Source: Geminicoccus roseus DSM 18922 (GTDB taxonomy: Bacteria; Pseudomonadota; Alphaproteobacteria; Geminicoccales; Geminicoccaceae). Taken from it: a DNA stretch of 64,000 bases. Numbering within the stretch: position 1 is the first letter of the stretch; every line of letters starts with the position of its first letter. The stretch covers positions 1,822,196-1,886,195 of the forward strand of contig NZ_KE386572.1 in assembly GCF_000427665.1 (NCBI RefSeq). Reading direction: 5' to 3'. The translations under genes were made by a program, and so were the position numbers. Shown here piece after piece: positions 1-64,000 of the stretch. The notes beneath the pieces were generated by a model. It was not told where the DNA came from. It searched no databases and was given only the letters and a program-made list of their open reading frames with translations.

Positions 1-3000
1 CTCCAGGTACAGCCAGACCACCGGGGTGATGTACAGGGTCACCAGCTGCGAGACCGCCAGGCCGCCGACCACCGCCACGCCCAGCGGCTGGCGCAGTTCG
101 GCACCGGCGCCCAGGCCCAGGGCGATTGGCAGGGCACCGAAGATCGCGGCGAAGGTCGTCATCATGATCGGCCGGAACCGGCGCAGGCAGGCCGTGCGTA
201 CCGCCACCTCGGGCAGTGCACCGGCCCGGCGCTCCTCCAGCGCCACGTCCACGATCATGATCGCGTTCTTCTTCACGATGCCGATCAGCATGACGATGCC
301 GATGACCGCGATCACCGAGAGGTCCATGTCCAGCCAGTTGAGCGCCCAGAGCGCCCCGATCCCGGCGGATGGAAGACCGGCCAGGATCGTGATCGGGTGG
401 ACGAAGCTCTCATAGAGGATGCCCAGCACGATGTAGATCGTCAGGACGGCAGCCAGCAGCAGGATCGGCTGGTTGGCGAGCCCGTCCTGGAAGGCCTGGG
501 CGGTGCCGGAAAATCCGGCGGAGATCGAACTGGTGGCCCCGCTGGCGGCGGACGCCTCCTCGATCGCCGTGACCGCGTCGCTCAGCGCGAAGCCCGGCGC
601 TAGGTTGAAGGAGATGGTCGCAGCAGGTTGCTGGGACTGTCTATTGACGGTGAGGGGGCCGGCCTCGCGGGTTACCCGGGTCACCGCCGATAGGGGCACG
701 CTGGTGCCGTCGGTCGACTTGACGAAGACCCGGCCCAGGATCGACGGATCGTCCTGCTGCTTGCGTCCCGATTCCAGGATGATCGCGTAGTCGTCGGTGT
801 TGTTGTAGATCGTGCCGATCTGCCGGGTGCCGAACGCGTCGTAGAGGGCGGAGCGGATCTGGTCGGAGCGCACGCCGATCGCCGCGGCGCGATCCTCGTC
901 CACGCGGATCCGCAATTCCGGATTGGTGACCTCCAGGTCGGTCGAGACGTCCTGGATCTGCGGCAGCCCGGACAGGCTGGCGACCAGGGTGGGGACGGCC
1001 TCGATAAGCACCGGCAAGGTGGCCGCCTGCAGCGTGTACTGGTACTGGCTGTTGGACCGCCGGCCACCGATGTTGATGTTCTGCACCGGCTGGAAGAACA
1101 CTTTCATGCCCGGTACCTGGCTGGCTTCACGGCGCAGCCGCGCCACGACCTCGTCGATCGGTTCGTCGCGCCCCTCTGCCTTGCTTTTCAGGGCCACGAA
1201 CATCCGCCCCGAATTCAGCTGGTCGCCCCCGACCCTGGAGTTGAAGTAGGCGACCGCCGGATCGGCCTGCACGATTGCCGCCACCCTTCTCTGCTGGTCC
1301 ACCATGGCATCGAACCCGATGTCCGGCCGGGCCTCGGTGGTGACGGAAAGGAAGCCGGTGTCCTCGGTCGGGAAGAAGCCCTTGGGAGCGACGACGTAGA
1401 GATGGAGGGCGTAGGCCAGGGTCCCGAACGTCGCCAGAAGGGTGAGGAAGCGGTGGCGCAGCACCACGTCCAGGCTGATCCGGTACAAGGTGGCCATGCC
1501 ACCCACCAGGAACTCGGCCGCGCGGGCGACGATGTTGGCGCGGCCGGGCGGGACGGCCTGTGGCTTGAGGAAGCGGGAGCACAGCATCGGGATCAGCGTC
1601 AGCGACACGAAGCCCGAGATGAGGATGGCCACCGAGATGGTCACCGCGAACTCGCGGAACACCCGGCCGACCACCCCGCCCATGAACAGGACCGGGATGA
1701 ACACCGCCACCAGCGACAGGGTCATCGAGACGATGGTGAAGCCGATCTCGGCGGATCCCTTGAGTGCCGCCTGAAAGACGCCCATGCCCTCCTCGACATG
1801 GCGGACGATGTTCTCCAGCACCACGATCGCGTCGTCGACCACGAAGCCCACGCACAAGGTCAGGGCCAGCAGCGTCATGTTGTTGATCGAGTAGCCCAGG
1901 AGCGCCATCACGCCGAACGTGCCGATCACCGAGACGGGGAGGCTCAGCGCCGGGATGATGGTGGCGCGCGGGTCCTTCAGGAACACGAAGATCACCGCGA
2001 CCACCAGCGCGGCCGCGATTAGCAGGTGGCTGGTGACGTCGCTCACCGCCTCGCGGATCGACACCGAGCGGTCATTGGTGATCTGGATGGAGATCGAGGG
2101 CGGGATCTGCGATTCCAGGGCGGGGATCACCTCGCGGATCCGGTCGACCACGGCCACGGTGTTGGCGTCCGGCTGGCGCTGGATCGCCAGGACGATCGAG
2201 CGCTCGTCGTTGAACCAGCCTGCGCCCTGCTCGTTCTCCACCCCGTCGCGCAGGGTGGCGATCTGGTCCAGGCGCACCGGCTGGCCGTTGCGCCAGGCGA
2301 CCACCAGCGGCCGGTACTCGACGGCGTTGGCCGGCGGGTCCTGCGGATCGATGGTGAGGGTGCGGGTCGATCCGGCAAGGGTGCCGACCGGTGTGGTGGA
2401 AGCGGCGGATTCAATGGCGCTACGCACATCGCTGGTGGTCAGCCCGCGAGCCGCGGCCTGGACCGGATCGACCTCGACCCGGACCGCGAACTTCTGCCCG
2501 CCCCAGATCAGCACCTGGGCGACGCCCTCGACCTGGGAGAGCTGGTTGGCCAGCAGGCTCTCCGCGTAGTCATTGACCTTCGACAGCGGCAGGGTCGACG
2601 AGGAGAGTGCCAAAAACAGGATCGGCTGGTCGGCCGGATTGACCTTCCGGAAGGATGGCGGACTGGTCATCTCGTCGGGCAGCCGGCGCTGCGCCGTCGA
2701 GAGCGCGGACTGCACGTCCAGAGCTGCGCCGTCGATGTCGCGGTCCAAGGTGAACTGGATCGTGATCGACGTGTTGCCCTGGGTCGACTGCGAGGTCATC
2801 GTGTCGATGCCGGCAATCGTCGCGAACTGGCGCTCCAGGGGCGCTGCAACTGAGGATGCCATGGTCTCTGGGCTGGCGCCCGGAAGGCTGGCACTCACCT
2901 GGATGGTCGGGAAGTCCACACGCGGCAAAGCGGCCGAAGGCAGAATGCGCCACCCGGCAATGCCCCCCAAGATGATTGCCAGGGTGACCAGGGTCGCCAT

Positions 3001-3036
3001 GACGGGGCGATGAATGCACAGCTCGGCGAGCTTCAT
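1..3036 (-). CDS. RND multidrug efflux permease, MdtB/MdtC-like (C-terminus beyond window)
   Basis: Inner-membrane proton-driven RND pump subunit that would move drugs or other amphiphiles to an outer-membrane channel through the adaptor encoded just upstream. About 1012 residues are visible in an open frame, and the last ones (LYITPVVWLYLE) match the closing transmembrane segment of MdtB/MdtC, so perhaps 20-30 residues are missing past position 1. The start begins MKLAELCIHRPVMATLV, typical of MdtB/C. The TM4 proton-relay pair Asp-Asp falls near residues 401-402 in VGFVVDDAIVVLENI. The ATG overlaps the adaptor stop by four bases (3033-3036), so the two are translationally coupled. A second MdtC-type permease often follows in this family but would lie outside the window. 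Family assignment is firm; substrate is unknown. Confidence 0.93.
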   Translation of the reverse strand, partial: MKLAELCIHRPVMATLVTLAIILGGIAGWRILPSAALPRVDFPTIQVSASLPGASPETMASSVAAPLERQFATIAGIDTMTSQSTQGNTSITIQFTLDRDIDGAALDVQSALSTAQRRLPDEMTSPPSFRKVNPADQPILFLALSSSTLPLSKVNDYAESLLANQLSQVEGVAQVLIWGGQKFAVRVEVDPVQAAARGLTTSDVRSAIESAASTTPVGTLAGSTRTLTIDPQDPPANAVEYRPLVVAWRNGQPVRLDQIATLRDGVENEQGAGWFNDERSIVLAIQRQPDANTVAVVDRIREVIPALESQIPPSISIQITNDRSVSIREAVSDVTSHLLIAAALVVAVIFVFLKDPRATIIPALSLPVSVIGTFGVMALLGYSINNMTLLALTLCVGFVVDDAIVVLENIVRHVEEGMGVFQAALKGSAEIGFTIVSMTLSLVAVFIPVLFMGGVVGRVFREFAVTISVAILISGFVSLTLIPMLCSRFLKPQAVPPGRANIVARAAEFLVGGMATLYRISLDVVLRHRFLTLLATFGTLAYALHLYVVAPKGFFPTEDTGFLSVTTEARPDIGFDAMVDQQRRVAAIVQADPAVAYFNSRVGGDQLNSGRMFVALKSKAEGRDEPIDEVVARLRREASQVPGMKVFFQPVQNINIGGRRSNSQYQYTLQAATLPVLIEAVPTLVASLSGLPQIQDVSTDLEVTNPELRIRVDEDRAAAIGVRSDQIRSALYDAFGTRQIGTIYNNTDDYAIILESGRKQQDDPSILGRVFVKSTDGTSVPLSAVTRVTREAGPLTVNRQSQQPAATISFNLAPGFALSDAVTAIEEASAASGATSSISAGFSGTAQAFQDGLANQPILLLAAVLTIYIVLGILYESFVHPITILAGLPSAGIGALWALNWLDMDLSVIAVIGIVMLIGIVKKNAIMIVDVALEERRAGALPEVAVRTACLRRFRPIMMTTFAAIFGALPIALGLGAGAELRQPLGVAVVGGLAVSQLVTLYITPVVWLYLE

Positions 3037-4316
3037 CGCCTTGCCTCCAGCCCTTGAGCACTTTCGGCGATGTGGACCAGCGTGCCGTCGACCAGGCGGA
3101 TCTGGCCTTCGGTGACGACCGTGGTTCCGGCCGGTGGTCCGTCCACCAGCACCGTGACGTCGTCAACGGTCCGGCCGACCTGCACCGGAACGACGCGCGC
3201 CTTCTGGTTCTGGTCCACGATGAACAGGAACGAGCCGGTCTGGCTGATCTGGACGGCGTCGCTCGGCACCACCAGCGCTCCTTTCTCCTCCCGCAGGACC
3301 AGCCTCGCGTCCAGCACGGTACCCGGCCAGAGACGCTGGTCGTGATTGTCGAGCCGGGCGCGTACCGTCACCAGGCCGGTTCCGCGTTCCACCGCGTTCT
3401 CCACCATGACGACTGGTCCTGAACGGGTCTCCGTGCTGCCGGGCAACGGCACCTCGATCTGTGCCGTGCCGGCCTGCAGGGCTTCGGAGAGATCGCCCAG
3501 CTGGTTCTGCGGCACTCCCAGAGCCACATAGATGGGATCGACCTGGTTGAGCGTCGCGATGGTGCCGGCCGAATCGGAGCCGCGCACGATGGTGCCCGGG
3601 CTGACCTGCACGCGCCCGATCCGGCCGTCGAACGGTGCGCTGATCCGGTGGTAGGACAGTTCGAGCTGCAGGCTGCGCAATTGGGCCTCGCTGGCGGCCA
3701 CGCCGGCGGTCAGCGCTTCCACCTCGGTCCGAGCATCGTCCAGGGACTGCTTGGCCGTGGCGCCACGCTTGGCGAGATCCGTGGCGCGGTCGAACACGAG
3801 GCGGGCGTTGGCAAGCTGCGCCCGATCGCGGCGGATGTTGGCTTCCTGCTGGTCGATCTGGGCCTGGATCGGCTCCTGATCGAGCTCGACCAGCACGTCG
3901 CCGGCCTTCACCATCGCCCCGTCATCGACCAGGACCCGCTCGACCACCCCATCCACGCGGGCACGAATCGCCACGGACTCGACGGCCTCGATGGTGCCGA
4001 CCGAGCGGAATTCGACGGGGACATCCCGGATGGAGACCTGCGCCACCCGAACCGGTACCGCCGCCTTGCGCTCCGAGGAGAGGGGAGCGGAACCCGCACC
4101 TGCCTCGCCCCGGATCGTCTCGACAGCCGCCTGTGCCCAGGCCGGTGCCCCATCAAGCCAGGCGGGCCGGTCAGCATAGCGCAGCCAGGCAATCAAGCCG
4201 ATCACCAGGGCGAGGCACAGCAGGAGCCATCTTGCCCTGCGGTGCGGCCGCACGGGCGGCTCTCCGCCCCCAAGGGAAGCTCCGGCATCCTGGCGGTCGC
4301 GCGAGGCTTCAGGCAT
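3033..4316 (-). CDS. RND efflux periplasmic adaptor, MdtA/HlyD-like
   Basis: Membrane-fusion protein of 427 residues that would link the MdtB/C-like permease to an outer-membrane factor. It has a short cytoplasmic N-terminus, one hydrophobic anchor at about residues 29-46 (WLLLCLALVIGLIAWL), then the HlyD order: lipoyl half (VAIRARVDGVVERVLVDDG), a coiled-coil hairpin rich in Gln/Ala/Arg (about 150-210), second lipoyl half (ISAPFDGRIGRVQVSPG) and beta-barrel/membrane-proximal domains to the C-terminus. No lipobox is present, unlike the second adaptor at 7.7-8.9 kb. It is first in a two-gene minus-strand transcript and overlaps the permease by ATGA. No regulator gene is adjacent and no outer-membrane channel is encoded in the window. 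Confidence 0.93.
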   Translation of the reverse strand: MPEASRDRQDAGASLGGGEPPVRPHRRARWLLLCLALVIGLIAWLRYADRPAWLDGAPAWAQAAVETIRGEAGAGSAPLSSERKAAVPVRVAQVSIRDVPVEFRSVGTIEAVESVAIRARVDGVVERVLVDDGAMVKAGDVLVELDQEPIQAQIDQQEANIRRDRAQLANARLVFDRATDLAKRGATAKQSLDDARTEVEALTAGVAASEAQLRSLQLELSYHRISAPFDGRIGRVQVSPGTIVRGSDSAGTIATLNQVDPIYVALGVPQNQLGDLSEALQAGTAQIEVPLPGSTETRSGPVVMVENAVERGTGLVTVRARLDNHDQRLWPGTVLDARLVLREEKGALVVPSDAVQISQTGSFLFIVDQNQKARVVPVQVGRTVDDVTVLVDGPPAGTTVVTEGQIRLVDGTLVHIAESAQGLEARR

Positions 4317-4471
4317 GGGCTGGGATCATCCGTGGCAGCTCGTCGGCAGGGCTGGGCTTAGCTTGCCTGCTACCAATCTAGGCCGAGCAAGGAGCCGGTA
4401 CAGTCCGTTTCAGGTAACATATTGTATATCCCTCGATGCGGGACGTGCGGCAACTTTTGCGCGAAACGACG

Positions 4472-4505
4472 AACGCCGGAGCAGCCTGTCGGCTGCTCCG
4501 GCGTT
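4472..4505 (-). terminator. Strong hairpin after the AcrB-like gene
   Basis: A perfect 15-base-pair inverted repeat (AACGCCGGAGCAGCC, 4-base loop TGTC, reverse complement) starts 24 bases past the stop of the permease at 4529. On the minus strand it is followed by a short T-containing run (TCGTCGTTTCGC), so it looks like a rho-independent terminator with a weak T tract. It separates the AcrAB-like operon from the MdtA-like operon downstream. Confidence 0.7.
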
Positions 4506-4528
4506 AGCGTCGCGAGCGGACGGTTCGG

Positions 4529-7500
4529 CTACTTGGCCGGCTGCACCGCCGGTGCCTCGGCCGGCTCGGCCGCGGGGGGCAGGTGCGCTGGCTTCCAGCC
4601 GGCCTTCTCCCGCAGATACTGGAAGACGACGTAGAGCATCGGGATCAGGAGGATGCCGATGGTCGATGCCGCCAGCATCCCCCAGAAGACCGGGGCGCCG
4701 ACGGCAATGCGGCTGGCGGAGCCGGGGCCGGTCGCGGTGACCAGCGGCACGAGGCCCAGGATGAAGGCGAAGCTGGTCATCATGACCGGCCGGAACCGGA
4801 GCTTGGCGCCTTCGATGGCGCTTTCTCTCAGGCCCATGCCCTTGCCGCGCATCTCCAGGCTGAACTCGTTGATCAGGATCGCGTTCTTTGCAGCCAGGCC
4901 GATCAGCACGACCAGGCCGATCTGGGCATAGACGTCGAACGCCAGCCCCCAGATGTAGAGGCCGAAGATGGCGCCCATGATCCCGACCGACACCGAAAGG
5001 AGCACCGGGATCGGGATGTTCCAGCTCTCGTAGAGGGCTACAAGGAACAGGTAGGCGAAGATGATCGCCATCGCGAGCACGATGGTCGTCTTGCCGGCCG
5101 CCTCGATTTCCTGAAGGGCGGTGCCGGTCCACTCATATCCATAGCCTTGCGGCAGATCGGCGCCGACTCGCTCCATGGCCGCGATCGCGTCGCCGGAGCT
5201 GAAGCCGTCAGCTGGATTGCCATTGAGCGTCACGCTGCGATAGCCGTTGTACCGACTGATCGCCGACGGACCGAGTTCCAGGCGGACCGAGGCAATCGAC
5301 TGCATCGGCACCATCTCGCCCTGGTCGTTGCGCACGCTGATCCTGAAGATGTCGTCGACCCGGCTGCGATAATCAGCCTCGGCCTGGATCTGGACCTGCC
5401 AGGTCCGGCCGAAAACGTTGAAATCGTTGACGTAGTAACCGCCGAGGGTGGCCTGCAACGTGCTGAACACGTCGGAGATCTGCACGCCCAGCGTCTGGGC
5501 CTTATCCCTGTCCAGGTCGAGATAGATCTGCGGCGTGTCGGCGTTGAACGAAGTGAATACTCCGGAAAGTTCCGGCTGCTGGTTGGCGGAGACGATCGCG
5601 GAACGCACCACCTGGGCCAACTCGGTCATGGATCCGCCCTGGAGGTCCTGAAGCTGGAACTCGAAGCCCCCGGTGGATCCCAGGCCCATGATCGGCGGCA
5701 CGTTCAGCGGGACGATCTGCGCTTCGGGGATGGCGGCGAGTTCCGGTCGGAGCGCAGCCAATACCGCAAACACGCTCTCGGATTCATCCGTGCGTTCCTC
5801 AAACGACTTCATGGTGCCGATCATGAAGGCGTTGTTGGACTTGGCGAGAGCATTGAGAAAGTCGTAGCCCACGATGGACGTGACCGCTTCGACCCCCGGC
5901 TTCTCGCGGACAAGGCCCTCGACCTGCTGGACCACCTGGTTCGTGCGCTCTACCGAGGCGCCCTCGGGAAGGGCCAGGAGCACGAAGAAGGCACCCTGGT
6001 CCTCCGCCGGCAGGAAGCCCTTCGGGGTAGCACCAAAGCCCCCCCAGATGGCGGCGAAGATGACGCCCAGCCCGACCACGGAGAACGCGGCAAGACGGAC
6101 CAGGCGGGCCACCACGCTGCCGTAGGCGTCCCGGACCTTGTCGATGCCCTTCTGGCACCAGGCGATCGGCCCCCGCTGCGGTGGACGATGTCCCTGCTTG
6201 AGCAGGATGGCGCACAATGCCGGAGAGAGCGTCAGGGCATTCACCGCCGAGATCAGCATCGAGACCGACACTGCGACAGCGAACTGGCGGTACAACTCGC
6301 CCACCAGCCCCGGGATGAAGCCGGTGGGAACGAACACCGAGAGCAGCACCAAGGTGATGCCGATCACCGGAGCGGTGATCTCGCCCATCGCCTTGCGCGT
6401 GGCGTCCGCCACGCTCAGATGCGGCTCCTCATGCATCACGCGCTCGACGTTCTCCACCACCACGATCGCGTCGTCGACCACGATGCCGATCGCCAGCACG
6501 AGCGCCAGGAGCGACACGGTATTGGCCGAGTATCCGATCGCGAGAAGGATCGCGAAGGTGCCGACCAGGGCCACGGGAACCGCGATGATCGGGATCAGCG
6601 TGGTGCGCCAGTTGCCCAGGAAGAAGAACACCACGAGCGCCACCAGCACGAACGCCTCCAGGAGCGTCTTCACGACGTCCTCGATGGAAGCCTTCACGAA
6701 CAGGGTGGTATCGTAGTCGACCGAGTAGGACATCCCCTGCGGGAACCGCACGGAGAGCTGATCCAGCGTTTCCCGGATGGCCTCGCCGGTCGCGACCGCG
6801 TTGCCACCGGGGGACTGGTAGACCGCGATCGAGGCGGCGGGCTGGCCCTGGTAGGTCGAGAACCGGTCCGCAGACTTCGCGCCCATCTCGACCCGTGCCA
6901 CGTCGCTGACCCGGACGATCGAGCCGTCCGGGTTCGTGCGCAGGATCAGGTTCTCGAACTGCTCCACCGTGGTGAGGCGGCCGAGCGTGGTGATGTTGAT
7001 CTGGAACTGCTGGTCGGCCGCCATGGGCTGGGCGCCGATCCGGCCGACGGCGGCCTGGATGTTCTGGGCCGAGATCGAGTTTGCGACGTCGGTCGGCGTC
7101 ATGTCGTAATTGGCGAGCCGCTGCGGATCGAGCCAGATCCGCATGGCGTAGTCGAGCGGCCCGAACAGGACGGCGTCGCCCACGCCCTCGACGCGCTTGA
7201 TCGCGTCCAGGACGTTGATGGTCACGTAATTGGACAGGTACAGCGCGTCGTACTGTCCGTCCGGCGAGGAAAAGTTGACCACCTGCAGGAGGGCCGTCGA
7301 CTTCTTCTTGATGCTGAGGCCGGTCCGCGTGACCTCCTGGGGGAGTTGCGACGTTGCAAGATTGGCCCGGTTCTGGACGTTGACGGTGTTGATGTCCGGA
7401 TCAGTACCGAGCGCGAAGGTGACGTTGAGCGTGTAGCTGCCGTCAGCGCCGGAGGTCGACTTCATGTAGAGCATGTTGTCGACACCGGTGACCTGCTGCT

Positions 7501-7699
7501 CGATGGGCTGGGCAACGGTCTGCTCGACGACATCGGCGGATGCACCTGGATAGGTCGCCGTGACGGAGACCATCGGTGGCACGATGTCGGGGAACTGGGC
7601 TCGGGGGATGGCGAAGATCGAGATGGCGCCGGCCAGCGTGATCACGATCGACACGACCAGGGCCAGCCTGGGCCGCGAGATGAAGACGTCCGAGATCAT
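4529..7699 (-). CDS. RND efflux permease, AcrB/MexB-like (HAE1)
   Basis: Proton-driven inner-membrane pump of 1056 residues, the normal length for AcrB-type permeases. N-terminal MISDVFISRPRLALVVSIV is the usual start before the first porter domain. The sequence contains the SVTATYPGASADVVEQTVA motif, the TM4 Asp-Asp proton relay near residues 409-410 (GIVVDDAIVVVENVERVM), two large periplasmic loops, and a conserved late segment FRPVMMTSFAFILGLVPL. A long open frame on the opposite strand is a codon-bias shadow. The gene follows its adaptor by 16 bases and ends before a strong hairpin. The Ala/Pro-rich tail is typical of alphaproteobacterial members. Likely substrates are hydrophobic drugs or dyes; none can be named from sequence. 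Confidence 0.96.
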   Translation of the reverse strand: MISDVFISRPRLALVVSIVITLAGAISIFAIPRAQFPDIVPPMVSVTATYPGASADVVEQTVAQPIEQQVTGVDNMLYMKSTSGADGSYTLNVTFALGTDPDINTVNVQNRANLATSQLPQEVTRTGLSIKKKSTALLQVVNFSSPDGQYDALYLSNYVTINVLDAIKRVEGVGDAVLFGPLDYAMRIWLDPQRLANYDMTPTDVANSISAQNIQAAVGRIGAQPMAADQQFQINITTLGRLTTVEQFENLILRTNPDGSIVRVSDVARVEMGAKSADRFSTYQGQPAASIAVYQSPGGNAVATGEAIRETLDQLSVRFPQGMSYSVDYDTTLFVKASIEDVVKTLLEAFVLVALVVFFFLGNWRTTLIPIIAVPVALVGTFAILLAIGYSANTVSLLALVLAIGIVVDDAIVVVENVERVMHEEPHLSVADATRKAMGEITAPVIGITLVLLSVFVPTGFIPGLVGELYRQFAVAVSVSMLISAVNALTLSPALCAILLKQGHRPPQRGPIAWCQKGIDKVRDAYGSVVARLVRLAAFSVVGLGVIFAAIWGGFGATPKGFLPAEDQGAFFVLLALPEGASVERTNQVVQQVEGLVREKPGVEAVTSIVGYDFLNALAKSNNAFMIGTMKSFEERTDESESVFAVLAALRPELAAIPEAQIVPLNVPPIMGLGSTGGFEFQLQDLQGGSMTELAQVVRSAIVSANQQPELSGVFTSFNADTPQIYLDLDRDKAQTLGVQISDVFSTLQATLGGYYVNDFNVFGRTWQVQIQAEADYRSRVDDIFRISVRNDQGEMVPMQSIASVRLELGPSAISRYNGYRSVTLNGNPADGFSSGDAIAAMERVGADLPQGYGYEWTGTALQEIEAAGKTTIVLAMAIIFAYLFLVALYESWNIPIPVLLSVSVGIMGAIFGLYIWGLAFDVYAQIGLVVLIGLAAKNAILINEFSLEMRGKGMGLRESAIEGAKLRFRPVMMTSFAFILGLVPLVTATGPGSASRIAVGAPVFWGMLAASTIGILLIPMLYVVFQYLREKAGWKPAHLPPAAEPAEAPAVQPAK

Positions 7700-7715
7700 C
7701 GTCGGCTGCTCCGGC

Positions 7716-8873
7716 TCAGGACTTGGCTTGGGCTTGGGTCGAAGCCGGGGTCGGCGTGACCTTCTGGCCTGGCCGGACCTTTTGGAGGCCGTCGACGATC
7801 ACCCGGTCACCCTCATCCAGGCCGCTGGTGATCGATATCTGCGTGCCGGCCGCCTCGCCCAGGACCACGCGGCGGACCTCCACCGTGTCGTCCTGCTTCA
7901 ATGCCAGCACGTAAGGGCCCTGCTGATCCACCAGCAAGGCGCTCTGCGACACCACGAGGGCCTCCTTCGGCGTGCCTGATTCGACCGTCACCTTGGCGAT
8001 CTGGCCGTCCACCAGGAAGTGCTCCGGATTGGGAAACTCCGCCCGAACCGTGACGGTGTCCGTGCCCTGATCGGCGGTCACCCCGACGAAGTCGATCTTG
8101 CCCTGGTGTTGATACTTGGTGCCATCGGCAAGCGTGAGGTGGACGATCGCCTTCGAGGCATCGATGTCTTGTTGGGCCATCGCCTTGCGGATCTGCAGGA
8201 GCTGGCGCGTGGAGACCGGGAAGGTGGCGTACATGGGGTCGACCGAGACGATGCTGGCGAGAACCCCGCTCTGCGGCGTGATCAGAGCACCCGGATCAAC
8301 CGCCGAACGGCTGATCCGCCCGGCGATCGGGGCGGTGATCGTCGTATACTGCAGGTTCAGGTTGGCTTGAGCGAGGGCCGCCTGGGCCTGAAGCACCGCA
8401 CCTTCGGCATCGCCCTTCTTCGCCGTAGCCTCATCCAGACGTGCCTGGGCGGCGGATTGGCTCTTCACCAGGGTCGTCTGGCGGCTCACCTCGATATCGG
8501 CCAGCTTTGCTGCAGCCTGCGCACGCTGCAGGCTGCCCTTCGCGGATTCGACCTCGGCTTCGTAAGTGTCCTTCTCGATCTCGAAAAGGACGTCGCCGAC
8601 CTTGACCTCGCTGCCTTCCTCAAAGGCTCGCTTCTCCAGGTACCCCTCGATCCGCGGGACAATTTCGACGCTGTCGGTCGTCTCGATCCGGCCGGTGAAG
8701 CTCTGGCTGCTGGTGATCGGTGCCTTGCTGACTGATGCCACCACCACACCCGGTGGCGGAGCGGGAGTCGACGCGGAACCGGAGGCTTTCTGCTCCTCCT
8801 CGCCACATGCGGCAAGAAGAAGGGCTCCGGCCAGAATGGCACCTCGCCAGTGCCGCCGCTGCGCTCGTTGCAT
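7716..8873 (-). CDS. RND efflux adaptor lipoprotein, AcrA/MexA-like
   Basis: Periplasmic adaptor of about 385 residues paired with the AcrB-like permease 16 bases downstream. I chose the ATG at 8873 (MQRAQRRHWRGAIL); a TTG four codons upstream is open but the ATG has GGGGAT just before it. The signal ends in a lipobox, GALLLAAC, with the lipid-attachment Cys at about residue 23, so the mature protein should be anchored to the inner membrane by lipid. Lipoyl halves (VEIVPRIEGYLEKRAFEEG and ITAPIAGRISRSAVDPGAL) flank a coiled-coil hairpin of about 70 residues. The C-terminal domain carries DEGDRVIVDGLQKVRPGQ, characteristic of the family. First gene of the operon; the promoter should lie in the long gap upstream. 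No regulator is adjacent. Confidence 0.94.
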   Translation of the reverse strand: MQRAQRRHWRGAILAGALLLAACGEEEQKASGSASTPAPPPGVVVASVSKAPITSSQSFTGRIETTDSVEIVPRIEGYLEKRAFEEGSEVKVGDVLFEIEKDTYEAEVESAKGSLQRAQAAAKLADIEVSRQTTLVKSQSAAQARLDEATAKKGDAEGAVLQAQAALAQANLNLQYTTITAPIAGRISRSAVDPGALITPQSGVLASIVSVDPMYATFPVSTRQLLQIRKAMAQQDIDASKAIVHLTLADGTKYQHQGKIDFVGVTADQGTDTVTVRAEFPNPEHFLVDGQIAKVTVESGTPKEALVVSQSALLVDQQGPYVLALKQDDTVEVRRVVLGEAAGTQISITSGLDEGDRVIVDGLQKVRPGQKVTPTPASTQAQAKS

Positions 8874-9692
8874 GCTTATCCCCAATCACCGCACCGCCAA
8901 CACGGAGGTAGCATGTGCAATAGAACAGTGTCGACCTGCTGGGATGTGTCGGCAGTACAGCCGTCGCCCGAGCCGCGGGCGCTCAGAACCGGATAATCGG
9001 AAGTTCCTAATAGTTTGAGTCACCCCCTCACGACTCCGTCACGGCGCTGTGAAGACGCTTGTCATGTCGTGGCAGCCGGAAGCTTCGTCGAACCCTACAA
9101 AAGACAAATTTGCACCTAGAGATCCCGTGGATATAAGACAATCATATGTTCCACTATTCCTTAGAAATCTAAAAATGATTCAAGGCAAGATCCTGCTTTA
9201 CCGGAAGTAAAAACAAAATATTAAATGATTAATGATAGTTAATGTACTTTCCGTTTTGGTGAATCATCGATCTAGAACAATAATCTATTGCATTCATTGT
9301 CCATGAAGATTATATTTGGTGTGTAAGGGCAGTAATACCGAGCAATAATAACAGTTGCTGTCACCCAAAGAGGCAAGTGATCTTATATTTTAGTGTTCCG
9401 GGCGGGTGGTTCGCTGTATTGTTGCTTGAAAGAACTTTTTCCATGTATTCTTAATGAATTGCATGGAGTTCAGCTGAAAGAATGTGCCGGCATCACACGA
9501 TGTCTATACATCAAGATGGTCGCGCGCAGATCGAGTTCGGCTTGGTCGGAACAAAAAGATCCAGACGTCTGCCCAACTCAATTAATCTGTACGTTCAGGG
9601 TAACCTGACGCAGATAGGATCAATATGGATCTTTTTGATGGCTGAATGTGGTGCTGGTTGTGATTGCTGGTAATGGAGCTAGGGAGAGAGAG
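8874..9692. other. 819-base intergenic region with AT-rich island
   Basis: This gap separates the minus-strand AcrAB-like operon from the plus-strand secreted protein at 9693. Up to about 9060 composition is ordinary. From about 9100 to 9500 it turns strikingly AT-rich with A/T runs, quite unlike the GC-rich flanks. Short open frames in 9393-9673 have no ribosome-binding site, no recognisable motif and overlap each other, so I do not call them. The divergent promoters must lie here, but I could not place a convincing -35/-10 pair. Confidence 0.6.
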
Positions 9693-10262
9693 ATGTCGGG
9701 TAAGCTTTTGCTGGGCTTGGCAGTGTCCGCTGCCATTGGGTTGGGTGTCTCTGCCATGCCCGCTCAGGCGGACAATGGACCCAACTATCATCCGCCAAAG
9801 CATTATAAGCCCTATTACAAGGTGACCAAGGGCTGGCTGGACAAGCGGTACTGCCAGGCGGTTGTCGAGAATGCAGTAAAGCAGAAAGTTGTCGGCGCCG
9901 CACATCTCAAAGTCATCACCAAAGACTATTATGATAAGCACGACGAATCTGACAAAAATAAATATCACGATTACAAGCATAAATACCCAAAGAAGGAAAA
10001 GGTGACGATAATCTGCAGGTTCGCCCCGTATCGTCCGATCCTTGTTGGCTATGTCAAGGATAGCGTGGAATTCCCCTGCTACCAAAAAAACATCGTCAAG
10101 GGATATCCTAATTATACTGAAGATAGTTTTGCCGAGATCGATACCAAGAAGGTCAAATACAAGGGTCGGTATTACAACTTCATCAAGAAGGTTCTCCTGA
10201 AGTGCACCTTCGAAAAGCCGTACGAGCCGCGGCACAACTACCCGAGGAAGGATAAGGATTGA
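9693..10262 (+). CDS. Secreted Lys/Tyr/His-rich protein of unknown function
   Basis: No family recognised. I start at the ATG at 9693 because AGGGAGAGAG lies just ahead; a GTG at 9648 is in frame but has no such site. The 189-residue product begins with a clear signal peptide (MSGKLLLGLAVSAAIGLG... cleaved after MPAQA, about residue 26). The mature part is unusually basic and aromatic: HYKPYYKVTKGWLDKRY near the start, then clusters such as KDYYDKHDESDKNKYHDYKH. Several Cys residues (CQAVV, ICRFA, PCYQ, KCTFE) could form disulfides. GC content is lower than in neighbouring genes and it sits after an AT-rich island, which fits foreign origin or fast evolution. Likely periplasmic or extracellular; role unknown. 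Confidence 0.8.
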   Translation: MSGKLLLGLAVSAAIGLGVSAMPAQADNGPNYHPPKHYKPYYKVTKGWLDKRYCQAVVENAVKQKVVGAAHLKVITKDYYDKHDESDKNKYHDYKHKYPKKEKVTIICRFAPYRPILVGYVKDSVEFPCYQKNIVKGYPNYTEDSFAEIDTKKVKYKGRYYNFIKKVLLKCTFEKPYEPRHNYPRKDKD

Positions 10263-10302
10263 TCCTCCAAACTTAGGTCCTTTGCCGAATTAACCATCAT
10301 GC

Positions 10303-10327
10303 CTGCCGTGGCTGGCCGCCGCGGCAG
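10303..10327 (+). terminator. Hairpin downstream of the secreted protein
   Basis: CTGCCGTGGC, a five-base loop and GCCGCGGCAG form a 10-pair stem with one G-T wobble, 41 bases past the stop at 10262. It is followed by GTATGTTCGTTTGTGG, a weak T-containing stretch. It plausibly ends the upstream transcript before the ABC-type gene at 10512. Confidence 0.5.
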
Positions 10328-10511
10328 GTATGTTCGTTTGTGGTGGCCGCTTCCAAGATCATAAAGGCTGAGGTGGTGGCCTTGCGGGCCTCGGTCCGAG
10401 AGAGGCTGGCGGCTCGAACTCTCCCTCGCTTGCCTTCCATCATTCGCTGCCGCTGGTATCCTCCCGCCTGGCGGGCTACGGTCTCGTTGCAACGGACCGG
10501 ACCTGAGAGCA

Positions 10512-13142
10512 ATGGAACCAACGATCTTCGGCTATATCCGGCGTCACAGCTGGAAAGAGCAGTTGATCGTCCTCGCCCTGACGCTGGCGTCGTTCCCTTT
10601 CCTGTACTGGTCGCTCGATCTTCCTAAAACAATCGTCAATGACGCCTTGGGGCGAGCCGACGAAGCTCATGACTTCTATGGCATTCACCTGGACAAGTTC
10701 GATTATCTTTTTGCGCTTTGCGGGCTCTTTCTTGTCCTTGTGCTGATCAACGGCATTTTTAAGTACATTATCAACGTCTATGCTGGCTTGGTTGCAGAGC
10801 GGATGCTGCGCCGGCTCCGTTACGACCTTTACTCGCAGATCCTGCGCTTTCCCCTTTCGCATATGAAGCGGGTCAGCACGGGCGAGATCGTGCAGATGAT
10901 CAATGCCGAGACCGAGGCGCTCGGCGGCTATATCGGCACGGCCCTGCAGATCCCCGCCTACCAGGGCGGGACCCTGCTGGTGATCCTGACCTTCATCTTC
11001 ATCCAGGATCCGGTGCTGGGCTTGGCAGCCGTCGCGCTCTACCCGATCCAGGCCTATTTCATCCCAAAACTGCAGCGCCGGGTGAATCTGCTCGGCAAGG
11101 AGCGGATCCGCCAGGTGCGGCGGCTGGCTGACCGGATCGCGGAGACGGTTGGCGGGGTGCGCGACCTGCGCGCCAATGATGCCACCCAATATGAGCGGGC
11201 GCGGATGAGCAAGGAGCTCAGCGTCGTCTACTACATCCGGTATCGGATATATATTCTCAAATTCATGATCAAGTTCATTAACAATTTCTTCGCGCAGATC
11301 GCGCCGTTCTTCTTCTTTTCCATAGGCGGCTACCTTGTCTTGACAGGGAACATCTCGCTTGGCGCAATCGTGGCTGTCCTTTCTGCCCATAAAGACCTCT
11401 CAAGTCCTTGGCGGGAACTCCTGGATTATTATCAGCTCATGCAGGATGTCCGGATCAAGTATGATCAGGTCGTTTCGCAGTTCCAGCCGCGTGGCCAGAT
11501 CGACGAGCGCCGGCAACTCGACGAGCCTTCCGGTGACCTGAAGTTCGAGGGCGAGATCGAGGCGCGGGGACTGGTGGTGCGTGACGACGAGGGCGATGCT
11601 CTCCTGGACAACATCACCCTCCGGCTTCCGCTCCCTTCGACCGTGGCGGTCCTGGGGCCGGGTGGCGGCGGACGAGAAGAGCTGACCATGACGTTGGCCG
11701 GCCTGATCCCGCCCGACAGCGGCCGCGTGACGGTAGGCGGCCAGGATCTGGCGCCGTTGCCGGATTCGGTGATCGGCCGCAGGATCGCGTTCGTCGGCTT
11801 CCCACCCTTCATCGGGTCGGACACGATCGAGGACAACCTGCTGATGGGTCTGCGCCATCGGCCGGTCCGCCCGTACCAGCCGCCACCGGAAGAGGAAAAG
11901 CGTCACAAGCGCGAGCTGATGGACACCGCGCGTGCCGGCAACAGCCCCTTCGAGTTCCAGGCTGACTGGATCGACTGGGCCGCCGCGGGTGTCACCGAGG
12001 AGAAGGAGCAGCTTCCGGCCCTGGTACGCATCCTCAAGGTCGTGCAACTCGACGCCGACGTCTACGGCCTAGGCCTGCGGGGCACGATCCGCCACGATCG
12101 CTTCGGCGACCTGCGCGACAAGCTCCTGGACGTCCGCATGGAGATGCGCAAGCGGCTGGAGGGCGACGAGTCGCTGGATCGCCTGGTCGAGCGGTTCGAT
12201 CCCGACCGCTATAACAGCAACGCGACGCTCGCCGAGAACCTGCTGTTCGGTGCACCGCGCGATGATCAGTTCCAGATCGACCGGCTGGCCGAGCACAGTT
12301 ATGTCCGCAAGGTCCTCGATCAGGTCGGGATCGCCGAGGAGCTGCGGCGGGTCGGTCTGGCGCTCGCCCGCACCATGGTCGAACTGTTCGCCGACCTGCC
12401 GCCGGATCACGAGTTCTATCAGCAGTTCAGTTTCATCCGTGCTGACGACCTGCCGGACTACCAGACTCTGGTCGCCCGGGCGGACCCGAACGAGTTGGAC
12501 CGGCTGGACGAGTCAGATCGCCAGCGCCTGCTGGCACTGCCATTCAAGCTGATCAACACCCGCCACCGGCTCGGCCTGATCACGAAGGAGCTGGAGGACA
12601 AGCTGGTGGAGGCCCGCAAGGTCTTCCGGCAGAACCTCCCCGCTGATCTTGCCGCAAGTGTCGCCTTCTTCGAGCCCGATGCCTACAACGACGCGGCCTC
12701 GGTCCAGGACAACGTGCTTTTCGGCAAGATCGCCTACGGCGCAGCCCAGGCACCGGTCCGGATCGCCGCCCTGATCCGCCAGCTGCTCGAGGAAGCCGGT
12801 CTGCGCGAGCGGATCATCGAGGTCGGCCTGTCCTTCCCGTGCGGACCTGGTGGGGGGCGCCTGAGCCTGGCGCAGCGCCAGAAGCTGGCGCTTGCCCGGG
12901 CGCTCCTGCGTCGCCCCGAGGTGCTGATTCTGCACGAGGCTGCGACCGCGATCGACGCCTCGGAGCAGAACGAGTTCGTCAGGGGCATCCTGGAAGCAAT
13001 GTCCGGCCGGACCGTGATATGGTCGCTGGCGCGGGCGGATCTCGTCGGCCTGTTCGAGCAGACGATCATGCTGGACAAGGGCAAGGTGATCGACGCCGCC
13101 AAGCAGACGCAGGATGCCCAGCCGCAGGAGGCCGAGGCATGA
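10512..13142 (+). CDS. ABC exporter-like protein with degenerate, insertion-bearing nucleotide-binding domain
   Basis: An 876-residue half-transporter. Residues about 15-320 are an ABC exporter membrane domain (about six helices, with RLRYDLYSQILRFPLSHMKR and STGEIVQMINAETE typical of exporters). The nucleotide-binding domain starts near 345 but its catalytic motifs are altered: Walker A position reads LGPGGGGREELT at about 381-392 (no Lys, no Ser/Thr), the Q-loop region reads FVGFPPFIGS (no Gln), Walker B reads VLILHEAATAID (Asp to His, Glu kept) and the H-loop position lies in VIWSLARAD (no His). The signature is partly kept as LSLAQRQ near 785. Nearly 300 residues are inserted between Q-loop and signature, within which the motif following the Q-loop (DNLLMG) recurs twice as ENLLFG and DNVLFG. 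First gene of a coupled set with a cyclic-nucleotide sensor and a cyclase. Probably not an ordinary ATP-hydrolysing exporter; regulatory or structural use of the fold is inference. Confidence 0.88.
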   Translation: MEPTIFGYIRRHSWKEQLIVLALTLASFPFLYWSLDLPKTIVNDALGRADEAHDFYGIHLDKFDYLFALCGLFLVLVLINGIFKYIINVYAGLVAERMLRRLRYDLYSQILRFPLSHMKRVSTGEIVQMINAETEALGGYIGTALQIPAYQGGTLLVILTFIFIQDPVLGLAAVALYPIQAYFIPKLQRRVNLLGKERIRQVRRLADRIAETVGGVRDLRANDATQYERARMSKELSVVYYIRYRIYILKFMIKFINNFFAQIAPFFFFSIGGYLVLTGNISLGAIVAVLSAHKDLSSPWRELLDYYQLMQDVRIKYDQVVSQFQPRGQIDERRQLDEPSGDLKFEGEIEARGLVVRDDEGDALLDNITLRLPLPSTVAVLGPGGGGREELTMTLAGLIPPDSGRVTVGGQDLAPLPDSVIGRRIAFVGFPPFIGSDTIEDNLLMGLRHRPVRPYQPPPEEEKRHKRELMDTARAGNSPFEFQADWIDWAAAGVTEEKEQLPALVRILKVVQLDADVYGLGLRGTIRHDRFGDLRDKLLDVRMEMRKRLEGDESLDRLVERFDPDRYNSNATLAENLLFGAPRDDQFQIDRLAEHSYVRKVLDQVGIAEELRRVGLALARTMVELFADLPPDHEFYQQFSFIRADDLPDYQTLVARADPNELDRLDESDRQRLLALPFKLINTRHRLGLITKELEDKLVEARKVFRQNLPADLAASVAFFEPDAYNDAASVQDNVLFGKIAYGAAQAPVRIAALIRQLLEEAGLRERIIEVGLSFPCGPGGGRLSLAQRQKLALARALLRRPEVLILHEAATAIDASEQNEFVRGILEAMSGRTVIWSLARADLVGLFEQTIMLDKGKVIDAAKQTQDAQPQEAEA

Positions 13143-13174
13143 GCATGGTTGCCGGCAAGAGGAGGATGCGTTGA
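13139..13174 (+). other. Possible 11-codon coupling mini-frame
   Basis: An ATG at 13139 overlaps the stop of the ABC-like gene (ATGA), runs 11 codons (MSMVAGKRRMR) and stops at 13172-13174, where its TGA overlaps the TTG start of the next gene (TTGA). It carries the AGGAGG-like site for that gene. It may simply be a spacer, but the double stop/start overlap would carry ribosomes from the ABC-like gene into the sensor gene. Too short to call as a protein. Confidence 0.35.
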
Positions 13175-13650
13175 GCCTGCAAGACGACGTGGACGTGCTG
13201 CGCGCGATTCCGCTGTTCGGCAAGATCGAGCCGGCAAAGCTCAAGCTCCTGGCCTTCACCAGCGAGCACCTGGAATTCGAGAAGGGCGAGACCCTTTTCA
13301 AGCAGGGGGATCCTGGGGACGCCGCGTACATCATCCTGGACGGCACCGCTGACATCCTGGTCGACACGCCGCGTGGGCCGGTCGCGGTGGCCCACCTGGT
13401 GCGCAATGACGTGGTCGGCGAGATCGCGATCCTCTGCGATGTGCCACGCACGGCGACCGTCGTCGCCGGCAGCAGGCTGGCCACCCTGCGGGTCGGCAAG
13501 GATGCGTTCTTCAACCTGGTCACCCAGTTCCCGCAGGTGGGAGTCGGGATCATGTCGGAACTGGCGCATCGCCTGCACCAGACCACGGTCAACCTGACCG
13601 AGGCGTCCACCAAGCTTCGCCAACTCGAACAGGAGGGGGGGCACGCTTGA
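13171..13650 (+). CDS. Stand-alone cyclic nucleotide-binding (CNB) domain protein
   Basis: A 159-residue protein that is almost entirely one CRP/PKA-type cyclic nucleotide-binding domain. It opens with LRAIPLFGKIEPAKLKLLA, has the beta-roll core (EKGETLFKQGDPGDAAYIIL) and the phosphate-binding cassette VGEIAILCDVPRTATVV with the ligand-contacting Glu84 and Arg93, so it should bind cAMP or cGMP. There is no DNA-binding helix-turn-helix; the C-terminus is a short helix (TEASTKLRQLEQEG). I use the TTG start at 13171 behind AAGAGGAGG; upstream in-frame ATG would overlap the previous gene deeply. Lying between an ABC-like protein and a cyclase, it probably transmits cyclic nucleotide levels to one of them. 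Confidence 0.88.
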   Translation: MSLQDDVDVLRAIPLFGKIEPAKLKLLAFTSEHLEFEKGETLFKQGDPGDAAYIILDGTADILVDTPRGPVAVAHLVRNDVVGEIAILCDVPRTATVVAGSRLATLRVGKDAFFNLVTQFPQVGVGIMSELAHRLHQTTVNLTEASTKLRQLEQEGGHA

Positions 13651-14864
13651 GCGTTCCTTCCACCATGCTCTGGCCGCTGCGGCGCAGCGCTGCGCTGGAC
13701 TGGTTCGTCCGCTTCAACCACGAGGAGCCTTTCCTCGACGATCTGTTTGCCCGGCTTTGCGAGAAGCTGGTCGACGATGGCCTGCCGGTGACACGGGCGA
13801 CGCTGCATGCCCGGGGCCTGCACCCCCAGTTCATCGGAGCGGCGATGATCTGGCGCAATGACAGCCGGCCGGTCCAGATGCGGATGATCACAAGGGCCGA
13901 CGTCGAGAGCGCCCAGTTCCAGAACAGCCCGATCAAGGCCCTATACGAGGGCGCCGACGGCGTGCGCCAGCGCCTCGACCTGCCGACGACCGGGCCGGAA
14001 TACGGGATTTATGGGGATCTGCGCGCGGCCGGGTTCACCGACTATGTCGCTCGGCCCTTGGTCGCCAGCGATGCGCGGCGCCATACCGTGACCTTCGCGA
14101 CCAACCGTGCCGGCGGATTTTCCACCGAGGACCTGTTCACCCTGGACGACCTGCTGCCGTTGCTGTCCATGGCGGCGGAAGCGCGCATCGGCCGGCGGAT
14201 CACCAAGACCATTCTGGAAACCTATGTGGGCAAGGAGGCCGGGCTGCAGATCCTGGCCGGCAACATCCGCCGTGGCGCGCACGAGGTGATCGATGCCGCC
14301 GTCTGGATCGCGGATCTCGCCCATTTTTCCGAACTGGCCGATCATGCACCGAGGGACGAGGTGCTGGGAGTCCTCGACACCTTCTTCGATGCGATGGGCA
14401 AGCCGATCCAGAGCCATGGCGGCGAGATCCTGAAATTCATGGGTGACGCGGTGATGTGCGTCTTCCGGCTCGACCGGCCGGAGGCGGGCAAGCGGGCCTT
14501 GATGGCAGCCAGAGAGGCTTATCGCGCCATGGAAGCCATCAACCAGGAGCGACGCGCCAACGGCTCGGAACCGCTGGGCTATGGCCTGGGGCTGCATCTG
14601 GGCGAGGTCATTTTCGGCAATATCGGCACCGAGAGCCGTCTGGACTTCACCGTGATCGGGCCGGCCGTGAACGAGGCGGCGCGCCTGGAGCGGCTGTCGC
14701 GCACGCTCGGCCGCCATGTGGTGATCTCCGATGCGTTCGCCGCCCATGTCGGGCGCCAGGAACTGATCCCGCTCGGTCAGCACCAGCTGCGCGGCCGTGA
14801 CATACCGATCGAACTTTTCGGGCTGCCCGAGGAAGAAGGGAATCCGTGGTCCTACGTCGTCTGA
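13647..14864 (+). CDS. Class III adenylate cyclase with N-terminal sensory region
   Basis: A 405-residue cytoplasmic protein. Residues about 1-190 are a soluble N-terminal region of the type seen in many rhizobial-type cyclases (AGFTDYVARPLVASD). The catalytic domain spans about 215-365. Metal-binding Asp223 is in VWIADLAHFS and Asp267 in FMGDAVMCVF; Lys263 and Asp333 occupy the base-selecting positions for ATP; Asn342 and Arg346 in VNEAARLE are the transition-state residues. It should therefore make cAMP. The TTG start at 13647 overlaps the preceding stop (TTGA) behind AGGAGGGG, so it is coupled to the CNB gene. Alternative: an ATG six codons in. The substrate assignment follows from family knowledge, not from any test. 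Confidence 0.92.
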   Translation: MSVPSTMLWPLRRSAALDWFVRFNHEEPFLDDLFARLCEKLVDDGLPVTRATLHARGLHPQFIGAAMIWRNDSRPVQMRMITRADVESAQFQNSPIKALYEGADGVRQRLDLPTTGPEYGIYGDLRAAGFTDYVARPLVASDARRHTVTFATNRAGGFSTEDLFTLDDLLPLLSMAAEARIGRRITKTILETYVGKEAGLQILAGNIRRGAHEVIDAAVWIADLAHFSELADHAPRDEVLGVLDTFFDAMGKPIQSHGGEILKFMGDAVMCVFRLDRPEAGKRALMAAREAYRAMEAINQERRANGSEPLGYGLGLHLGEVIFGNIGTESRLDFTVIGPAVNEAARLERLSRTLGRHVVISDAFAAHVGRQELIPLGQHQLRGRDIPIELFGLPEEEGNPWSYVV

Positions 14865-15568
14865 TTCGCGGGCTGGGCTATGACCTGGTCAAGCGTGGCA
14901 AGACCCGCGATGTCCACGATCAACTGGTCGGCGCCATGCACATGAACGCGATCGATGCGGTCCTGGACGTGGGCGCCAACGAGGGGCAGTACGGCCGACG
15001 CCTGCGCCGGCATGGCTGGTACGGCCCGATCGTCAGCTTCGAGCCCCAGACGGACGTCCATGCCCGATTGATGGAGGTGGCGGGCCGCGACCGGGACTGG
15101 ATCGTGGCGCCTCCCATGGCGCTGGGTGCCGAGGATGGGGTCGCGGTCCTGGAATGCTCCGCGGAAAGCGACATGAGCTCGCTCCTGCCGCAGAACCCGA
15201 CGCTGCAGAAGATCTCCCCCAGTTCGGCGGTGACCGCCAGCGTCGAGGTGCCCCTGCACAGGCTGGACGGGCTGCCGCAGCTCTGCAGCGAGCGATTTTC
15301 CAGGATGCTGCTCAAGGTCGACGTTCAGGGCAGCGAGATGGATGTCCTGGAAGGTGCCGCCGGAATTCTTGACCGGATCGTCGGGATCCAACTGGAGACT
15401 GCGCTCGTACCGCTCTATGTGGGAGAGCAAGGCTTCCGCACCGTCCTGGATCGTCTTGACGATCTGGGCTTTGACTTGCACCTGCTGATCCCGGGCTATT
15501 ACGAGCGCAAGCTTGGCCGTCAACTTCAGGTCGACGTGGTGGCGTTCCGGGATGGCAGGGCGACCTGA
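14846..15568 (+). CDS. FkbM family methyltransferase
   Basis: A 240-residue S-adenosylmethionine-dependent methyltransferase of the FkbM family. The SAM-binding motif I is LDVGANEGQYGRRL near residues 36-49; an acidic post-I residue occurs in IVSFEPQTDVHARL; the family-typical LLKVDVQGSEMDVLEGA follows at about 155-171, then IQLETALVPLYVGE. GTG start at 14846 lies inside the cyclase gene (19-base overlap) behind GGAAGAAGGG, so translation is coupled. FkbM enzymes usually O-methylate sugars or small molecules; the substrate here is unknown. Its overlap suggests it belongs to the same transcription unit as the cyclase cassette. Confidence 0.88.
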   Translation: MVLRRLIRGLGYDLVKRGKTRDVHDQLVGAMHMNAIDAVLDVGANEGQYGRRLRRHGWYGPIVSFEPQTDVHARLMEVAGRDRDWIVAPPMALGAEDGVAVLECSAESDMSSLLPQNPTLQKISPSSAVTASVEVPLHRLDGLPQLCSERFSRMLLKVDVQGSEMDVLEGAAGILDRIVGIQLETALVPLYVGEQGFRTVLDRLDDLGFDLHLLIPGYYERKLGRQLQVDVVAFRDGRAT

Positions 15569-15662
15569 TCTCTGGCCAGCAAGATAGGGATCATTTCGCC
15601 CCGTTGCAGTAGGATCGGCCACGGGCCCACCAGGCGCAAGCCGACCAACCGGATGAGTAGCA

Positions 15663-16352
15663 TTGTCGACATTCAGCGTTCCGCCGATCCATCCCAAGGG
15701 TTGGCCCTTCGTAGCCGGCTTCTTCGTCATTGCGGTGATGCTCGGCTTTGTCTGGGGACCCCTGTTCTGGATCGGCCTGATCCTGACCCTGTGGTGCGCC
15801 TATTTCTTCCGTGATCCGGCACGGACGACGCCCGTCGATCCATGGCTGGTTACCAGCCCGGCGGACGGGCTGGTTGTCCAGGTCGGCATGCGCAAGCCGC
15901 CGCCGGAACTGGGCGTGGACCTGGAGCCACGCTGCTGCATCGGCATCTTCATGAATGTGTTCGACGTCCATGTGAACCGCACGCCGGTGGCCGGCACGAT
16001 CACCCGACGTCTCTATCATGCAGGCAAATTCCTCAACGCCAGCCTCGACAAGGCGTCGGACGAGAACGAACGGATGTCCTGGGCGGTGCGTCCGCACGGC
16101 TATGCCGAGGAAGTCTTCCTGGTGCAGATCGCCGGGCTGGTGGCGCGGCGCATCGTGCCGTTCGTGGGAGTGGGCTCCAGCGTCGAGGCCGGCGAACGGG
16201 TCGGCCTGATCCGATTCGGTAGCCGCTGCGACATCTACCTGCCGCCCGGCCTGATCCCCAGGGTGCTGGTCGGGCAGCGCTGCATCGCCGGTGAGACGGT
16301 CCTGGCCGATGGCGCCGCGACGTACCCAGCCCGGAGCGGAAGGGTCAGCTGA
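15663..16352 (+). CDS. psd: Phosphatidylserine decarboxylase proenzyme (short type)
   Basis: Converts phosphatidylserine to phosphatidylethanolamine at the inner membrane. The 229-residue product is the short bacterial form. N-terminal hydrophobic stretches (FVAGFFVIAVMLGFVWGPLFW) anchor it; core motifs are YFFRDPARTTP, SPADGLVVQVG and MNVFDVHVNRTP. Self-cleavage to give the pyruvoyl group should occur between Gly186 and Ser187 in IRFGSRCDIYLP. The only usable start is TTG at 15663 because a stop lies in frame just upstream, and GGATGAG precedes it. The stop shares one base with the pssA start, a classic psd-pssA pair. Function is confident. Confidence 0.96.
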   Translation: MSTFSVPPIHPKGWPFVAGFFVIAVMLGFVWGPLFWIGLILTLWCAYFFRDPARTTPVDPWLVTSPADGLVVQVGMRKPPPELGVDLEPRCCIGIFMNVFDVHVNRTPVAGTITRRLYHAGKFLNASLDKASDENERMSWAVRPHGYAEEVFLVQIAGLVARRIVPFVGVGSSVEAGERVGLIRFGSRCDIYLPPGLIPRVLVGQRCIAGETVLADGAATYPARSGRVS

Positions 16353-17203
16353 TGTTCAAGAGTCGCCGGATCCGCCGGGTCCGTAAGCCCCTGGGTGCGC
16401 GGCCGTTCTACGTCTTCGTGCCGAACCTGATCACGATCCTGTCCTTGTGCGCGGGTTTCACTGCCATCCGGTACGCGGCCGACCAGCGCTGGGAGTTGGC
16501 GGTCACGCTGATCGCGGCGGCGGTGGTGCTGGATGGACTGGACGGCCGCGCCGCACGGATGCTGAACGTGACGTCCAAGCTTGGCGCGGAGCTGGATAGC
16601 CTGGCCGACTCGCTGAGCTTCGGCATCGCTCCGGCGATGATCCTCTACTGGTGGTCCCTCCATGCCGTGCAGGGCCTCGGCCTGGCCATCGCGCTGTTGC
16701 TGGCGGTGTGCTGCGCATTGCGGCTGGCCCGTTTCAACACCCAGCTCGACGAACCGGAGCGCCCCCGCTGGACGATGTTCTTCTTCCAGGGCATCCCGGC
16801 TCCGGGCGGGGCGGTGATCGCGCTGACCCCGATCATGGTGAGCTTCGTGGTGGACAGCACCGTCTTCCGCCACTGGTCGGTGGTGGCCGTGGTTACCGTG
16901 TTCACTGCGCTGATGATGGTCAGCCGGGTGCCGACCTTCTCCATCAAGAAGTTCCGGATCGAGCCCGGCTGGCAGTTGCCTGCCCTGGTGGCCGGTGCCT
17001 TCGTAGCGGCCCTGTTCTTCGCGATGCCCTGGGCAACGATTGCGGGAGCCTGCGCCATCTATGTGCTCACGATCCCGTTCAGTATCGCCGCCGCGCGCAG
17101 GTTCCAGCGGCGTGATGGGCACGCAGTGCCGGCCCCTGAGGCGGCTGCGACCGATCAGGACGGCCAGATCGTGGACATGCCGCGGCGCAACCCGCACCCC
17201 TAG
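16352..17203 (+). CDS. pssA: CDP-diacylglycerol--serine O-phosphatidyltransferase
   Basis: Makes phosphatidylserine from CDP-diacylglycerol and serine, feeding Psd encoded immediately upstream. The 283-residue integral membrane protein has the CDP-alcohol phosphotransferase motif DG..AR...G...D...D at residues 64-86 (DGRAARMLNVTSKLGAELD), with Asp64, Asp82 and Asp86 as metal or catalytic residues. About eight hydrophobic segments follow (for example AVVTVFTALMMV, AGAFVAALFFAMPW). The start overlaps the psd stop by one base. The C-terminal 30 residues are hydrophilic. Confidence 0.95.
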   Translation: MFKSRRIRRVRKPLGARPFYVFVPNLITILSLCAGFTAIRYAADQRWELAVTLIAAAVVLDGLDGRAARMLNVTSKLGAELDSLADSLSFGIAPAMILYWWSLHAVQGLGLAIALLLAVCCALRLARFNTQLDEPERPRWTMFFFQGIPAPGGAVIALTPIMVSFVVDSTVFRHWSVVAVVTVFTALMMVSRVPTFSIKKFRIEPGWQLPALVAGAFVAALFFAMPWATIAGACAIYVLTIPFSIAAARRFQRRDGHAVPAPEAAATDQDGQIVDMPRRNPHP

Positions 17204-17313
17204 GTGTTTTGCGGACGGAGCGTTCGGGGACGCGACGCAGGCTTGCGCGTCGTGTGCTTCATAGTCACCTTCCAGGGCCAAGAGGGCGTATTCCTCAGGC
17301 GGGAGAAGGTGTC

Positions 17314-18141
17314 ATGGCGTATCGCACGATCCTGGTCGGTCTGGACGAGTCGGACGGGATGAGCAGCCGTGCTGCCTTCGCATTGGCGCTGGCCGAGCGG
17401 CTGGATGCGAAGCTCGTCGGCATCCTGGTCAATCCGGTGCCCTTCCTGCCGACCGCCATGGGCGAGGGCGCTGCCTATGCAGGGCCGGAGATCATGCAGG
17501 CCCAGGAGGAGGCCAACGCCGCACGCAGCAAGCGCCTGGAAGCAACGTTCCGGCAGGTGACCGCTTCGGCACAGGTCGACTGCCAGTTCGTGACCGACGA
17601 GGGCGCGCCGGGTGAAGTGGTCGCTCGCTATGCGCGGGTCGCCGACCTGACGATCGTCGGCCAGAGCCACGGGCAGGGGCTGGGGGCGATCACCATGGAG
17701 CATGCCGAGGAGATCGTGGTCGGCGCCGGCGGGCCGGTCCTGGTGCTGCCCCACGCGCGTCCGGTGAGCCAGGACTTCGGCCGGAACTGGCTGGTCGCCT
17801 GGGATGGCGGCAAGGAAGCGGCACGGGCGCTGGCCTTTGCGCTGCCGTTCCTGCGGGCTGCGGAGCGGGTCGTGGTGGTGGCCGCCGGCGAGGAATACCA
17901 CGCCTCGGCCGAGGCCGCTGTCGCGCGCCTGGCGGCGCATGGGGTGAAGGCCGAGCTGGAAAATCTCAGCGAGCCCGAGGGCTTGATCGGCGAGCTCTTG
18001 CTGACGATCGCGAGCACCAAGCAGGCCACCGCCATGGTGATGGGGGCTTACGGGCACTCCCGCTTCCGCGAGCTTGTGATGGGCGGCGCCACCATCACGA
18101 TCGTCCGGGATGCACCTATCCCGGTTCTGTTCAGCGCCTGA
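17314..18141 (+). CDS. Universal stress protein with two UspA domains
   Basis: A 275-residue cytoplasmic protein of two tandem UspA folds. The first begins AYRTILVGLDESDG; the second (about residue 155 on) ends with the nucleotide-binding loop MGAYGHSRFRELVMGGAT, matching the GxxGxxxxxxxxxGS/T pattern of ATP-binding members. The first domain has IVGQSHGQGL, a weaker version. I start at the ATG at 17314 with GGGAGAAGG upstream rather than the longer open frame. Function in stress survival is a family expectation. The 3' end overlaps the convergent dsbB gene by 11 bases. Confidence 0.92.
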   Translation: MAYRTILVGLDESDGMSSRAAFALALAERLDAKLVGILVNPVPFLPTAMGEGAAYAGPEIMQAQEEANAARSKRLEATFRQVTASAQVDCQFVTDEGAPGEVVARYARVADLTIVGQSHGQGLGAITMEHAEEIVVGAGGPVLVLPHARPVSQDFGRNWLVAWDGGKEAARALAFALPFLRAAERVVVVAAGEEYHASAEAAVARLAAHGVKAELENLSEPEGLIGELLLTIASTKQATAMVMGAYGHSRFRELVMGGATITIVRDAPIPVLFSA

Positions 18142-18652
18142 ATGCCGGGCCGGTGACGAAGCCAAGGGCGAGCAGGGTCAGCAGGATCGACCAGACAGCG
18201 GTAGCTTGAGCCAGCGATATCGCGCCGGGGATCAGCCAAGCCGGTCGGTCGCAGGACGGTCCGGCTGTCTGAAGCATGGCGCGGAGCTGGTCGACGTCGC
18301 CGGCAGTGCCCGCGCCGGAGCAGGCCGCCGAAAGCTGGAACCAGCCGAACTCGACCCCGACATGATAAAGGGTCAGCCCCGTCAGCCCCACCAGGATCCC
18401 CAGGCAGACGATCAGCCCGATCCGGCCATAGTCGAACAGGAAGCCCGCAAGGCCGCACAGGAACAGGGCCATGAAGGCATAGCGCTCCTGCAGGCACAGC
18501 GCACACGGATGCATGCCCAGCCCGAACTGCAGAGCGTAGGCAAATCCCAGACTCCACGCCGCCAGCAGCGCCAGCCATAGGCAGGCAGTGCGGGCGCGGT
18601 GCAGGCGCGGCTTGGTGGCGGGGCTGCCCTGACGTTCCATGGTGCCGAACAT
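18131..18652 (-). CDS. dsbB: Disulfide bond formation protein B (DsbB-like)
   Basis: Inner-membrane quinone reductase that reoxidises DsbA. About 173 residues with four transmembrane segments. The first redox pair is Cys50-Cys53 in MHPCALCLQERYAF and the second is Cys111/Cys134 in SAACSGAG and GPSCDRPAW, the expected arrangement. I use the ATG at 18652 (MFGTMERQ) because GGAAGG precedes it; an ATG four codons in and another ten codons upstream are possible. No dsbA is nearby. It is last in a long minus-strand run and converges on the universal stress gene. Confidence 0.92.
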   Translation of the reverse strand: MFGTMERQGSPATKPRLHRARTACLWLALLAAWSLGFAYALQFGLGMHPCALCLQERYAFMALFLCGLAGFLFDYGRIGLIVCLGILVGLTGLTLYHVGVEFGWFQLSAACSGAGTAGDVDQLRAMLQTAGPSCDRPAWLIPGAISLAQATAVWSILLTLLALGFVTGPAFRR

Positions 18653-18758
18653 CCGTCCTTCCAGCAAAATCGAGGCACACATAGGTGGCTGCGCCTGTCG
18701 GGACCACCCACGAAGACGTGTACGGGACCAGCAGCGTGCATGGCAGCCTGTGTAGTAC

Positions 18759-19349
18759 CTAGATCCAGCGCAGCGCCAGGAAGCCCAGCACGATCATGGC
18801 CGCAAAGGCTGACGTCACGAGCGTCAGCCGGCGCTCGATGAACTCGCGAATGGGCGAGCCGAAGCGGCGCAGCAGCGCCGCCAGCAGGAAGAATCGGGCT
18901 CCGCGGGTCACCACAGACGCGGCCAGGAACACGATCAGGGAGAAATGCGCGGCGCCCGACGCGATGGTCACCAGCTTGTAGGGGATAGGGGTCAGGCCCT
19001 TGATCAGAATGATCCACAAGCCCCATTCCTGATAGGAGGCCTGGAAGGCCTGGGCCTTGTCCTGCAGCCCGTAGAAGTCGAAGACGAGATTACCCAGGGT
19101 CTCGTACAGGAAGTAGCCGATCGCATAGCCGAACAGGCCACCAACTACGCTGGCGATCGTGGCGATCGTAGCGATGCGCCAGGCACGGTCCGGATTCGCC
19201 AGGACCATCGGTACGATCATCACATCCGGTGGGATCGGGAAGAACGAACTTTCCGCGAAGCTCACCGCTGCCAGCGCCCGCTCGGCCCCCGGCTTGGTGG
19301 CTTCGCGCATCAGTCGATCATACGTCCGCCGCAGCAAGGCGTCCTCCAC
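18759..19349 (-). CDS. VTT-domain (YqaA/DedA-like) membrane protein
   Basis: A 196-residue integral membrane protein of the YqaA branch of the VTT/DedA superfamily. Characteristic features are FAESSFFPIPPDVMIVPMV near residues 30-48, a Gly-rich helix (VVGGLFGYAIGYFLYE), and the re-entrant loop LIKGLTPIPYKLVTIASGAA with conserved Pro, then RGARFFLLAALLRRFG. Start is GTG at 19349 behind AGGACC. DedA-type proteins are linked to membrane homeostasis and polyprenyl-phosphate or lipid scrambling; which applies here is unknown. It lies 44 bases past the third RND permease and may be read from the same transcript. Confidence 0.9.
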   Translation of the reverse strand: MEDALLRRTYDRLMREATKPGAERALAAVSFAESSFFPIPPDVMIVPMVLANPDRAWRIATIATIASVVGGLFGYAIGYFLYETLGNLVFDFYGLQDKAQAFQASYQEWGLWIILIKGLTPIPYKLVTIASGAAHFSLIVFLAASVVTRGARFFLLAALLRRFGSPIREFIERRLTLVTSAFAAMIVLGFLALRWI

Positions 19350-19393
19350 GCAAGGTCCTGCGGACAGGCTCTACAGGCAAGAAGCGACGCCGG

Positions 19394-22300
19394 CTATGCG
19401 GCCGGCTGATCCGCCGGCAGGTGTGGATCCTTTTGATCGGGTTCGTCCGGGTCGTTGAGTACGAGCACGCGGTGGAACAGCTGCCCGATGAACGCCTCCA
19501 GCGTTCCCACCACCGAGTAGAAGCTCGGCACGAACACCAGCGAGAGCAGGGTGGACACGATCAGGCCGCCGATCACGCCGATCGCCATGGGCGCGCGGAA
19601 CTCGCCGCCGTCGCCGACGCCATAGGCGCTGGGCAGCATGCCGGCGACCATGGCGATCGTGGTCATCACGATCGGCCGGGCGCGCTTTCGGCCAGCCTCG
19701 ATGATCGCCTGGTTCTTGGGCGTGCCACGCGCCTGCTCCTCGACCGCGAAATCGACCAGCATGATCGCGTTCTTGGTCACGATGCCCATCAGCATCAGGA
19801 TGCCGATCACCACCGGCATGCTGATCGCATTCCCGGTGACAACGAGGGCAAAGATCACGCCGCCGATTGAGAGCGGCAGCGAGAGCAGGATGGTGATCGG
19901 GTGGAAGATGCTGCCGAACAGCAGGATCAGCACGCCCAGCATCATCAGCAGGCCCGCTCCCATTGCCGCAGCGAAGCCGCCGAACACCTCGCCCATGATC
20001 TCGGCATCGCCGGTCGCCTGCTGGCGGACGCCCGGCGGCAGGTCCTTGAGGTAGGGCAGGGAGGCGACCAGTTCGGTTGCCTCGCCCAAAGGCATGCCGC
20101 GCGCCAGATCGGCCCCGACCACGACCCGCCGCTCCCGGTCGTAGCGGTCGATGGAGGAGGGACCCTGCCCAGGCAGCACGTCGGCCACGGCAAGCAGCGG
20201 CACCGGCACGCCGGCGCTGCCGGTGACCGTGGTGATCTGCAGGAGTTCCAGGTCGGTTCGCGCGGCCGTCTCCAGCTGGACGCGGATCGGGACCTGCCGG
20301 TCGCCGGCGTCCAGCTTGGCCATGTTCGCCTCGGTGTCACCGATCGTGGCGACGCGGACCGCTTCGGCGATCGCATCGGTGGAGACGCCGAAGCGGGCGG
20401 CCTCGTCCAGGCGCGGCACCACCCTGATTTCCGGACGCTCCACGCCGGCATTCGCAGCCACGTTGGTGAAGCCCGGCACCCGGCGCATCGCGGCTTCGAG
20501 ACCCCCCACGCCCTGGCGCAGGGCCGCCGGGTCGTCGCTCAGCACGCTGATCGACAGCTGCCGGTCGCCGCGCTCGTTGACGTACCAAGCGCGCAAATCC
20601 GGCAGGTCGGCCAGACGCCGGCCAATCTCCAGTTCGATGTCTTTCTGGCTGCGCTCGCGCTCCCCCTTCGGGGTCAGCTGCACGAACATTGCTGCCTTGC
20701 GGATCTCCAGCGTGCCGGTTGGCGAGGAGCCGCCGATGACCAGGACCTGGCGCACCTCGGGGATCTGCTGGACGGTCTGGACCGCCAAGTCGGTGGCCGC
20801 GCGGGTCCGCTCCAGGGTCGAGCCGGGAGGAAGCTCCAGGGCGACCACGGTGCGGCCGCTGTCTTCATCCGGGATGAAGCCGGTCGGAAGGAGGCCGGTG
20901 CTCCAGATCGACAAGGCAAACAGGCCGATCCCCGCCAGCATCGTCAGCCAGCGGTGCCGCACGGTTGCGCCGAGCAGGGCGGTGTAGGCACGCATGACCC
21001 GCCCGTCCTTCGGCTCGGCATGGCCGTGGCCCTTCATGAAGTAGGCCGCCAGCATCGGCGTGATCAGGCGGGCGACCAGCAGCGAGAACAACACCGCGAC
21101 GGCGACGGTCAGGCCGAACTGCTTGAAGTACTGCCCGGCAATGCCGCCCATGAAGCTCACCGGCGCAAAGACGGCGACGATGGTAAAGGTGATCGCGATC
21201 ACCGCCAGGCCGATCTCGTCGGCGGCCTCCATGGCAGCGCGATAGGGCGCCTTGCCCATCTTGATGTGGCGGACGATGTTCTCGATCTCGACGATCGCAT
21301 CATCGACCAGGATGCCCGTGACCAGGGTGATCGCCAGCAGCGACACCAGGTTGAGCGAGAACCCCATGAGCTCCATGGCGAAGAAGGTCGGGATCACCGA
21401 CAGCGGCAGGGTGATCGCCGCGATCAAGGTGGCCCGCCAGTCGCGCAGGAACACGAACACCACGATTACAGCCAGGATCGCGCCCTCGATGAGGGTGGAC
21501 ATGGCGCTCTCGTAGTTGCCGATCGTGTAGCGGACCGAATCGTCGATCAGTTCGTAGCTGACCCGCGGATCCTGGGCCTCCAGTTCCACCAGCGCCGCCT
21601 GCACCCGGTTGCGCACGTCCAGTTCCGAGGCGCCCTTGGCGCGATACACCGAAAGCGCGACCACCGGCGTGTCCCCGTTGAGCCGGGCGAAGCTGCGGGG
21701 TTCCTCATAACTGTCCGTGATGGTGCCGAGTTCGTCGAGACGTGCGGTCCGATCGCCCGGCAGGGCGATGCTGCTGGCGGCGAGTTCGGCAATCGAGCGG
21801 GCCTGGGCGAGGGTCCGGATCGACTGCTCCTGTCCCGCCACCTCAGCCCGGCCGCCGCCCATGTCGACCGCAGTAGCCTTCAGCTGCCGGTTCACGTCGG
21901 CCGGGGTGATCCCCAGCGCATTCAAGCGGTCCGGGTCCAGCGCCACCACGAACTGCCGCTCGACACCACCCAGCCGCTCGATCTTGCCGACACCGGGCAG
22001 GCCCTGGAGCACCTTGCGGGTCGTATCGTCCGCGTACCAGGAAAGCTGCTCCAGCGTCATCGTCGGTGCCGACGCGGCATAGGTCAGGATCGACTGGCCC
22101 TCGACGTCGATCCGCTGGGTGATCGGTTCGTCGATGCCACGCGGCAGGTCCTGGCGGATCTTGGCGACGGCGTCCTTGGTGTCGTTCAGTGCCCGGTCGG
22201 TGTCGACCTCCAGCCGGAACTCGATCGCCGTGACCGAGCTGCCGTCGGTGATGGTCGAGACGACATGCTTGACCCCGGTCAGATTGGCGACGGCGTCCTC

Positions 22301-22507
22301 GACGCGCTTGGTGACCTGCGATTCCAGCTCGGATGGAGAGGCACCCGACTGGGTGACGGTCACGGCGATCACCGGCACGTCGATGTTGGGAAAGCGGGTG
22401 ATCGACAGGTTCTGGAACGTGTAGATGCCCAGCAGGGTCAGGACCGTGAACAGCACCAGGGCCGGCATCGGCTTGCGGATCGACCAGGCGGAGACGTTCA
22501 GGCGCAT
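19394..22507 (-). CDS. RND efflux permease (third system, HAE1-like)
   Basis: A 1037-residue proton-driven efflux permease. Start MRLNVSAWSIRKPMPALV is typical of RND pumps in TetR-controlled alphaproteobacterial loci. Proton-relay Asp402-Asp403 lie in GILVDDAIVEIENIV; other hallmarks are SQSGASP-like VTVTQSGASPSELESQV and late TM segment RARPIVMTTIAMVAGMLPSA. It follows its adaptor by 17 bases and the TetR gene heads the set. A long plus-strand open frame opposite this gene is a codon-usage shadow. Sequence differs clearly from the two RND permeases at 1-7.7 kb, so this is not a recent duplication. Confidence 0.95.
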   Translation of the reverse strand: MRLNVSAWSIRKPMPALVLFTVLTLLGIYTFQNLSITRFPNIDVPVIAVTVTQSGASPSELESQVTKRVEDAVANLTGVKHVVSTITDGSSVTAIEFRLEVDTDRALNDTKDAVAKIRQDLPRGIDEPITQRIDVEGQSILTYAASAPTMTLEQLSWYADDTTRKVLQGLPGVGKIERLGGVERQFVVALDPDRLNALGITPADVNRQLKATAVDMGGGRAEVAGQEQSIRTLAQARSIAELAASSIALPGDRTARLDELGTITDSYEEPRSFARLNGDTPVVALSVYRAKGASELDVRNRVQAALVELEAQDPRVSYELIDDSVRYTIGNYESAMSTLIEGAILAVIVVFVFLRDWRATLIAAITLPLSVIPTFFAMELMGFSLNLVSLLAITLVTGILVDDAIVEIENIVRHIKMGKAPYRAAMEAADEIGLAVIAITFTIVAVFAPVSFMGGIAGQYFKQFGLTVAVAVLFSLLVARLITPMLAAYFMKGHGHAEPKDGRVMRAYTALLGATVRHRWLTMLAGIGLFALSIWSTGLLPTGFIPDEDSGRTVVALELPPGSTLERTRAATDLAVQTVQQIPEVRQVLVIGGSSPTGTLEIRKAAMFVQLTPKGERERSQKDIELEIGRRLADLPDLRAWYVNERGDRQLSISVLSDDPAALRQGVGGLEAAMRRVPGFTNVAANAGVERPEIRVVPRLDEAARFGVSTDAIAEAVRVATIGDTEANMAKLDAGDRQVPIRVQLETAARTDLELLQITTVTGSAGVPVPLLAVADVLPGQGPSSIDRYDRERRVVVGADLARGMPLGEATELVASLPYLKDLPPGVRQQATGDAEIMGEVFGGFAAAMGAGLLMMLGVLILLFGSIFHPITILLSLPLSIGGVIFALVVTGNAISMPVVIGILMLMGIVTKNAIMLVDFAVEEQARGTPKNQAIIEAGRKRARPIVMTTIAMVAGMLPSAYGVGDGGEFRAPMAIGVIGGLIVSTLLSLVFVPSFYSVVGTLEAFIGQLFHRVLVLNDPDEPDQKDPHLPADQPAA

Positions 22508-22524
22508 AGGGGAAAGGCTTTCGC

Positions 22525-23745
22525 TCAGCTCTTGACGCTGACTTCAGTGCCACCGGCCAGCGGCACCGTCGGATCCTCGACTTCGACTGGCCGCACCTTG
22601 TCGCCATCGCGCAGGAACGTACCGGAGACCGCCACAATCTTCTCTCCAGCCTCCAGGCCGCTCTCGATCAGGGCTGCCTCGTTGGTGCGCAGTCCCAGCG
22701 TGACGATCCGGGTCTCGACCTGACCGTCCTGCACGACCTGCACCTCCTGATGGCGGGGAGCGAACTGAACCGCGCTGATGGGCACCACCACACCCTCTTC
22801 ACGCGCGATCTCGATGCGGCCTCGGGCAAACGTGCCGAGGGTCAGGCCCTCGGAGCTTTCCAGGCTGATCTTGACCTTGCCGAGCCGGGTCTGGGGGTCG
22901 ATCTGCGGGGTGATCAGCCGGATCTCGCCCGGGATCGCATGGTCGCGTCCGGTGGGGGTGATGTTGACGGGCTGGCCCGGCTCCAGCGTCGCCAGCATCG
23001 TCTCGGCCACCTGGGCCTGCAGTTCGATCTCGTTGTCCTTGATGATCCGGAACAAGGGCTCGCCGTTCATCGCTGCCAGCGCGCCAAGGCGGGCCCGCCG
23101 TTCGCTGATGCGTCCGGCCGCCGGCGCCCTGATCTCGGTCATCCCGATCTGGACCATGATCTCGGTGCGCTTGGCCCGCGCCTCCGCCACCTGAGCCTCC
23201 GCCAGCCGGACGCTCTGCTGGGCTGTGGCGACCCGTGCCCGCGCCGAGCTTGCTGCGGCCTCGCGTTCATCCAGGATCGCCTCGGAAGTATTGCCCCTCC
23301 GGGCGAGCGCCTGAGCCCGCTCGAAATCCGCTTGAGCCTGGGCCGCCGCCGCAGCAGCCTCGTCGACCTGACTCTGCGCCACTGCAACGCTTACCTCGGC
23401 ACGGGCCAGCATGGCGTCGATGGATGCGAGCTGGGCATCCCAGAGGTCACGCGACAGGCGGACCAGGACCTGGCCCTTCGCCACGCGATCGCCTTCCTCC
23501 ACGAGGAGTTCGACGATGCGTGAGCCGTCGATCTCCGGGCCTACCAGCACCTCGTCACGTGCGGCCAGAGTCCCAGTCACCACGATCTGCGCCACCAGCT
23601 CGCGCTCGGCTGCCGTCACGACCGTCACCGTGGGCGCCACAACCCCAGCTGCAGGCTCGGGCGCTTCCGCGGCGGCGGCGCTGCCCCAGGCAACGAGCAC
23701 CGCTGTCAGGACAGTTCGAGCGAGAGTGGCTGGTGAGCGTGTCAC
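22525..23745 (-). CDS. RND efflux periplasmic adaptor (third system)
   Basis: Membrane-fusion protein of 406 residues. I place the start at the GTG at 23745, which overlaps the tetR stop (GTGA, 23742-23745); the longer open frame upstream runs through tetR. A signal peptide (TLARTVLTAVLVAWGSAAAAEA) precedes the mature protein, with no lipobox. Lipoyl halves (DEVLVGPEIDGSRIVELLVEEG and IRAPAAGRISERRARLGAL regions) flank a long Ala/Gln/Arg-rich coiled-coil hairpin at about 95-190. The C-terminal domain has LESGLEAGEKIVAVSGTFLRDG. It partners the permease 17 bases downstream. Confidence 0.93.
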   Translation of the reverse strand: MTRSPATLARTVLTAVLVAWGSAAAAEAPEPAAGVVAPTVTVVTAAERELVAQIVVTGTLAARDEVLVGPEIDGSRIVELLVEEGDRVAKGQVLVRLSRDLWDAQLASIDAMLARAEVSVAVAQSQVDEAAAAAAQAQADFERAQALARRGNTSEAILDEREAAASSARARVATAQQSVRLAEAQVAEARAKRTEIMVQIGMTEIRAPAAGRISERRARLGALAAMNGEPLFRIIKDNEIELQAQVAETMLATLEPGQPVNITPTGRDHAIPGEIRLITPQIDPQTRLGKVKISLESSEGLTLGTFARGRIEIAREEGVVVPISAVQFAPRHQEVQVVQDGQVETRIVTLGLRTNEAALIESGLEAGEKIVAVSGTFLRDGDKVRPVEVEDPTVPLAGGTEVSVKS

Positions 23746-24377
23746 GCGATCTGCTCCACTTCGGTGATGGTCCTGCCCGGGTTCAGGTGACCGGCCAAGC
23801 CGGAAGCGAGGACGCCCAGAAGGCTGGCCATGGCGCGTTCGCAGTCGAAGGTCGGGTCGAGCGCCCGACTCTTGAAGATCCCGTCGCTCATCAGCATCAG
23901 GACGTCGACCACCGCATCGATGTCGACGTCGGGGGCGACCCTGCCCTGGTCCCGCAGGGTCTCGCACAGGAACATGAGGTTCTGGCGCACCTCGCGCTCG
24001 ATGCCGATGCACAGCGCCCGGATTACCGGGTCGCGAGCGCTTTCCGCCCAGATCTGCAGCGTCAGCATCGACTTGGTGCGCGGCTCGTCAACGAAGTAGC
24101 GACGGCCCACCGCCGTCATGGCCGTCAGCACGTCGCTCGACCGAGCGGCCATGGAGAACGCCGCGGCGAGCTCGGTCCGGTCCGCCTCGATCATCCCTGC
24201 GATCAGGGCTTCCTTGCTGGGAAAGTACAGATAGAGCTTGCCGGGACTCACCCCCGCCTCCTTGCAGATGGCTTGCATGGAGGTGCGGTGGAACCCGTCA
24301 CGTGTGAAGCAGCGGCAGGCGGCGCTGAGGATATGGGCGCGCCGCTCGCCCTGCTGGTCGTCAGTCAGGCGAGGCAT
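23742..24377 (-). CDS. TetR/AcrR-type repressor of the third RND system
   Basis: A 211-residue TetR-family regulator. The N-terminal helix-turn-helix reads HRTSMQAICKEAGVSPGKLY followed by LYFPSKEALIAGMIE, standard for the family; the ligand domain follows (FVDEPRTKSMLTLQIWAESA). Start is ATG at 24377 (MPRLTDDQQGERR); upstream sequence in frame crosses the probable operator. A perfect 14-base palindrome lies 17 bases upstream, so it likely represses itself and the adaptor-permease genes that overlap and follow it. The inducer is unknown. Confidence 0.94.
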   Translation of the reverse strand: MPRLTDDQQGERRAHILSAACRCFTRDGFHRTSMQAICKEAGVSPGKLYLYFPSKEALIAGMIEADRTELAAAFSMAARSSDVLTAMTAVGRRYFVDEPRTKSMLTLQIWAESARDPVIRALCIGIEREVRQNLMFLCETLRDQGRVAPDVDIDAVVDVLMLMSDGIFKSRALDPTFDCERAMASLLGVLASGLAGHLNPGRTITEVEQIA

Positions 24378-24393
24378 GCGACAGGTTATATCG

Positions 24394-24407
24394 AACGAAC
24401 GTTCGTT
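24394..24407. promoter_or_regulatory. Palindromic TetR operator AACGAACGTTCGTT
   Basis: A perfect 14-base palindrome, AACGAACGTTCGTT, sits between the end of the CobW-like gene (24410) and the tetR start (24377). Repeated GAACG/CGTTC half-sites close to a tetR start are typical AcrR/TetR autoregulatory operators. It would overlap the tetR promoter, giving feedback control of the pump operon. Confidence 0.75.
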
Positions 24408-24409
24408 TT

Positions 24410-25447
24410 TCAAGCCGTGGCGGGATTGACCAGTCGATCGCTTCCTGCCGGTCCGCCGGCTGCGGCGCGCCCGAGGCGCTGGAAGCTGTGGAAGGAACGG
24501 CGGATCAGCACCGGGTCCAGGTCCTGGCCGATGAACACCAGCCGTGTCCCCACCTGCCCGTCCGGCCATGCCGGAAGATGGCTTGGCGGATAGACGACGT
24601 GCTGGACGCCCTGAAGGACCACCGGAGAGGGGTGGTCCGTGGTGTGGACGAGGCCTTTCACGCGCAGGATGCGGTCGCCGTGACGATGCAGCAGGAGGCT
24701 CAGCCACACGCCGAAGGCAGCCCACTCGATCGGCTCGTCCTGGGCCAGGACAAAGCTGCCGATCTGGCCGTGGCGAGGCCCGGCAGGGACATGGGCAAGC
24801 CACCGCCGAACTTCGCGTTCATCGGCCGGCGCGTCCAGGAAGGCTGCGGCATCGGGTAGTTCGCCGGCCACGGCCCGGGCGATCGGAGCCGCAGGATTGA
24901 TCTCGCGAAGCACGCCCTCAAGCGCTGACAGTTCCGTCGCCTCGGCAAGATCCGCCTTGGTCACGACCAGCCGGTCTGCGATCGCCGCCTGCCGCCGGCT
25001 CTCATCGTGGCGCGCCAGGGTCGCCCGTCCGGCGACAGCGTCGACCGTGGCGATCACGCGGCCGATCCGGAAATGCCAGCGCAGCATCGGATCGACCCCC
25101 ACGATCGCGACGATCGGCGTCGGGTCGGCAAGGCCGGTTGTCTCGATCACCACCCGGCGGAAAGGTGGAACCTGCCCCCGCTCGCGTTTGGCCCAGAGTT
25201 CCCGCAGCGCGGTCGCCAAGTCATCCCGGATCGTGCAGCAGATGCAGCCGGATGAGAGCAGCAGCGTGTCCGGATCGACCGCTTCCACCAGAAGGTGATC
25301 GAGCCCGACCATGCCGAACTCGTTGATGAGAACGGCGGCGTCGGCAAAGGCCGGGCTGGCCAGCAGGCGTGCGAGCAGGGTGGTCTTGCCGCTGCCGAGA
25401 AACCCGGTCAGCAGGTCGACCGGGATCTTGTCGCCCCTGCCGCTCAA
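24410..25447 (-). CDS. CobW/COG0523-family metal-handling GTPase
   Basis: A 345-residue GTPase of the CobW/YjiA/ZNG family, thought to be metal chaperones. Walker A is GFLGSGKTT at residues 15-23; the metal-binding CxCC is SGCICCTI with Cys68, Cys70, Cys71; Walker B region ETTGLADP and guanine motif VTKAD follow; the CobW C-terminal domain (about 225-335) includes RILRVKGLVHTTDHPSPVVL. I start at TTG 25447, which overlaps the preceding stop (TTGA). Metal (Zn, Co or other) cannot be told from sequence. It is coupled to a small CGLCG protein and a PgdA-like deacetylase upstream, both possibly metal clients. Confidence 0.92.
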   Translation of the reverse strand: MSGRGDKIPVDLLTGFLGSGKTTLLARLLASPAFADAAVLINEFGMVGLDHLLVEAVDPDTLLLSSGCICCTIRDDLATALRELWAKRERGQVPPFRRVVIETTGLADPTPIVAIVGVDPMLRWHFRIGRVIATVDAVAGRATLARHDESRRQAAIADRLVVTKADLAEATELSALEGVLREINPAAPIARAVAGELPDAAAFLDAPADEREVRRWLAHVPAGPRHGQIGSFVLAQDEPIEWAAFGVWLSLLLHRHGDRILRVKGLVHTTDHPSPVVLQGVQHVVYPPSHLPAWPDGQVGTRLVFIGQDLDPVLIRRSFHSFQRLGRAAAGGPAGSDRLVNPATA

Positions 25448-25743
25448 GCGATGCCGTCCAGGCGGTCGAGGAAAGCCGGGTCGAGCGGGTCGACCGGCCC
25501 CATCACCCGATCGACCCGGTGCCAGAGATCGGCCAGGGTATCGGCAAGCTCGACCCGGCCGGTGGCGGTTGTCAGTTGCATCTTGGCGCCCTGCCAGTCG
25601 GCAACCCGTGCGCGCCGGGGCGAAAGGACGGCCGAGGCCAGGGCGGCGCGCCGCTCCCGCGCCTGGCGGAAGGTGGCACCGCCCCCGACCGCCCGGTGAT
25701 CGCTCCAGTGCTCGACGGCGAGCACCCCGCACAGGCCGCACAT
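25444..25743 (-). CDS. Small CGLCG-motif protein of unknown function
   Basis: A 99-residue protein I cannot assign to a named family. It starts MCGLCGVLAVEHWSD: two Cys in CxxC spacing at the extreme N-terminus and a His soon after could bind a metal or iron-sulfur cluster. An Arg/Ala-rich helix (TFRQARERRAALASAVL) and an acidic C-terminal part (DPLDPAFLDRLDGIA) follow. It starts three bases after the PgdA-like stop and its own stop overlaps the CobW start, so the three genes form a tight translational unit. A role with the CobW chaperone is inferred from this coupling only. Confidence 0.75.
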   Translation of the reverse strand: MCGLCGVLAVEHWSDHRAVGGGATFRQARERRAALASAVLSPRRARVADWQGAKMQLTTATGRVELADTLADLWHRVDRVMGPVDPLDPAFLDRLDGIA

Positions 25744-25746
25744 GGT

Positions 25747-26658
25747 TCAGATGCCCGCGGCCGGATCGCCCGCAGGGGTCTCGTGCCGGGGATGGCGGCG
25801 GGCGAAATCGTCGGCGATCGTCTCGAACGTCGTCCAGCGCACGCCGGGATGCTTGGAGATGTGCTGGAAGATCCGTTCCAGCATCAGCAGGACCTGCGGC
25901 TTGCCGGACACGTCCGGGTGGATGGTGATGGTGAACGCGGCATAGTCCATCTCGCGATAGACCCAGTCGAACTGATCCCGCCAGATCTCTTCGAGATGGC
26001 GCGGATTGACGAAGCCGTGGCTGTTCGGAGACGCCTTGATGAACATCATCGGCGGCAGGTCGTCGAGATACCAGGAAGCAGGTATCTCGATCAGGTCGGT
26101 GGTCCGCCCGCGCTGGAGCGGCTTCATCCAGGTCTCGGGCTTCTGCGAGTAGTCGATCTTGGTCCAGCTGTCGCCGACCCGGGCATAGTAGGGGGTAAAG
26201 TCGTCGTGCATCAGGCTGTGGTCGTACTTGATGCCCTTGCTCAGCAGCAACTCATTCGTCTTCGGCCCGAACTCCCACCACGGCGCCACATAGCCGACCG
26301 GCTTTCTCCCTGCGACCTTCTCGATCACTTCGATGCACTTGTCGAAAACCTCCTCTTCCTGGGCGGGTGTCAGGGCGATCGGATTTTCGTGACTGTAGCC
26401 ATGCATGCCGATCTCGTGGCCGGCGCGGGCTACGGCTTCGATCTGGCTTGGGAAGGTTTCGATGGAATGGCCGGGCACGAACCACGTGGTGTCGATGCCA
26501 AAGCGCCTGAACAACTCGAGCAGGCGCGGCACGCCTACCTCGCCGCTGAACATGCCCCGGCTGATGTCGCAGGGGCTGTCCTCGCCGCCATAGGAGCCGA
26601 GCCAGCCGGCGACGGCATCCACATCCACGCCGAACGCGCAGAAAATTTCCTTGGCCAT
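25747..26658 (-). CDS. PgdA-like polysaccharide/peptidoglycan deacetylase
   Basis: A 303-residue NodB-fold deacetylase very similar in its landmarks to Helicobacter pylori HpPgdA: it starts [20 protein letters not shown] and has the GSYGGEDSP stretch. Metal ligands Asp14, His86 and His90 (MHGYSHENP) fall at the same numbers as in that enzyme. ATG 26658 is chosen for its GGAGGGAGAG site; a longer frame exists upstream. No signal peptide, as in the cytoplasmic H. pylori enzyme. Members of this group include peptidoglycan deacetylases and amide or imide hydrolases (PuuE-like), so the true substrate is open. It leads the CGLCG-CobW set. Confidence 0.88.
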
Positions 26659-26787
26659 GACGGAACTCTCCCTCCACCAGCGCGCCGGACGTGCCTGGGC
26701 CGCGCTCACCTGCGGTCAGACTCATGCATCTGGGTCCAGCCCGCCGGAAAAGCGAGCGTCCGCGGGATCTGAACGGGCGACGGAGGC

Positions 26788-26976
26788 TCAGGCGGGCGAT
26801 TGCGGGGACGACCTGGCGCGCTCCGACTGCACATGGGCGCGCAGTACCTTCAACATCCGCGTCTGGTAGCCGGGTCCGCCGGACTTGAACCATTCCAGCA
26901 CATCGACATCGACGCGCAGTGAGATCGCCTGCTTTGGGATCTGTCTTCTTTCAGCTGGGGGCTTCTTCTTGTCCAT
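26788..26976 (-). CDS. brnA: BrnA-like antitoxin
   Basis: A 62-residue protein matching the BrnA antitoxin family: IPKQAISLRVDVDVLEWFKS then GPGYQTRMLKVLRAHV, the signature ribbon-helix-helix region that binds DNA and pairs with the RNase toxin BrnT. The ATG at 26976 is certain because a TAA codon lies directly before it. In intact loci brnT lies immediately upstream; here the upstream frame does not give a clear BrnT, so the antitoxin appears orphaned or its toxin is degraded. C-terminal residues (ERARSSPQSPA) extend a little past the usual end. Confidence 0.85.
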   Translation of the reverse strand: MDKKKPPAERRQIPKQAISLRVDVDVLEWFKSGGPGYQTRMLKVLRAHVQSERARSSPQSPA

Positions 26977-27181
26977 TTAGGTTACGCCACACGACGATCG
27001 CGATATGGTGCTGTACATACAGGGCCTGTGATTCTTGTTTTGAAGTCAAGAACCGAGCGTCTGACAAAGCCAGTCCGAATGCAATATCGCTTTCACATAT
27101 CCGTAAGCGAGATTTCCGCGCCGGACGCGATCCAATGTGATGGGTGGATGATGGCCGGTCCTGAGGCAGCGCGGGCCGCAC
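26977..27181 (-). pseudogene. Possible BrnT toxin remnant upstream of brnA
   Basis: An open minus-strand frame overlapping the brnA start encodes DIAFGLALSDARFLTSKQES and then HHIAIVVWRNLNG. The spacing faintly recalls the central part of BrnT (a DF.DA...F stretch followed by the G...VV.T strand), but the typical N-terminal WDP.K...N..KHG and C-terminal RIISAR.A motifs are absent. I regard it as at best a decayed relic. It could equally be non-coding. Confidence 0.25.
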
Positions 27182-27210
27182 CTATGCAATGATCGTGCTG
27201 GTGACGCAAA

Positions 27211-27239
27211 AGGCCGCCCGAGACATGCACGGGCGGCCT
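27211..27239 (-). terminator. Rho-independent terminator of the NMT1-type ABC operon
   Basis: A perfect 10-pair stem (AGGCCGCCCG and its complement) with a nine-base loop lies 34 bases past the binding-protein stop at 27273. Read on the minus strand it is followed by TTTTGCG. This is a good intrinsic terminator. Confidence 0.85.
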
Positions 27240-27272
27240 CCCTTTCATGACTGCATCAAACCCGGCCGCAGA

Positions 27273-28277
27273 TCAGTTCTGCGCTGCCTCGAAGATGTCG
27301 TGGGTCCAGGCGCCGGTCGGCTCCTTGCTGATGACCGGATCTGAGCCGCCGGAGAGCAGCACCTTGACGGTCCGCTCATAGTCCGCCGGATCGAGATAAC
27401 CGATTCCCTTTTCACCGCCCGAGCCGATCAGCTTGGCAATCTCGCGGACCATCCGCTGCTGGTGCGCCTCGGTCTGCGCGCCGGTGGCATCGTTCTCCAG
27501 CACGATCTCGGCCGCCTCGTCCGGGTTCGCCGCAGCATATTCCCAACCCTTGATCGACGCCTTGACGAACCGCGCGAGCTTGTCCGCCATCTCGGGGTCG
27601 GCGAGGTTCTCCTCGGTCGTGTACAGCCCGTCCTCAAGGGTCGCGACTCCCTGGTCCTCGTACTTGAAGACCGTCAGGTCCTCCTCCTTGATCCCGGCGT
27701 CGAGCACCTGACCGTACTCGTTGTAGGTCATGGTGGAGATGCAGTCGGCCTGTCGCTGCAGGAGCGGATCCACGTTGAAGCCCTGCTTCAGCACGGTGAC
27801 GCCGTCCGGGCCACCCTCTGTCGGGATGCCGAGCGTGGCCATCCACGAGAGGAAGGGATACTCGTTGCCGTAGAACCAGACGCCCAGCGTCCGGCCGGGA
27901 AAGTCCGTCTTCGGGTCGACGATCCCGCTGTCCTTGCGGCAGGTCAGCATCATGCCGGACTTCTCGAACACCTGGGCGATGTTGACGAGCGGTACCCCCT
28001 TCTCCCGGGATGCCAGCGCTGCCGGCATCCACTCGACGATCACGTCGGCCCCGCCACCGGCGATGACCTGGGGAGGGGCGATGTCGGGCCCGCCCGGCTT
28101 GATCTCCACGTCGAGGTCCACCTCTTCGTAGAAGCCCTTGTCCTTGGCGACGTAGTATCCGGCGAACTGTCCCTGGGTGACCCATTTGAGCTGCAGGGTG
28201 AGTTGGTCGGCGGCCTCGGCTGCCGATGCCGCGGTGAGGCCGGTGACGGCCACCAATGCCAGTGCCAGATTCCTCAT
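27273..28277 (-). CDS. ABC importer substrate-binding protein, NMT1/THI5-like
   Basis: Periplasmic binding protein of 334 residues. A signal peptide (MRNLALALVAVTGLTAASAA) precedes TLQLKWVTQGQFAGYYVAKD and GFYEEVDLDVEIKPGG, the hallmark beginning of NMT1/THI5-like binding proteins that capture pyrimidine precursors of thiamine, riboflavin, taurine or similar heterocycles. Pocket-type residues include GGADVIVEWMPA and YNEYGQVLDAG. Two permease genes lie upstream on the same strand, and a strong terminator follows. I saw no thiamin riboswitch ahead of the operon, so the substrate is left open. Confidence 0.9.
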   Translation of the reverse strand: MRNLALALVAVTGLTAASAAEAADQLTLQLKWVTQGQFAGYYVAKDKGFYEEVDLDVEIKPGGPDIAPPQVIAGGGADVIVEWMPAALASREKGVPLVNIAQVFEKSGMMLTCRKDSGIVDPKTDFPGRTLGVWFYGNEYPFLSWMATLGIPTEGGPDGVTVLKQGFNVDPLLQRQADCISTMTYNEYGQVLDAGIKEEDLTVFKYEDQGVATLEDGLYTTEENLADPEMADKLARFVKASIKGWEYAAANPDEAAEIVLENDATGAQTEAHQQRMVREIAKLIGSGGEKGIGYLDPADYERTVKVLLSGGSDPVISKEPTGAWTHDIFEAAQN

Positions 28278-28330
28278 CAGCAAACCTTTCCCCACCTCGG
28301 CCGGTTCATCTGCGCCCGGGCCGTTTGCGC

Positions 28331-29263
28331 TCAACGCTGGCGACGATAGGAGGGATGCCAGAAGGTGACCATCCGCTCGATGGCTGCCAGCAGAGCATAG
28401 CTTAGCGAGCCCGCCAGGGCTGCTACCGCAATGGTTGCCCAGACCAGGTCCAGGTTCATGCGCCCGACTTCCGTGGAAATACGAAAGCCCATCCCGACGA
28501 TCGGCGTGCCGAAGAACTCCGCGACCAATGCTCCGATCAGCGCCAGGGTCGCGTTGATCTTGAGGCCATTGAAAATGAACGGCATGGCCGCAGGCAGGCG
28601 CAGCGCCAGCAGGGTCTGCCAGTAGCTGGCTGCATAGGAATGCATCAGGTCCCGTTCGATGGCGCTGGTCTGGGTCAGGCCGGCGGTGGTGTTCACCAGC
28701 ATCGGAAAGAAGGTCATGATCACCACGACCGCGGCCTTCGACTGCCAGTCGAACCCGAACCACATCACCATGATGGGGGCCACCCCGATGATCGGCAGTG
28801 CCGAGACCAGGTTGCCGATCGGAAGGAGGCCGCGCTGCAGGAACGGCGAACGGTCGATCAGCAGCGCCACAAGGAAGCCGGAGCCGCAGCCCATCACCCA
28901 GCCTGGTATGACTGCCCTGACGAAGGTCTGCACGAAGTCCGCGCGCAGCATGTCGAGGGAAGCCACGAACACGCTACCGATCGCCGAGGGCGCCGGGAGG
29001 AGCACCCTTGGCACCTGGAAGCCGATGACGGCCACTTCCCACAGGAACAGCAGCCAGGCGCCAAACATGATGGGCACCAGCCTCGACCATCCCGATATCG
29101 AGGCCAGTCGGTCCATCGCGAACCACGCGACCACCAGCAGCACGCAGATCACGAGCCAAAACGGCGCCCCGACAGGACCGGTGTGGACCTGGCCCAGCGC
29201 CCACCAGCAGCCGGCCAGCAGCAGCGCCGTGAGCAGGAGCCCGATGCCCAGCCGTCCGCTCAT
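28331..29263 (-). CDS. ABC importer permease (second), SsuC/ThiX-like
   Basis: Integral membrane permease of 310 residues for the NMT1-type importer. The first about 90 residues hold three hydrophobic segments, then the BPD_transp_1 core with the ATPase-contact EAA loop in ALRLPAAMPFIFNGLKINAT and preceding DLMHSYAASYWQTLLALR. GALVAEFFGTPIVGMGF is typical of SsuC/TauC relatives. The start overlaps the first permease stop by ATGA (29260-29263). The two permeases are different proteins and likely form a heterodimer. Confidence 0.9.
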   Translation of the reverse strand: MSGRLGIGLLLTALLLAGCWWALGQVHTGPVGAPFWLVICVLLVVAWFAMDRLASISGWSRLVPIMFGAWLLFLWEVAVIGFQVPRVLLPAPSAIGSVFVASLDMLRADFVQTFVRAVIPGWVMGCGSGFLVALLIDRSPFLQRGLLPIGNLVSALPIIGVAPIMVMWFGFDWQSKAAVVVIMTFFPMLVNTTAGLTQTSAIERDLMHSYAASYWQTLLALRLPAAMPFIFNGLKINATLALIGALVAEFFGTPIVGMGFRISTEVGRMNLDLVWATIAVAALAGSLSYALLAAIERMVTFWHPSYRRQR

Positions 29264-30165
29264 GGCTTGGTTCCCATTGCCCGCAGCGTGATCCGCTCCA
29301 TCCAGGCGATCGCTGCGATCAGCAGGCCCGCCATCACCGAGCCCATGACGAGGGCTGCCCAGATCTGCACGGTCTGGCCATAATAGGAGCCGCTGAGCAG
29401 TCGGGCGCCAATGCCCGCCTGGGCTCCGGTCGGCATCTCGCCGACGATGGCGCCGACCAGGCTGATCGCGATCGCCACCTTCAGCGAAGCGAACAGGAAA
29501 GGCACGGAGGCTGGCCAGCGCAGCTTCCACAAGACCTGGCTCGGCCGGGCGCTCCAGGTATGCATCAGTTCCAGCGAAAGGACATCCGGGGAGCGCAGGC
29601 CCTTCACCATGCCGATCGTAACCGGAAAGAAGCACAGATACATCGAGATCAGCGCCTTGGGCACGAGGCCGGTAAGGCCAATCGAACCCAGCACCACCAC
29701 GACCATCGGGGCGATTGCCAGGATCGGGATGGTCTGGCTGGCGATCACCCAGGGCATCAGCGAGGTGTCGAGCGTGCGCACGTGAACGATCCCGACCGCC
29801 AGGAGGATGCCCAGCAGGGTCCCGAGCACAAAGCCCAGCAGGGTTGCGGAAAGCGTGATCCAGGCATGATAAACCAGGGACCGTTTCGAGGTGGCCGCCG
29901 TCTGGAGCACCGTCTTGTTCAGCTCGGCCAGCACCTGGTGCGGGGCCGGCAGGACCGGGCGGTCCATGGCCCAGCTATCTTCGACCAGCTGCGTCCAGGT
30001 CCAAGGCTCGTCGCCATAACGGTCGACGACCTGCGGCGCATTGAGCCAGACCGCTCCCGCATACCAGATGGCCAGGATCGCAAGCGTCACCACCAGCACG
30101 GGAAGGGTGCGTCCGGTCCGGAGCCAGTTCGCCCCATGGGGGGCGCCAATGGCGGCAGCGGCCAT
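29260..30165 (-). CDS. ABC importer permease (first), SsuC/ThiX-like
   Basis: A 301-residue permease. I start at ATG 30165 (MAAAAIGAPHGAN), which precedes the first helix (PVLVVTLAILAIWYAGAV); a longer frame upstream is open but begins in a low-complexity leader. The EAA-type loop is LMHTWSARPSQVLWKLRWPA, and VGAIVGEMPTGAQAGIG follows. It is the first gene of the permease-permease-binding protein set. No ATP-binding subunit is encoded in this operon; the divergent ATPase at 30396 belongs to a different (GldA) type. The energising ATPase must be elsewhere or shared. Confidence 0.88.
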   Translation of the reverse strand: MAAAAIGAPHGANWLRTGRTLPVLVVTLAILAIWYAGAVWLNAPQVVDRYGDEPWTWTQLVEDSWAMDRPVLPAPHQVLAELNKTVLQTAATSKRSLVYHAWITLSATLLGFVLGTLLGILLAVGIVHVRTLDTSLMPWVIASQTIPILAIAPMVVVVLGSIGLTGLVPKALISMYLCFFPVTIGMVKGLRSPDVLSLELMHTWSARPSQVLWKLRWPASVPFLFASLKVAIAISLVGAIVGEMPTGAQAGIGARLLSGSYYGQTVQIWAALVMGSVMAGLLIAAIAWMERITLRAMGTKP

Positions 30166-30295
30166 GATATGAAGATCTCCCTCGATACGCAGGCGCAGGC
30201 CTTTGGCAGTGCCTGGCGCTTCTTGCGATCCCAAAGGGTAATAAACAGGGACGCCCACTGACAAGGACGCCGCTTCGGCTGCTGGTCGGGCCACC

Positions 30296-30314
30296 GCGTG
30301 ACCGTTGATCACGC
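30296..30314. promoter_or_regulatory. Inverted repeat between divergent ABC operons
   Basis: GCGTGA, seven bases and TCACGC form a 6+6 inverted repeat in the 230-base gap between the importer operon (starting at 30165, minus) and the GldA-like operon (starting at 30396, plus). It could be an operator for either side. No further support. Confidence 0.25.
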
Positions 30315-30395
30315 TTGCGCGCAAGGGCCTGGACGTCCAACAGCGTCCGGGCGATCACAGCGGCGCCATTTCGGAGTTGCCGGTAGGATGGGACG

Positions 30396-31349
30396 ATGGA
30401 GCAGGCGGTTCGCCTCGATCAGCTGACACGACATTTCGGCCGCTTCACGGCGGTGGACCGCATCAGTTTCGGCGTCCGGCGCGGCGAAGTGGTCGGGTTC
30501 CTTGGGCCGAACGGTGCGGGGAAGTCGACCACGATGCGGATGCTGGCCGGTTTCCTGACGCCGTCCTCCGGCCATGCCTTGATCATGGGAGAGGATGTCG
30601 AGGCAAGGCCGATCGAGGCGCGTCGGGCGCTGGGTTATTTGCCGGAGGGTGCCCCACTCTACGGCGACATGACCCCTCTTGCCCTGTTCGAGTTCGTGGC
30701 AGCAATGCGCGGCATCACCGGACGCCTGCGCCGCCATGCCATCGCCACGGTCATCGACCGCACCGACCTCTCCGAGGTTGCCTACAAGCCGATCGAGACT
30801 CTTTCCAAGGGCTTCAAGCGGCGGGTCGGTCTCGCTGCCGCCATCCTGCACGACCCGCCGGTCCTGATCCTGGACGAGCCGACCGATGGCCTGGATCCCA
30901 ACCAGAAGCACGAGGTGCGGGGCCTGATCGCCGCCATGGCTCCGGAGAAGGCCATCATCGTCTCCACCCACATCCTGGAGGAGGTGAGTGCCGTCTGCAC
31001 CCGTGCCATCGTCATCGCCCGCGGCAGGGTCGTGGCGGATGCCACGCCCATGCAGCTCCAGGCCTACTCGGAATGGCACGACGCAGTGGCGCTGCGCCTG
31101 CTCCCCGAGCAGGTCGACGCGGCCGTGGCGGCCCTGGACGACCTGCCCGCCATCTACGAGATCCGCCGGATGAACCATGCCGCCGACGGTCACGACCTCC
31201 TGGTGGTGCCGGTCCAGGGAGAACGGATCGCTTCGGTGGTCGCCGACCGGCTGGTCGAGGCGGGTATCGAGATCCAGGACTTCCGCATCGAGACCGGACG
31301 GCTGGACGACGTGTTCCGCAAGCTCACGACCATGCAGCCCACGCACTGA
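30396..31349 (+). CDS. ABC ATPase, GldA-like
   Basis: Cytoplasmic ATPase of 317 residues for an ABC-2 type exporter. Walker A GPNGAGKSTT near residues 38-47, Q-loop region ALGYLPEGAPLYGDMT, signature LSKGFKRRVGLA, Walker B VLILDEPTDGLDP and H-loop VSTHILEEV are all intact. The C-terminal about 90 residues form the usual extra domain of GldA/NatA/CcmA-like ATPases. First gene of a four-gene operon with a GldF-like permease, a GldG-like protein and a DUF4340 protein. This operon type is widespread in non-gliding proteobacteria; its cargo is unknown. Confidence 0.93.
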   Translation: MEQAVRLDQLTRHFGRFTAVDRISFGVRRGEVVGFLGPNGAGKSTTMRMLAGFLTPSSGHALIMGEDVEARPIEARRALGYLPEGAPLYGDMTPLALFEFVAAMRGITGRLRRHAIATVIDRTDLSEVAYKPIETLSKGFKRRVGLAAAILHDPPVLILDEPTDGLDPNQKHEVRGLIAAMAPEKAIIVSTHILEEVSAVCTRAIVIARGRVVADATPMQLQAYSEWHDAVALRLLPEQVDAAVAALDDLPAIYEIRRMNHAADGHDLLVVPVQGERIASVVADRLVEAGIEIQDFRIETGRLDDVFRKLTTMQPTH

Positions 31350-31365
31350 CGGAGCTCTTTCAGCG

Positions 31366-32106
31366 ATGCGCCTACGTCAGACCGCGACCGTGTTCGCTCG
31401 CGAACTCGCGAGCTACTTCACGACTCCGGTGGCCTATGTCCTGATCATCATCTTCCTGGCCGCGACCAGCGCCTTCACCTTCTATGTTGGCGGGTTCTTC
31501 CAGCGGGGCCAGGCCGACCTCTCGTCCTTCTTCCTGTTCCATCCCTGGCTCTATTTGTTCCTGGTGCCGGCGGTGGCGATGCGGCTCTGGTCGGAGGAGC
31601 GTCGCTCAGGGACCATCGAACTGCTCAGCACCCTGCCGGTCGGCAGCTTTCCGCTCGTCCTGGGCAAGTTCCTGGCGGCCTGGGTGTTCTGCGGCATCGC
31701 CCTCCTCCTGACCTTCCCGATCTGGATCACCGTCAACTGGCTCGGCGATCCGGACAACGGGGTGATCGTCATGGGCTACCTGGGCAGCTGGCTGGTCGCC
31801 GGCTGCTTTCTTTCGCTCGGCTCATGCATGTCGGCGGTGAGCAAGAACCAGGTGGTGGCGTTCGTGCTCGGTGCCGCCTTGTGCTTCCTGTTCCTGATGA
31901 GCGGCGTGGAGATGGTGCTGGCGGCATTTCGGGCCTGGGCGCCGGACTTCCTGGTCGACCTGGTCGCGTCCTTCAGCCTGATCACCCACTTCATGGCGCT
32001 GAGCAAAGGCTCGCTGCCACTCACCAGCGCCGTGTTCCTGCTCACCCTGATCGGCACCGCGCTGTTCGTGAACAAACTCCTGGTCGATCTCAAGAAGGCG
32101 GGCTGA
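31366..32106 (+). CDS. ABC-2 type permease, GldF-like
   Basis: A 246-residue integral membrane subunit with six hydrophobic segments. Landmarks are FARELASYFTTPVAYVLI at the N-terminus, RLWSEERRSGTIELLSTLPV (family signature before the second half) and the last helix FLLTLIGTALFVNKLLVDLK. ATG at 31366 is 16 bases past the ATPase stop with GGAG ahead. It would pair with the GldA-like ATPase. Confidence 0.92.
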   Translation: MRLRQTATVFARELASYFTTPVAYVLIIIFLAATSAFTFYVGGFFQRGQADLSSFFLFHPWLYLFLVPAVAMRLWSEERRSGTIELLSTLPVGSFPLVLGKFLAAWVFCGIALLLTFPIWITVNWLGDPDNGVIVMGYLGSWLVAGCFLSLGSCMSAVSKNQVVAFVLGAALCFLFLMSGVEMVLAAFRAWAPDFLVDLVASFSLITHFMALSKGSLPLTSAVFLLTLIGTALFVNKLLVDLKKAG

Positions 32107-32110
32107 CATC

Positions 32111-33985
32111 ATGCATCTCGACCGCCGCACGCTGTCCATCCTGGGCATCCCCCTGGCCCTGATCGCGTTCCTCGCCTTCAACGTGTTCTCCGGCATCGCC
32201 TTGCGCGGCCCGAAGCTCGATCTCACCGAGAACCGGCAGTTCACCCTGTCGGACGGCACCCGCGCCATGCTGGAGGAGATCCAGGAGCCGGTGCGCTTGC
32301 GCTTCTATGTCTCTTCGCTCCTGCGCGAGACCAACCCGTTCTTGTGGACCTATGCGCAGCAGGCGCGTGACACGCTGCAGTCGTTTGCGGAGGCAGCGGG
32401 CGGCAAGATCGAACTCCAGGTCATCGACCCGCAGCCATTCTCCCAGGAGGAGGACCGGGCTGTCGGCTTTGGACTGCAGCCGATCCCGGGCCCGGAGCAG
32501 ACCACGGCCTTCCTGGGCGTCGCCGGCTCCAACACTACCGACGACACCGACGTCATCGCGATGCTGAGCCCGGACCGGGAGCGGTTCCTCGAGTATGACC
32601 TGACCCGGCTGGTCTACAACCTCTCCCGGCCGGACAAGCCGGTGCTCGGCATCATCACCGGTCTGCCGCTGGAAGGCAGCATGCAGAACGGCCAGCTGCC
32701 CTGGCAGATCCTCACCCAGCTCCGCCAGTTCTACGACGTGCGGATGCTGACCGGGGAGGAATACGTCATCGACCCGGCGATCCAGGTGCTGATGCTGGTG
32801 CAGCCGGACGACCTGCCCGAGCAGAACCTCTACGCCATCGACCAGTTCGTGATGCGCGGCGGCCGGGTCCTGGCCTTTGTCGACCCCTATTCGGAAGCGG
32901 CCCAGGCTGCCGTCCAGGTCGCGGGCGATTTTGCCGCCCAGGTCGATGGCCTGCTGGCGGCCTGGGGCGTGGAACTAGTGCCCGACCAGATCGCCGCCGA
33001 CCCCGATGCGGCCCGGCAGGTCTCGATCCCTCAGGAAGGCGGACGCCAGCAGGTGCTGCCCTATCTGCCCTGGCTGTCGCTCAGCCAGCAGAACGTCACC
33101 GGCGACGATCCGGCGGTCGCCAACCTGGACGTCATCAACATGATGACGCCGGGCGTGCTGCGCCCGCTCGACGGTGCGTCCACCAGCTTCGAGCCGCTGG
33201 TGCAGACCGGCCCCGAGGCGGGCCTGCTCGAAGCGGGCCCGATCCGCGCCTATCCGGATCCGATCGAGGTGCTGCGCAGTTTCCAGCCGGGCAATGAACC
33301 CCTGACTCTCGTGGCTAGGGTGACGGGCCCCACCGAGAGCGCCTACCCGGCGGCACCCGCCAGCGACGATCCGGCGGCGCCCGACCCGGCGGCACATCTG
33401 ACCGAAACGAAGCAGCCGGTGAACATCGTGCTGGTCGCCGATTCCGATCTCCTGGAGGATCAATCCTGGCTGGCGCAGTCACCGGGCATGGGTCAGGCCG
33501 GTCTGACGCCGGTCGCCTCCAATGCCGACCTTGTCCTGAACCTCCTGGACACGCTGGCCGGCTCCGAAGTGCTTCTGTCCTTGCGCGGGCGCGACATCAC
33601 CCTGCGTCCCTTCACCCGGATCGACGAACTGCAGCGCGATGCCGAGGCGATCTACCGGGTGAAGGAGGACGAGCTGACCGCCAACCTGGAAGAGGTGCAG
33701 GCCAAGCTCCAGGATCTTGGCGGTCTGGGGCAGGACCAGGACGGCCTGGTGCTTTCGGAGGCGCAGCGGATCGAGGTGCAGGGCTTCCGGGCACGCATGC
33801 TGGAACTGCGCGCTGAACTACGCGCCGTGCAGCTGGCCCTGCGCCAGGAGATCGAGCGCCTGGAGGATCGCCTTACCTTGATCAACATCCTGGCCGTGCC
33901 GCTCGCGGTGGCGCTGGTCGCGATCCTGGTGGCGCTGGTCCGGCGCAGCCGGACGCGCAAGCACTTCAGACCGGCCAGCGGCTGA
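32111..33985 (+). CDS. GldG-like ABC-associated membrane protein
   Basis: A 624-residue protein with one N-terminal helix (LSILGIPLALIAFLAFNVFS), a large periplasmic domain and one C-terminal helix (LINILAVPLAVALVAILVALV) followed by a basic tail (RRSRTRKHF). The segment LDLTENRQFTLSDGTRAMLE and later IDQFVMRGGRVLAFVDPYSE are typical of the GldG/Gld_1_ABC_trans family, whose periplasmic part resembles a glutamine amidotransferase-like (IFT52/GIFT) fold. Residues about 515-590 form a Glu/Arg-rich coiled coil. Four bases separate it from the GldF-like stop. Confidence 0.9.
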   Translation: MHLDRRTLSILGIPLALIAFLAFNVFSGIALRGPKLDLTENRQFTLSDGTRAMLEEIQEPVRLRFYVSSLLRETNPFLWTYAQQARDTLQSFAEAAGGKIELQVIDPQPFSQEEDRAVGFGLQPIPGPEQTTAFLGVAGSNTTDDTDVIAMLSPDRERFLEYDLTRLVYNLSRPDKPVLGIITGLPLEGSMQNGQLPWQILTQLRQFYDVRMLTGEEYVIDPAIQVLMLVQPDDLPEQNLYAIDQFVMRGGRVLAFVDPYSEAAQAAVQVAGDFAAQVDGLLAAWGVELVPDQIAADPDAARQVSIPQEGGRQQVLPYLPWLSLSQQNVTGDDPAVANLDVINMMTPGVLRPLDGASTSFEPLVQTGPEAGLLEAGPIRAYPDPIEVLRSFQPGNEPLTLVARVTGPTESAYPAAPASDDPAAPDPAAHLTETKQPVNIVLVADSDLLEDQSWLAQSPGMGQAGLTPVASNADLVLNLLDTLAGSEVLLSLRGRDITLRPFTRIDELQRDAEAIYRVKEDELTANLEEVQAKLQDLGGLGQDQDGLVLSEAQRIEVQGFRARMLELRAELRAVQLALRQEIERLEDRLTLINILAVPLAVALVAILVALVRRSRTRKHFRPASG

Positions 33986-33997
33986 GGAGGCCAGAGC

Positions 33998-35041
33998 ATG
34001 CAGCCCCGCAATTTCCTGATGTTGGCCGGCATTGCCGGCGTTTCGGTGATCCTGGCCACGGCGGCCCTGGTGATGCAGGACCGGCCGCTGGTTTCCACCA
34101 GCCTGGACCAGCCGCTGGCTCCGACCCTGGCTCCCCGGATCAACGACGTGGTGCGGATTGATGTCAGCGGTCCGGACGGTGCCGCGAGCCTGGAGCGGAA
34201 GGAGGATGCAGGGTGGGTCGTGGCGCAGAAGAACGGCTTTGCTGCCGATGAACAGGCGATCGTCGGCCTCCTGCGCAAGCTCGGCACCCTGCGGATCGTC
34301 GAGGCGAAGACCGCCTTGCCCGAAAGGCTGCCGAGGCTGGAACTGGGCGATCCGGCCGCTCCCGACAGCCGGTCCCGGCGGATCCTGCTCCAGGACGCGG
34401 CGGGCGAGGTCGTTGCCGACCTGGTGGTCGGCAAGCGTGCGTTCGGCGTGTTCGGGCCCGGCCGGACCGGCACCTATGTGCGTCTGGCCGACGACAACCA
34501 AGCCTGGCTCACCGATGCCGAGATCACCCTGCCCACCTCGGCGGCGGAATGGATCTCCAGCGAAGTGATCGACATCGCGCCTGAGCGGGTAAAGCTCGTG
34601 TCGCTGGAGCCGCAGGACGGGGTGCTGGTCACCACCAGCCGGGCAGGGCCCGAGGCGACCCAGTTCGATCTGGCAGGGGTTCCGGCCAAGGAGGCGGCGG
34701 ATCAGGCCAAGCTGGAGGAACTTTCGCAGGTCCTCTCACAACTCACCCTTCTCGACGTTCGTCCCGCCCAGGAGGTGGCGTTTCCCGACGTGCCGGAACG
34801 GGTGCGGGTGGAAACCTTCGATGGGCTGACGGTGGTGCTGACCTGGATCAGCCTGCCCGATGCGAGCTGGCTGCGGGTCGGATCGGTCACCGCCGACAGC
34901 ACGGCGTCCGCGGAGGTGAAGGAGGAAGCGGCGCGCCTTGCCGCTCGGACCGATGGCTGGGTGTTCCATGTTGGCGGCTACGTCACCGAGCAGCTTGGCC
35001 AGACACTCGACGACCTTCTGGTGAAGCCGGAAGAGAGCTGA
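33998..35041 (+). CDS. DUF4340 domain protein
   Basis: A 347-residue protein with an N-terminal anchor (FLMLAGIAGVSVILATAALV) and periplasmic DUF4340 repeats. Typical phrases are VRIDVSGPDGAASLERKEDA, GWVVAQKNGFAADEQAI and GKRAFGVFGPGRTGTYVR. DUF4340 proteins regularly close gldA-gldF-gldG type operons, as here (12 bases after the GldG-like stop with GAGGAGG as ribosome-binding site). Function unknown, presumably a periplasmic partner of the exporter. Confidence 0.9.
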   Translation: MQPRNFLMLAGIAGVSVILATAALVMQDRPLVSTSLDQPLAPTLAPRINDVVRIDVSGPDGAASLERKEDAGWVVAQKNGFAADEQAIVGLLRKLGTLRIVEAKTALPERLPRLELGDPAAPDSRSRRILLQDAAGEVVADLVVGKRAFGVFGPGRTGTYVRLADDNQAWLTDAEITLPTSAAEWISSEVIDIAPERVKLVSLEPQDGVLVTTSRAGPEATQFDLAGVPAKEAADQAKLEELSQVLSQLTLLDVRPAQEVAFPDVPERVRVETFDGLTVVLTWISLPDASWLRVGSVTADSTASAEVKEEAARLAARTDGWVFHVGGYVTEQLGQTLDDLLVKPEES

Positions 35042-35049
35042 GGCGAGAT

Positions 35050-35081
35050 CGGCAGGATCCAGCCCCTGCCGGATCCTGCCG
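35050..35081. terminator. Hairpin between convergent DUF4340 and cysI genes
   Basis: CGGCAGGATCC and its exact complement (11 pairs) flank a ten-base loop, nine bases past the DUF4340 stop. No T tract follows on the plus strand. A second weaker hairpin (about 35098-35120) could serve the minus-strand cys operon. Probably transcription-ending structures between converging genes. Confidence 0.55.
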
Positions 35082-35143
35082 CGGTAGAAACAACCATGCG
35101 AGCGCCGCCCATTGCGGCTCGCCCTTGCTCCTGATGCTGGTGG

Positions 35144-36862
35144 TCAGGCCGCCACCGTGCTGTCCACCTCGGGCGGCAGGTCGTCGTGGAAATGGCGGCC
35201 TGCTGTCGTCGCCGCAATCGCGCCCTTGCGGATCACGAAGTCGCCGAAACGCTCGCCATCGCTCCGCTCGGCTGCATAGGCCCGCAGCAGCGGCGAGAGT
35301 TCGGCGATGATCCGGTCGTGCTGGACGTCGCGCCGGTAGAGCTTGTTCAGCCGGGTGCCATCGAAGGCGCCGCCCAGGTACAGGTTGTAGGTGCCGGGGC
35401 CGCGGCCGACCAGGCCGATCTCGGCAAGGTAGGGGCGCGCGCAGCCGTTCGGGCAGCCGGTCATCCGGATGGTGATCGAATCCTGTTCGAGGCCAGCTTC
35501 GCGCACTGTCTCGTCCAGCGCAGTCACCAGGTCCGGCAGGTAGCGCTCCGCCTCGGCCAGCGACAGGCCGCATGTCGGCAGCGCCACGCAGGCCATGGCC
35601 GAGCGGCGCAGCGCCGTTTCCTGGCCGACCAGGCCGTACTCGGTCAGCATCTGCTCGATCAGCAGCCGCTTTTCCGGCGCGATCTTGGCGATGACTAGGT
35701 TCTGGTTCGCGGTGAGCCGGAACTCGCCGTCATGAACCTTGGCGATTTCGCGCAGCGCGGTGAGCAGCTTCTTCTCGTCGGTGTCCTTGATCCGGCCGTT
35801 CTCGACGAACAGGGTGAAGTGCCATGAGCCGGCATGGTCCTGCACCCAGCCATAGCGGTCGCCGTTGTCGTCGAACTTGAACGGCTTGGGGGCGCCCAGC
35901 TTGAAGCCGCAGCGCTTCTCGACCTCGGCGCGGAACGTGTCCAGCCCGTGCCGCTCGATCGTGTATTTCAGCCGGGCGTTCTTGCGGTCCGAACGGTTGC
36001 CCCAGTCGCGCTGCACCGTCACCACGTGCTCGGCCACGGTCAGTGCCTGCTCGGTGGTGCAGAAGCCCATGACGTCGGCGGTACGCGGGAAGGTGGCGGT
36101 CTCGCCGTGGGTCATGCCCATGCCGCCGCCGACCGTGACGTTCCAGCCGGTGATCCTGCCCTTCTTGTCCAGGATGGCGATGAAGCCCAGGTCCTGGGCG
36201 AAGATGTCCACGTCGTTGTCCGGCGGGACCGCCACCACCGCCTTGAACTTTCGCGGCAGGTAGGTCTTGCCGTAGATCGGCTCCTCCTCTGCCTCGCCGC
36301 CGGCGACCTTCTCGCCGTCCAGCCAGATCTCGTGCCAGGCGCGGGTCCTGGGCAGCAGGTGCTCGCTGATCTGCCGGGCGAGCTCGTAGGCTTCCTCGTG
36401 CGTCCTGGAGACATGCGGATTGGAGCTGGCCAGGACGTTGCGATTGACATCCCCGCAGGCCGCGATCGTGTCCACCAGCGCGTTGTTCAGCGCCTGCATG
36501 GTGCGCTTGAGGTTGGTCTTGATGACCCCGTGGAACTGGAAGGTCTGCCGTGTGGTCAGCCGCAGCGAGTGGTTGGCGTAGGTAGTCGCGATCTCGTCCA
36601 TCGCCAGCCACTGTGCCGGCGTGCACACCCCCGCCGGCAGCCGGACGCGGATCATGAAGCTGTAGGCCGGCTCCAGGAACTTCTTGCGCCGCTCCGGGCG
36701 CAGGTCGCGGTCGTCCTGCTGGTAGAAGCCGTGGAACTTGGTGAGCTGGGTGTCGTCCTCGGGCAGCTGGCCTGTAATGTTGTCGGTCAGCCCCTCCGCG
36801 ATCGTCCCGCGCAGGCCCCGGCTCTTTTCCTTGATGGTCTCGTTCTTCGAGAGCGTGCTCAT
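35144..36862 (-). CDS. cysI: Sulfite reductase hemoprotein subunit
   Basis: Siroheme/[4Fe-4S] subunit (572 residues) that reduces sulfite to sulfide using electrons from the flavoprotein encoded upstream. The cluster/siroheme ligands are in ACVALPTCGLSLAEAERY and MTGCPNGCARPYLAEIG, the conserved CxxxxxC...CxxxC set. N-terminal KFHGFYQQDDRDLRPERR and LTTRQTFQFHGVIK are family hallmarks. It lies 13 bases after cysJ and is last of three genes (siroheme-type gene, cysJ, cysI). Cytoplasmic, assimilatory. Confidence 0.96.
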   Translation of the reverse strand: MSTLSKNETIKEKSRGLRGTIAEGLTDNITGQLPEDDTQLTKFHGFYQQDDRDLRPERRKKFLEPAYSFMIRVRLPAGVCTPAQWLAMDEIATTYANHSLRLTTRQTFQFHGVIKTNLKRTMQALNNALVDTIAACGDVNRNVLASSNPHVSRTHEEAYELARQISEHLLPRTRAWHEIWLDGEKVAGGEAEEEPIYGKTYLPRKFKAVVAVPPDNDVDIFAQDLGFIAILDKKGRITGWNVTVGGGMGMTHGETATFPRTADVMGFCTTEQALTVAEHVVTVQRDWGNRSDRKNARLKYTIERHGLDTFRAEVEKRCGFKLGAPKPFKFDDNGDRYGWVQDHAGSWHFTLFVENGRIKDTDEKKLLTALREIAKVHDGEFRLTANQNLVIAKIAPEKRLLIEQMLTEYGLVGQETALRRSAMACVALPTCGLSLAEAERYLPDLVTALDETVREAGLEQDSITIRMTGCPNGCARPYLAEIGLVGRGPGTYNLYLGGAFDGTRLNKLYRRDVQHDRIIAELSPLLRAYAAERSDGERFGDFVIRKGAIAATTAGRHFHDDLPPEVDSTVAA

Positions 36863-36875
36863 GGATCGGCTTCTT

Positions 36876-38669
36876 CTAGTAGACGTCGCGCTGGATGCGG
36901 CCGGACTTGGTGGCGTCGAGCAGCCAGGCCTTGGCCTTGTCGTCGGACAGGCCGCCTTCCTCGATCGCGATGCGGTTCAGGGTCTGGTCGACGTCCTTCG
37001 CCATCTGGTTGGCGTCGCCGCACACGTAGAAATGGGCGCCGTCCTGCAGCCAGGCCCACAGGTCCTTGCGCTGCTGCCACATGCGGTCCTGGACGTAGAT
37101 CTTCTCCGGCTGGTCGCGCGAGAAGGCCAGGTCGATGCGGTTGAGCACGCCGTCCTCCTTCATGCCCTGCAGCTCGGTCTGGTAGTAGAAGTCGTGGGTG
37201 AAGTTGCGTTCGCCGAAGAACAGCCAGTTCTCGCCGGGCGCCCCGGTCTCGGCGCGGTGCTGCAGGAAGGCGCGGAACGGCGCCACCCCGGTGCCGGGGC
37301 CGATCATGATCACCCTGGCCGACGGGTCGGCCGGCAGCCGGAAATGCCGGTTGGGCTTCAGGAACACCCCGACCTTCTGGTTTTTGCCGATCCGGTCGGC
37401 CAAGAAGGTCGAGGCGACGCCGGCGCGCTGGTAGCCATGGCTCTGCCAGCGGACCACCGACACCAGCAGGTGCGCCGCTTCCGGATGCGCCGACGGGGCG
37501 CTGGCGATGGAATAGGAGCGGGCGGGCAAGGGCCGCAGCAGCTTGAGCAGCTCTTCCTTGCCGATGGGGGCGCCAAAGGTCTCGAACAGGTCGATCAGCT
37601 GCCGGTCGACCACGAAGCCGCGCCAGCCGTCGCCCTGCAGCATCTCGGCGAGCTGGGCGTGGGGGTGCAGCCGGTTCCAGGCTTCGAGCGTGGTCCTGGA
37701 CAGCGTGGTCACGTCCTTGCCGCGCACGATTTCGCGCGCCAGCGCCTCGTCGCCACCCAGGCCCAGCCGCTCCAGGATCCGCTCGACCAGGGCAGGGTCG
37801 TTCTCCGGCACCACCGCGAGGCTGTCGCCGGGCTCGTAGGTGATCGCCGAGTCGGTCAGGTCCAGCTCGACATGGATTGTCTCGCGCGAGGAGCGCGACG
37901 AGGTGATCGTGACCCGCTCGGCGAGCGGGGCGAAGAACGGGTGCCTGGCGCTCCATTCCTGCTCGTCGGAGCGGGCGAAGCGATCCAGATGGATGATCTC
38001 GGCGCTCGGCTCGTCGACCTGGGTAGGGGTGAATGTCTTGATCACCTCGGCCGACCAGGAAGCGGCCGGGCCTTCGAAGTCCACGTCGCAGTCCGCCCGG
38101 TCCAGCACCCGGACCGCACCCAGCTCGGCCAGCCGCTCGTCCAGCCTGCGCCCGAACGCGCAGAACTCGGTATAGGCGGTGTCGCCCAGGGCCAGCACGG
38201 CGAAGCGGGTCTTTTCCAGCCTCGGCGCTCCCTCGGCGAAGAACGCCTCGGCGAACGGCACGGCACGCGCCGGCGGATCGCCCTCGCCCCAGGTCGACGC
38301 GATCACGACAAGGTTCTCGACGTCAGCCAGCGCCGCCGGCTCGATCTCGCCCATGTCGAGGATCTTGGGTGCGAAGCCCTGCTTGGCGGACGTCTTCGCG
38401 AACTTCTGGGCGAATGCCTCCGTGTTGCCGCCTTCGGTAGCATAGAGGATCGTCAGCGGAACCTTGCGCTTGGTTCCGGCAGCGGGGACCCCCTGTGCTG
38501 CAGCGGGTGCAGTGCCGGTCGCCGCGGCATAACCGGCCAGGAAGCCAGCAAGCCAGGTACGCTGTTCCGGGCTGCTCTCGGCAAGTCCGGCGTTAAGCGC
38601 CTGGATCGCCGTGTCGGAGAACGGTGCCGTCGAGGGCAGGAGCGGCAGGGCGCGGGACGGGCTGGCCAT
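36876..38669 (-). CDS. cysJ: Sulfite reductase flavoprotein subunit
   Basis: NADPH-dependent diflavin reductase of about 597 residues. Order: short N-terminal helix region, flavodoxin-type FMN domain ([18 protein letters not shown] at about 75-92, [18 protein letters not shown]), FAD-binding domain (RSYSIASAP) and NADPH domain ([28 protein letters not shown]) ending in the family-typical C-terminal QRDVY. I use ATG 38669, downstream of the preceding stop; an ATG at 38720 inside the upstream gene is also in frame, and neither has a strong ribosome-binding site. Confidence 0.95.
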
Positions 38670-38679
38670 GGTCCGGATC

Positions 38680-39291
38680 TCAGTGCGCGGGGTTGGCGAG
38701 GAGCGGCGCGGGTTCGCCATGATGGGAATGTTGAGAGCGATCGATGGGCTCGAGCCAGCCCTTGTGGTCGATCACGGCATCGGTGAGCGTGGCCAGTTCC
38801 TCCAGGCGGCGGGGCCTTCGGCGCCAGGCGGCCCGCTTGCGCGCGATGGTCTCCAGCCGTGCCGCCCATTCGTCGGTGAGCTGTCGCTCCAGCCAGCTGC
38901 GCAGCCGCATCGCCAGGCCGGGGCTCTTGCCACCGGTGGAAATCGCCACCAGCAGATCGCCACGGCGGACCAAAGCAGGGGTGTGAAAGTCGCAGTAGGG
39001 CATGTGGTCCTCGATGTTGACCAGCAGGCCGACGGCACGGGCGTCCCGGGCGATCGGCTCGGCAATCGTCGGATCCAGTCCGGTAATCCAGATGATCCGG
39101 AACTGCGCTAGTTCCTCCGCCTCCGGCATCCGGGCGATCTGAACAACGCCCTCCAAGCCGGGGTCCTCGGCGAACACGGTGAGATGCGCGGCACCACCCT
39201 GGCGCAGCCAGTCGATGCGACGCCGCATGCTTTCACCTGCCCCTATCAAGGCGATCGGGACGAGACGGGGGTCAATGGCGATCGGAATCAT
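38680..39291 (-). CDS. Precorrin-2 dehydrogenase/ferrochelatase-like (CysG N-terminal type)
   Basis: A 203-residue protein matching the N-terminal dehydrogenase/chelatase half of siroheme synthase (CysG/Met8). The Rossmann start is [18 protein letters not shown], followed by [20 protein letters not shown] and [19 protein letters not shown], the conserved active-site stretch. It supplies siroheme for CysI from the same operon. The methyltransferase half is absent, so uroporphyrinogen methylation must be done by a separate CobA. ATG 39291 is the start; the frame extends upstream into AT-rich leader sequence. Stop is 10 bases before cysJ. Confidence 0.88.
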
Positions 39292-39384
39292 GGCGGGGCC
39301 TTGGGACGAACGACCGGACCGTGGAATACGGATTCGTCTCCGTAAAATCGAGAATATTATCATTCTACATGGTGTAAGGAATTC

Positions 39385-39390
39385 TATAAT
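39385..39390 (+). promoter_or_regulatory. Candidate -10 box TATAAT ahead of glpK
   Basis: The 190-base gap between the divergent siroheme gene and glycerol kinase is AT-rich and contains TATAAT about 90 bases before the glpK start. No good -35 match lies at the usual distance, so it is only a candidate. Confidence 0.25.
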
Positions 39391-39481
39391 ACATAAATTT
39401 TGATGTTTATTGCCGTTGTTCCTGCGTGCCGCTATCGTTGGACGGCCAAGCAAGAAGCGTCACCGACGGGAGGCAGGAGAC

Positions 39482-40984
39482 ATGGCAGGGGAATTGCTGC
39501 TCGCTATCGACCAGGGCACCACCTCGACCCGAGCCATCCTGTTCGACCGCTTTGGCCGGGCTACTGCCAGCGCGCAGCGGGAGCTCACCCAGCACTTCCC
39601 GTTCGACGGCCGGGTCGAGCACGACGCCACGGAGATCTGGCAGGACACGCTCGATGTGTGCCGCGAGGTGCTGGCCAAGGCCAACAGCCGACCGATCGTG
39701 GCGATCGGCATCACCAACCAACGTGAGACCACCGTACTGTGGGAGCGCGCCACCGGGCGGCCGATCTACCGTGCCATCGTCTGGCAGGACCGCCGGACCG
39801 CCCAGATCTGCCGCGAGCTGGAAGCCGAGGGGCTGGGGGAACTCGTCCGCGAGCGCACGGGGCTCGTGATCGACTCCTATTTTTCAGGGACCAAGCTTGC
39901 CTGGCTGCTCGAGCATGTACCGGGCGCCAGGGGGATGGCCGAGCGGGGGGAACTCGCCTTCGGGACGGTCGACAGCTGGCTGCTCTGGAACCTGACCGAC
40001 GGCAGGGTCCATGCCACCGATGCGACCAACGCCGCCCGGACCATGCTGTTCGACATCCGGCACCAGCGATGGGACGATGACCTGCTGCAGCGCCTAGGCA
40101 TTCCGCGGGCATTGCTGCCGGAGGTGCGGGACAGCGCCGGGGATTTCGGCGAGACGAGCCCCGCCATGTTCGGCCAAGCCATTCCGATCCGCGGCATCGC
40201 CGGCGACCAGCATGCCGCCACCTTCGGCCAGGCCTGCTTCGAGCCCGGCATGATGAAGAGCACCTACGGCACCGGCTGCTTCGCCGTGCTCAACACCGGC
40301 AAGGAGATGGTGGCCTCGCGCAACCGGATGCTGACCACGCTGTGCTGGCGCCTGAACGGAGAGGTGACCTACGCCTTGGAGGGCGCGATTTTCGTGGCCG
40401 GCGCTGCCATCCAATGGGTGCGCGACGGACTGGGCGTCATCAAGAGCGCGGCAGAGACCGATGCCATGGCGCGCTCTCTGGACAATAATGCCGGAGTCTA
40501 CCTGGTCCCGGCTTTCACCGGCCTTGGCGCTCCCTATTGGGATCCCGACGCCAGGGGCGCCATCTTCGGCCTGACCCGGGACACCAGCCACCGCCACATC
40601 GTCCGCGCCAGCCTGGAAGCCGTTGGCTACCAGACCGCCGACCTCCTGGCCGCGATGAAGGATGATGTCGAGGCCAGCGGCGGTGCCGGTCTGCCGGCTT
40701 CGGTGCGGGTCGATGGCGGGATGGTCGCCAACGACTGGGTCTGCCAGTGGCTGGCGGACATCTGTGCCATCCCGGTCGAGCGTCCCGAAGTGATCGAGAC
40801 CACCGCCTTGGGCGCAGCCTATCTGGCTGGCCTGGGCATCGGGCTCTACGGTGACCTGGAGGAAATCGGCCGATCCTGGAGCCGAGAACAACAGTTCTCG
40901 CCGTCCATGGCGACGAGCGAAAGAACTAGGCTCGTCGCGGGCTGGAGAGATGCGGTCAGCCGGGTCCGCAGCAACAGGAATTGA
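39482..40984 (+). CDS. glpK: Glycerol kinase
   Basis: Phosphorylates glycerol to glycerol 3-phosphate with ATP. The 500-residue length is standard. The FGGY-family phosphate motif [13 protein letters not shown] is at residues 10-22; [23 protein letters not shown]-like [34 protein letters not shown] and GTGCF identify glycerol kinase within the family, and [16 protein letters not shown] is the adenosine-site region. ATG 39482 has GGGAGGCAGGAG upstream. It stands alone here, without glpD or glpF. Confidence 0.96.
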
Positions 40985-41035
40985 AAGCTAAGGGTGAAGG
41001 CGTGCCGTGGAGTGCCAACATCCAGCAACTTGGCC

Positions 41036-41575
41036 TCAGTTTCTCTGCTGGTCCGGCTTCACTTCGTGCACGTGCACGTCGTGGCCGGCATGCTTGGTCA
41101 GCAGCGCCACCGCAGCCTGCTCCTTCGCGGCGTCGGGCGTGCGCACCCACAAGAGGACCCGGCCCTTCTGCAACTGTTCGTCCAGATGCTCGGCATAACG
41201 GGCATCCATCAGCCCGGCCAGCGTGGTGCTGAGCAGCGTTCCCCCCGCGACGGCACCCACGACCAGCGCGGCTAGGGGCCCCGTGGTCGCCACCACCACG
41301 CCGGCGCCCAGAAGGATCGGCATGACCGAGTAGGCATTCACCAAGGTGCGCTCGTGCGCGGCAAGGTCGGAGGCAGGGATCACCTGCTCGCGCGGTGCAG
41401 AAGGGTCGTCCTCGGCCTGCTCGACTTCCGCATAGCTGTGCCCAAGCTTCTCCTGGATGGCTTCTTCGCCCGCCAGAATGCTCAGATCCTCTTCCGCGAA
41501 GCCGCTTTCCCGCAGTTCGGCGACCGCCGCTTCCAGCGATACCGCGTCGTCGAATACCGCCACTGCCTCGCGCAT
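41036..41575 (-). CDS. YflT/general-stress-17M-like protein with Gly-rich hydrophobic centre
   Basis: A 179-residue protein. Residues about 1-50 (MREAVAVFDDAVSLEAAVAE, LRESGFAEEDLSIL) resemble the YflT/general stress protein 17M fold; a Gly/Ala-rich hydrophobic stretch in the middle (ILLGAGVVVATTGPLAAL, VVGAVAGGTLLSTTLAGLM) may insert in or pass a membrane; the C-terminal part ends in a ferredoxin-like strand (GRVLLWVRTPDAAKEQA). I start at ATG 41575 because GGAG lies eight bases upstream; a TTG five codons earlier is open. Role unknown, probably stress-related by family. Confidence 0.75.
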   Translation of the reverse strand: MREAVAVFDDAVSLEAAVAELRESGFAEEDLSILAGEEAIQEKLGHSYAEVEQAEDDPSAPREQVIPASDLAAHERTLVNAYSVMPILLGAGVVVATTGPLAALVVGAVAGGTLLSTTLAGLMDARYAEHLDEQLQKGRVLLWVRTPDAAKEQAAVALLTKHAGHDVHVHEVKPDQQRN

Positions 41576-41827
41576 CGATTCGTGCTCCAACTTGAACCTG
41601 CCGGCGCCCTGGGGCGAGCGCCGCTTTCGCGCTCATCTATAGCAGGCCTGGGTCCAGGCTAGTGCCCTTTGATCCTGAACCATCCCGGCCGCACAGGTCC
41701 GCCGGATTGACGAGGACCAACAGTCTTCATACTGTCTGATGGCATGACAGGTGCCAGACGGCCATCCCGCCTCGGGGTCGGGCAGCTACAACAGAGCACC
41801 GTCCAGAATCAGGGAAGGTCGAACGTC

Positions 41828-42844
41828 ATGAAACTGGCGCGTCGTGAGTTTACCATTGGCAGCCTGCTGGCGGCCGGCACTGCCGGCCTGCCGATCATGG
41901 TCAAGGCCCAGGAAGGCAAGACCGTGGCCCTCCTGTTCGACAGCCTGGTCTCTCCCTTCTGGGTGTCTGGCCTGGAGATCATGAAGGAGAAGGGCAAGGC
42001 CAACGGATGGGAGCTGCTGGAGAACATCTCGAACTTCGACGACAACAAGCAGTTCGAGCAGGTCAAGGCGATGATCGCCCGTAAGGTGGACGGGATCCTG
42101 ATCATCCAGACCGACAGCAAGGCGGTGATTCCTGCGATCCGGGCGGCCAACGAAGCCAACATCCCGATGGTCCACTTCAACCGCCCGCCGGCCGAATCCG
42201 ATGCCTACTCGGTGGCGATCCAGGCCGACAACCGCCAGATCACCCGCGACACCGTGCAGTTCATGGTGGACGAGGCCAAGCGCAAGGGCGGCCAGTACAA
42301 GGCCTGCATCCTGATCGGCGATCTTGGCGACGTGAACGCCATCCAGCGTCGCGACGGCTTCTTCGACATCGTCGACCAGCACCAGGACATGATCGAGGTG
42401 GTGGCGCGCGTCGCCACCGAATGGAACGCCGACAAGGCCTTCGCCGGGCTGATGAACGCGCTCCAGGCCAACCCGGACATCAACTTCCTGTTCACCTCGT
42501 CGGACTTCATGCACCCGCAGATCCAGCAGGTGCTTGAGACCTTCGACATGTGGAAGAAGCGCGACGAGGAAGGCCATGTCATCTTCGGCGGATTCGATGG
42601 CGACGACGGGGCCTACCAGCGCATCCTGGACGGTTACCTGGACGCCTGCGGTGTGCAGAACCTGTTCCTGGAGGTCGACATGGCGTTCCAGGCCTTCAAG
42701 GACATGTGGGCCGGCCAGAAGCCCGAGAAGCTCCTGCTCGACCCGGGCTTCGTGATCACCCAGGACAACATGGAGCAGGTCCGCGACGAGATGTGGGGCT
42801 ACATCGTCTGGGAGAAGAACGGCGGCAAGCCCTCTTCCGGCTGA
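41828..42844 (+). CDS. Sugar ABC importer binding protein with Tat-type signal
   Basis: A 338-residue periplasmic binding protein of the ribose/galactose type (Peripla_BP_4). The signal peptide MKLARREFTIGSLLAAGTAG carries a twin-arginine motif (RREFT), so export is probably through Tat. Ligand-domain landmarks include MIARKVDGILIIQTDSKAV, NIPMVHFNRPPAES and FGGFDGDDGAYQRILDGYLD. It is followed by permease, double ATPase and second permease, and probably binds a pentose, hexose or cyclitol. The 91-base gap to the next gene is normal for a highly expressed binding protein. Confidence 0.92.
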   Translation: MKLARREFTIGSLLAAGTAGLPIMVKAQEGKTVALLFDSLVSPFWVSGLEIMKEKGKANGWELLENISNFDDNKQFEQVKAMIARKVDGILIIQTDSKAVIPAIRAANEANIPMVHFNRPPAESDAYSVAIQADNRQITRDTVQFMVDEAKRKGGQYKACILIGDLGDVNAIQRRDGFFDIVDQHQDMIEVVARVATEWNADKAFAGLMNALQANPDINFLFTSSDFMHPQIQQVLETFDMWKKRDEEGHVIFGGFDGDDGAYQRILDGYLDACGVQNLFLEVDMAFQAFKDMWAGQKPEKLLLDPGFVITQDNMEQVRDEMWGYIVWEKNGGKPSSG

Positions 42845-42935
42845 CCTTCATCGTCTCCATGGCGGACGGGCGGCGGCTGCCGCTCGTCCTTTGCTTTCCA
42901 TTTTCTCTGGACCCGTGTGACCCTTCGGAGCCTGC

Positions 42936-43979
42936 ATGACCCCGGCGCAGACGACGACGCTTGACCGCCCAGCACCGGCAGCCGGTTTGCCGCTTTGGCG
43001 TCGCTTGCTGCTGTCCGAGTATCTCGTGCTGCTCCTGACGGTCACCTATGTGCTTGGCATGGCCATCGCCGTGCCGGAAATCCTGGCGCCTGAAACCTGG
43101 CGCGATGTCCTGGCCGGAATGATCCCGCTCCTGATCGTCGCCGTGGGCCAGATGTTCGTGCTGGTGGTGGCCGGTATCGACTTGTCCGCCACGTCGGTGC
43201 TCGCCTTCTCGAGCGTGCTGGGCGCGGCCGTGATCACCATGGATGGCGGGCCGCTGGTCGGTGCACCGGTCTTCGTGGTGGTGACGCTGGGCATTCTCGC
43301 GTTCGCCGGGGTGGGCGGTGCGGTCGGCGCCTTCAACGGCCTGTGCACCACCCGTTTCAACATGCCCCCCTTCATCGTGACCCTCACCACGATGATGTTC
43401 TTTTCAGGGGCCGCCATCTGGGTGACCACCCTGCTCACCGACGATGGCAGCTCGATCGGCTCCTTGCCGCGCGCCTTCGTGTTCCTGGGACAGGGGCGGC
43501 TGTTCGAGTTGCCGTTCTCGCTGCTGATCGCGATCCTCGTCTGCGTCATCGCGCATGTCGCCCTCAGCCACTCCTTGTTCGGGCGCTGGCTGTTCGCGAT
43601 CGGCATCAACCCGCATGCCGCCCTCGTCTCGGGCGTGCCGGTGCGCAAGGCAATGTTCTGGGCCTACGTGATCTCCGGCGTCTGCGCCGGCCTGGCGGCG
43701 GTCGTCTACACCGCGCGATTGGAGACCGGCACGCCGGTGCTGGGCCAGCGCATCCTTCTGGATGTGGTCGGTGCTGCCGTGATCGGCGGCGTTTCCCTGT
43801 TCGGCGGCAAGGCAAAGGTTCTTTGGGTGGTGTTCGGCGCTCTGTTCCTGACCACGGTGGACAAGGGCCTGCAGCTCCTGGGCCTGTCGCTGGCCGGCGT
43901 GTTCGCGATCAAGGGCGGGGTGATCCTACTCGCCGCCATCGTCGATGCGCAGCGCCAGCGTCTGCGGGGGCGCAGCTGA
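42936..43979 (+). CDS. Sugar ABC importer permease 1, RbsC-like
   Basis: A 347-residue RbsC-family permease with eight to ten helices. Typical sequence: VGQMFVLVVAGIDLSATSVLAF, CTTRFNMPPFIVTLTTMMFF, the loop ISGVCAGLAAVVYTARLETG and DVVGAAVIGGVSLFGGKA. Its stop overlaps the ATPase start by one base (TGATG at 43977-43981). Confidence 0.94.
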   Translation: MTPAQTTTLDRPAPAAGLPLWRRLLLSEYLVLLLTVTYVLGMAIAVPEILAPETWRDVLAGMIPLLIVAVGQMFVLVVAGIDLSATSVLAFSSVLGAAVITMDGGPLVGAPVFVVVTLGILAFAGVGGAVGAFNGLCTTRFNMPPFIVTLTTMMFFSGAAIWVTTLLTDDGSSIGSLPRAFVFLGQGRLFELPFSLLIAILVCVIAHVALSHSLFGRWLFAIGINPHAALVSGVPVRKAMFWAYVISGVCAGLAAVVYTARLETGTPVLGQRILLDVVGAAVIGGVSLFGGKAKVLWVVFGALFLTTVDKGLQLLGLSLAGVFAIKGGVILLAAIVDAQRQRLRGRS

Positions 43980-45535
43980 TGTTCCAGAAGCAGGCTGCCG
44001 CCCCGGTCCAGGCGGCGCTCCTTTCCATTGATGGCCTGTGCAAGAGCTTCTTTGGCGTTCAGGTCCTGCACGACGTGAGCTTCGAGCTTGGCCGTGGACG
44101 CGTGCTCGGCCTGATCGGCGAGAACGGGTCGGGCAAGTCCACCACGATGAACATCCTGGGCGGCATCCATCAGCCGGACCGGGGCAGGATGACCATTGAC
44201 GGGCAGCCCTATCGCCCCAAGGGCCCACGGGACGCCGAGGCCGCCGGCATCGCGTTCATCCACCAGGAACTGAACCTCTTCAAGAACCTGACGATCGAGG
44301 AGAACCTGTTCATCAACGGGTTCCCGAAGCTGATCCCGGGCCTGCCCTTCATCGACCGGCGCAAGATCCGCGCCCGCGCAAGGGAACTGCTGGAGGCGAT
44401 CGACCTGGACCTGGATCCAGCTCGTCCGGTCAGCCGGCTGTCGCAGGGCGAGCGCCAGCTGGTCGAGATCGCAAAGGCCTTGGGCTCCGACGCCCGGATC
44501 GTGATCTTCGACGAACCGACGACCTCGCTCACCGCACGCGAGACCGAGCGGCTGTTCGCGCAGATCCAGCGCCTGAAGGCCAAGGGCATCTCGGTCATCT
44601 ATATCAGCCACATCCTGTCGGACGTGATGCGGCTGACCGACGACATCGTGGTGCTGCGCGACGGCCAGATGGTCGCCCGCGCCCAGACCCGCCAGATGAG
44701 CGTCGACAAGCTGATCACCGCCATGGTCGGCCGCACCATCGACCAGATCTACCCACCGAGGGACACCCGGCCGGAAGAGGGGCAGCCGGTACTGGAAGTG
44801 GAGAAACTGACCCAGCCGGGAATGATCAGGGACGTCAGCTTCAAGGTCCGTCGTGGGGAGGTGCTCGGCATCTCCGGCCTGATGGGCTCCGGCCGCTCCG
44901 AGATGGCCCGCATCCTGTTCGGCCTGGACCCCTATGCCTCCGGCCGGATCGTCATTGACGGCCAGCCCCTGGAGCGGCCGACTCCGGAAGCGGCCATGGC
45001 CCGCGGCATCGCCTTCCTGACCGAGGATCGCCGCGCCGAAGGGCTGATGATGGACGGTGCCATTGCCGACAACATCGCCCTGCCTTCCCTGCCGAACTTC
45101 AGCGGCGGCTTCGGGCGTCTCATCCAGCGCACCCGCCTGGGCGATGCCGTGGAGCGGACCGGGCGCGACGTGCAGGTCAACGCCAAGGACTTCGTCCAGA
45201 CCCTGGTCAAGAACCTGTCGGGGGGCAATCAGCAGAAGGTCGTGATCGGCAAGTGGCTGCTGCGCAGCCCGCGCCTGTTCATCCTGGACGAGCCGACCCG
45301 CGGCATCGATGTCGGCGCCAAGTACGAGGTCTACAAGATCATCAACCGGCTCGCGGCGGAGGGGACCGGCGTGCTGGTGATCAGCTCGGAGATCGAGGAA
45401 CTGATCGGCATGTGCGACCGGATCCTGGTGATGAGCCATGGCGAAATCCGCGGCAGCTTCGAGCGCGCCCAGTTCAACCGCGAAAAGATCATGCGCAGCG
45501 CCATGTGGGACGGTCTGAAGAGGAAGGCCAAATGA
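43979..45535 (+). CDS. Sugar ABC importer ATPase with two ABC domains, RbsA/MglA-like
   Basis: Cytoplasmic ATPase of 518 residues with two fused nucleotide-binding domains. The first has Walker A GENGSGKSTT, signature RLSQGERQLVEIA and Walker B IVIFDEPTTSL. The second has the shortened Walker A GLMGSGRSEMARI (Arg in place of Lys), signature NLSGGNQQKVVIG and Walker B LFILDEPTRGID, exactly the RbsA/MglA pattern. It overlaps the permeases at both ends (TGATG and ATGA). Confidence 0.96.
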   Translation: MFQKQAAAPVQAALLSIDGLCKSFFGVQVLHDVSFELGRGRVLGLIGENGSGKSTTMNILGGIHQPDRGRMTIDGQPYRPKGPRDAEAAGIAFIHQELNLFKNLTIEENLFINGFPKLIPGLPFIDRRKIRARARELLEAIDLDLDPARPVSRLSQGERQLVEIAKALGSDARIVIFDEPTTSLTARETERLFAQIQRLKAKGISVIYISHILSDVMRLTDDIVVLRDGQMVARAQTRQMSVDKLITAMVGRTIDQIYPPRDTRPEEGQPVLEVEKLTQPGMIRDVSFKVRRGEVLGISGLMGSGRSEMARILFGLDPYASGRIVIDGQPLERPTPEAAMARGIAFLTEDRRAEGLMMDGAIADNIALPSLPNFSGGFGRLIQRTRLGDAVERTGRDVQVNAKDFVQTLVKNLSGGNQQKVVIGKWLLRSPRLFILDEPTRGIDVGAKYEVYKIINRLAAEGTGVLVISSEIEELIGMCDRILVMSHGEIRGSFERAQFNREKIMRSAMWDGLKRKAK

Positions 45536-46515
45536 GCGCCGTCGACAGCCGCCGCCTCCGCCTGCTCCTTCTGCAGAATGCGCCGCTGATCCTGTTCCTG
45601 GTGCTGGTGGCGGTGTTCGGCTCGATGTCCGACCGCTTCCTCAGCCCGACCAACTTCATGAACATCGTCACCCAGGCCGCCCATATCGCGATCATCGCGA
45701 TCGGGATGACCTTCGTGCTGCTCGTGGCGGGCATCGACCTGTCGGTCGGGGCCAACATGTATGCGAGCTGCATCGTGGTGGCCCTCTACATGAAGGGCTG
45801 GAACCCGGTCTTCGGCTTCACGGTCGCGGCCGTGCTGGGGCTGGCGTTCGGCGCGGTCAACGCTTTCGTCATCACCCGTTTGCGGGTTCCAGCCTTCATC
45901 GCCACCCTGGCGACCTTGTTCGTCGGCCGCGCCATCGGGCTCTATCTGTCCGGCGTGAAGATGATCCCGTTCGGCAAGGAGATCCTGCTGCTCGGCCGCA
46001 CCACCTGGCTGGGCCTGCCGGTACCGATCTGGATCTTCCTGGTGGTGTTCCTGGTCGCCCTGGTGACGCTGAGACTGACCACGTTCGGGCGGCAGGTCTA
46101 TGCCGTCGGCGCCGATCCGGAGGCGGCCGGGAAAGCCGGGATCGACGTGCGGAAGATCCTGTTCGCGGTCTACTGCATCGCTGGAGCGTGCGCCGCGATC
46201 GGTGGCCTGGTCTCCGCCAGCCAGGTCGCGGCCGCATCATCTACCTTCGGGTTCCAGAAGGAATTCCCCGTCATCGCCGCAGCCGTGCTGGGGGGCACGT
46301 CGCTGTTCGGCGGGCGTGGCGGGGTGATCGGGACTGTCTTCGGCGCGATCCTGATCCAGACCGTGGAGAACGGTTTGGTGATGATCAACGCCGATCCCTA
46401 TGTCTACCCGCTCGTGGTGAGCGCCATCATCTTCCTGGCGGTGCTGGTCGACAGCCTGCGCACGGACATGCTGGAGCGCCTGGAGCGGCGCAAGATCAGG
46501 GTCGAGGCAGCCTGA
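45532..46515 (+). CDS. Sugar ABC importer permease 2, RbsC-like
   Basis: A 327-residue RbsC-family permease, start overlapping the ATPase stop by ATGA. Landmarks: IGMTFVLLVAGIDLSVGANM, RLRVPAFIATLATLFVGRAI, VGADPEAAGKAGIDVRKILF and AAAVLGGTSLFGGRGGVIG. It differs clearly from permease 1, so the channel is probably a heterodimer. A hairpin begins six bases after its stop. Confidence 0.94.
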   Translation: MSAVDSRRLRLLLLQNAPLILFLVLVAVFGSMSDRFLSPTNFMNIVTQAAHIAIIAIGMTFVLLVAGIDLSVGANMYASCIVVALYMKGWNPVFGFTVAAVLGLAFGAVNAFVITRLRVPAFIATLATLFVGRAIGLYLSGVKMIPFGKEILLLGRTTWLGLPVPIWIFLVVFLVALVTLRLTTFGRQVYAVGADPEAAGKAGIDVRKILFAVYCIAGACAAIGGLVSASQVAAASSTFGFQKEFPVIAAAVLGGTSLFGGRGGVIGTVFGAILIQTVENGLVMINADPYVYPLVVSAIIFLAVLVDSLRTDMLERLERRKIRVEAA

Positions 46516-46833
46516 GGGATGCCGCGCCCTGTCGGGGGGCATGGCGCGGCTTATCCACCGGGGCAACTCTACGTCTTATCTGGACGAGCGCGAGGCAGGC
46601 TGCTGGGATAGCCGCCTGTCTTGCGAGGCAGTTTGTCCTGGATGGCTTGGAAGTCATTTCCTGTACCGAGCGCGTTGGCTCGCTGGACGATGTAGATTAT
46701 AGCTTGAATGGCTGCAGCCGTTCCGCTGATCCATCTCCAGATAGCTTTGGTTTGTCGAACTTGCGATGATGGAAGGTGGTGCCATCGCGTCCCGTTGGCG
46801 TCTGGCGGTCGCAGCCATATCAGGGAGGAAAAC
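46516..46833. other. 318-base gap before the kelch-like gene
   Basis: Apart from the hairpin near its start I see no gene here. AGGGAGGAAA at about 46822-46831 is the ribosome-binding site of the next gene. No convincing promoter pair was found. Confidence 0.5.
46521..46550 (+). terminator. Hairpin ending the sugar ABC operon
   Basis: GCCGCGCC and its exact complement (eight pairs) flank a 14-base loop and start six bases past the permease stop, followed by TTATCC. Likely an intrinsic terminator, with a weak T tract. Confidence 0.55.
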
Positions 46834-48261
46834 ATGCTCAGATCATGGCGGCGGACGCTCACCGTCTGCGCGGCGGCCTGGATGGCGCTTGGGGGTGATC
46901 CCGCCCACGCCGACAACCAGACGCCGACCACCTCACCGATCACGGTCGGCAGCAAGGATCTGCCGTTCGACATCGAATTGAAGCGCATCGACACCGATGG
47001 AAGGCTGCCCACTCTGCAGGGGTCGTTCGTCGGCACCTATGCCAGCATGTGGGTCCTGATCGGCGGCCGCACGAGTGGCCTGCACGACTTCACCGACGAC
47101 CCGCTCAAGAACTTCCCGCCCCGCGCGCAGAGCCGGCGGATCTGGGTGGTCGACACCAACACCTGGAAGACCTGGTCGCGCTCGCTTTACAACTCAGGCC
47201 TGGGCCTGGACCAGCATGATCATCTGGCATCGTTCGCCGGCCACTCGATCCAGCGCGGGAAGACCCTCTACCTGATCGGCGGCTACGGCTATTCGCGCAA
47301 GCGCAAGCAGTTCGAAACCTTCCCGACGATGACCGCGATGGAACTGCCGGCAATCATTCGCTGGGTGCAGTCGCCCTCCACATCGCCGAAGCTGCCGCAA
47401 CTCCTCCGCCATCTGCAGGACGAGACGCTGCGCGTCACCGGCGGCCAGATGACGTTCCTCCGCAACCGCGCGATCCTGGCGTTCGGCCACGACTTCGCCG
47501 GCGGCTATGGCGATCCGAGCGCCGTGCAGACCTATACCGGCCAGGTGCGCAGCTTCGACATTGTGGACGACGGCCGCCGCCTGGCGATCGCCAACGTCAC
47601 CAAGGTGCCGCAGACGCCCGACTACACCAACTTCCGCCGGCGCGACTATTCGCTCGGGGCGTTCATGGAGGGCGGGCAGGAGAAGGCCGTCGCGTTCGCC
47701 GGCGTGTTCACTGAAACCGACGGCGCCTTCACCGTCCCAGTCGAGATCGATGCCAGCGGGGTGCCCTCGCAGGCAGACCCGGCTGCCAAGGATACCTTCA
47801 AGCAGGGCATGAACATTTACGACACGGCCCGGCTGGGCATCTACGACACGGCGACCAAGGCGACCCACAACGTGCTCTTCGGCGGGATCTCCTACGAGAC
47901 CTACGATGAAGCTACGGGCAAGTTCGTGGCTGACACGAACTTCCCGTTCACCAACCAGGTGACCAACGTCGTGCGGGACCGTCACGGCGACTACCGTCAG
48001 TATCTGTTGCCGACGACCTTCCCCACCGTCTCGGGGCCTGATGTCGACAGCTATCTGTTCGGTGCCGAGGCGAAGGTCTTCCTGAAGCCGGGGCTGCCGA
48101 CCAAGGGCAGCGAGCTGGTCGACCTGCAGGCGGTGCGAAAGATGCCGGGAAAGGCGAATGTGGTCGGCTGGATCTATGGCGGGATCGCCGCCACCCAGCC
48201 GAACTTCGGGCCAAGCACCGCATCGAACGAATTGTTCGAAATCGTGCTCGAGGAGAAGTAG
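46834..48261 (+). CDS. Secreted kelch-like beta-propeller protein
   Basis: A 475-residue exported protein. The signal peptide (MLRSWRRTLTVCAAAWMALG... cleaved after PAHA) is followed by several kelch-like blades marked by Gly-Gly plus aromatic patterns: MWVLIGGRTSGLHDF, TLYLIGGYGYSRKR, NVLFGGISYETYDE and VVGWIYGGIAATQPN, with RIWVVDTNTWKTWSRSL as a typical kelch second strand. No catalytic domain is obvious. ATG 46834 is chosen for its AGGGAGGAAA. Periplasmic or extracellular carbohydrate- or protein-binding is a guess from the fold; no operon partner is evident. Confidence 0.75.
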   Translation: MLRSWRRTLTVCAAAWMALGGDPAHADNQTPTTSPITVGSKDLPFDIELKRIDTDGRLPTLQGSFVGTYASMWVLIGGRTSGLHDFTDDPLKNFPPRAQSRRIWVVDTNTWKTWSRSLYNSGLGLDQHDHLASFAGHSIQRGKTLYLIGGYGYSRKRKQFETFPTMTAMELPAIIRWVQSPSTSPKLPQLLRHLQDETLRVTGGQMTFLRNRAILAFGHDFAGGYGDPSAVQTYTGQVRSFDIVDDGRRLAIANVTKVPQTPDYTNFRRRDYSLGAFMEGGQEKAVAFAGVFTETDGAFTVPVEIDASGVPSQADPAAKDTFKQGMNIYDTARLGIYDTATKATHNVLFGGISYETYDEATGKFVADTNFPFTNQVTNVVRDRHGDYRQYLLPTTFPTVSGPDVDSYLFGAEAKVFLKPGLPTKGSELVDLQAVRKMPGKANVVGWIYGGIAATQPNFGPSTASNELFEIVLEEK

Positions 48262-48562
48262 GAGGGCCGCCGGATCCGGTCCGGTAGGCTCGCCTGCATG
48301 TCGCTCCCAGATCAGGGGGGCGGCATGCAGGGGAGGAGGTGTCGCACGTCCCTCTCCATCCTCCGGGAGGATCATTCTCCTGCCGGCAGCCCGTACCAAG
48401 AAGGTCAGTCGGGTCTGCAGAGCCTGGAGGCGCTCCCGCCGCGACTGGGATGGCAGCCAGGCTGCCTGCCAATCGAGCCGGAGCAGGAAGCGCAGGCTGG
48501 ATCGTCTGTCCGCCTCGATCTTTTTGGACCGTAAACGACATCGCGGTCGTGCAGCAATTGCC
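48262..48562. other. Gap between convergent genes with a strong hairpin
   Basis: No gene recognised. Besides the 48293-48331 hairpin it holds a CCGGATCCGG palindrome at 48270-48279. The region receives transcription from both sides. Confidence 0.5.
48293..48331 (+). terminator. Long stem-loop after the kelch-like gene
   Basis: CCTGCATG at 48293-48300 pairs exactly with CATGCAGG at 48324-48331, and the inner bases continue pairing (CGC with GCG, CCC with GGG) with two wobbles and one bulge, leaving a six-base loop. It starts 32 bases after the stop. There is no T run behind it, so it may be a terminator, an RNA-stabilising structure or both. Confidence 0.45.
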
Positions 48563-49027
48563 TCAATTGTTGTTGCCGCGGAAGCTTCCGTTCATATTGT
48601 TGCCATTGCCGCTGCTATTGTTGTTGTTGCCATTGCCGCTGCTATTGTTGTTGTTGCCATTGTTGTTGCCAACATTGTTATTGCCGTTGTTGTTTCCTCT
48701 GTTGTTATTTCCGTTCATATTGCCTATATTGTTGTTTCCATTGCCGGAGCCGGCGTTCTTGTTGCCATTCCCGAACCCGTTATTGTTTTTTCCGTTGTTG
48801 TAGCCGTGGTTGCGCCTGTCATATCGCTGATGCGGCTTGCCGAAGCCATACTTCTCCCGCAGGTCCTTGAGCGTCGGCCGATGGGCCGACAGGTGATCGC
48901 GGTAAGGCATATGCTGGCCATAGGAGCGATACGTCTGGACCGTGTCGTGCCGGGAAGACCCGGCTTCCACGACGCTTCCGGCCGTCATCATCGCGCAGGC
49001 CGCAGCGGCGACCATCATGATTCTCAC
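48563..49027 (-). CDS. Secreted Asn/Gly-repeat protein 1
   Basis: A 154-residue exported protein. I use the GTG at 49027 behind GGAGGATC; it gives the signal MRIMMVAAAACAMMTAGSVV. A short conserved-looking block follows (SYGQHMPYRDHLSAHRPTLK, DLREKYGFGKPHQ), then from about residue 74 to the end almost only Asn and Gly (NNNGNNNVGNNNGNNNN), closing with two copies of NNNNSSGNG. The last segment is encoded by a perfect 27-base tandem duplication. It lies about 98 bases downstream of a second such protein. Asn/Gly repeats of this kind suggest a flexible, amyloid- or gel-forming surface or matrix protein; that is inference. No named family recognised. Confidence 0.78.
   Translation of the reverse strand: MRIMMVAAAACAMMTAGSVVEAGSSRHDTVQTYRSYGQHMPYRDHLSAHRPTLKDLREKYGFGKPHQRYDRRNHGYNNGKNNNGFGNGNKNAGSGNGNNNIGNMNGNNNRGNNNGNNNVGNNNGNNNNSSGNGNNNNSSGNGNNMNGSFRGNNN
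48601..48654. repeat. Perfect 27-base tandem duplication
   Basis: Two exact adjacent 27-base copies (48601-48627 and 48628-48654) encode the repeated NNNNSSGNG unit at the C-terminus of the Asn/Gly-rich protein. In-frame length fits slippage or unequal recombination as the source. Confidence 0.9.
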
Positions 49028-49124
49028 GAGCCCGATCCTCCAACAGATCAGAGAGAACGACACTCCCCGCAGCTCGCGCCACGGGGAGTGCCGTCGTCAG
49101 CTACTCACGACAAGAGGCTGAAGA

Positions 49125-49487
49125 TCAACGGTTGTCGTTACCGTTGAAGTTGCCGTTGTTGCTGCCGTAGTTGCGGTTGCCGTTGTCGTTGCCGTTGTCG
49201 TTGCTACGGCTGTACCACTTGCCGTTTCCGTTGCCGTTCACGTTGCCGTTGCTGTTGCCGTAGTTGTAGTTGCCGTTGCCGCTACCGTTGTAGCTGCCAT
49301 AGTTGTAGTTGCCGTTCTCGTTGCCGTTATAGCTGCCGTAGTTGTTGTTGCCGTTGTAGTTGCCATTGCCGTTGCCGACATTGCCATTGCCATTGCCGTT
49401 GCCATTGCCGCTACCGCCGGCCAGCGCCGTGGCGGACAGCAGACCGAGAACCGCGGCCGAGCACAGAATCGTCTTCACGAGCTTCAT
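49125..49487 (-). CDS. Secreted Asn/Gly/Tyr-repeat protein 2
   Basis: A 120-residue exported protein: signal peptide MKLVKTILCSAAVLGLLSAT, cleavage after ALA, then GGSGNGNGNGNGNVGNGNGN and three 13-residue repeats at residues 47-85 (NNNYGSYNGNENG, NYNYGSYNGSGNG, NYNYGNSNGNVNG), a KWYSRS break, and another Asn/Gly/Asp run to the end. Regular Tyr spacing in an Asn/Gly background resembles amyloid-like or prion-like proteins. ATG 49487 has AAGGGAG upstream. It heads the pair with the protein at 48563-49027. No family recognised. Confidence 0.8.
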   Translation of the reverse strand: MKLVKTILCSAAVLGLLSATALAGGSGNGNGNGNGNVGNGNGNYNGNNNYGSYNGNENGNYNYGSYNGSGNGNYNYGNSNGNVNGNGNGKWYSRSNDNGNDNGNRNYGSNNGNFNGNDNR

Positions 49488-50302
49488 AAATAATACTCCC
49501 TTATGCCGCCGACGCCGTTGGTCAGTTTAATTCTGGGGCGCCGAAGGTGATACTCGTATAACATGCAAACTTAAGGGGCTTCTACAAATAATTGCATCAG
49601 AATGCACTTTTTTTTATTCAAAAAAAAACTATAAGAATATTTATTCTCAGCTACAAAAATAGCTGAGTCATAGAAATATACATCTTGTTCGGATGTTACT
49701 ACCGCATCATGGCGGCAGGATGTTCCTGTATGGCCCCGAAGCGTATCCCATCGAGTGTCCATATCCTGTTTTGGGAGGACGAAACATCGATGACATGTTC
49801 CGATCCCGTGGATGCGTCAGGTGCTGAGAGCTCTGATCACGTTCAACATGATGCTGATCTGTTATCTTTGAATATTCAGAGGTAGCAATCAGTGACAATT
49901 ATATACATACTCGTAAAATACCAAATTCAAATTGTGTCTATTTGGAAAATAAAAGCAAATCTTTATGAATTAAACTCTAGTGTATTCAGAATAACTGGAT
50001 TCTTCTGGAAACAAACATTAATAAAAGGACTAGCAATGGAAGCTGTTTTGATTATAGGCAGGATAGTAGTTAATCGCTTCGTGGGCAAGTGTTCATGTCG
50101 TGTATTAAGGGGTGCGTGCGGTGCTGCACGATGGCTGGCAGGAGCATGCCTCGGGCAGAACGAAAATCTGTTCGCGCGGCTGCGTCACCCGCCCAGGTTG
50201 CATGGAGGGATGGAAGCGAGCGGCTGGCCTTCAACGACCGCCACTTGGATGAACTGCGGGTTCAGGTGGGCGAAGCCCGGCCCTGCGGCGGAGCCCTTGT
50301 CT
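49488..50302. other. 815-base gap, AT-rich from about 49560 to 50100
   Basis: No gene called. From about 49560 to 50100 the sequence is strongly AT-rich with A and T runs, unlike the surroundings. A plus-strand open frame at 49892-50473 reads through the AT-rich part into sequence antisense to the flavoprotein gene, has no signal or motif, and is rejected. The promoter of the Asn/Gly protein pair should lie at the left edge. Confidence 0.55.
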
Positions 50303-52711
50303 TCAGCCCCTCAGGCGTATGTTCTGTGGATCGAATGGCGCTTCCGCCGTGACGACAGCCGGATGCGCTTCTCCTACGATCTCGACCGACAGTCGGGTCC
50401 CCGCCAGGGCATGGCTGTTCTCTACATAGGCCAGCGCGATCGATTGCCGGATGCGATGCCCGTAACCTGCTGAGCCGACCAGGCCCACCGGCCGCTCGCC
50501 GTCGAGGACCCGTGCCACCGGGATGGCATCGACCCTGTCCCCATCCAGAAGCAGCGTCACCAGGCTCTGCCCGTACCCAGCCCGCCTGCGCATCAGGAGT
50601 CCTTCCCGCCCGATGAAGTCCGGCTTGGAGAGATCGACGAAGCGCTCCAAGCCCGCCTCATACGGGGTGTACTCCGTGACCAGATCGGTTCCCCAGGAGC
50701 GATAGGCTTTCTCCAGCCTCATACTCTCCAGCGCATAGATGCCAAAGTGCCGGAGGTCGAGACCGTGCCCCGCCGCGACCAGATGGCCATGGACCTCCCG
50801 GACATGCTCCATCGGCACGTGCAACTCGTAACCGAGTTCACCCGCGTAGGAGATACGCATCGCCCAGGCTCTTGCCGAACCGATAGTGACCGGCCGGCAG
50901 GCCATCCAGGGGAATGCCGCCTGATCGAGCGGCGCATCCGTCAACGGTGCCAGGATCTCCCGGGCCCGCGGCCCGGTCAGAAGCAGCGTGTCCAGCCGTG
51001 CAGTGAGATCCGTGATCGTGACGTCGTGCCCTTCCCGGTGCCAGGCCAGGGTGTCGAAATCGTGGTGCTGCGCCGAGGAGGCCGAGCACAGATAGAAGCG
51101 GTCCTCGTCCAGGCAGGCGACCGTGAATTCCGACCGGATACCTCCGGCAGGGGTGAGCGCATAGCCCAGGCTGACCCGCCCAGGCCGCGGCAGCCGAGAG
51201 CATAGCACCCGATCCAGCAGGGCAGACGCGCCTGGCCCGCTCACTTCGAACTTGCTGAAGCCCGGCAGGTCGAGCAGGCCTGCCGCCTCATGCACGGCCT
51301 GCACTTCGGCGGCCACGAACTCATGCCAGCCTGGCCGGCGGAAGGACGGCCTCTTAGCTTCGGCCGGCCCAAAGAAGGTCGGGCGCTCCCAGCCGCCGCG
51401 CACGCCGAACTGGGCTCCTTCGGCCTTGAGCAGGTCGTACAGGGGCGAGGTCTTCATCGGCCGGTGGGCCGGCCATTCCTGCACCGGAAACCCGATCGCG
51501 TACTCGTGCTGATAGAGTTCCAGGGCCTTTGCGACGGTATAGGATCTGGTTGCGAACCCGGTGAACCGCCGGGTGTCCAGGTTGAGGACGTCCCAGCCTG
51601 GCTCGCCCTGCGTGATCCACTCCGCGAGGATCCGACCTGCCCCACCACCCTGGCAGATGCCGAAGCTGAAGGCCGCGCAGTTCCAGAAGTTGGCCAGCCC
51701 GTGCACGGGGCCCAGGAGCGGCAGCCCGTCCGGGGTATAGGGAATCGGGCCGTTCACCACGCGCCGCACACCCACCGACCCCAGGATCGGCACACGCGCG
51801 CAAGCCAGCTCGATGTACGGTTCCAGCCTTTCCAGGTCGTCGTTCCAGAGCTGGTTGGCGAAGTCGGCCGGCAGTCCGTCCAGCCACGCCGCCCGGGCGT
51901 TCTCCTTCTCATAGGGGCCGAGAAGAAGTCCGTTGCGTTCCTGCCGAAGGTAGTAGCTGTCGTCCGGGTCGCGCAGCAGAGGCAGCAGACCAGATCGGGC
52001 CGCAAGCTCCGGGATCTCCTCGGTGACGAGATACTGGTGTTCCAAGGTCACGATCGGCAGATCCAGGCCGACCATGGCTCCGACTTCGCCCGCCCGATAC
52101 CCGGCGGCATTCACCACATGCTCCGCCAGCACCTCGCCCTGGGGCGTCTCCAGGCGCCACATCCCGCCCGGTGTTCGGCTGATGGCGGTGACGGGGCAGC
52201 CGCGCCGGATCTCAGCACCGCCAGCCCGTGCCTCCTTGGCCAGGGCCTGGGTCACCATGGAGGGATCGATGTCGCCGTCCAGCGGATCGAGCAGCGCCCC
52301 TTCAAGCCCGTGCAGTTCCAGGAACGGGTGGATCGCTTTGGCTTCCGAAGGGGAAAGGACGCGGAAGTCCAGCCCCTGGGCCCTGGCCATGCCGGCGACA
52401 TGCCGGAACTCGTCGAGCCTGTCCCTGGACTGCGCCAGCCGGAGAGAGCCGGTTACGTGGTAGGTGACGGCATGTTCGGGGTCGGCTGCAAGGCGGCGAT
52501 AGAGTTCCAGGCTGTAGGCCTGCATGCGCATCACCGACCAGGATCCGGAGAAGGTCGGCGTGTTGCCGGCGGCATGCCAGGTGGAACCCGAGGTGAGCTC
52601 GGCTTTCTCCAACAGGAGAAGATCCTTCCAGCCGGCCTCCACCAGGTGCCAGAGCGTGCTGACTCCAGCAATCCCGCCGCCGATCACCACCACCCTTGCC
52701 TGTGTGCGCAT
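50303..52711 (-). CDS. FAD-dependent dimethylglycine/sarcosine dehydrogenase-like protein
   Basis: An 802-residue flavoenzyme of the dimethylglycine/sarcosine dehydrogenase group, which removes N-methyl groups and passes them to tetrahydrofolate. The N-terminal DAO domain has the FAD motif VVVIGGGIAGVSTLWHL (Gly11, Gly13, Gly16) and SGSTWHAAGN, where His46 is the covalent FAD-attachment position in relatives. A FAO_M middle domain and a GcvT-type folate-binding C-terminal half (about 430-800) follow, with GELGYELHVPMEHV and GLERFVDLSKPDFIGREGL. ATG 52711 is preceded by GGGAGAGGG. The exact methylamine is uncertain. It fits with the MttB-family methyltransferase 4 kb further on. Confidence 0.92.
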   Translation of the reverse strand: MRTQARVVVIGGGIAGVSTLWHLVEAGWKDLLLLEKAELTSGSTWHAAGNTPTFSGSWSVMRMQAYSLELYRRLAADPEHAVTYHVTGSLRLAQSRDRLDEFRHVAGMARAQGLDFRVLSPSEAKAIHPFLELHGLEGALLDPLDGDIDPSMVTQALAKEARAGGAEIRRGCPVTAISRTPGGMWRLETPQGEVLAEHVVNAAGYRAGEVGAMVGLDLPIVTLEHQYLVTEEIPELAARSGLLPLLRDPDDSYYLRQERNGLLLGPYEKENARAAWLDGLPADFANQLWNDDLERLEPYIELACARVPILGSVGVRRVVNGPIPYTPDGLPLLGPVHGLANFWNCAAFSFGICQGGGAGRILAEWITQGEPGWDVLNLDTRRFTGFATRSYTVAKALELYQHEYAIGFPVQEWPAHRPMKTSPLYDLLKAEGAQFGVRGGWERPTFFGPAEAKRPSFRRPGWHEFVAAEVQAVHEAAGLLDLPGFSKFEVSGPGASALLDRVLCSRLPRPGRVSLGYALTPAGGIRSEFTVACLDEDRFYLCSASSAQHHDFDTLAWHREGHDVTITDLTARLDTLLLTGPRAREILAPLTDAPLDQAAFPWMACRPVTIGSARAWAMRISYAGELGYELHVPMEHVREVHGHLVAAGHGLDLRHFGIYALESMRLEKAYRSWGTDLVTEYTPYEAGLERFVDLSKPDFIGREGLLMRRRAGYGQSLVTLLLDGDRVDAIPVARVLDGERPVGLVGSAGYGHRIRQSIALAYVENSHALAGTRLSVEIVGEAHPAVVTAEAPFDPQNIRLRG

Positions 52712-52808
52712 GACCCTCTCCCGGCTGCTCCAGGCATCCATGGCGCGATTGGGGCAGCTGGGCCATCCTCGAAACGTCATTTCCTGGCGAACGCAGGGGA
52801 GAGGGCTG

Positions 52809-53192
52809 ATGAAGCAATTTGATTGCAGGCCGGTCTTGATGGCGGGGGCCATTTCGGCCCTGCTTGGAGGCTGTGCGCCAGCCTATGTCGATAGCCGGGA
52901 AGCGCTGGCTCCGGCAGCGTCGAGTGGATCTGCGCCCCTCGCTGGACCGTCCGAACCGGACGGTGTGATCCCGTCCACCGCCAAGCCGCAGGATGTGGTG
53001 ACGCCGTCGCCAGTGCCGGACCCGGGAGCAAATCTCGAGCCGGATACCAATCCGCCACTCCCACCACCCACGGAGCGTGTTCCCCCGACACCTCCCCTCT
53101 GGCCGTCGCCGCCTCCGAACTACAATGCCCAGCGCCCCGATGCTGCGCCGCTGGGCATCCCCAACCGGCCCCCGGCAAGCTGGCGCTACTGA
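52809..53192 (+). CDS. Small Pro-rich lipoprotein
   Basis: A 127-residue exported lipoprotein. ATG 52809 follows GGGGAGAGGG. The signal ends in ISALLGGC with the lipid-bearing Cys at residue 22. The mature part is short and Pro/Ser/Ala-rich (PNPPLPPPTERVPPTPP-like runs around residues 80-105), ending PNRPPASWRY. No family recognised; probably a cell-envelope anchored, unstructured protein. It is divergent from the flavoprotein gene (97 bases apart) and convergent with the small membrane protein gene at 53213. Confidence 0.75.
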   Translation: MKQFDCRPVLMAGAISALLGGCAPAYVDSREALAPAASSGSAPLAGPSEPDGVIPSTAKPQDVVTPSPVPDPGANLEPDTNPPLPPPTERVPPTPPLWPSPPPNYNAQRPDAAPLGIPNRPPASWRY

Positions 53193-53212
53193 CGTCGTCC
53201 TGGGCTGCCCGA

Positions 53213-53392
53213 TCAGTTGGCGAAGGCGGCCACGATCACCGGGACGGTGCCGATCACGGTGACGAATACCAGTAGCCCTCCCACTTCCAGCGCCCGACCA
53301 AGAAGGTCGGCGCTCAGGGGAGCCCGGTCCTTCCAGCGTGCGATCCGGTGGAACAGTGGCCGAGCAGGCCAACCTGGAACGGTCGCGATCAT
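53213..53392 (-). CDS. 59-residue single-helix membrane protein
   Basis: A small gene easily missed because of its length. ATG 53392 is preceded by AGGAG at seven bases, an excellent site. Translation gives a basic N-terminal part (MIATVPGWPARPLFHRIARW) and one hydrophobic segment near the C-terminus (GGLLVFVTVIGTVPVIVAAF), so it should span the inner membrane once. No family recognised. It ends 20 bases from the stop of the convergent lipoprotein gene. Confidence 0.65.
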   Translation of the reverse strand: MIATVPGWPARPLFHRIARWKDRAPLSADLLGRALEVGGLLVFVTVIGTVPVIVAAFAN

Positions 53393-53589
53393 CCAAAGTC
53401 TCCTGGCTCTTCATGGCTCAGCGCCTGATGTAGGCATGTTCACGTAACGTTCCAGGATCATCAAGCACGAAATGAGAACATCGGCGGATTTTTCGGACGA
53501 TGTGCCGAAAGCTCCTTCCTGCCTACTTGCCCCCTTCACGCCCTCGTGCGACCGCAGGGTCCTGCGATTTCACATGAACGGCCCGATCC

Positions 53590-55749
53590 ATGCGTGCCCT
53601 GCTGGCAGTCATTCTGCTGTTCCTGACCCTGTTCCCGGCGGTTGCCCAGGAGGCGACACCTGCCGCTCCCTCGGCGGGCAAGATCAAGGAACTCTCGGCT
53701 CTGCTGGCTGATCCTGGGGTGCAGACCTGGTTGCAGGAATCGGCAGCGGCTGCGGCGACGTCTTCGCAATCTCCAGGACCCGGAAGCGCCGGCGCAGAGT
53801 CGGGCGCCCTGTCCGCCGTGTTCCTCGGATTGCAGGCGCATCTGCACGGCTTGGCTGCGGCAATGCCGCATCTGCCGGCCGAGTTCGCCCAGGCACGGCA
53901 GCGGCTGATCGTCGACGTGGCTGGAGTAGGGCTGCTTGGCACGCTGCTCTTGATCGCCGGCTTCGTCGCTCTCGGGCTTGGAACAGAATGGATCTTCTGG
54001 CGATCGACCAAGGGAGTCCGCCAGAAGATCGCGGCAGCACCGGTCGATTCGGTGGGGAATCGCCTCAAGATCATGGCGTTCCGTTTCCTGTTCGGGCTCT
54101 GCTGGATTGCCGCTTTTGCCATAGGGAGCCTTGGCGCGTGCCTGCTGTTCCCCTGGCCGCCCTTCCTGCGCACCTTGCTGCTGGGCGTCCTCACGGTGAC
54201 GGTGGCGGCCCGTTTTGCCCTCGTGCTCGCCCGCTTCCTGCTATCTCCAGGCAACGAGCGGCTCCGCATCGTCCCGACCACGACCGAGGCGGCCTGGTAC
54301 TGGACCTATCGCCTGACCGTCTTTGCCGGATACGCCGTGTTCGCGTGGGTCGCGCTCGACCTGATGTCGATGCTCGGTTTCGCTGGCTCCTCCCTCCGCC
54401 TCATCGGCTATCCGTTCGGCCTGGTGGCGCTGCTCATCCTGGCGGAGGCGATCTGGAACCAACCCGCAAGGGTTCCTGAGGGGACCCCGCCCTCGGTGGG
54501 GCACCGGATCGCCCTCATCGTCTATCTGACGATCGCCTGGCTGGTTGGTCGCGTCCTGGGCCTGCAGCCGATCTACAGCATCATGCTGGTGGCACTGCTC
54601 CTCCCGCTTGCGATCCGGATCAGCCACCGGGCCGTCCTGCACCTGCTCCGCCCGCTCGACCAGACGAAGGACAGCGAGTTGCCGGGGGAAGAGGCCGAAG
54701 CCGCCCCTCCCGTCGAGCCCTCCGAATTTCCCTCGACTTGGACGGTGGTGGTCGAACGCGGCCTGCGCCTGGTCTTCTTCGCGATCGGCGCGGCGTTCAT
54801 CATTCAGAGCCTCGGCTTCGACGTGAACATGATGACGGCGAGTGACGACCTGCTGGCGCGTATGCTGCGCAGCATCGTCCGGGCCATCGCAATCCTGCTG
54901 GCTGCCGACCTGATCTGGCAGCTCGCCAAGGTCGCGATCGACAGGCAGCTGCGTGAAGCTGCCCGTGAAGGGGAGGCGGATCCGGCGGAGATCATCCGGC
55001 GACGTCAGCGGATCCGGACGCTCCTGCCGATCATCCGCAACATCCTGTTCATCGTCCTGGCCACGATGGCAATCCTGATGGCCCTGTCGACGCTGGGCAT
55101 CGAGGTCGGCCCGCTCATCGCCGGAGCCGGGGTGGTGGGCGTGGCGATCGGTTTTGGCGCGCAGACCCTGGTCAAGGACGTGATCAGCGGGATGTTCTAC
55201 CTCCTCGACGATGCCTTCCGCATCGGCGAGTACATCGTGAGCGGCAGCTACAAGGGCACGGTCGAGAGCTTCTCGCTGCGCTCGGTCAAGCTGCGCCATC
55301 ATCGCGGCCCGCTCTACACGGTTCCCTTCGGTGAATTGGGCGCGATCCAGAACATGAGCCGGGACTGGGTGATCGACAAGCTGGCGATCAACGTCACCTA
55401 CGACACCGATCTCGACAAGGCGAAGAAGATCATCAAGCAGATCGGCAAGGACCTGCTGGCCGATCCGGAACTGGGCCCTGGCTTCATCGAGCCGCTCAAG
55501 ATGCAGGGCGTCGACAGCTTCGGCGATTTTGCGATGCAGATCCGCCTGAAGATGATGACCTATCCAGGCAAACAGTTCCCGATCCGCCGGCGCGCCTATG
55601 CGATGATCCGGCGCGCCTTCGCCGAGAACGGGATCGAGATCGCGGTGCCGACGGTGCGCGTGGCCGGCGGCGAGCAGAACGATGCAAGCGACGTGGTGGC
55701 GGCCAAGGCCGCCACCGATGCGCTGGCGGCCAAGGCCGTCAACGCCTGA
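53590..55749 (+). CDS. Mechanosensitive ion channel, MscS family (large, multi-helix)
   Basis: A 719-residue channel protein that would open under membrane tension to release solutes. A signal peptide (MRALLAVILLFLTLFPAVAQ) precedes a periplasmic helical part and about eight extra transmembrane helices before the MscS core. The core (about residues 495-690) has the pore helix GAGVVGVAIGFGAQTLVKDV, the beta domain ISGMFYLLDDAFRIGEYIV and FSLRSVKLRHHRGPLYTVPF. It is longer than MscS and resembles YbdG/YnaI-type or other multi-helix paralogues. ATG 53590 fits the signal peptide; the stop is followed by a hairpin. Confidence 0.92.
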   Translation: MRALLAVILLFLTLFPAVAQEATPAAPSAGKIKELSALLADPGVQTWLQESAAAAATSSQSPGPGSAGAESGALSAVFLGLQAHLHGLAAAMPHLPAEFAQARQRLIVDVAGVGLLGTLLLIAGFVALGLGTEWIFWRSTKGVRQKIAAAPVDSVGNRLKIMAFRFLFGLCWIAAFAIGSLGACLLFPWPPFLRTLLLGVLTVTVAARFALVLARFLLSPGNERLRIVPTTTEAAWYWTYRLTVFAGYAVFAWVALDLMSMLGFAGSSLRLIGYPFGLVALLILAEAIWNQPARVPEGTPPSVGHRIALIVYLTIAWLVGRVLGLQPIYSIMLVALLLPLAIRISHRAVLHLLRPLDQTKDSELPGEEAEAAPPVEPSEFPSTWTVVVERGLRLVFFAIGAAFIIQSLGFDVNMMTASDDLLARMLRSIVRAIAILLAADLIWQLAKVAIDRQLREAAREGEADPAEIIRRRQRIRTLLPIIRNILFIVLATMAILMALSTLGIEVGPLIAGAGVVGVAIGFGAQTLVKDVISGMFYLLDDAFRIGEYIVSGSYKGTVESFSLRSVKLRHHRGPLYTVPFGELGAIQNMSRDWVIDKLAINVTYDTDLDKAKKIIKQIGKDLLADPELGPGFIEPLKMQGVDSFGDFAMQIRLKMMTYPGKQFPIRRRAYAMIRRAFAENGIEIAVPTVRVAGGEQNDASDVVAAKAATDALAAKAVNA

Positions 55750-55758
55750 AGCAGAGCA

Positions 55759-55779
55759 GGCGGGGCCGGTGGTCCCGCC
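55759..55779. terminator. GC hairpin between convergent MscS and DUF2076 genes
   Basis: GGCGGGGCC, a three-base loop and GGTCCCGCC form a nine-pair stem with one wobble, ten bases past the MscS stop and seven bases before the DUF2076 stop. It can act on both strands; no clear T tract. Confidence 0.5.
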
Positions 55780-55785
55780 CGCTTC

Positions 55786-56358
55786 TCACCATTCGACGTC
55801 GAAGCCGCCGCCGTCGTCGACCTGCGGCACCTCTTCCTCGTAGCCGGCATCCTCGTAGCCGCCGGCATCGTCCGCGGCGGGATCCTCGGCGGGCGCCGCC
55901 TCGGCGGCGCTCGGCGCGAACATCGACATCATCATGTTGCCGAGCAGCATGCCGCCGGCGACGCCCATGGCGGTCTGCATCGCACCAGCAAGGAACCCGC
56001 CGCCTTGGCCGCCCTGGAACATGCCCGGACGATAGCCCGGCGCATGGACTGGCGCCGGCGGCGGCATCACGTTGCGGCCGCCGCCGCCGAACAGATTGCT
56101 GAGGAAGCCGCCGCCACCGCCTCCAGCCGCCGCAGGCTGCTGGTTCTGCAGCTTCCACTCCAGCTCGCGGATCTTGTTCTGGCTCTCGGCCTGCGCGTGC
56201 TCGAGGAAGAAAGCCATCTGGGTGATGTAGTATTTCGTCTGCGGATCGCGCTGCATCAGCTGATCGATTTGGCGCTCGGCCTCGGGATCACGTGGAGCGT
56301 CCAGCTTCTTCATCCGTTCGAAGAAGTCCGCGATTGCCTTTTGGTCTTCGGCTGTCAT
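55786..56358 (-). CDS. DUF2076 domain protein
   Basis: A 190-residue protein of the DUF2076 family: N-terminal helices (TAEDQKAIADFFERMKKLD, ERQIDQLMQRDPQTKYYITQ, MAFFLEHAQAESQNKIRELE), a Gly/Ala-rich middle with FLSNLFGGGG, a hydrophobic Gly-rich stretch (AMGVAGGMLLGNMMMSMF) and a very acidic C-terminus (EDPAADDAGGYEDAGYEEE). ATG 56358 has AGGAGG five bases ahead. Function unknown; often in envelope or periplasm-related contexts. Confidence 0.88.
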   Translation of the reverse strand: MTAEDQKAIADFFERMKKLDAPRDPEAERQIDQLMQRDPQTKYYITQMAFFLEHAQAESQNKIRELEWKLQNQQPAAAGGGGGGFLSNLFGGGGRNVMPPPAPVHAPGYRPGMFQGGQGGGFLAGAMQTAMGVAGGMLLGNMMMSMFAPSAAEAAPAEDPAADDAGGYEDAGYEEEVPQVDDGGGFDVEW

Positions 56359-56739
56359 GTCTGCCTCCTGGTCACCGGGCACGACGAATGGCCGGCAGGT
56401 CCGAGGGGACCTCCGGGGACACCAACGTCGCAGCTACGAGAACTCCGGACTTCATCGGCACCAACCCCGACATCGATGCCGGCCGTGGCTGGCCGACAGG
56501 GAAATCGGGGGTCCGACATCACGGAGCACGATCTGCGCTCCGCCAGAGGGGCCCGGACCCCGCTCATGCCCTTGAGATGGGCCCGCGAGCACCATGTTCA
56601 AGCGGCCGCCAACGCTGCGGGCGCATGATTAGTCCCATGAAGCCGAAGCGGCGTTCTGCAAGGCGATGAGCCGGCTTCGCTTGCCGATGATGGGCTGCTC
56701 TAGGGCGGTGGCCGAAATGGTGCCTCACCGGGGAAGACC
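56359..56739. other. 381-base gap without recognised gene
   Basis: Lies between the DUF2076 start and the end of the MttB-family gene, both minus strand. Short open frames are present but have no ribosome-binding sites or motifs. I see no tRNA or clear terminator. Confidence 0.5.
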
Positions 56740-58314
56740 TCACCATCTTCCATCTCCTGGATGCATCTGCGCCGGATCGAGTCGGATCGGAAGCATGACC
56801 CTGATCGCCGAATCGACCTCCGGAGGAATGTGGGTGGGATAGTGCTTGGACAGGATCCGCCGGAGCTTGGTGCCGGCGCGCGCGACGCTGTCGGTCGAGC
56901 CCTGCTCTTTCCATTCCTTGGGGGACGTGCGGTCGCTGACCGTTGGGTAAAGATACTCCGTCTGCATCAGGTCCAGGGTCTGCTGGTGGCCGAGATAGTG
57001 GCCCGGGCCTTCCAGGCAGACTTCTCGCATGGCCTCCAGGGACAGGGTCGCCTCGGTGATCTCGATGCCCTTGATGGTGCGCAGGATTGATCCCAGCATG
57101 TCGTCGTCGATGACGTAGCTCTCGAGACAGGAGCCCAGGAGGGAGGCATGCATCCCGACCGACTCGTAGACCAGGTTGAGGCCTGCCTGCCCGGCCAGAA
57201 CGTTGGTGTACGCCTTCTCGAAACCTGCCTGCGAATCGGGGATCTTGCTGTCGGTCATGCCGGCGGCGCTGCCTGTAGGCAGATCATAGAACCGCCCCAT
57301 CTGGGCGCAGGCGGCGGTGAGCAGGGCCTGCTCGCCCGAACCTCCTGACATGGCGCCGGTGCGGAGGTCCGACACGAACGGCCATGGGCCGAACAGCGCC
57401 GGCGCACCCGGCTTGAGCGCGTTGACATAGACGAGGCCGGCCAGGCATTCGGCCACCGTCTGGACCAGGGCGCCGGCGAGTGCGGCGGGAGCCGTGGCGC
57501 CTGCCTGGCCGGCCGAGAGCAGCAGAACGGGCATGCCGGCATAGACCGCTGTTTCCAGCGCGCTACAGGCATCATCCGCGAACCGCATGGGTGGAACAAC
57601 GAAGCAGCAGGACAGAGACACGAACGGCTGCGCGCGCCATGCTGCTTCCGAACCGGCGATGGCATGGAACATGGGCAGGGCCGCCTGCAGGTGCTCTCCC
57701 TTCACGAACGAGGTGCCGACATGCTTCGCGGTGCCTGCGAGGCAGGCATAGGCGGTGTTGATGTCCATTTCGAACGGATCAGGGATGTCCCGAGGGACCA
57801 CCGAGCGCTGGTAGAAGTGGACATTGTCCAGCCGGTCCACGAGCCGGGCAATGTCGTAGAGATCGCAGAGAGTCGATTCGCGGTACTCGCCTGTCCTCGC
57901 GTCGATCATGTGGACGGCGGCGCCGGCAGTCCCGAAATGAACACGATGTGCCGAAGGATGCAGGTCATGGCGGCGGTCGCGCCCGAACAGGGTGAAGTTC
58001 CGCGCGGCGCTGGCAACGGTGTCTTCCACCAGGGCCCTTGGAAAGAAGATCCGTGCGTCACGGTACTCGGCACCGGCCGCAGTCAGGGCCGCGACCGTAG
58101 AGGCCGGCGGCTGCCCGAAGCCGATCGTGGCAAGTGCGGTCAGCGCCGCCTCGTGAACACGCAGGACGTCCCGCGGGTCGAGTGGCAGAAAGCGACCGCC
58201 CATGATGCCGGGTCGGACAACCCGCGCGTCCTCCGACACTTCCCGCGCCCGCAACTCACGCCTCGCCTCCCGTCCCCCGCGCCGTCTGCCGTCCTGCTCC
58301 AAGACCATAGCCAT
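56740..58314 (-). CDS. MttB-superfamily methyltransferase without pyrrolysine
   Basis: A 524-residue corrinoid-dependent type methyltransferase of the trimethylamine methyltransferase (MttB) superfamily. The frame runs uninterrupted, with no internal amber codon, so it is a non-pyrrolysine member, as are glycine betaine and related quaternary-amine methyltransferases. Conserved segments include ALTALATIGFGQPPASTVAA, MSGGSGEQALLTAACAQMG and SKIPDSQAGFEKAYTNVLAG. ATG 58314 (MAMVLEQDG) is chosen for its GGAGGC; 14 extra codons are open upstream. No corrinoid protein or MtbA-like partner is adjacent. With the DMG/sarcosine dehydrogenase-like enzyme nearby, a role in betaine demethylation is plausible. 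Confidence 0.9.
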   Translation of the reverse strand: MAMVLEQDGRRRGGREARRELRAREVSEDARVVRPGIMGGRFLPLDPRDVLRVHEAALTALATIGFGQPPASTVAALTAAGAEYRDARIFFPRALVEDTVASAARNFTLFGRDRRHDLHPSAHRVHFGTAGAAVHMIDARTGEYRESTLCDLYDIARLVDRLDNVHFYQRSVVPRDIPDPFEMDINTAYACLAGTAKHVGTSFVKGEHLQAALPMFHAIAGSEAAWRAQPFVSLSCCFVVPPMRFADDACSALETAVYAGMPVLLLSAGQAGATAPAALAGALVQTVAECLAGLVYVNALKPGAPALFGPWPFVSDLRTGAMSGGSGEQALLTAACAQMGRFYDLPTGSAAGMTDSKIPDSQAGFEKAYTNVLAGQAGLNLVYESVGMHASLLGSCLESYVIDDDMLGSILRTIKGIEITEATLSLEAMREVCLEGPGHYLGHQQTLDLMQTEYLYPTVSDRTSPKEWKEQGSTDSVARAGTKLRRILSKHYPTHIPPEVDSAIRVMLPIRLDPAQMHPGDGRW

Positions 58315-58933
58315 GTGCGCCGCCTCCAGCGGGAGAGCCGGAACGGATCTACCCATGACAAATCTAGAATCGGCCAGATCGTTGGCGCCCGTCTGGATTC
58401 GACATGTGACGATGGAAGTCCGTCATCGGAGTGGCCCACCAGGGGTAGCAAAGGGCAGTACCGAACGCGGCAGGCAGAATCTCACCATTCGGAGGGGGGA
58501 GTGTGCTTTTCCCGCCGCCATGGTGCGCAGAGGAGGGATTCCCGGGACTACTCGCGCAATGCGGGAGGCAGGGCTATCGGATCCACCTTTCGTTTTGCAC
58601 TGAGAATTACTGGTAAATAGCTGGAAACGCAGCACCGTCGACAGCCCGCAATCCGCTTGCGGGAGGCTGAACTGCTCAGTATGGATGGCCTTCTCGCGTA
58701 GTCAGCGAGGTTCGATTTTGTCCTGCGCGATATCTGAGTGGTCTTCTCACGCATGAGGTGGCTGATTCAGGAGATCATGCAGTTTTGCCGGCCATTCTTG
58801 AACAATCGTTCATCCAACAGAGGTGGACACCGGGGGGTGGTAGCCTCAATTGAACGATCTCCGTTGCATCATCACGGACAGCACCACCTCGTCTAAGTAG
58901 GTCTGCTGTCCTTCCCGGGGGATCGCTGAAGCA
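58315..58933. other. 619-base gap; contains a TGAAC-N4-GTTCA repeat
   Basis: No gene recognised on either strand. TGAAC and GTTCA with a four-base spacer form an inverted repeat at 58799-58812, about 120 bases before the gene at 58934; it could be an operator. The promoter for the MttB-family gene should lie at the left end. Confidence 0.4.
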
Positions 58934-59914
58934 ATGGGTCGAAGCAGGATCATCCAGGTGGGGCTGAGCGTGCTCGCCATCCTGGTGCTGGCCTGGTGGA
59001 TGGACTGGCGCGCTGTTGCGCGCGTGGTCGATCAAGCCTCGCCGGCTTTGATCGTGTTGTGCATCGTCCTGTACGCTGCGCAGCGCTTCCTCATGGCCGG
59101 CAAATGGCTTCTCCTGCTGCGCGTCCATGGCGTTCGGATGGGACTGTTGCCGGCGACGTGGCTCTACAGCGCTGCAACGCTGGCGGGATCCTTCCTGCCT
59201 TCCACGGTGGGCGGCGACGCGATGCGTGTCGGCTGGCTGTGGCGCAATGGCGTCGACGCCAACGACGCCACTGCTTCGGTGGTCGTCGAGCGGGTCGTCG
59301 GTGCGTTCGTCACCATGGCCGCCGCGATGGTCGGCATGTTCTGGCTCGGGCGGTTCGCCAGCTTCTCCGAAGAGATGCACGGCATGATTTTTGTGGCCGC
59401 GGCCGTGATGGTGCTGATCGGCGCGGGGCTGGCATGGTCGTGGGCGGGCCCGTCCAGGCTGCGGATCGCGCTCAGCGAGAACCACATGGTCGGCCGTATG
59501 GTCGCACGCTTCCGGACCGCCTGGCTCCGGCAGGGGCGGCGCCCGGACGTCGTGGCGGTCTTCGCCGCGCTGACCCTGTTCGAGAGCATCTATTCCCTGT
59601 TCATGGGCTGGCTCACCGCGCATGCCCTGGGGATCGACGTCGCATTCGTCGATCTTGCCGCAGCCTATGCGGTGGCGCTGGCGATCACCCGCCTGCCGCT
59701 GACGATCGATGGCATCGGCGTCTACGAGGGGATCATGGCTCTCCTGCTTGGCACGGTCGCGGGATTGCCTGCAGCTGAAAGCGTCGCCCTGATCCTGGTC
59801 GGCCGCGTGCTGTTCCTGCTGGTTCATGGCGCTGGTGCCCTCATGTTTGCGATCCACGAGGGCCCCCTCGTCTCTCATGTCCCCGCCCGGTCGTCCTCAG
59901 TGCAGGCCAACTAA
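58934..59914 (+). CDS. YbhN/LPG-synthase transmembrane-domain protein
   Basis: A 326-residue integral membrane protein of the lysylphosphatidylglycerol-synthase TM region family (YbhN/UPF0104). Family features: LYSAATLAGSFLPSTVGGDA followed by MRVGWLW, and ASVVVERVVGAFVTMAAAMV, with about eight hydrophobic helices and RLPLTIDGIGVYEGIMALLL near the C-terminus. It lacks the catalytic aminoacyltransferase domain of MprF, so it is probably a lipid-handling or flippase-like membrane protein. No operon partner is obvious. Confidence 0.88.
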   Translation: MGRSRIIQVGLSVLAILVLAWWMDWRAVARVVDQASPALIVLCIVLYAAQRFLMAGKWLLLLRVHGVRMGLLPATWLYSAATLAGSFLPSTVGGDAMRVGWLWRNGVDANDATASVVVERVVGAFVTMAAAMVGMFWLGRFASFSEEMHGMIFVAAAVMVLIGAGLAWSWAGPSRLRIALSENHMVGRMVARFRTAWLRQGRRPDVVAVFAALTLFESIYSLFMGWLTAHALGIDVAFVDLAAAYAVALAITRLPLTIDGIGVYEGIMALLLGTVAGLPAAESVALILVGRVLFLLVHGAGALMFAIHEGPLVSHVPARSSSVQAN

Positions 59915-60001
59915 GTCTCCCGGCCACCGGTACGTTCAGGGCATCAGCCTTCTCGTTCCGGCACGCCTTGCCTGGACCAGCGGCAAGCCTATATCGGTCC
60001 C

Positions 60002-60193
60002 ATGTACATCCTAGAAACCATGCTGGTCGTCCTGGTCCTCGCCACCGTCGGGGTGCTGCTGCTCGGGCTGGTCAGTTTCTTCAGGGGCGGCGTGTTCAAC
60101 GCCAAGTACTCCAACATACTGATGCGGTGGCGCGTCGGTCTGCAGTTCGCGGCCCTTGCGGTGCTGGCGATCCTCTTCCTCGCCTACAGCTGA
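60002..60193 (+). CDS. Twin-helix small protein, HIG1-like
   Basis: A 63-residue membrane protein with two helices (MLVVLVLATVGVLLLGLVSF and LQFAALAVLAILFLAYS) joined by RGGVFNAKYSNILMRWRVG, the HIG1/RCF-like pattern seen in small alphaproteobacterial proteins next to the corrinoid adenosyltransferase gene. Related eukaryotic proteins associate with respiratory complexes. Ten bases separate it from the next gene. Confidence 0.85.
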   Translation: MYILETMLVVLVLATVGVLLLGLVSFFRGGVFNAKYSNILMRWRVGLQFAALAVLAILFLAYS

Positions 60194-60203
60194 GGCAGAG
60201 CCG

Positions 60204-60761
60204 ATGGTGCATCTGACCCGGATCTACACGCGCGGCGGTGACCAGGGACGCACTTCCCTCGGGGACGGATCCCGAGTGGCCAAGCATGCGCTGAGGGTCG
60301 AGGCGTATGGCAACGTGGACGAGGTGAACGCCGCGATCGGGATGGCCCGCCTCCATGCGGAAGGAGCGCTCGACGACGCTCTGGCCCGGATCCAGAACGA
60401 CCTGTTCGACCTCGGAGCGGATTTGTGCCGCCCGGAGGATGGCACCGACAGCCATCTGCGGATCGCAGAGCAGCAGGTCGAGCGGCTGGAGCAGGAGATC
60501 GACCGCATCAATGCCGATCTCGAACCGCTATCCTCCTTCGTGCTGCCGGGCGGTACGCCGGCTGCCGCCTGTCTGCATCTGGCCCGGACCATCGCACGAC
60601 GGGCCGAGCGCAGCCTCGTCCAGTTGAGCGAGCAGGAAGCCGTCAATCCGGCAGCCCTGCGTTACCTCAACCGGCTCTCGGACCACCTCTTCGTTCTGTC
60701 GCGTTCAGCCAACGGTGGCGGGACAAAGGACGTGCTTTGGGTGCCGGGGGCCAACCGCTGA
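60204..60761 (+). CDS. PduO-type corrinoid adenosyltransferase
   Basis: ATP:cob(I)alamin adenosyltransferase of 185 residues, which attaches the 5'-deoxyadenosyl group to make coenzyme B12. The ATP-binding N-terminus reads YTRGGDQGRTSLGDGSRV, then VEAYGNVDEVNAAIGMARL; the C-terminal helices include LNRLSDHLFVLSRSANG, all PduO-type hallmarks. ATG 60204 follows GAGGCAGAG. Cytoplasmic. It indicates B12 use, consistent with the corrinoid-type methyltransferase family encoded upstream. Confidence 0.94.
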   Translation: MVHLTRIYTRGGDQGRTSLGDGSRVAKHALRVEAYGNVDEVNAAIGMARLHAEGALDDALARIQNDLFDLGADLCRPEDGTDSHLRIAEQQVERLEQEIDRINADLEPLSSFVLPGGTPAAACLHLARTIARRAERSLVQLSEQEAVNPAALRYLNRLSDHLFVLSRSANGGGTKDVLWVPGANR

Positions 60762-60940
60762 ACACGTTCGGGCGTGACAACATCAGGCCAGGAGTGGTGT
60801 GATCCGCACGAACAGGCAGCGGCAGCCCTGATTGACAGGGTAAGGGGGGCGTCTTATCGCCCTTGTGCGTTGCAATACGAATCGGGTAGCCGACTGCGGG
60901 TGCGCTCGTTGAAGCCGCGTCGGACGGAACAGGTGGCGCG
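60762..60940 (+). promoter_or_regulatory. Gap ahead of the etf genes with TTGACA
   Basis: TTGACA occurs at 60832-60837, followed 16 bases later by TTATCG; this could be a weak promoter for etfB. The same stretch can fold as AAGGGGGGCG against CGCCCTT, a possible end signal for the adenosyltransferase transcript. Neither is firm. Confidence 0.3.
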
Positions 60941-61693
60941 ATGAAGGTCCTCGTACCCGTCAAGCGGGTGGTCGATTACAACGTCAAGATCAGGGTCAAG
61001 GCGGACAAGTCCGGCGTCGACGTTGCCAACGTCAAGATGTCGATGAACCCGTTCGACGAGATCGCGTGCGAGCAGGCGATCCGCCTGAAGGAAGCCGGCG
61101 TCGCCACGGAGATCGTGGCGGTATCGGCGGGCGAGCCTAAGGCCCAGGAGACCCTGCGGACCGCTCTTGCCATGGGGGCGGATCGTGCGGTGCTGATCGA
61201 AAGCGCCGACGAACTCCAGCCGCTCGCCGTCGCCAAGCTGCTGGCTGCCATCGTGAAGAAGGAGGAGCCCCAGCTTGTCCTGATGGGCAAGCAGGCGATC
61301 GACGACGACAGCAACCAGACAGGCCAGATGCTCGCCGCCCTGCTGGGCTGGCCGCAAGCGACCTTCGTCAGCAAGCTGACGGTCGAGGGCGGCGAGGCCG
61401 AGGCCGGGCGCGAGGTCGACGAGGGGTTGCAGACCATCGCGGTGCCTTTGCCGGCCGTGGTGACGGTCGACCTGCGGCTGAACGAGCCGCGCTATGCGTC
61501 GCTGCCCAACATCATGAAGGCCAAGAAGAAGCCGCTCGACACGCTCAAGCCGGCCGAGCTCGGGGTCGATATCGCTCCGCGCCTGCAGTACGTGCAGGTC
61601 GAGGAGCCCGCCGCGCGCAAGGCCGGCGTGAAGGTCACCTCGGTGCAGGAACTGGTGCAGAAGCTGAAGAGCGAAGGTGGAGTGCTGGCATGA
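60941..61693 (+). CDS. etfB: Electron transfer flavoprotein beta subunit
   Basis: Beta subunit (250 residues) of the FAD/AMP-containing ETF that takes electrons from acyl-CoA, dimethylglycine and sarcosine dehydrogenases. Start [20 protein letters not shown], then [19 protein letters not shown] and the AMP-region phrase [20 protein letters not shown] are diagnostic. Overlaps etfA by four bases (ATGA at 61690). Its presence fits the DMG/sarcosine dehydrogenase-like flavoprotein in the window as one possible electron donor. Confidence 0.96.
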
Positions 61694-62631
61694 GCGTCCT
61701 GGTTGTTGCCGAGCTCGATGCCGGCGGGGTCGCCAAGGCCTCCCTTTCCGCCATCACCGCAGCCAGCCAGCTGGGCGGCCCGGTCCATCTTCTACTCCTG
61801 GGCGCAGGCGTCGATGCGGGCGCAGCGTCGAAGGTAGCGGGCGTGGAGAAGGTGCTGGTGGGTGATGCTCCCCATCTGGCCCACCCATCGGCGGAGGACG
61901 CCGCCGCCATCCTGGTCGCCCTTGCGGCGGGCTACGACCATCTGGTCGCGGCTTCCACCAGCTTCGGCAAGAACGTGATGCCGCGCGTGGCGGCCCTGCT
62001 CGACATCGCCCAGGTGAGCGATGTGGTCGAAGTGCTCGGAGCCGACCGGTTCAAGCGCTACATCTATGCCGGCAACGCGCTTGCGACAGTCGTCAGCACC
62101 GACCCCAAGCGGGTTCTGACCATCCGTACCACCTCCTTCGCGCCCGCAGCCGCCGAGGGCGGTTCCGCCAGCGTCGAGACGATCGATCTTCCGCAAGCTT
62201 CGGGCCTGTCCAGCTTTGTCGGACAGGAAGTCAGCAAGAGCGAGCGGCCTGAGCTGACCTCGGCGCGGATCGTTGTGTCGGGTGGCCGTGGCATGGGTTC
62301 CGGCGAGAACTTCAAGCTCCTGGACGAGCTTGCGGACGCGCTCGGCGCCGCAGTGGGCGCCAGCCGTGCCGCGGTCGACGCCGGCTTTGTGCCGAACGAC
62401 TACCAGGTCGGGCAGACCGGCAAGATCGTCGCTCCTGACCTCTATGTCGCGGTGGGGATCTCCGGCGCCATCCAGCATCTGGCCGGCATGAAGGACTCGA
62501 AGGTCATCGTCGCGATCAACAAGGATGAAGAGGCACCGATGTTCCAGGTCGCCGATTTCGGCCTGGTTGGCGACCTCTTCAAGATCATCCCTGAGCTCAC
62601 CGAAGAAGTGAAACGAGCGAAATCGTCCTGA
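61690..62631 (+). CDS. etfA: Electron transfer flavoprotein alpha subunit
   Basis: Alpha subunit (313 residues) carrying FAD. The C-terminal FAD domain shows [40 protein letters not shown] and the phrases [20 protein letters not shown] and [19 protein letters not shown], all conserved in ETF-alpha. Passes electrons to ETF-ubiquinone oxidoreductase. Coupled to etfB; the next gene follows after 29 bases. Confidence 0.96.
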
Positions 62632-62660
62632 CCCCAGCACGGTACCGGAGCCTCCAGCCG

Positions 62661-63566
62661 ATGGCGCAGCCTGCACAGCATCCTCCGATCCCCGAAATCA
62701 CCACGATCGGTGTGATCGGTGCCGGCCAGATGGGAAGCGGCATCGCCCAGGTTGGCTCCCTGGCCGGCTACCGGGTCAGGCTCGTGGACGTGAACCCGGA
62801 GCAACTTGCGACGGCGATGGGCAAGATCGCCGTGGGGCTGGACCGGCTGGTGAAGAAAGGCCAGCTCACCGACGCGGATAAGGACGTCGCGGTCGGCCGC
62901 ATCTCGTCGCATGGCTCGGTTGCCGACCTGTCGGATTGCGAACTGGTGGTGGAGGCCGCCACCGAGAACGAGCAGATCAAGAAGGCGATCTTCAAGGAAC
63001 TCCTGCCGCACCTGCGGGCGGATGCGATCATCGCGTCGAACACCAGCTCGATCTCGATCACCCGGCTGGCGGCCTCCACGGACCGGCCCGAGCGCTTCAT
63101 CGGCATGCACTTCATGAACCCCGTGCCGGCCATGAAGCTGATCGAGGTGATCCGCGGGATCGCCACCGAGGAGGATACCTACCTCGCGATCCGCGCGGTC
63201 ACCGAGAAGCTGGGCAAGGCGCCGGTGACCGCCGAGGATTTTCCGGCCTTCATCGTCAACCGCATCCTGCTGCCGATGATCAACGAGGCGGTCTATACGC
63301 TGTATGAAGGCGTCGGCAACGTCGACAGCATCGACACCGCGATGAAGCTCGGCGCCAATCACCCGATGGGCCCGCTGGAACTGGCGGACTTCATCGGCCT
63401 GGATACCTGCCTGGCGGTGATGCAGGTCCTCTACGAGGGCCTTGCGGACAGCAAGTACCGGCCGTGTCCGCTGCTGGTGAAGTATGTCGAGGCGGGCTGG
63501 CTCGGGCGCAAGGTGAAGCGGGGCTTCTACGACTACCGAGGCGAGCATCCCGTCCCAACCCGCTGA
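62661..63566 (+). CDS. 3-hydroxybutyryl-CoA dehydrogenase
   Basis: NAD(P)-dependent short-chain 3-hydroxyacyl-CoA dehydrogenase of 301 residues (Hbd/PaaH type). Rossmann motif [20 protein letters not shown] near residues 13-32; active-site region [20 protein letters not shown] with the catalytic His and [19 protein letters not shown]-terminal [20 protein letters not shown]. Acts in fatty-acid oxidation or poly-hydroxybutyrate-linked metabolism; grouping with etfBA is a common alphaproteobacterial order. Confidence 0.95.
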
Positions 63567-63601
63567 TCGCGGACGCGGCCGTGCATGCATCCAGGATGTC
63601 G

Positions 63602-63619
63602 CCCCGGATGATTCCGGGG
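63602..63619 (+). terminator. Short hairpin after the dehydrogenase
   Basis: CCCCGG, a six-base loop and CCGGGG form a six-pair stem 36 bases past the stop. No T run. Weak terminator candidate. Confidence 0.3.
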
Positions 63620-63646
63620 GATCGGCACCCCACATGACGAGGATAA

Positions 63647-63661
63647 GCCCGTGTCACGGGC
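63647..63661. promoter_or_regulatory. Palindrome GCCCGTGTCACGGGC
   Basis: A 15-base palindrome (seven-base arms, single central T) lies about 45 bases upstream of the EipB-like start. It could be a regulator binding site; no known regulon motif is claimed. Confidence 0.3.
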
Positions 63662-63706
63662 GATGCTTCGGCGAGCGGAGCGGCCTTGGTGGAAGGGAAC
63701 GCGAAC

Positions 63707-64000
63707 TTGGGTACTAGATCATCGGGGCTGGTGGTCGTGCTCCTGGCGCTTGCTGGATGGTCCGGCTCGGCCGGGGCAGTCGATCTGGCATCGCATCGTG
63801 CTGCCTACCGCCTGAGCCTGGCCGAAGGCGGCCAGGGCACCGTCACCTCCGTGCGCGGCGGCCTCGTGATGGAGTGGAAGAAGTCCTGCGACGGATGGAC
63901 CAGCAACCAGCGGCTGGCCTTCCAGGCGGGGCAGGCGGAAGGCCCGGACTTCTCCTATGACGTGCGGTTCTCGTCCTGGGAATCCACCCAGAACGACCAG
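63707..64000 (+). CDS. EipB-like (DUF1849) periplasmic protein, N-terminal part
   Basis: Start of an exported protein cut by the window end (98 residues visible). Signal-type sequence SSGLVVVLLALAGWSGSAGA precedes VDLASHRAAYRLSLAEGGQG, then GGLVMEWKKSCDGWTSNQRL, matching DUF1849/EipB, an alphaproteobacterial periplasmic beta-spiral protein needed for envelope integrity in Brucella. I choose TTG 63707 behind GGAAGGGA; GTG 63689 is the alternative. A Cys at about residue 55 corresponds to the conserved disulfide Cys of the family. Confidence 0.75.
   Translation, partial: MGTRSSGLVVVLLALAGWSGSAGAVDLASHRAAYRLSLAEGGQGTVTSVRGGLVMEWKKSCDGWTSNQRLAFQAGQAEGPDFSYDVRFSSWESTQNDQ

Follow-up and report, generated by a model that had tools for sequence, protein, structure and literature searches.

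Several described systems share single features with the locus analyzed here. In SUR and CFTR, the ABC fold acts as a regulator or gate and the nucleotide sites are kept, while in cyclic-nucleotide-gated channels such as MlotiK1, a cyclic nucleotide-binding (CNB) domain switches a membrane protein that does not have the ABC fold. For HetC of Nostoc, the excerpts of PMC10986499 describe an N-terminal cNMP-type domain, a C39 peptidase, a needed ATPase residue, and binding of ppGpp but not cAMP in the reported tests. A Sinorhizobium surface-polysaccharide region, smb21252-smb21271, is described in the excerpts of PMC10128002 as containing nine genes needed for the polysaccharide; cyaA was depleted in the same screen, and smb21252 and smb21265 mutants had lower phazolicin tolerance. 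The reading of our locus that we favor, at a probability of roughly one half, is that a pseudo-exporter under cyclic-nucleotide control serves a surface-glycan system as a membrane subunit without ATPase function.

The locus and its degenerate ABC protein

The window is a 64,000-nucleotide stretch of the Geminicoccus roseus genome. Its ABC, CNB and cyclase ORFs lie where the first-pass annotation, made from the sequence alone, had placed them (Table 1), and the gene order recurs in other genomes. That annotation had also reported overlapping starts. This holds for the cyclase, whose start, a TTG, gives a 4-nt overlap with the end of the CNB gene, but probably not for the CNB gene itself. Judged by the two nearest homologues, in which it begins 29 nt past the ABC stop, the CNB ORF would start at TTG 13171 in the window; an alternative start, ATG 13114, would overlap the ABC gene. 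As in the window, an FkbM gene comes after the CNB gene in Sinorhizobium.

Table 1. Features of the locus in window coordinates.
Feature	Position	Strand	Basis
Pseudo-ABC protein, 876 aa	10512..13142	+	ORF; Pfam ABC_membrane and ABC_tran in two stretches
Type-IV exporter transmembrane domain, aa 1-330, best-conserved part of the pseudo-ABC protein	10512..11501	+	Identity over 93 homologues
Degenerate Walker A GPGGGGRE, aa 382-389	11655..11678	+	Alignment to canonical exporter NBD
Q-loop position, Phe430 replacing Gln	11799..11801	+	Alignment to canonical NBD
Helical NBD insert, ~280 residues, ~aa 450-730, separating the Q-loop region from the signature	11859..12701 (approximate limits)	+	
Internal repeat copy 1, aa 532-618, FDPDRYN..AENLLFG	12105..12365	+	HHalign
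Repeat copy 2, aa 692-775, FEPDAYN..QDNVLFG, extending into NBD C-half	12585..12836	+	HHalign
Altered ABC signature LSLAQRQ, aa 784-790	12861..12881	+	
Degenerate Walker B LILHEA, aa 805-810	12924..12941	+	
H-loop position, Ala840 replacing His	13029..13031	+	
Stand-alone CNB protein, 159 aa	13171..13650 (alternative ATG 13114)	+	Pfam cNMP_binding only; start by comparison with L039/L040
Phosphate-binding cassette GEIAILCDVPRTATVVA of CNB protein	13417..13467	+	
Class III cyclase, 405 aa, ATP-type residues	13647..14864	+	Pfam Guanylate_cyc
FkbM-family methyltransferase, start overlapping cyclase end	14846..15568	+	Pfam

As had been claimed, the Walker A of the window protein (G382-PGGGG-R388-E389) has neither the Lys nor the Ser/Thr, and the Q-loop Gln, Walker B Asp and H-loop His are all replaced (Phe430, His808, Ala840). 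The signature reads LSLAQ, and of the tested residues (Walker A Lys and Ser/Thr, Walker B Asp-Glu, LSGGQ, and His) only the Walker B Glu, Glu809, is kept. The loss is conserved across the family. When five residues (Lys, Ser/Thr, Asp, Glu, and His) were scored per homologue, none of the 93 aligned homologues had all five, with none kept in 14, one in 29, two in 37, three in 11, and four in 2; all five were likewise absent as a set from each of 17 further rows. A search for homologues with canonical Walker A and B found no fully canonical site in any that was examined. In contrast, all 31 MsbA-like control exporters, taken from 31 family-bearing genomes, keep all five residues. The missing Lys at position 388 is true of the window protein but not family-wide, as Lys is present in 43/93 homologues; Ser/Thr at 389 is found in 8/93, both together in 2/93, and the H-loop His in 26/93. 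From these alignments, the family would appear to have given up ATP hydrolysis, with no use of ATP in vivo, and probably Mg-ATP binding as well. Some members may nevertheless bind ATP, since L140, L212, and L213, from three related genomes, have GxxGxGKS and the Walker B Asp-Glu, with signature and His absent.

The predicted structure of the window protein (pLDDT 86.3, pTM 0.84) places an exporter transmembrane domain and an NBD fold in one chain, as do Pfam and VIA-align. The exporter fold matches found by VIA-align include 6quz_A (Z 26.9, rmsd 3.5, 434 aligned), SUR2 is among the matches, and the NBD fold is whole, with 235/239 residues aligning to the ComA NBD (Z 27.4). Mean pairwise identity among the 93 homologues is 52% in the transmembrane part and 35-38% in the NBD halves, the reverse of the control exporters (35% transmembrane, 60% NBD). 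Measured against two Geminicoccus species, the protein as a whole has a dN/dS of 0.12-0.14, and the NBD plus insert one of 0.20-0.21, so the altered protein with its insert is not a product of chance or decay but is under purifying selection. The insert of about 280 residues, which is partly repeated, went unmentioned in the first-pass annotation. When the segment aa 445-760 was modelled alone (pLDDT 92.4), no Foldseek match was found at E<=0.001, and the best VIA Z was 4.2 over 77 residues; the two repeat copies align to each other in HHalign with a probability of 99 (E 3.3e-18).

The whole NBD fold and the Walker residues of L140, L212, and L213 could also suit an ordinary exporter that copes with unusual motifs, still binds ATP and hydrolyzes it slowly, with the cyclic nucleotide as an extra regulator, but this is improbable given that no examined homologue has all five residues (at most four, in 2/93). 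Also unlikely is a heterodimeric exporter of the TmrAB or TM287/288 type in which this protein forms the degenerate half, an unlinked canonical half contributes the ATP site, and the CNB protein does no more than tune it. The fold does match TM287/288 (Z 26.9, 434 aligned), and the window genome has 77 ABC protein matches, its own locus included. However, among the ORFs of 110 loci, whose flanks are often short, only L155 (576 aa) outside the family hits the control-exporter membrane profile, weakly (E 5.4e-6), and the other Walker A ORFs are importer ATPases or do not have such a membrane part. To our knowledge, known degenerate exporter halves keep Walker A, whereas its Ser/Thr is lost here in 85/93 homologues.

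The CNB protein and the supply of cyclic nucleotide

The CNB protein had been described as having no DNA-binding domain. Within its 159 aa, Pfam finds cNMP_binding alone, the cyclic-nucleotide-binding domain is also seen in its PDB relatives, and no helix-turn-helix of CRP/FNR factors was found by Pfam. Plasmid records call its homologues either "cyclic nucleotide-binding domain-containing protein" or "Crp/Fnr family transcriptional regulator". The cassette, GEIAILCDVPRTATVVA in the window, keeps its key residues as stated in the first-pass annotation, and among 91 homologous CNB domains the Arg is present in all 91 and the Glu in 84. It reads Arg-Thr in 82/91; in eukaryotic CNB cassettes, Arg-Thr goes with cGMP. 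This speaks against the favored reading, in which the messenger would be cAMP rather than cGMP.

The CNB gene is adjacent or fused to the ABC gene in 91/95 loci and in 13/16 further loci; the divergent L199, L200, and L201, for which only the loci were examined, have no CNB gene adjoining the ABC gene. In 13/95 loci the two form one polypeptide with the CNB domain C-terminal, a fusion for which two changes are needed on the tree. Of the four genomes among the 95 whose loci have no CNB gene, three hold a close CNB homologue elsewhere, and in the fourth, G138, neither a CNB relative at E<=1e-8 nor a PF00211 cyclase at E<=1e-6 was found. The earlier proposal that a CNB protein acts on a non-hydrolyzing ABC fold draws support from the conserved motif loss, the conserved pair, and the fusions, and direct contact would be expected where the two proteins are separate.

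The cyclase is an intact ATP-type class III enzyme, as had been noted, keeping the residues with established roles in this class (both metal Asp, the Lys/Asp base pair, Asn, and Arg); no Pfam family matched its N-terminal region. Counting a cyclase as beside the pair when it lies on the same strand within 3 kb, it is there in 21/23 Geminicoccaceae loci but in only 12/87 others, and for this reason the self-contained three-gene module of the first-pass annotation is unsupported in the form in which it was put forward. At some of these 12 loci, the adjoining class III cyclases differ at the base-specifying positions. Family-bearing genomes have a median of 10 PF00211 matches (40 genomes) versus 1 in those without the family (20 genomes), or 9 versus 1.5 when restricted to genomes of 3-5 Mb. 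At least one match is present in 39/40 versus 14/20, and 21/40 of the genomes with the family have at least 10. Few targets of cyclases of this kind have been described.

The glycosyltransferase cluster

In a set of 385 genomes from the class, the ABC gene and GT28 occur together in 124, ABC alone in 7, GT28 alone in 3, and neither in 251 (counts uncorrected for phylogeny). Among the rows listed, the two agree in families f16, f52, and f103, but f26, f43, f71, and f105 include genomes that have one without the other. GT28 is immediately divergent in 41/110 loci, and in genomes such as G117 and G329, whose ABC gene sits elsewhere, a CNB gene is directly divergent from GT28. Joint ABC-CNB-glycosyltransferase blocks are found in Rhizobium etli, S. 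meliloti, and Azospirillum. In the window genome the cluster is unlinked to the pair (G000:C5:5.24 Mb), which is why it was invisible to the first-pass annotation. The glycosyltransferase cluster is a more constant third partner than the cyclase and the stronger link.

On the earlier version, cyclase, CNB protein, and ABC gate would form a cAMP module of their own, and the link to glycan genes would be incidental. The triad is tight in Geminicoccaceae, and cyclases with other base-specifying residues adjoin the pair in some other loci, but the pair co-occurs closely, and is often physically linked, with the cluster, and the CNB gene alone can sit there, making this version quite unlikely. A Pycsar-like anti-phage system of a cyclase and a CNB-bearing membrane effector is very unlikely: PADLOC models give domain-level hits, PycC on the cyclase (best 9e-31) and PycTIR on the CNB domain (1.1e-16), but the Lys/Asp pair typical of ATP cyclases is retained in the enzyme, no cyclase lies beside the pair (3-kb rule) in 75/87 non-Geminicoccaceae loci, and 124/131 ABC-bearing genomes hold GT28.

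Coupling of the pair to a surface-glycan system is well supported by linkage and co-occurrence. In the favored reading, the pseudo-exporter would still have the membrane fold of an exporter and a cytosolic part shaped like an NBD, with its control taken over by a cyclic nucleotide sensed by the CNB protein. The CNB protein would bind the cytosolic side of the ABC protein or, in some lineages, form its C-terminal domain. The messenger would come from a class III cyclase encoded in the same operon in Geminicoccaceae and elsewhere in the genome in most others. With nucleotide bound, the CNB protein would likely close or open the NBD pair and so switch the membrane part, which may pass, hold, or license a lipid-linked or nascent glycan. 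The pair would be the membrane-control unit of a conserved alphaproteobacterial system composed of GT28a-GT4-GT4-histidine phosphatase-GT28b and a family-5 substrate-binding importer, often with a SAM methyltransferase.

This suggests an unrecognized switch for bacterial surface building in many alphaproteobacteria. More tentatively, the family could be a widespread alphaproteobacterial class of receptors that have an exporter fold, have exchanged ATP for a cNMP control ligand, are gated by it independently of ATP (within one chain in the lineages with a fusion), and switch surface-glycan production post-translationally. If true, an ABC exporter fold would run without ATP, switched by a second messenger, and gating would be separated from the motor, offering a natural test system. 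There would also be a direct, non-transcriptional path from cyclic nucleotides to surface polysaccharide in alphaproteobacteria, and two S. meliloti genes (smb tags inferred by count) would be indicated as the control unit of the region described below.

Comparison with known systems

By gene-order count, the Sinorhizobium block falls within the published phazolicin-protecting-polysaccharide (PPP) region; smb tags were assigned by gene counting, and the gene order matches by counting in RCAM1750. By the same count, the region holds GT28, GT4, importer, cyclase, pseudo-ABC, CNB, and FkbM genes. It differs in having been published as a putative polysaccharide barrier from Tn-seq with an uncharacterized polymer, according to the excerpts of PMC10128002, whose main text contains "cyclic nucleotide", "smb21269", and "smb21270" zero times each. 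The first-pass annotation knew of no described system of this make-up; this must be qualified by the published region. The text of PMC10128002, as excerpted, has no discussion of a dead ABC protein or of the CNB protein, and it gives a phazolicin-tolerance phenotype for neither the ABC nor the CNB gene. Clr targets are placed in the nodP2-smb21248 cluster in the excerpts of PMC5498481, and its main text has no smb2126x or smb2127x. In the literature searched, which left most subscription papers outside, we found no second-messenger-gated pseudo-ABC exporter described.

S. meliloti MsbA2 is presumably another locus, smb21191. Like the pseudo-ABC protein, this ABC exporter of pSymB is associated with glycosyltransferases and with a polysaccharide of unknown kind (PMC12239276, in excerpt). 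HetC likewise combines an ABC exporter with a cNMP-type domain required for function (PMC10986499, in excerpt); here, in contrast, no peptidase was found by Pfam, the ATPase residues are changed, and the CNB domain is either a protein of its own or placed at the C-terminus. With the type-IV exporters (MsbA, Sav1866, TM287/288, and PCAT1) the pseudo-ABC protein shares the membrane fold and the NBD fold, but it differs from them in its altered Walker A/B, Q-loop, signature, and His, in its insert of about 280 residues, and in a transmembrane part that is conserved above the NBD.

The gene pair and its altered ATP site

As the first-pass annotation had observed, and as was confirmed here, a pseudo-ABC gene, which encodes an exporter-fold protein with degenerate ATP-site motifs, is followed by genes for a stand-alone cyclic-nucleotide-binding (CNB) protein and a class III cyclase. 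In Pfam searches the ABC protein gave the exporter membrane domain and ABC_tran, the latter in two pieces, the CNB protein gave cNMP_binding as its only domain, and the cyclase gave Guanylate_cyc; NCBIfam returned many exporter families, all of them far under their cut-offs among the 25 matches listed. The closest named relatives are from Geminicoccus flavidas (86% identity) and G. harenae (85%). The ORF upstream of the ABC gene is uncharacterised, and its neighbour cluster is limited to three Geminicoccus loci; the run of genes after the cyclase is also present in several other Geminicoccaceae loci.

Coordinates of the features discussed (plain numbers are window positions)
Feature	Position	Remarks
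Uncharacterised ORF, 204 aa	9648-10262	Upstream of ABC gene; no Pfam match
Pseudo-ABC protein, 876 aa	10512-13142	ORF, Pfam
CNB protein, 159 aa	Start best placed at TTG 13171	After ABC gene
Class III cyclase, 405 aa	13647-14864	After CNB gene
FkbM methyltransferase	From 14846	Overlaps cyclase end
FkbM methyltransferase, phosphatidylserine decarboxylase and CDP-alcohol phosphatidyltransferase genes	14846-17203	After cyclase
L226, glycan block in the window's own genome	G000:C5:5235474-5245571	Outside window; unlinked to pseudo-ABC genes
Polysacc_lyase (PF14099) match	L219:2100-3068	Cyclase neighbour annotated hypothetical
Pseudo-ABC ORF in two frames, Sinorhizobium meliloti 1021 pSymB	L225:29685-32436	

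Five ATP-site residues (Walker A Lys and Ser/Thr, Walker B Asp and Glu, H-loop His) were scored on a MAFFT alignment of 93 pseudo-ABC homologues, a set without L145, whose transmembrane part is divergent, and without the duplicate L045. Not one of the 93 has all five residues, and two keep four. The Walker A Lys position holds Lys in 43/93, the Ser/Thr after it is kept in 8/93 (the commonest substitutes being Glu or Asp), and Walker B Asp, Walker B Glu and the His are found in 22/93, 45/93 and 26/93, respectively. All five were likewise present in 0/17 additional, mostly divergent homologues. Three loci (L140, L212, and L213) retain the Walker A Lys-Ser and Walker B Asp-Glu, though not the signature or the His, and their motifs count against a dead ATP site.

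As controls, the top MsbA-like match, i.e., the best match to a canonical exporter, was taken from each of 30 family-bearing genomes and the window genome, and all five residues were found in 31/31 of these proteins, 28 in the control alignment and the other three, which failed the first motif filter, in a separate check. Within the pseudo-ABC family, mean pairwise identity reaches 52% over the transmembrane part, against 35-38% over the nucleotide-binding domain (NBD) halves; the controls (n=28) give 35% and 60% (NBD). The dN/dS of the pseudo-ABC gene against two Geminicoccus species is 0.12-0.14 overall and 0.20-0.21 for the NBD plus its insert. The motif conservation and dN/dS led us to set aside both an ordinary active exporter and a pseudogene, and the protein appears to be under selection, though not as an ATPase. 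A search for a linked heterodimer partner in 110 loci yielded one weak candidate.

An AlphaFold2 model built from an 83-row alignment (pLDDT 86.3, pTM 0.84) was compared by VIA-align: TM287/288 chain A (6quz_A; Z 26.9) aligned over 434 residues, and 235/239 residues of the ComA NBD were matched (Z 27.4, rmsd 2.4) across model range 343-876, which indicates a complete NBD fold surrounding an insert of ~280 residues. Folded alone, the segment aa 445-760 reached pLDDT 92.4. No known fold convincingly matched the insert, Foldseek giving no match for the segment at E<=0.001 and the best VIA row covering 77 residues at Z 4.2; the leading VIA rows, all ABC proteins, could be a mere echo of the helical part of the NBD, and an absent structural match is no proof of a new fold. 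The insert holds a duplication (aa 532-618 versus 692-775; HHalign probability 99, E 3.3e-18), and a motif of the type (E/D)N(L/V)L(F/M)G occurs three times in the protein (N442, N576, and N734), its Asn invariant in the 83 rows. Conserved basic or polar residues of the presumed TM5 helix (R243, K250, K254, N257, N258, and Q262) would suit an anionic lipid-linked substrate.

The CNB partner and neighbouring cyclases

By distance and strand, a CNB domain lies directly downstream of, or is fused C-terminally to, the ABC protein in 91/95 loci (13 being fusions), a count that includes the duplicate L045, three loci admitted by hand where the CNB ORF opens far upstream (L041, L044, and L068) and a partial CNB gene at a contig end (L118). 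Sixteen more loci have it adjoining or fused in 13, two of these being fusions (L212 and L213); the remaining loci, L199-L201, belong to a divergent subgroup with no adjacent CNB. A FastTree phylogeny built from 110 ABC proteins requires two changes of the fused state, with seven rows lacking an adjacent CNB omitted. The cassette has its Arg in 91/91 and its Glu in 84/91, and the conserved Thr next after the Arg leaves cGMP possible as the ligand. Across 385 genomes of the window's class, both ABC and CNB occur in 125, ABC only in 6, CNB only in 8, and neither in 246.

Three of the four CNB-less loci among the 95 have a close CNB homologue elsewhere in the genome (G117 60%, G229 60%, and G311 47% identity). 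The fourth lies in the 2.0 Mb genome G138 (locus L136), which keeps the pseudo-ABC and glycosyltransferase genes, and there neither a CNB relative at E<=1e-8 nor a PF00211 (class III cyclase) match at E<=1e-6 was found; the switch may have become naturally uncoupled in this genome.

On the same strand and within 3 kb of the pair, a class III cyclase is found in 21/23 Geminicoccaceae loci and 12/87 others, where Geminicoccaceae status comes from family codes and record titles, the 87 are not mutually independent, and the rule misses L059 and also L073, where a partial gene stands at a contig end. The full catalytic set is retained in the complete Geminicoccaceae cyclases apart from L068 and L074, which have Ala in place of the Asn, and base-specifying positions are variable in the pair-adjoining cyclases of other lineages. 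Among 60 hand-picked genomes, of which the family-less ones are smaller on average, the median number of PF00211 matches is 10 with the family (40 genomes) versus 1 without it (20), and at least one match occurs in 39/40 versus 14/20; for genomes of 3-5 Mb, the medians are 9.0 (n=23) versus 1.5 (n=8). PADLOC models for Pycsar also match the cyclase and CNB domains, which was set aside as domain-level similarity.

Association with a glycosyltransferase block

Neighbour clustering and Pfam revealed, in many lineages, a divergent block of GT28-like, GT4, GT4, histidine phosphatase and GT28-like genes, and in many loci a Methyltransf_17 gene downstream of the CNB gene. GT28 is present in 49/110 fetched loci, immediately divergent in 41. 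In the 385 genomes, ABC is found in 131, GT28 in 127 and CNB in 133; ABC and GT28 occur together in 124, ABC only in 7, GT28 only in 3, and neither in 251, and the Fisher values for co-occurrence disregard shared ancestry and thus gauge overlap only. Among the rows listed, families f16, f52, and f103 include genomes with both beside genomes without either, and f26, f43, f71, and f105 include genomes, some incomplete, with one of the two.

In G117 and G329 a CNB gene stands next to GT28 in divergent orientation, with the ABC gene at another place, and by coordinates the same holds in G229, G320, G397, G240, G186, and G253; in G055 the same CNB-GT28 arrangement occurs and no ABC match was found in the genome. 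The window's own genome has the block at L226, in the order importer solute-binding protein (SBP) and ATPase (family-5), GT28b, phosphatase, GT4b, GT4a, GT28a (~G000:C5:5.2355-5.2456 Mb). Family-5 (Opp-like) importers also lie at pseudo-ABC loci L146, L150, L151, L048, L049, L051, L204, L205, L218, L219, and L221, and the substrate of the linked importer could be a glycan breakdown product.

The reading that fits best is that the pseudo-ABC protein serves a surface-polysaccharide system as a membrane subunit controlled by a cyclic nucleotide and independent of ATP, given the altered ATP site, the conserved membrane part and cyclic-nucleotide cassette, the recurrent cyclase neighbours and the close association with the glycan-assembly block. 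The initial interpretation was partly supported: in place of a self-contained three-gene cAMP module, the revised form has a two-part switch, pseudo-ABC plus CNB, that would serve a glycan locus, the cyclase adjoining in some lineages only.

Comparison with known systems

In a phylum sample with an unspecified share of other classes, 31/398 genomes matched, all 31 of the window's class. Plasmid records with the family number 262, each at <60% identity; 144 of them come from Rhizobium and 80 from Sinorhizobium. Rhizobium etli CFN 42 p42e carries, in this order, cyclase, importer ATPase, SBP, two permeases, GT28, GT4, GT28-like, pseudo-ABC and CNB genes, and the order in S. meliloti RCAM1750 is cyclase, a Polysacc_lyase-domain protein, importer, GT28, GT4, a GT28-like gene as two ORFs, an opposite-strand methyltransferase, pseudo-ABC, CNB and FkbM. 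Azospirillum B510 has a fused pseudo-ABC-CNB protein, then importer and GT28. The pseudo-ABC gene is a single ORF in RCAM1750, and its split in the 1021 record may reflect either an error in the sequence or a genuine lesion.

Literature on pseudo-ABC or CNB-plus-ABC systems gave HetC as the sole near case among the matches listed, and a search on COG4671 found nothing. An identity with MsbA2 was dropped on the basis of what we take to be the MsbA2 locus, so that the two are set apart by locus, not by sequence.

One S. meliloti study describes nine genes within the range smb21252-smb21271 as required for an uncharacterised surface polysaccharide, the phazolicin-protecting polysaccharide (PPP). 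The labels it gives are putative glycosyltransferase for smb21252 and glycosyltransferase family protein for smb21265; cyaA was depleted in its screen, and cAMP is reported as a regulator of genes potentially involved (PMC10128002). In a second report, seven of the nine PPP genes are up under Myxococcus predation (PMC10315480). Clr targets are placed in the nodP2-smb21248 cluster, and the main text of that paper makes no mention of smb2126x or smb2127x, and so lends no support to Clr control of the block (PMC5498481). None of the gene terms sought were present in PMC5539429.

The 1021 record used here carries no tags, and the smb tags of the pseudo-ABC and CNB genes are putative ones obtained by gene counting. 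When GT28 of RCAM1750 is set as smb21265, the preferred register, the count makes smb21252 a GT4, smb21269 the pseudo-ABC, smb21270 the CNB and smb21271, the end of the published PPP range, the FkbM gene. With the register shifted by two genes, glycosyltransferases still fall at smb21252 and smb21265, and the pseudo-ABC and CNB genes still fall within the PPP range.
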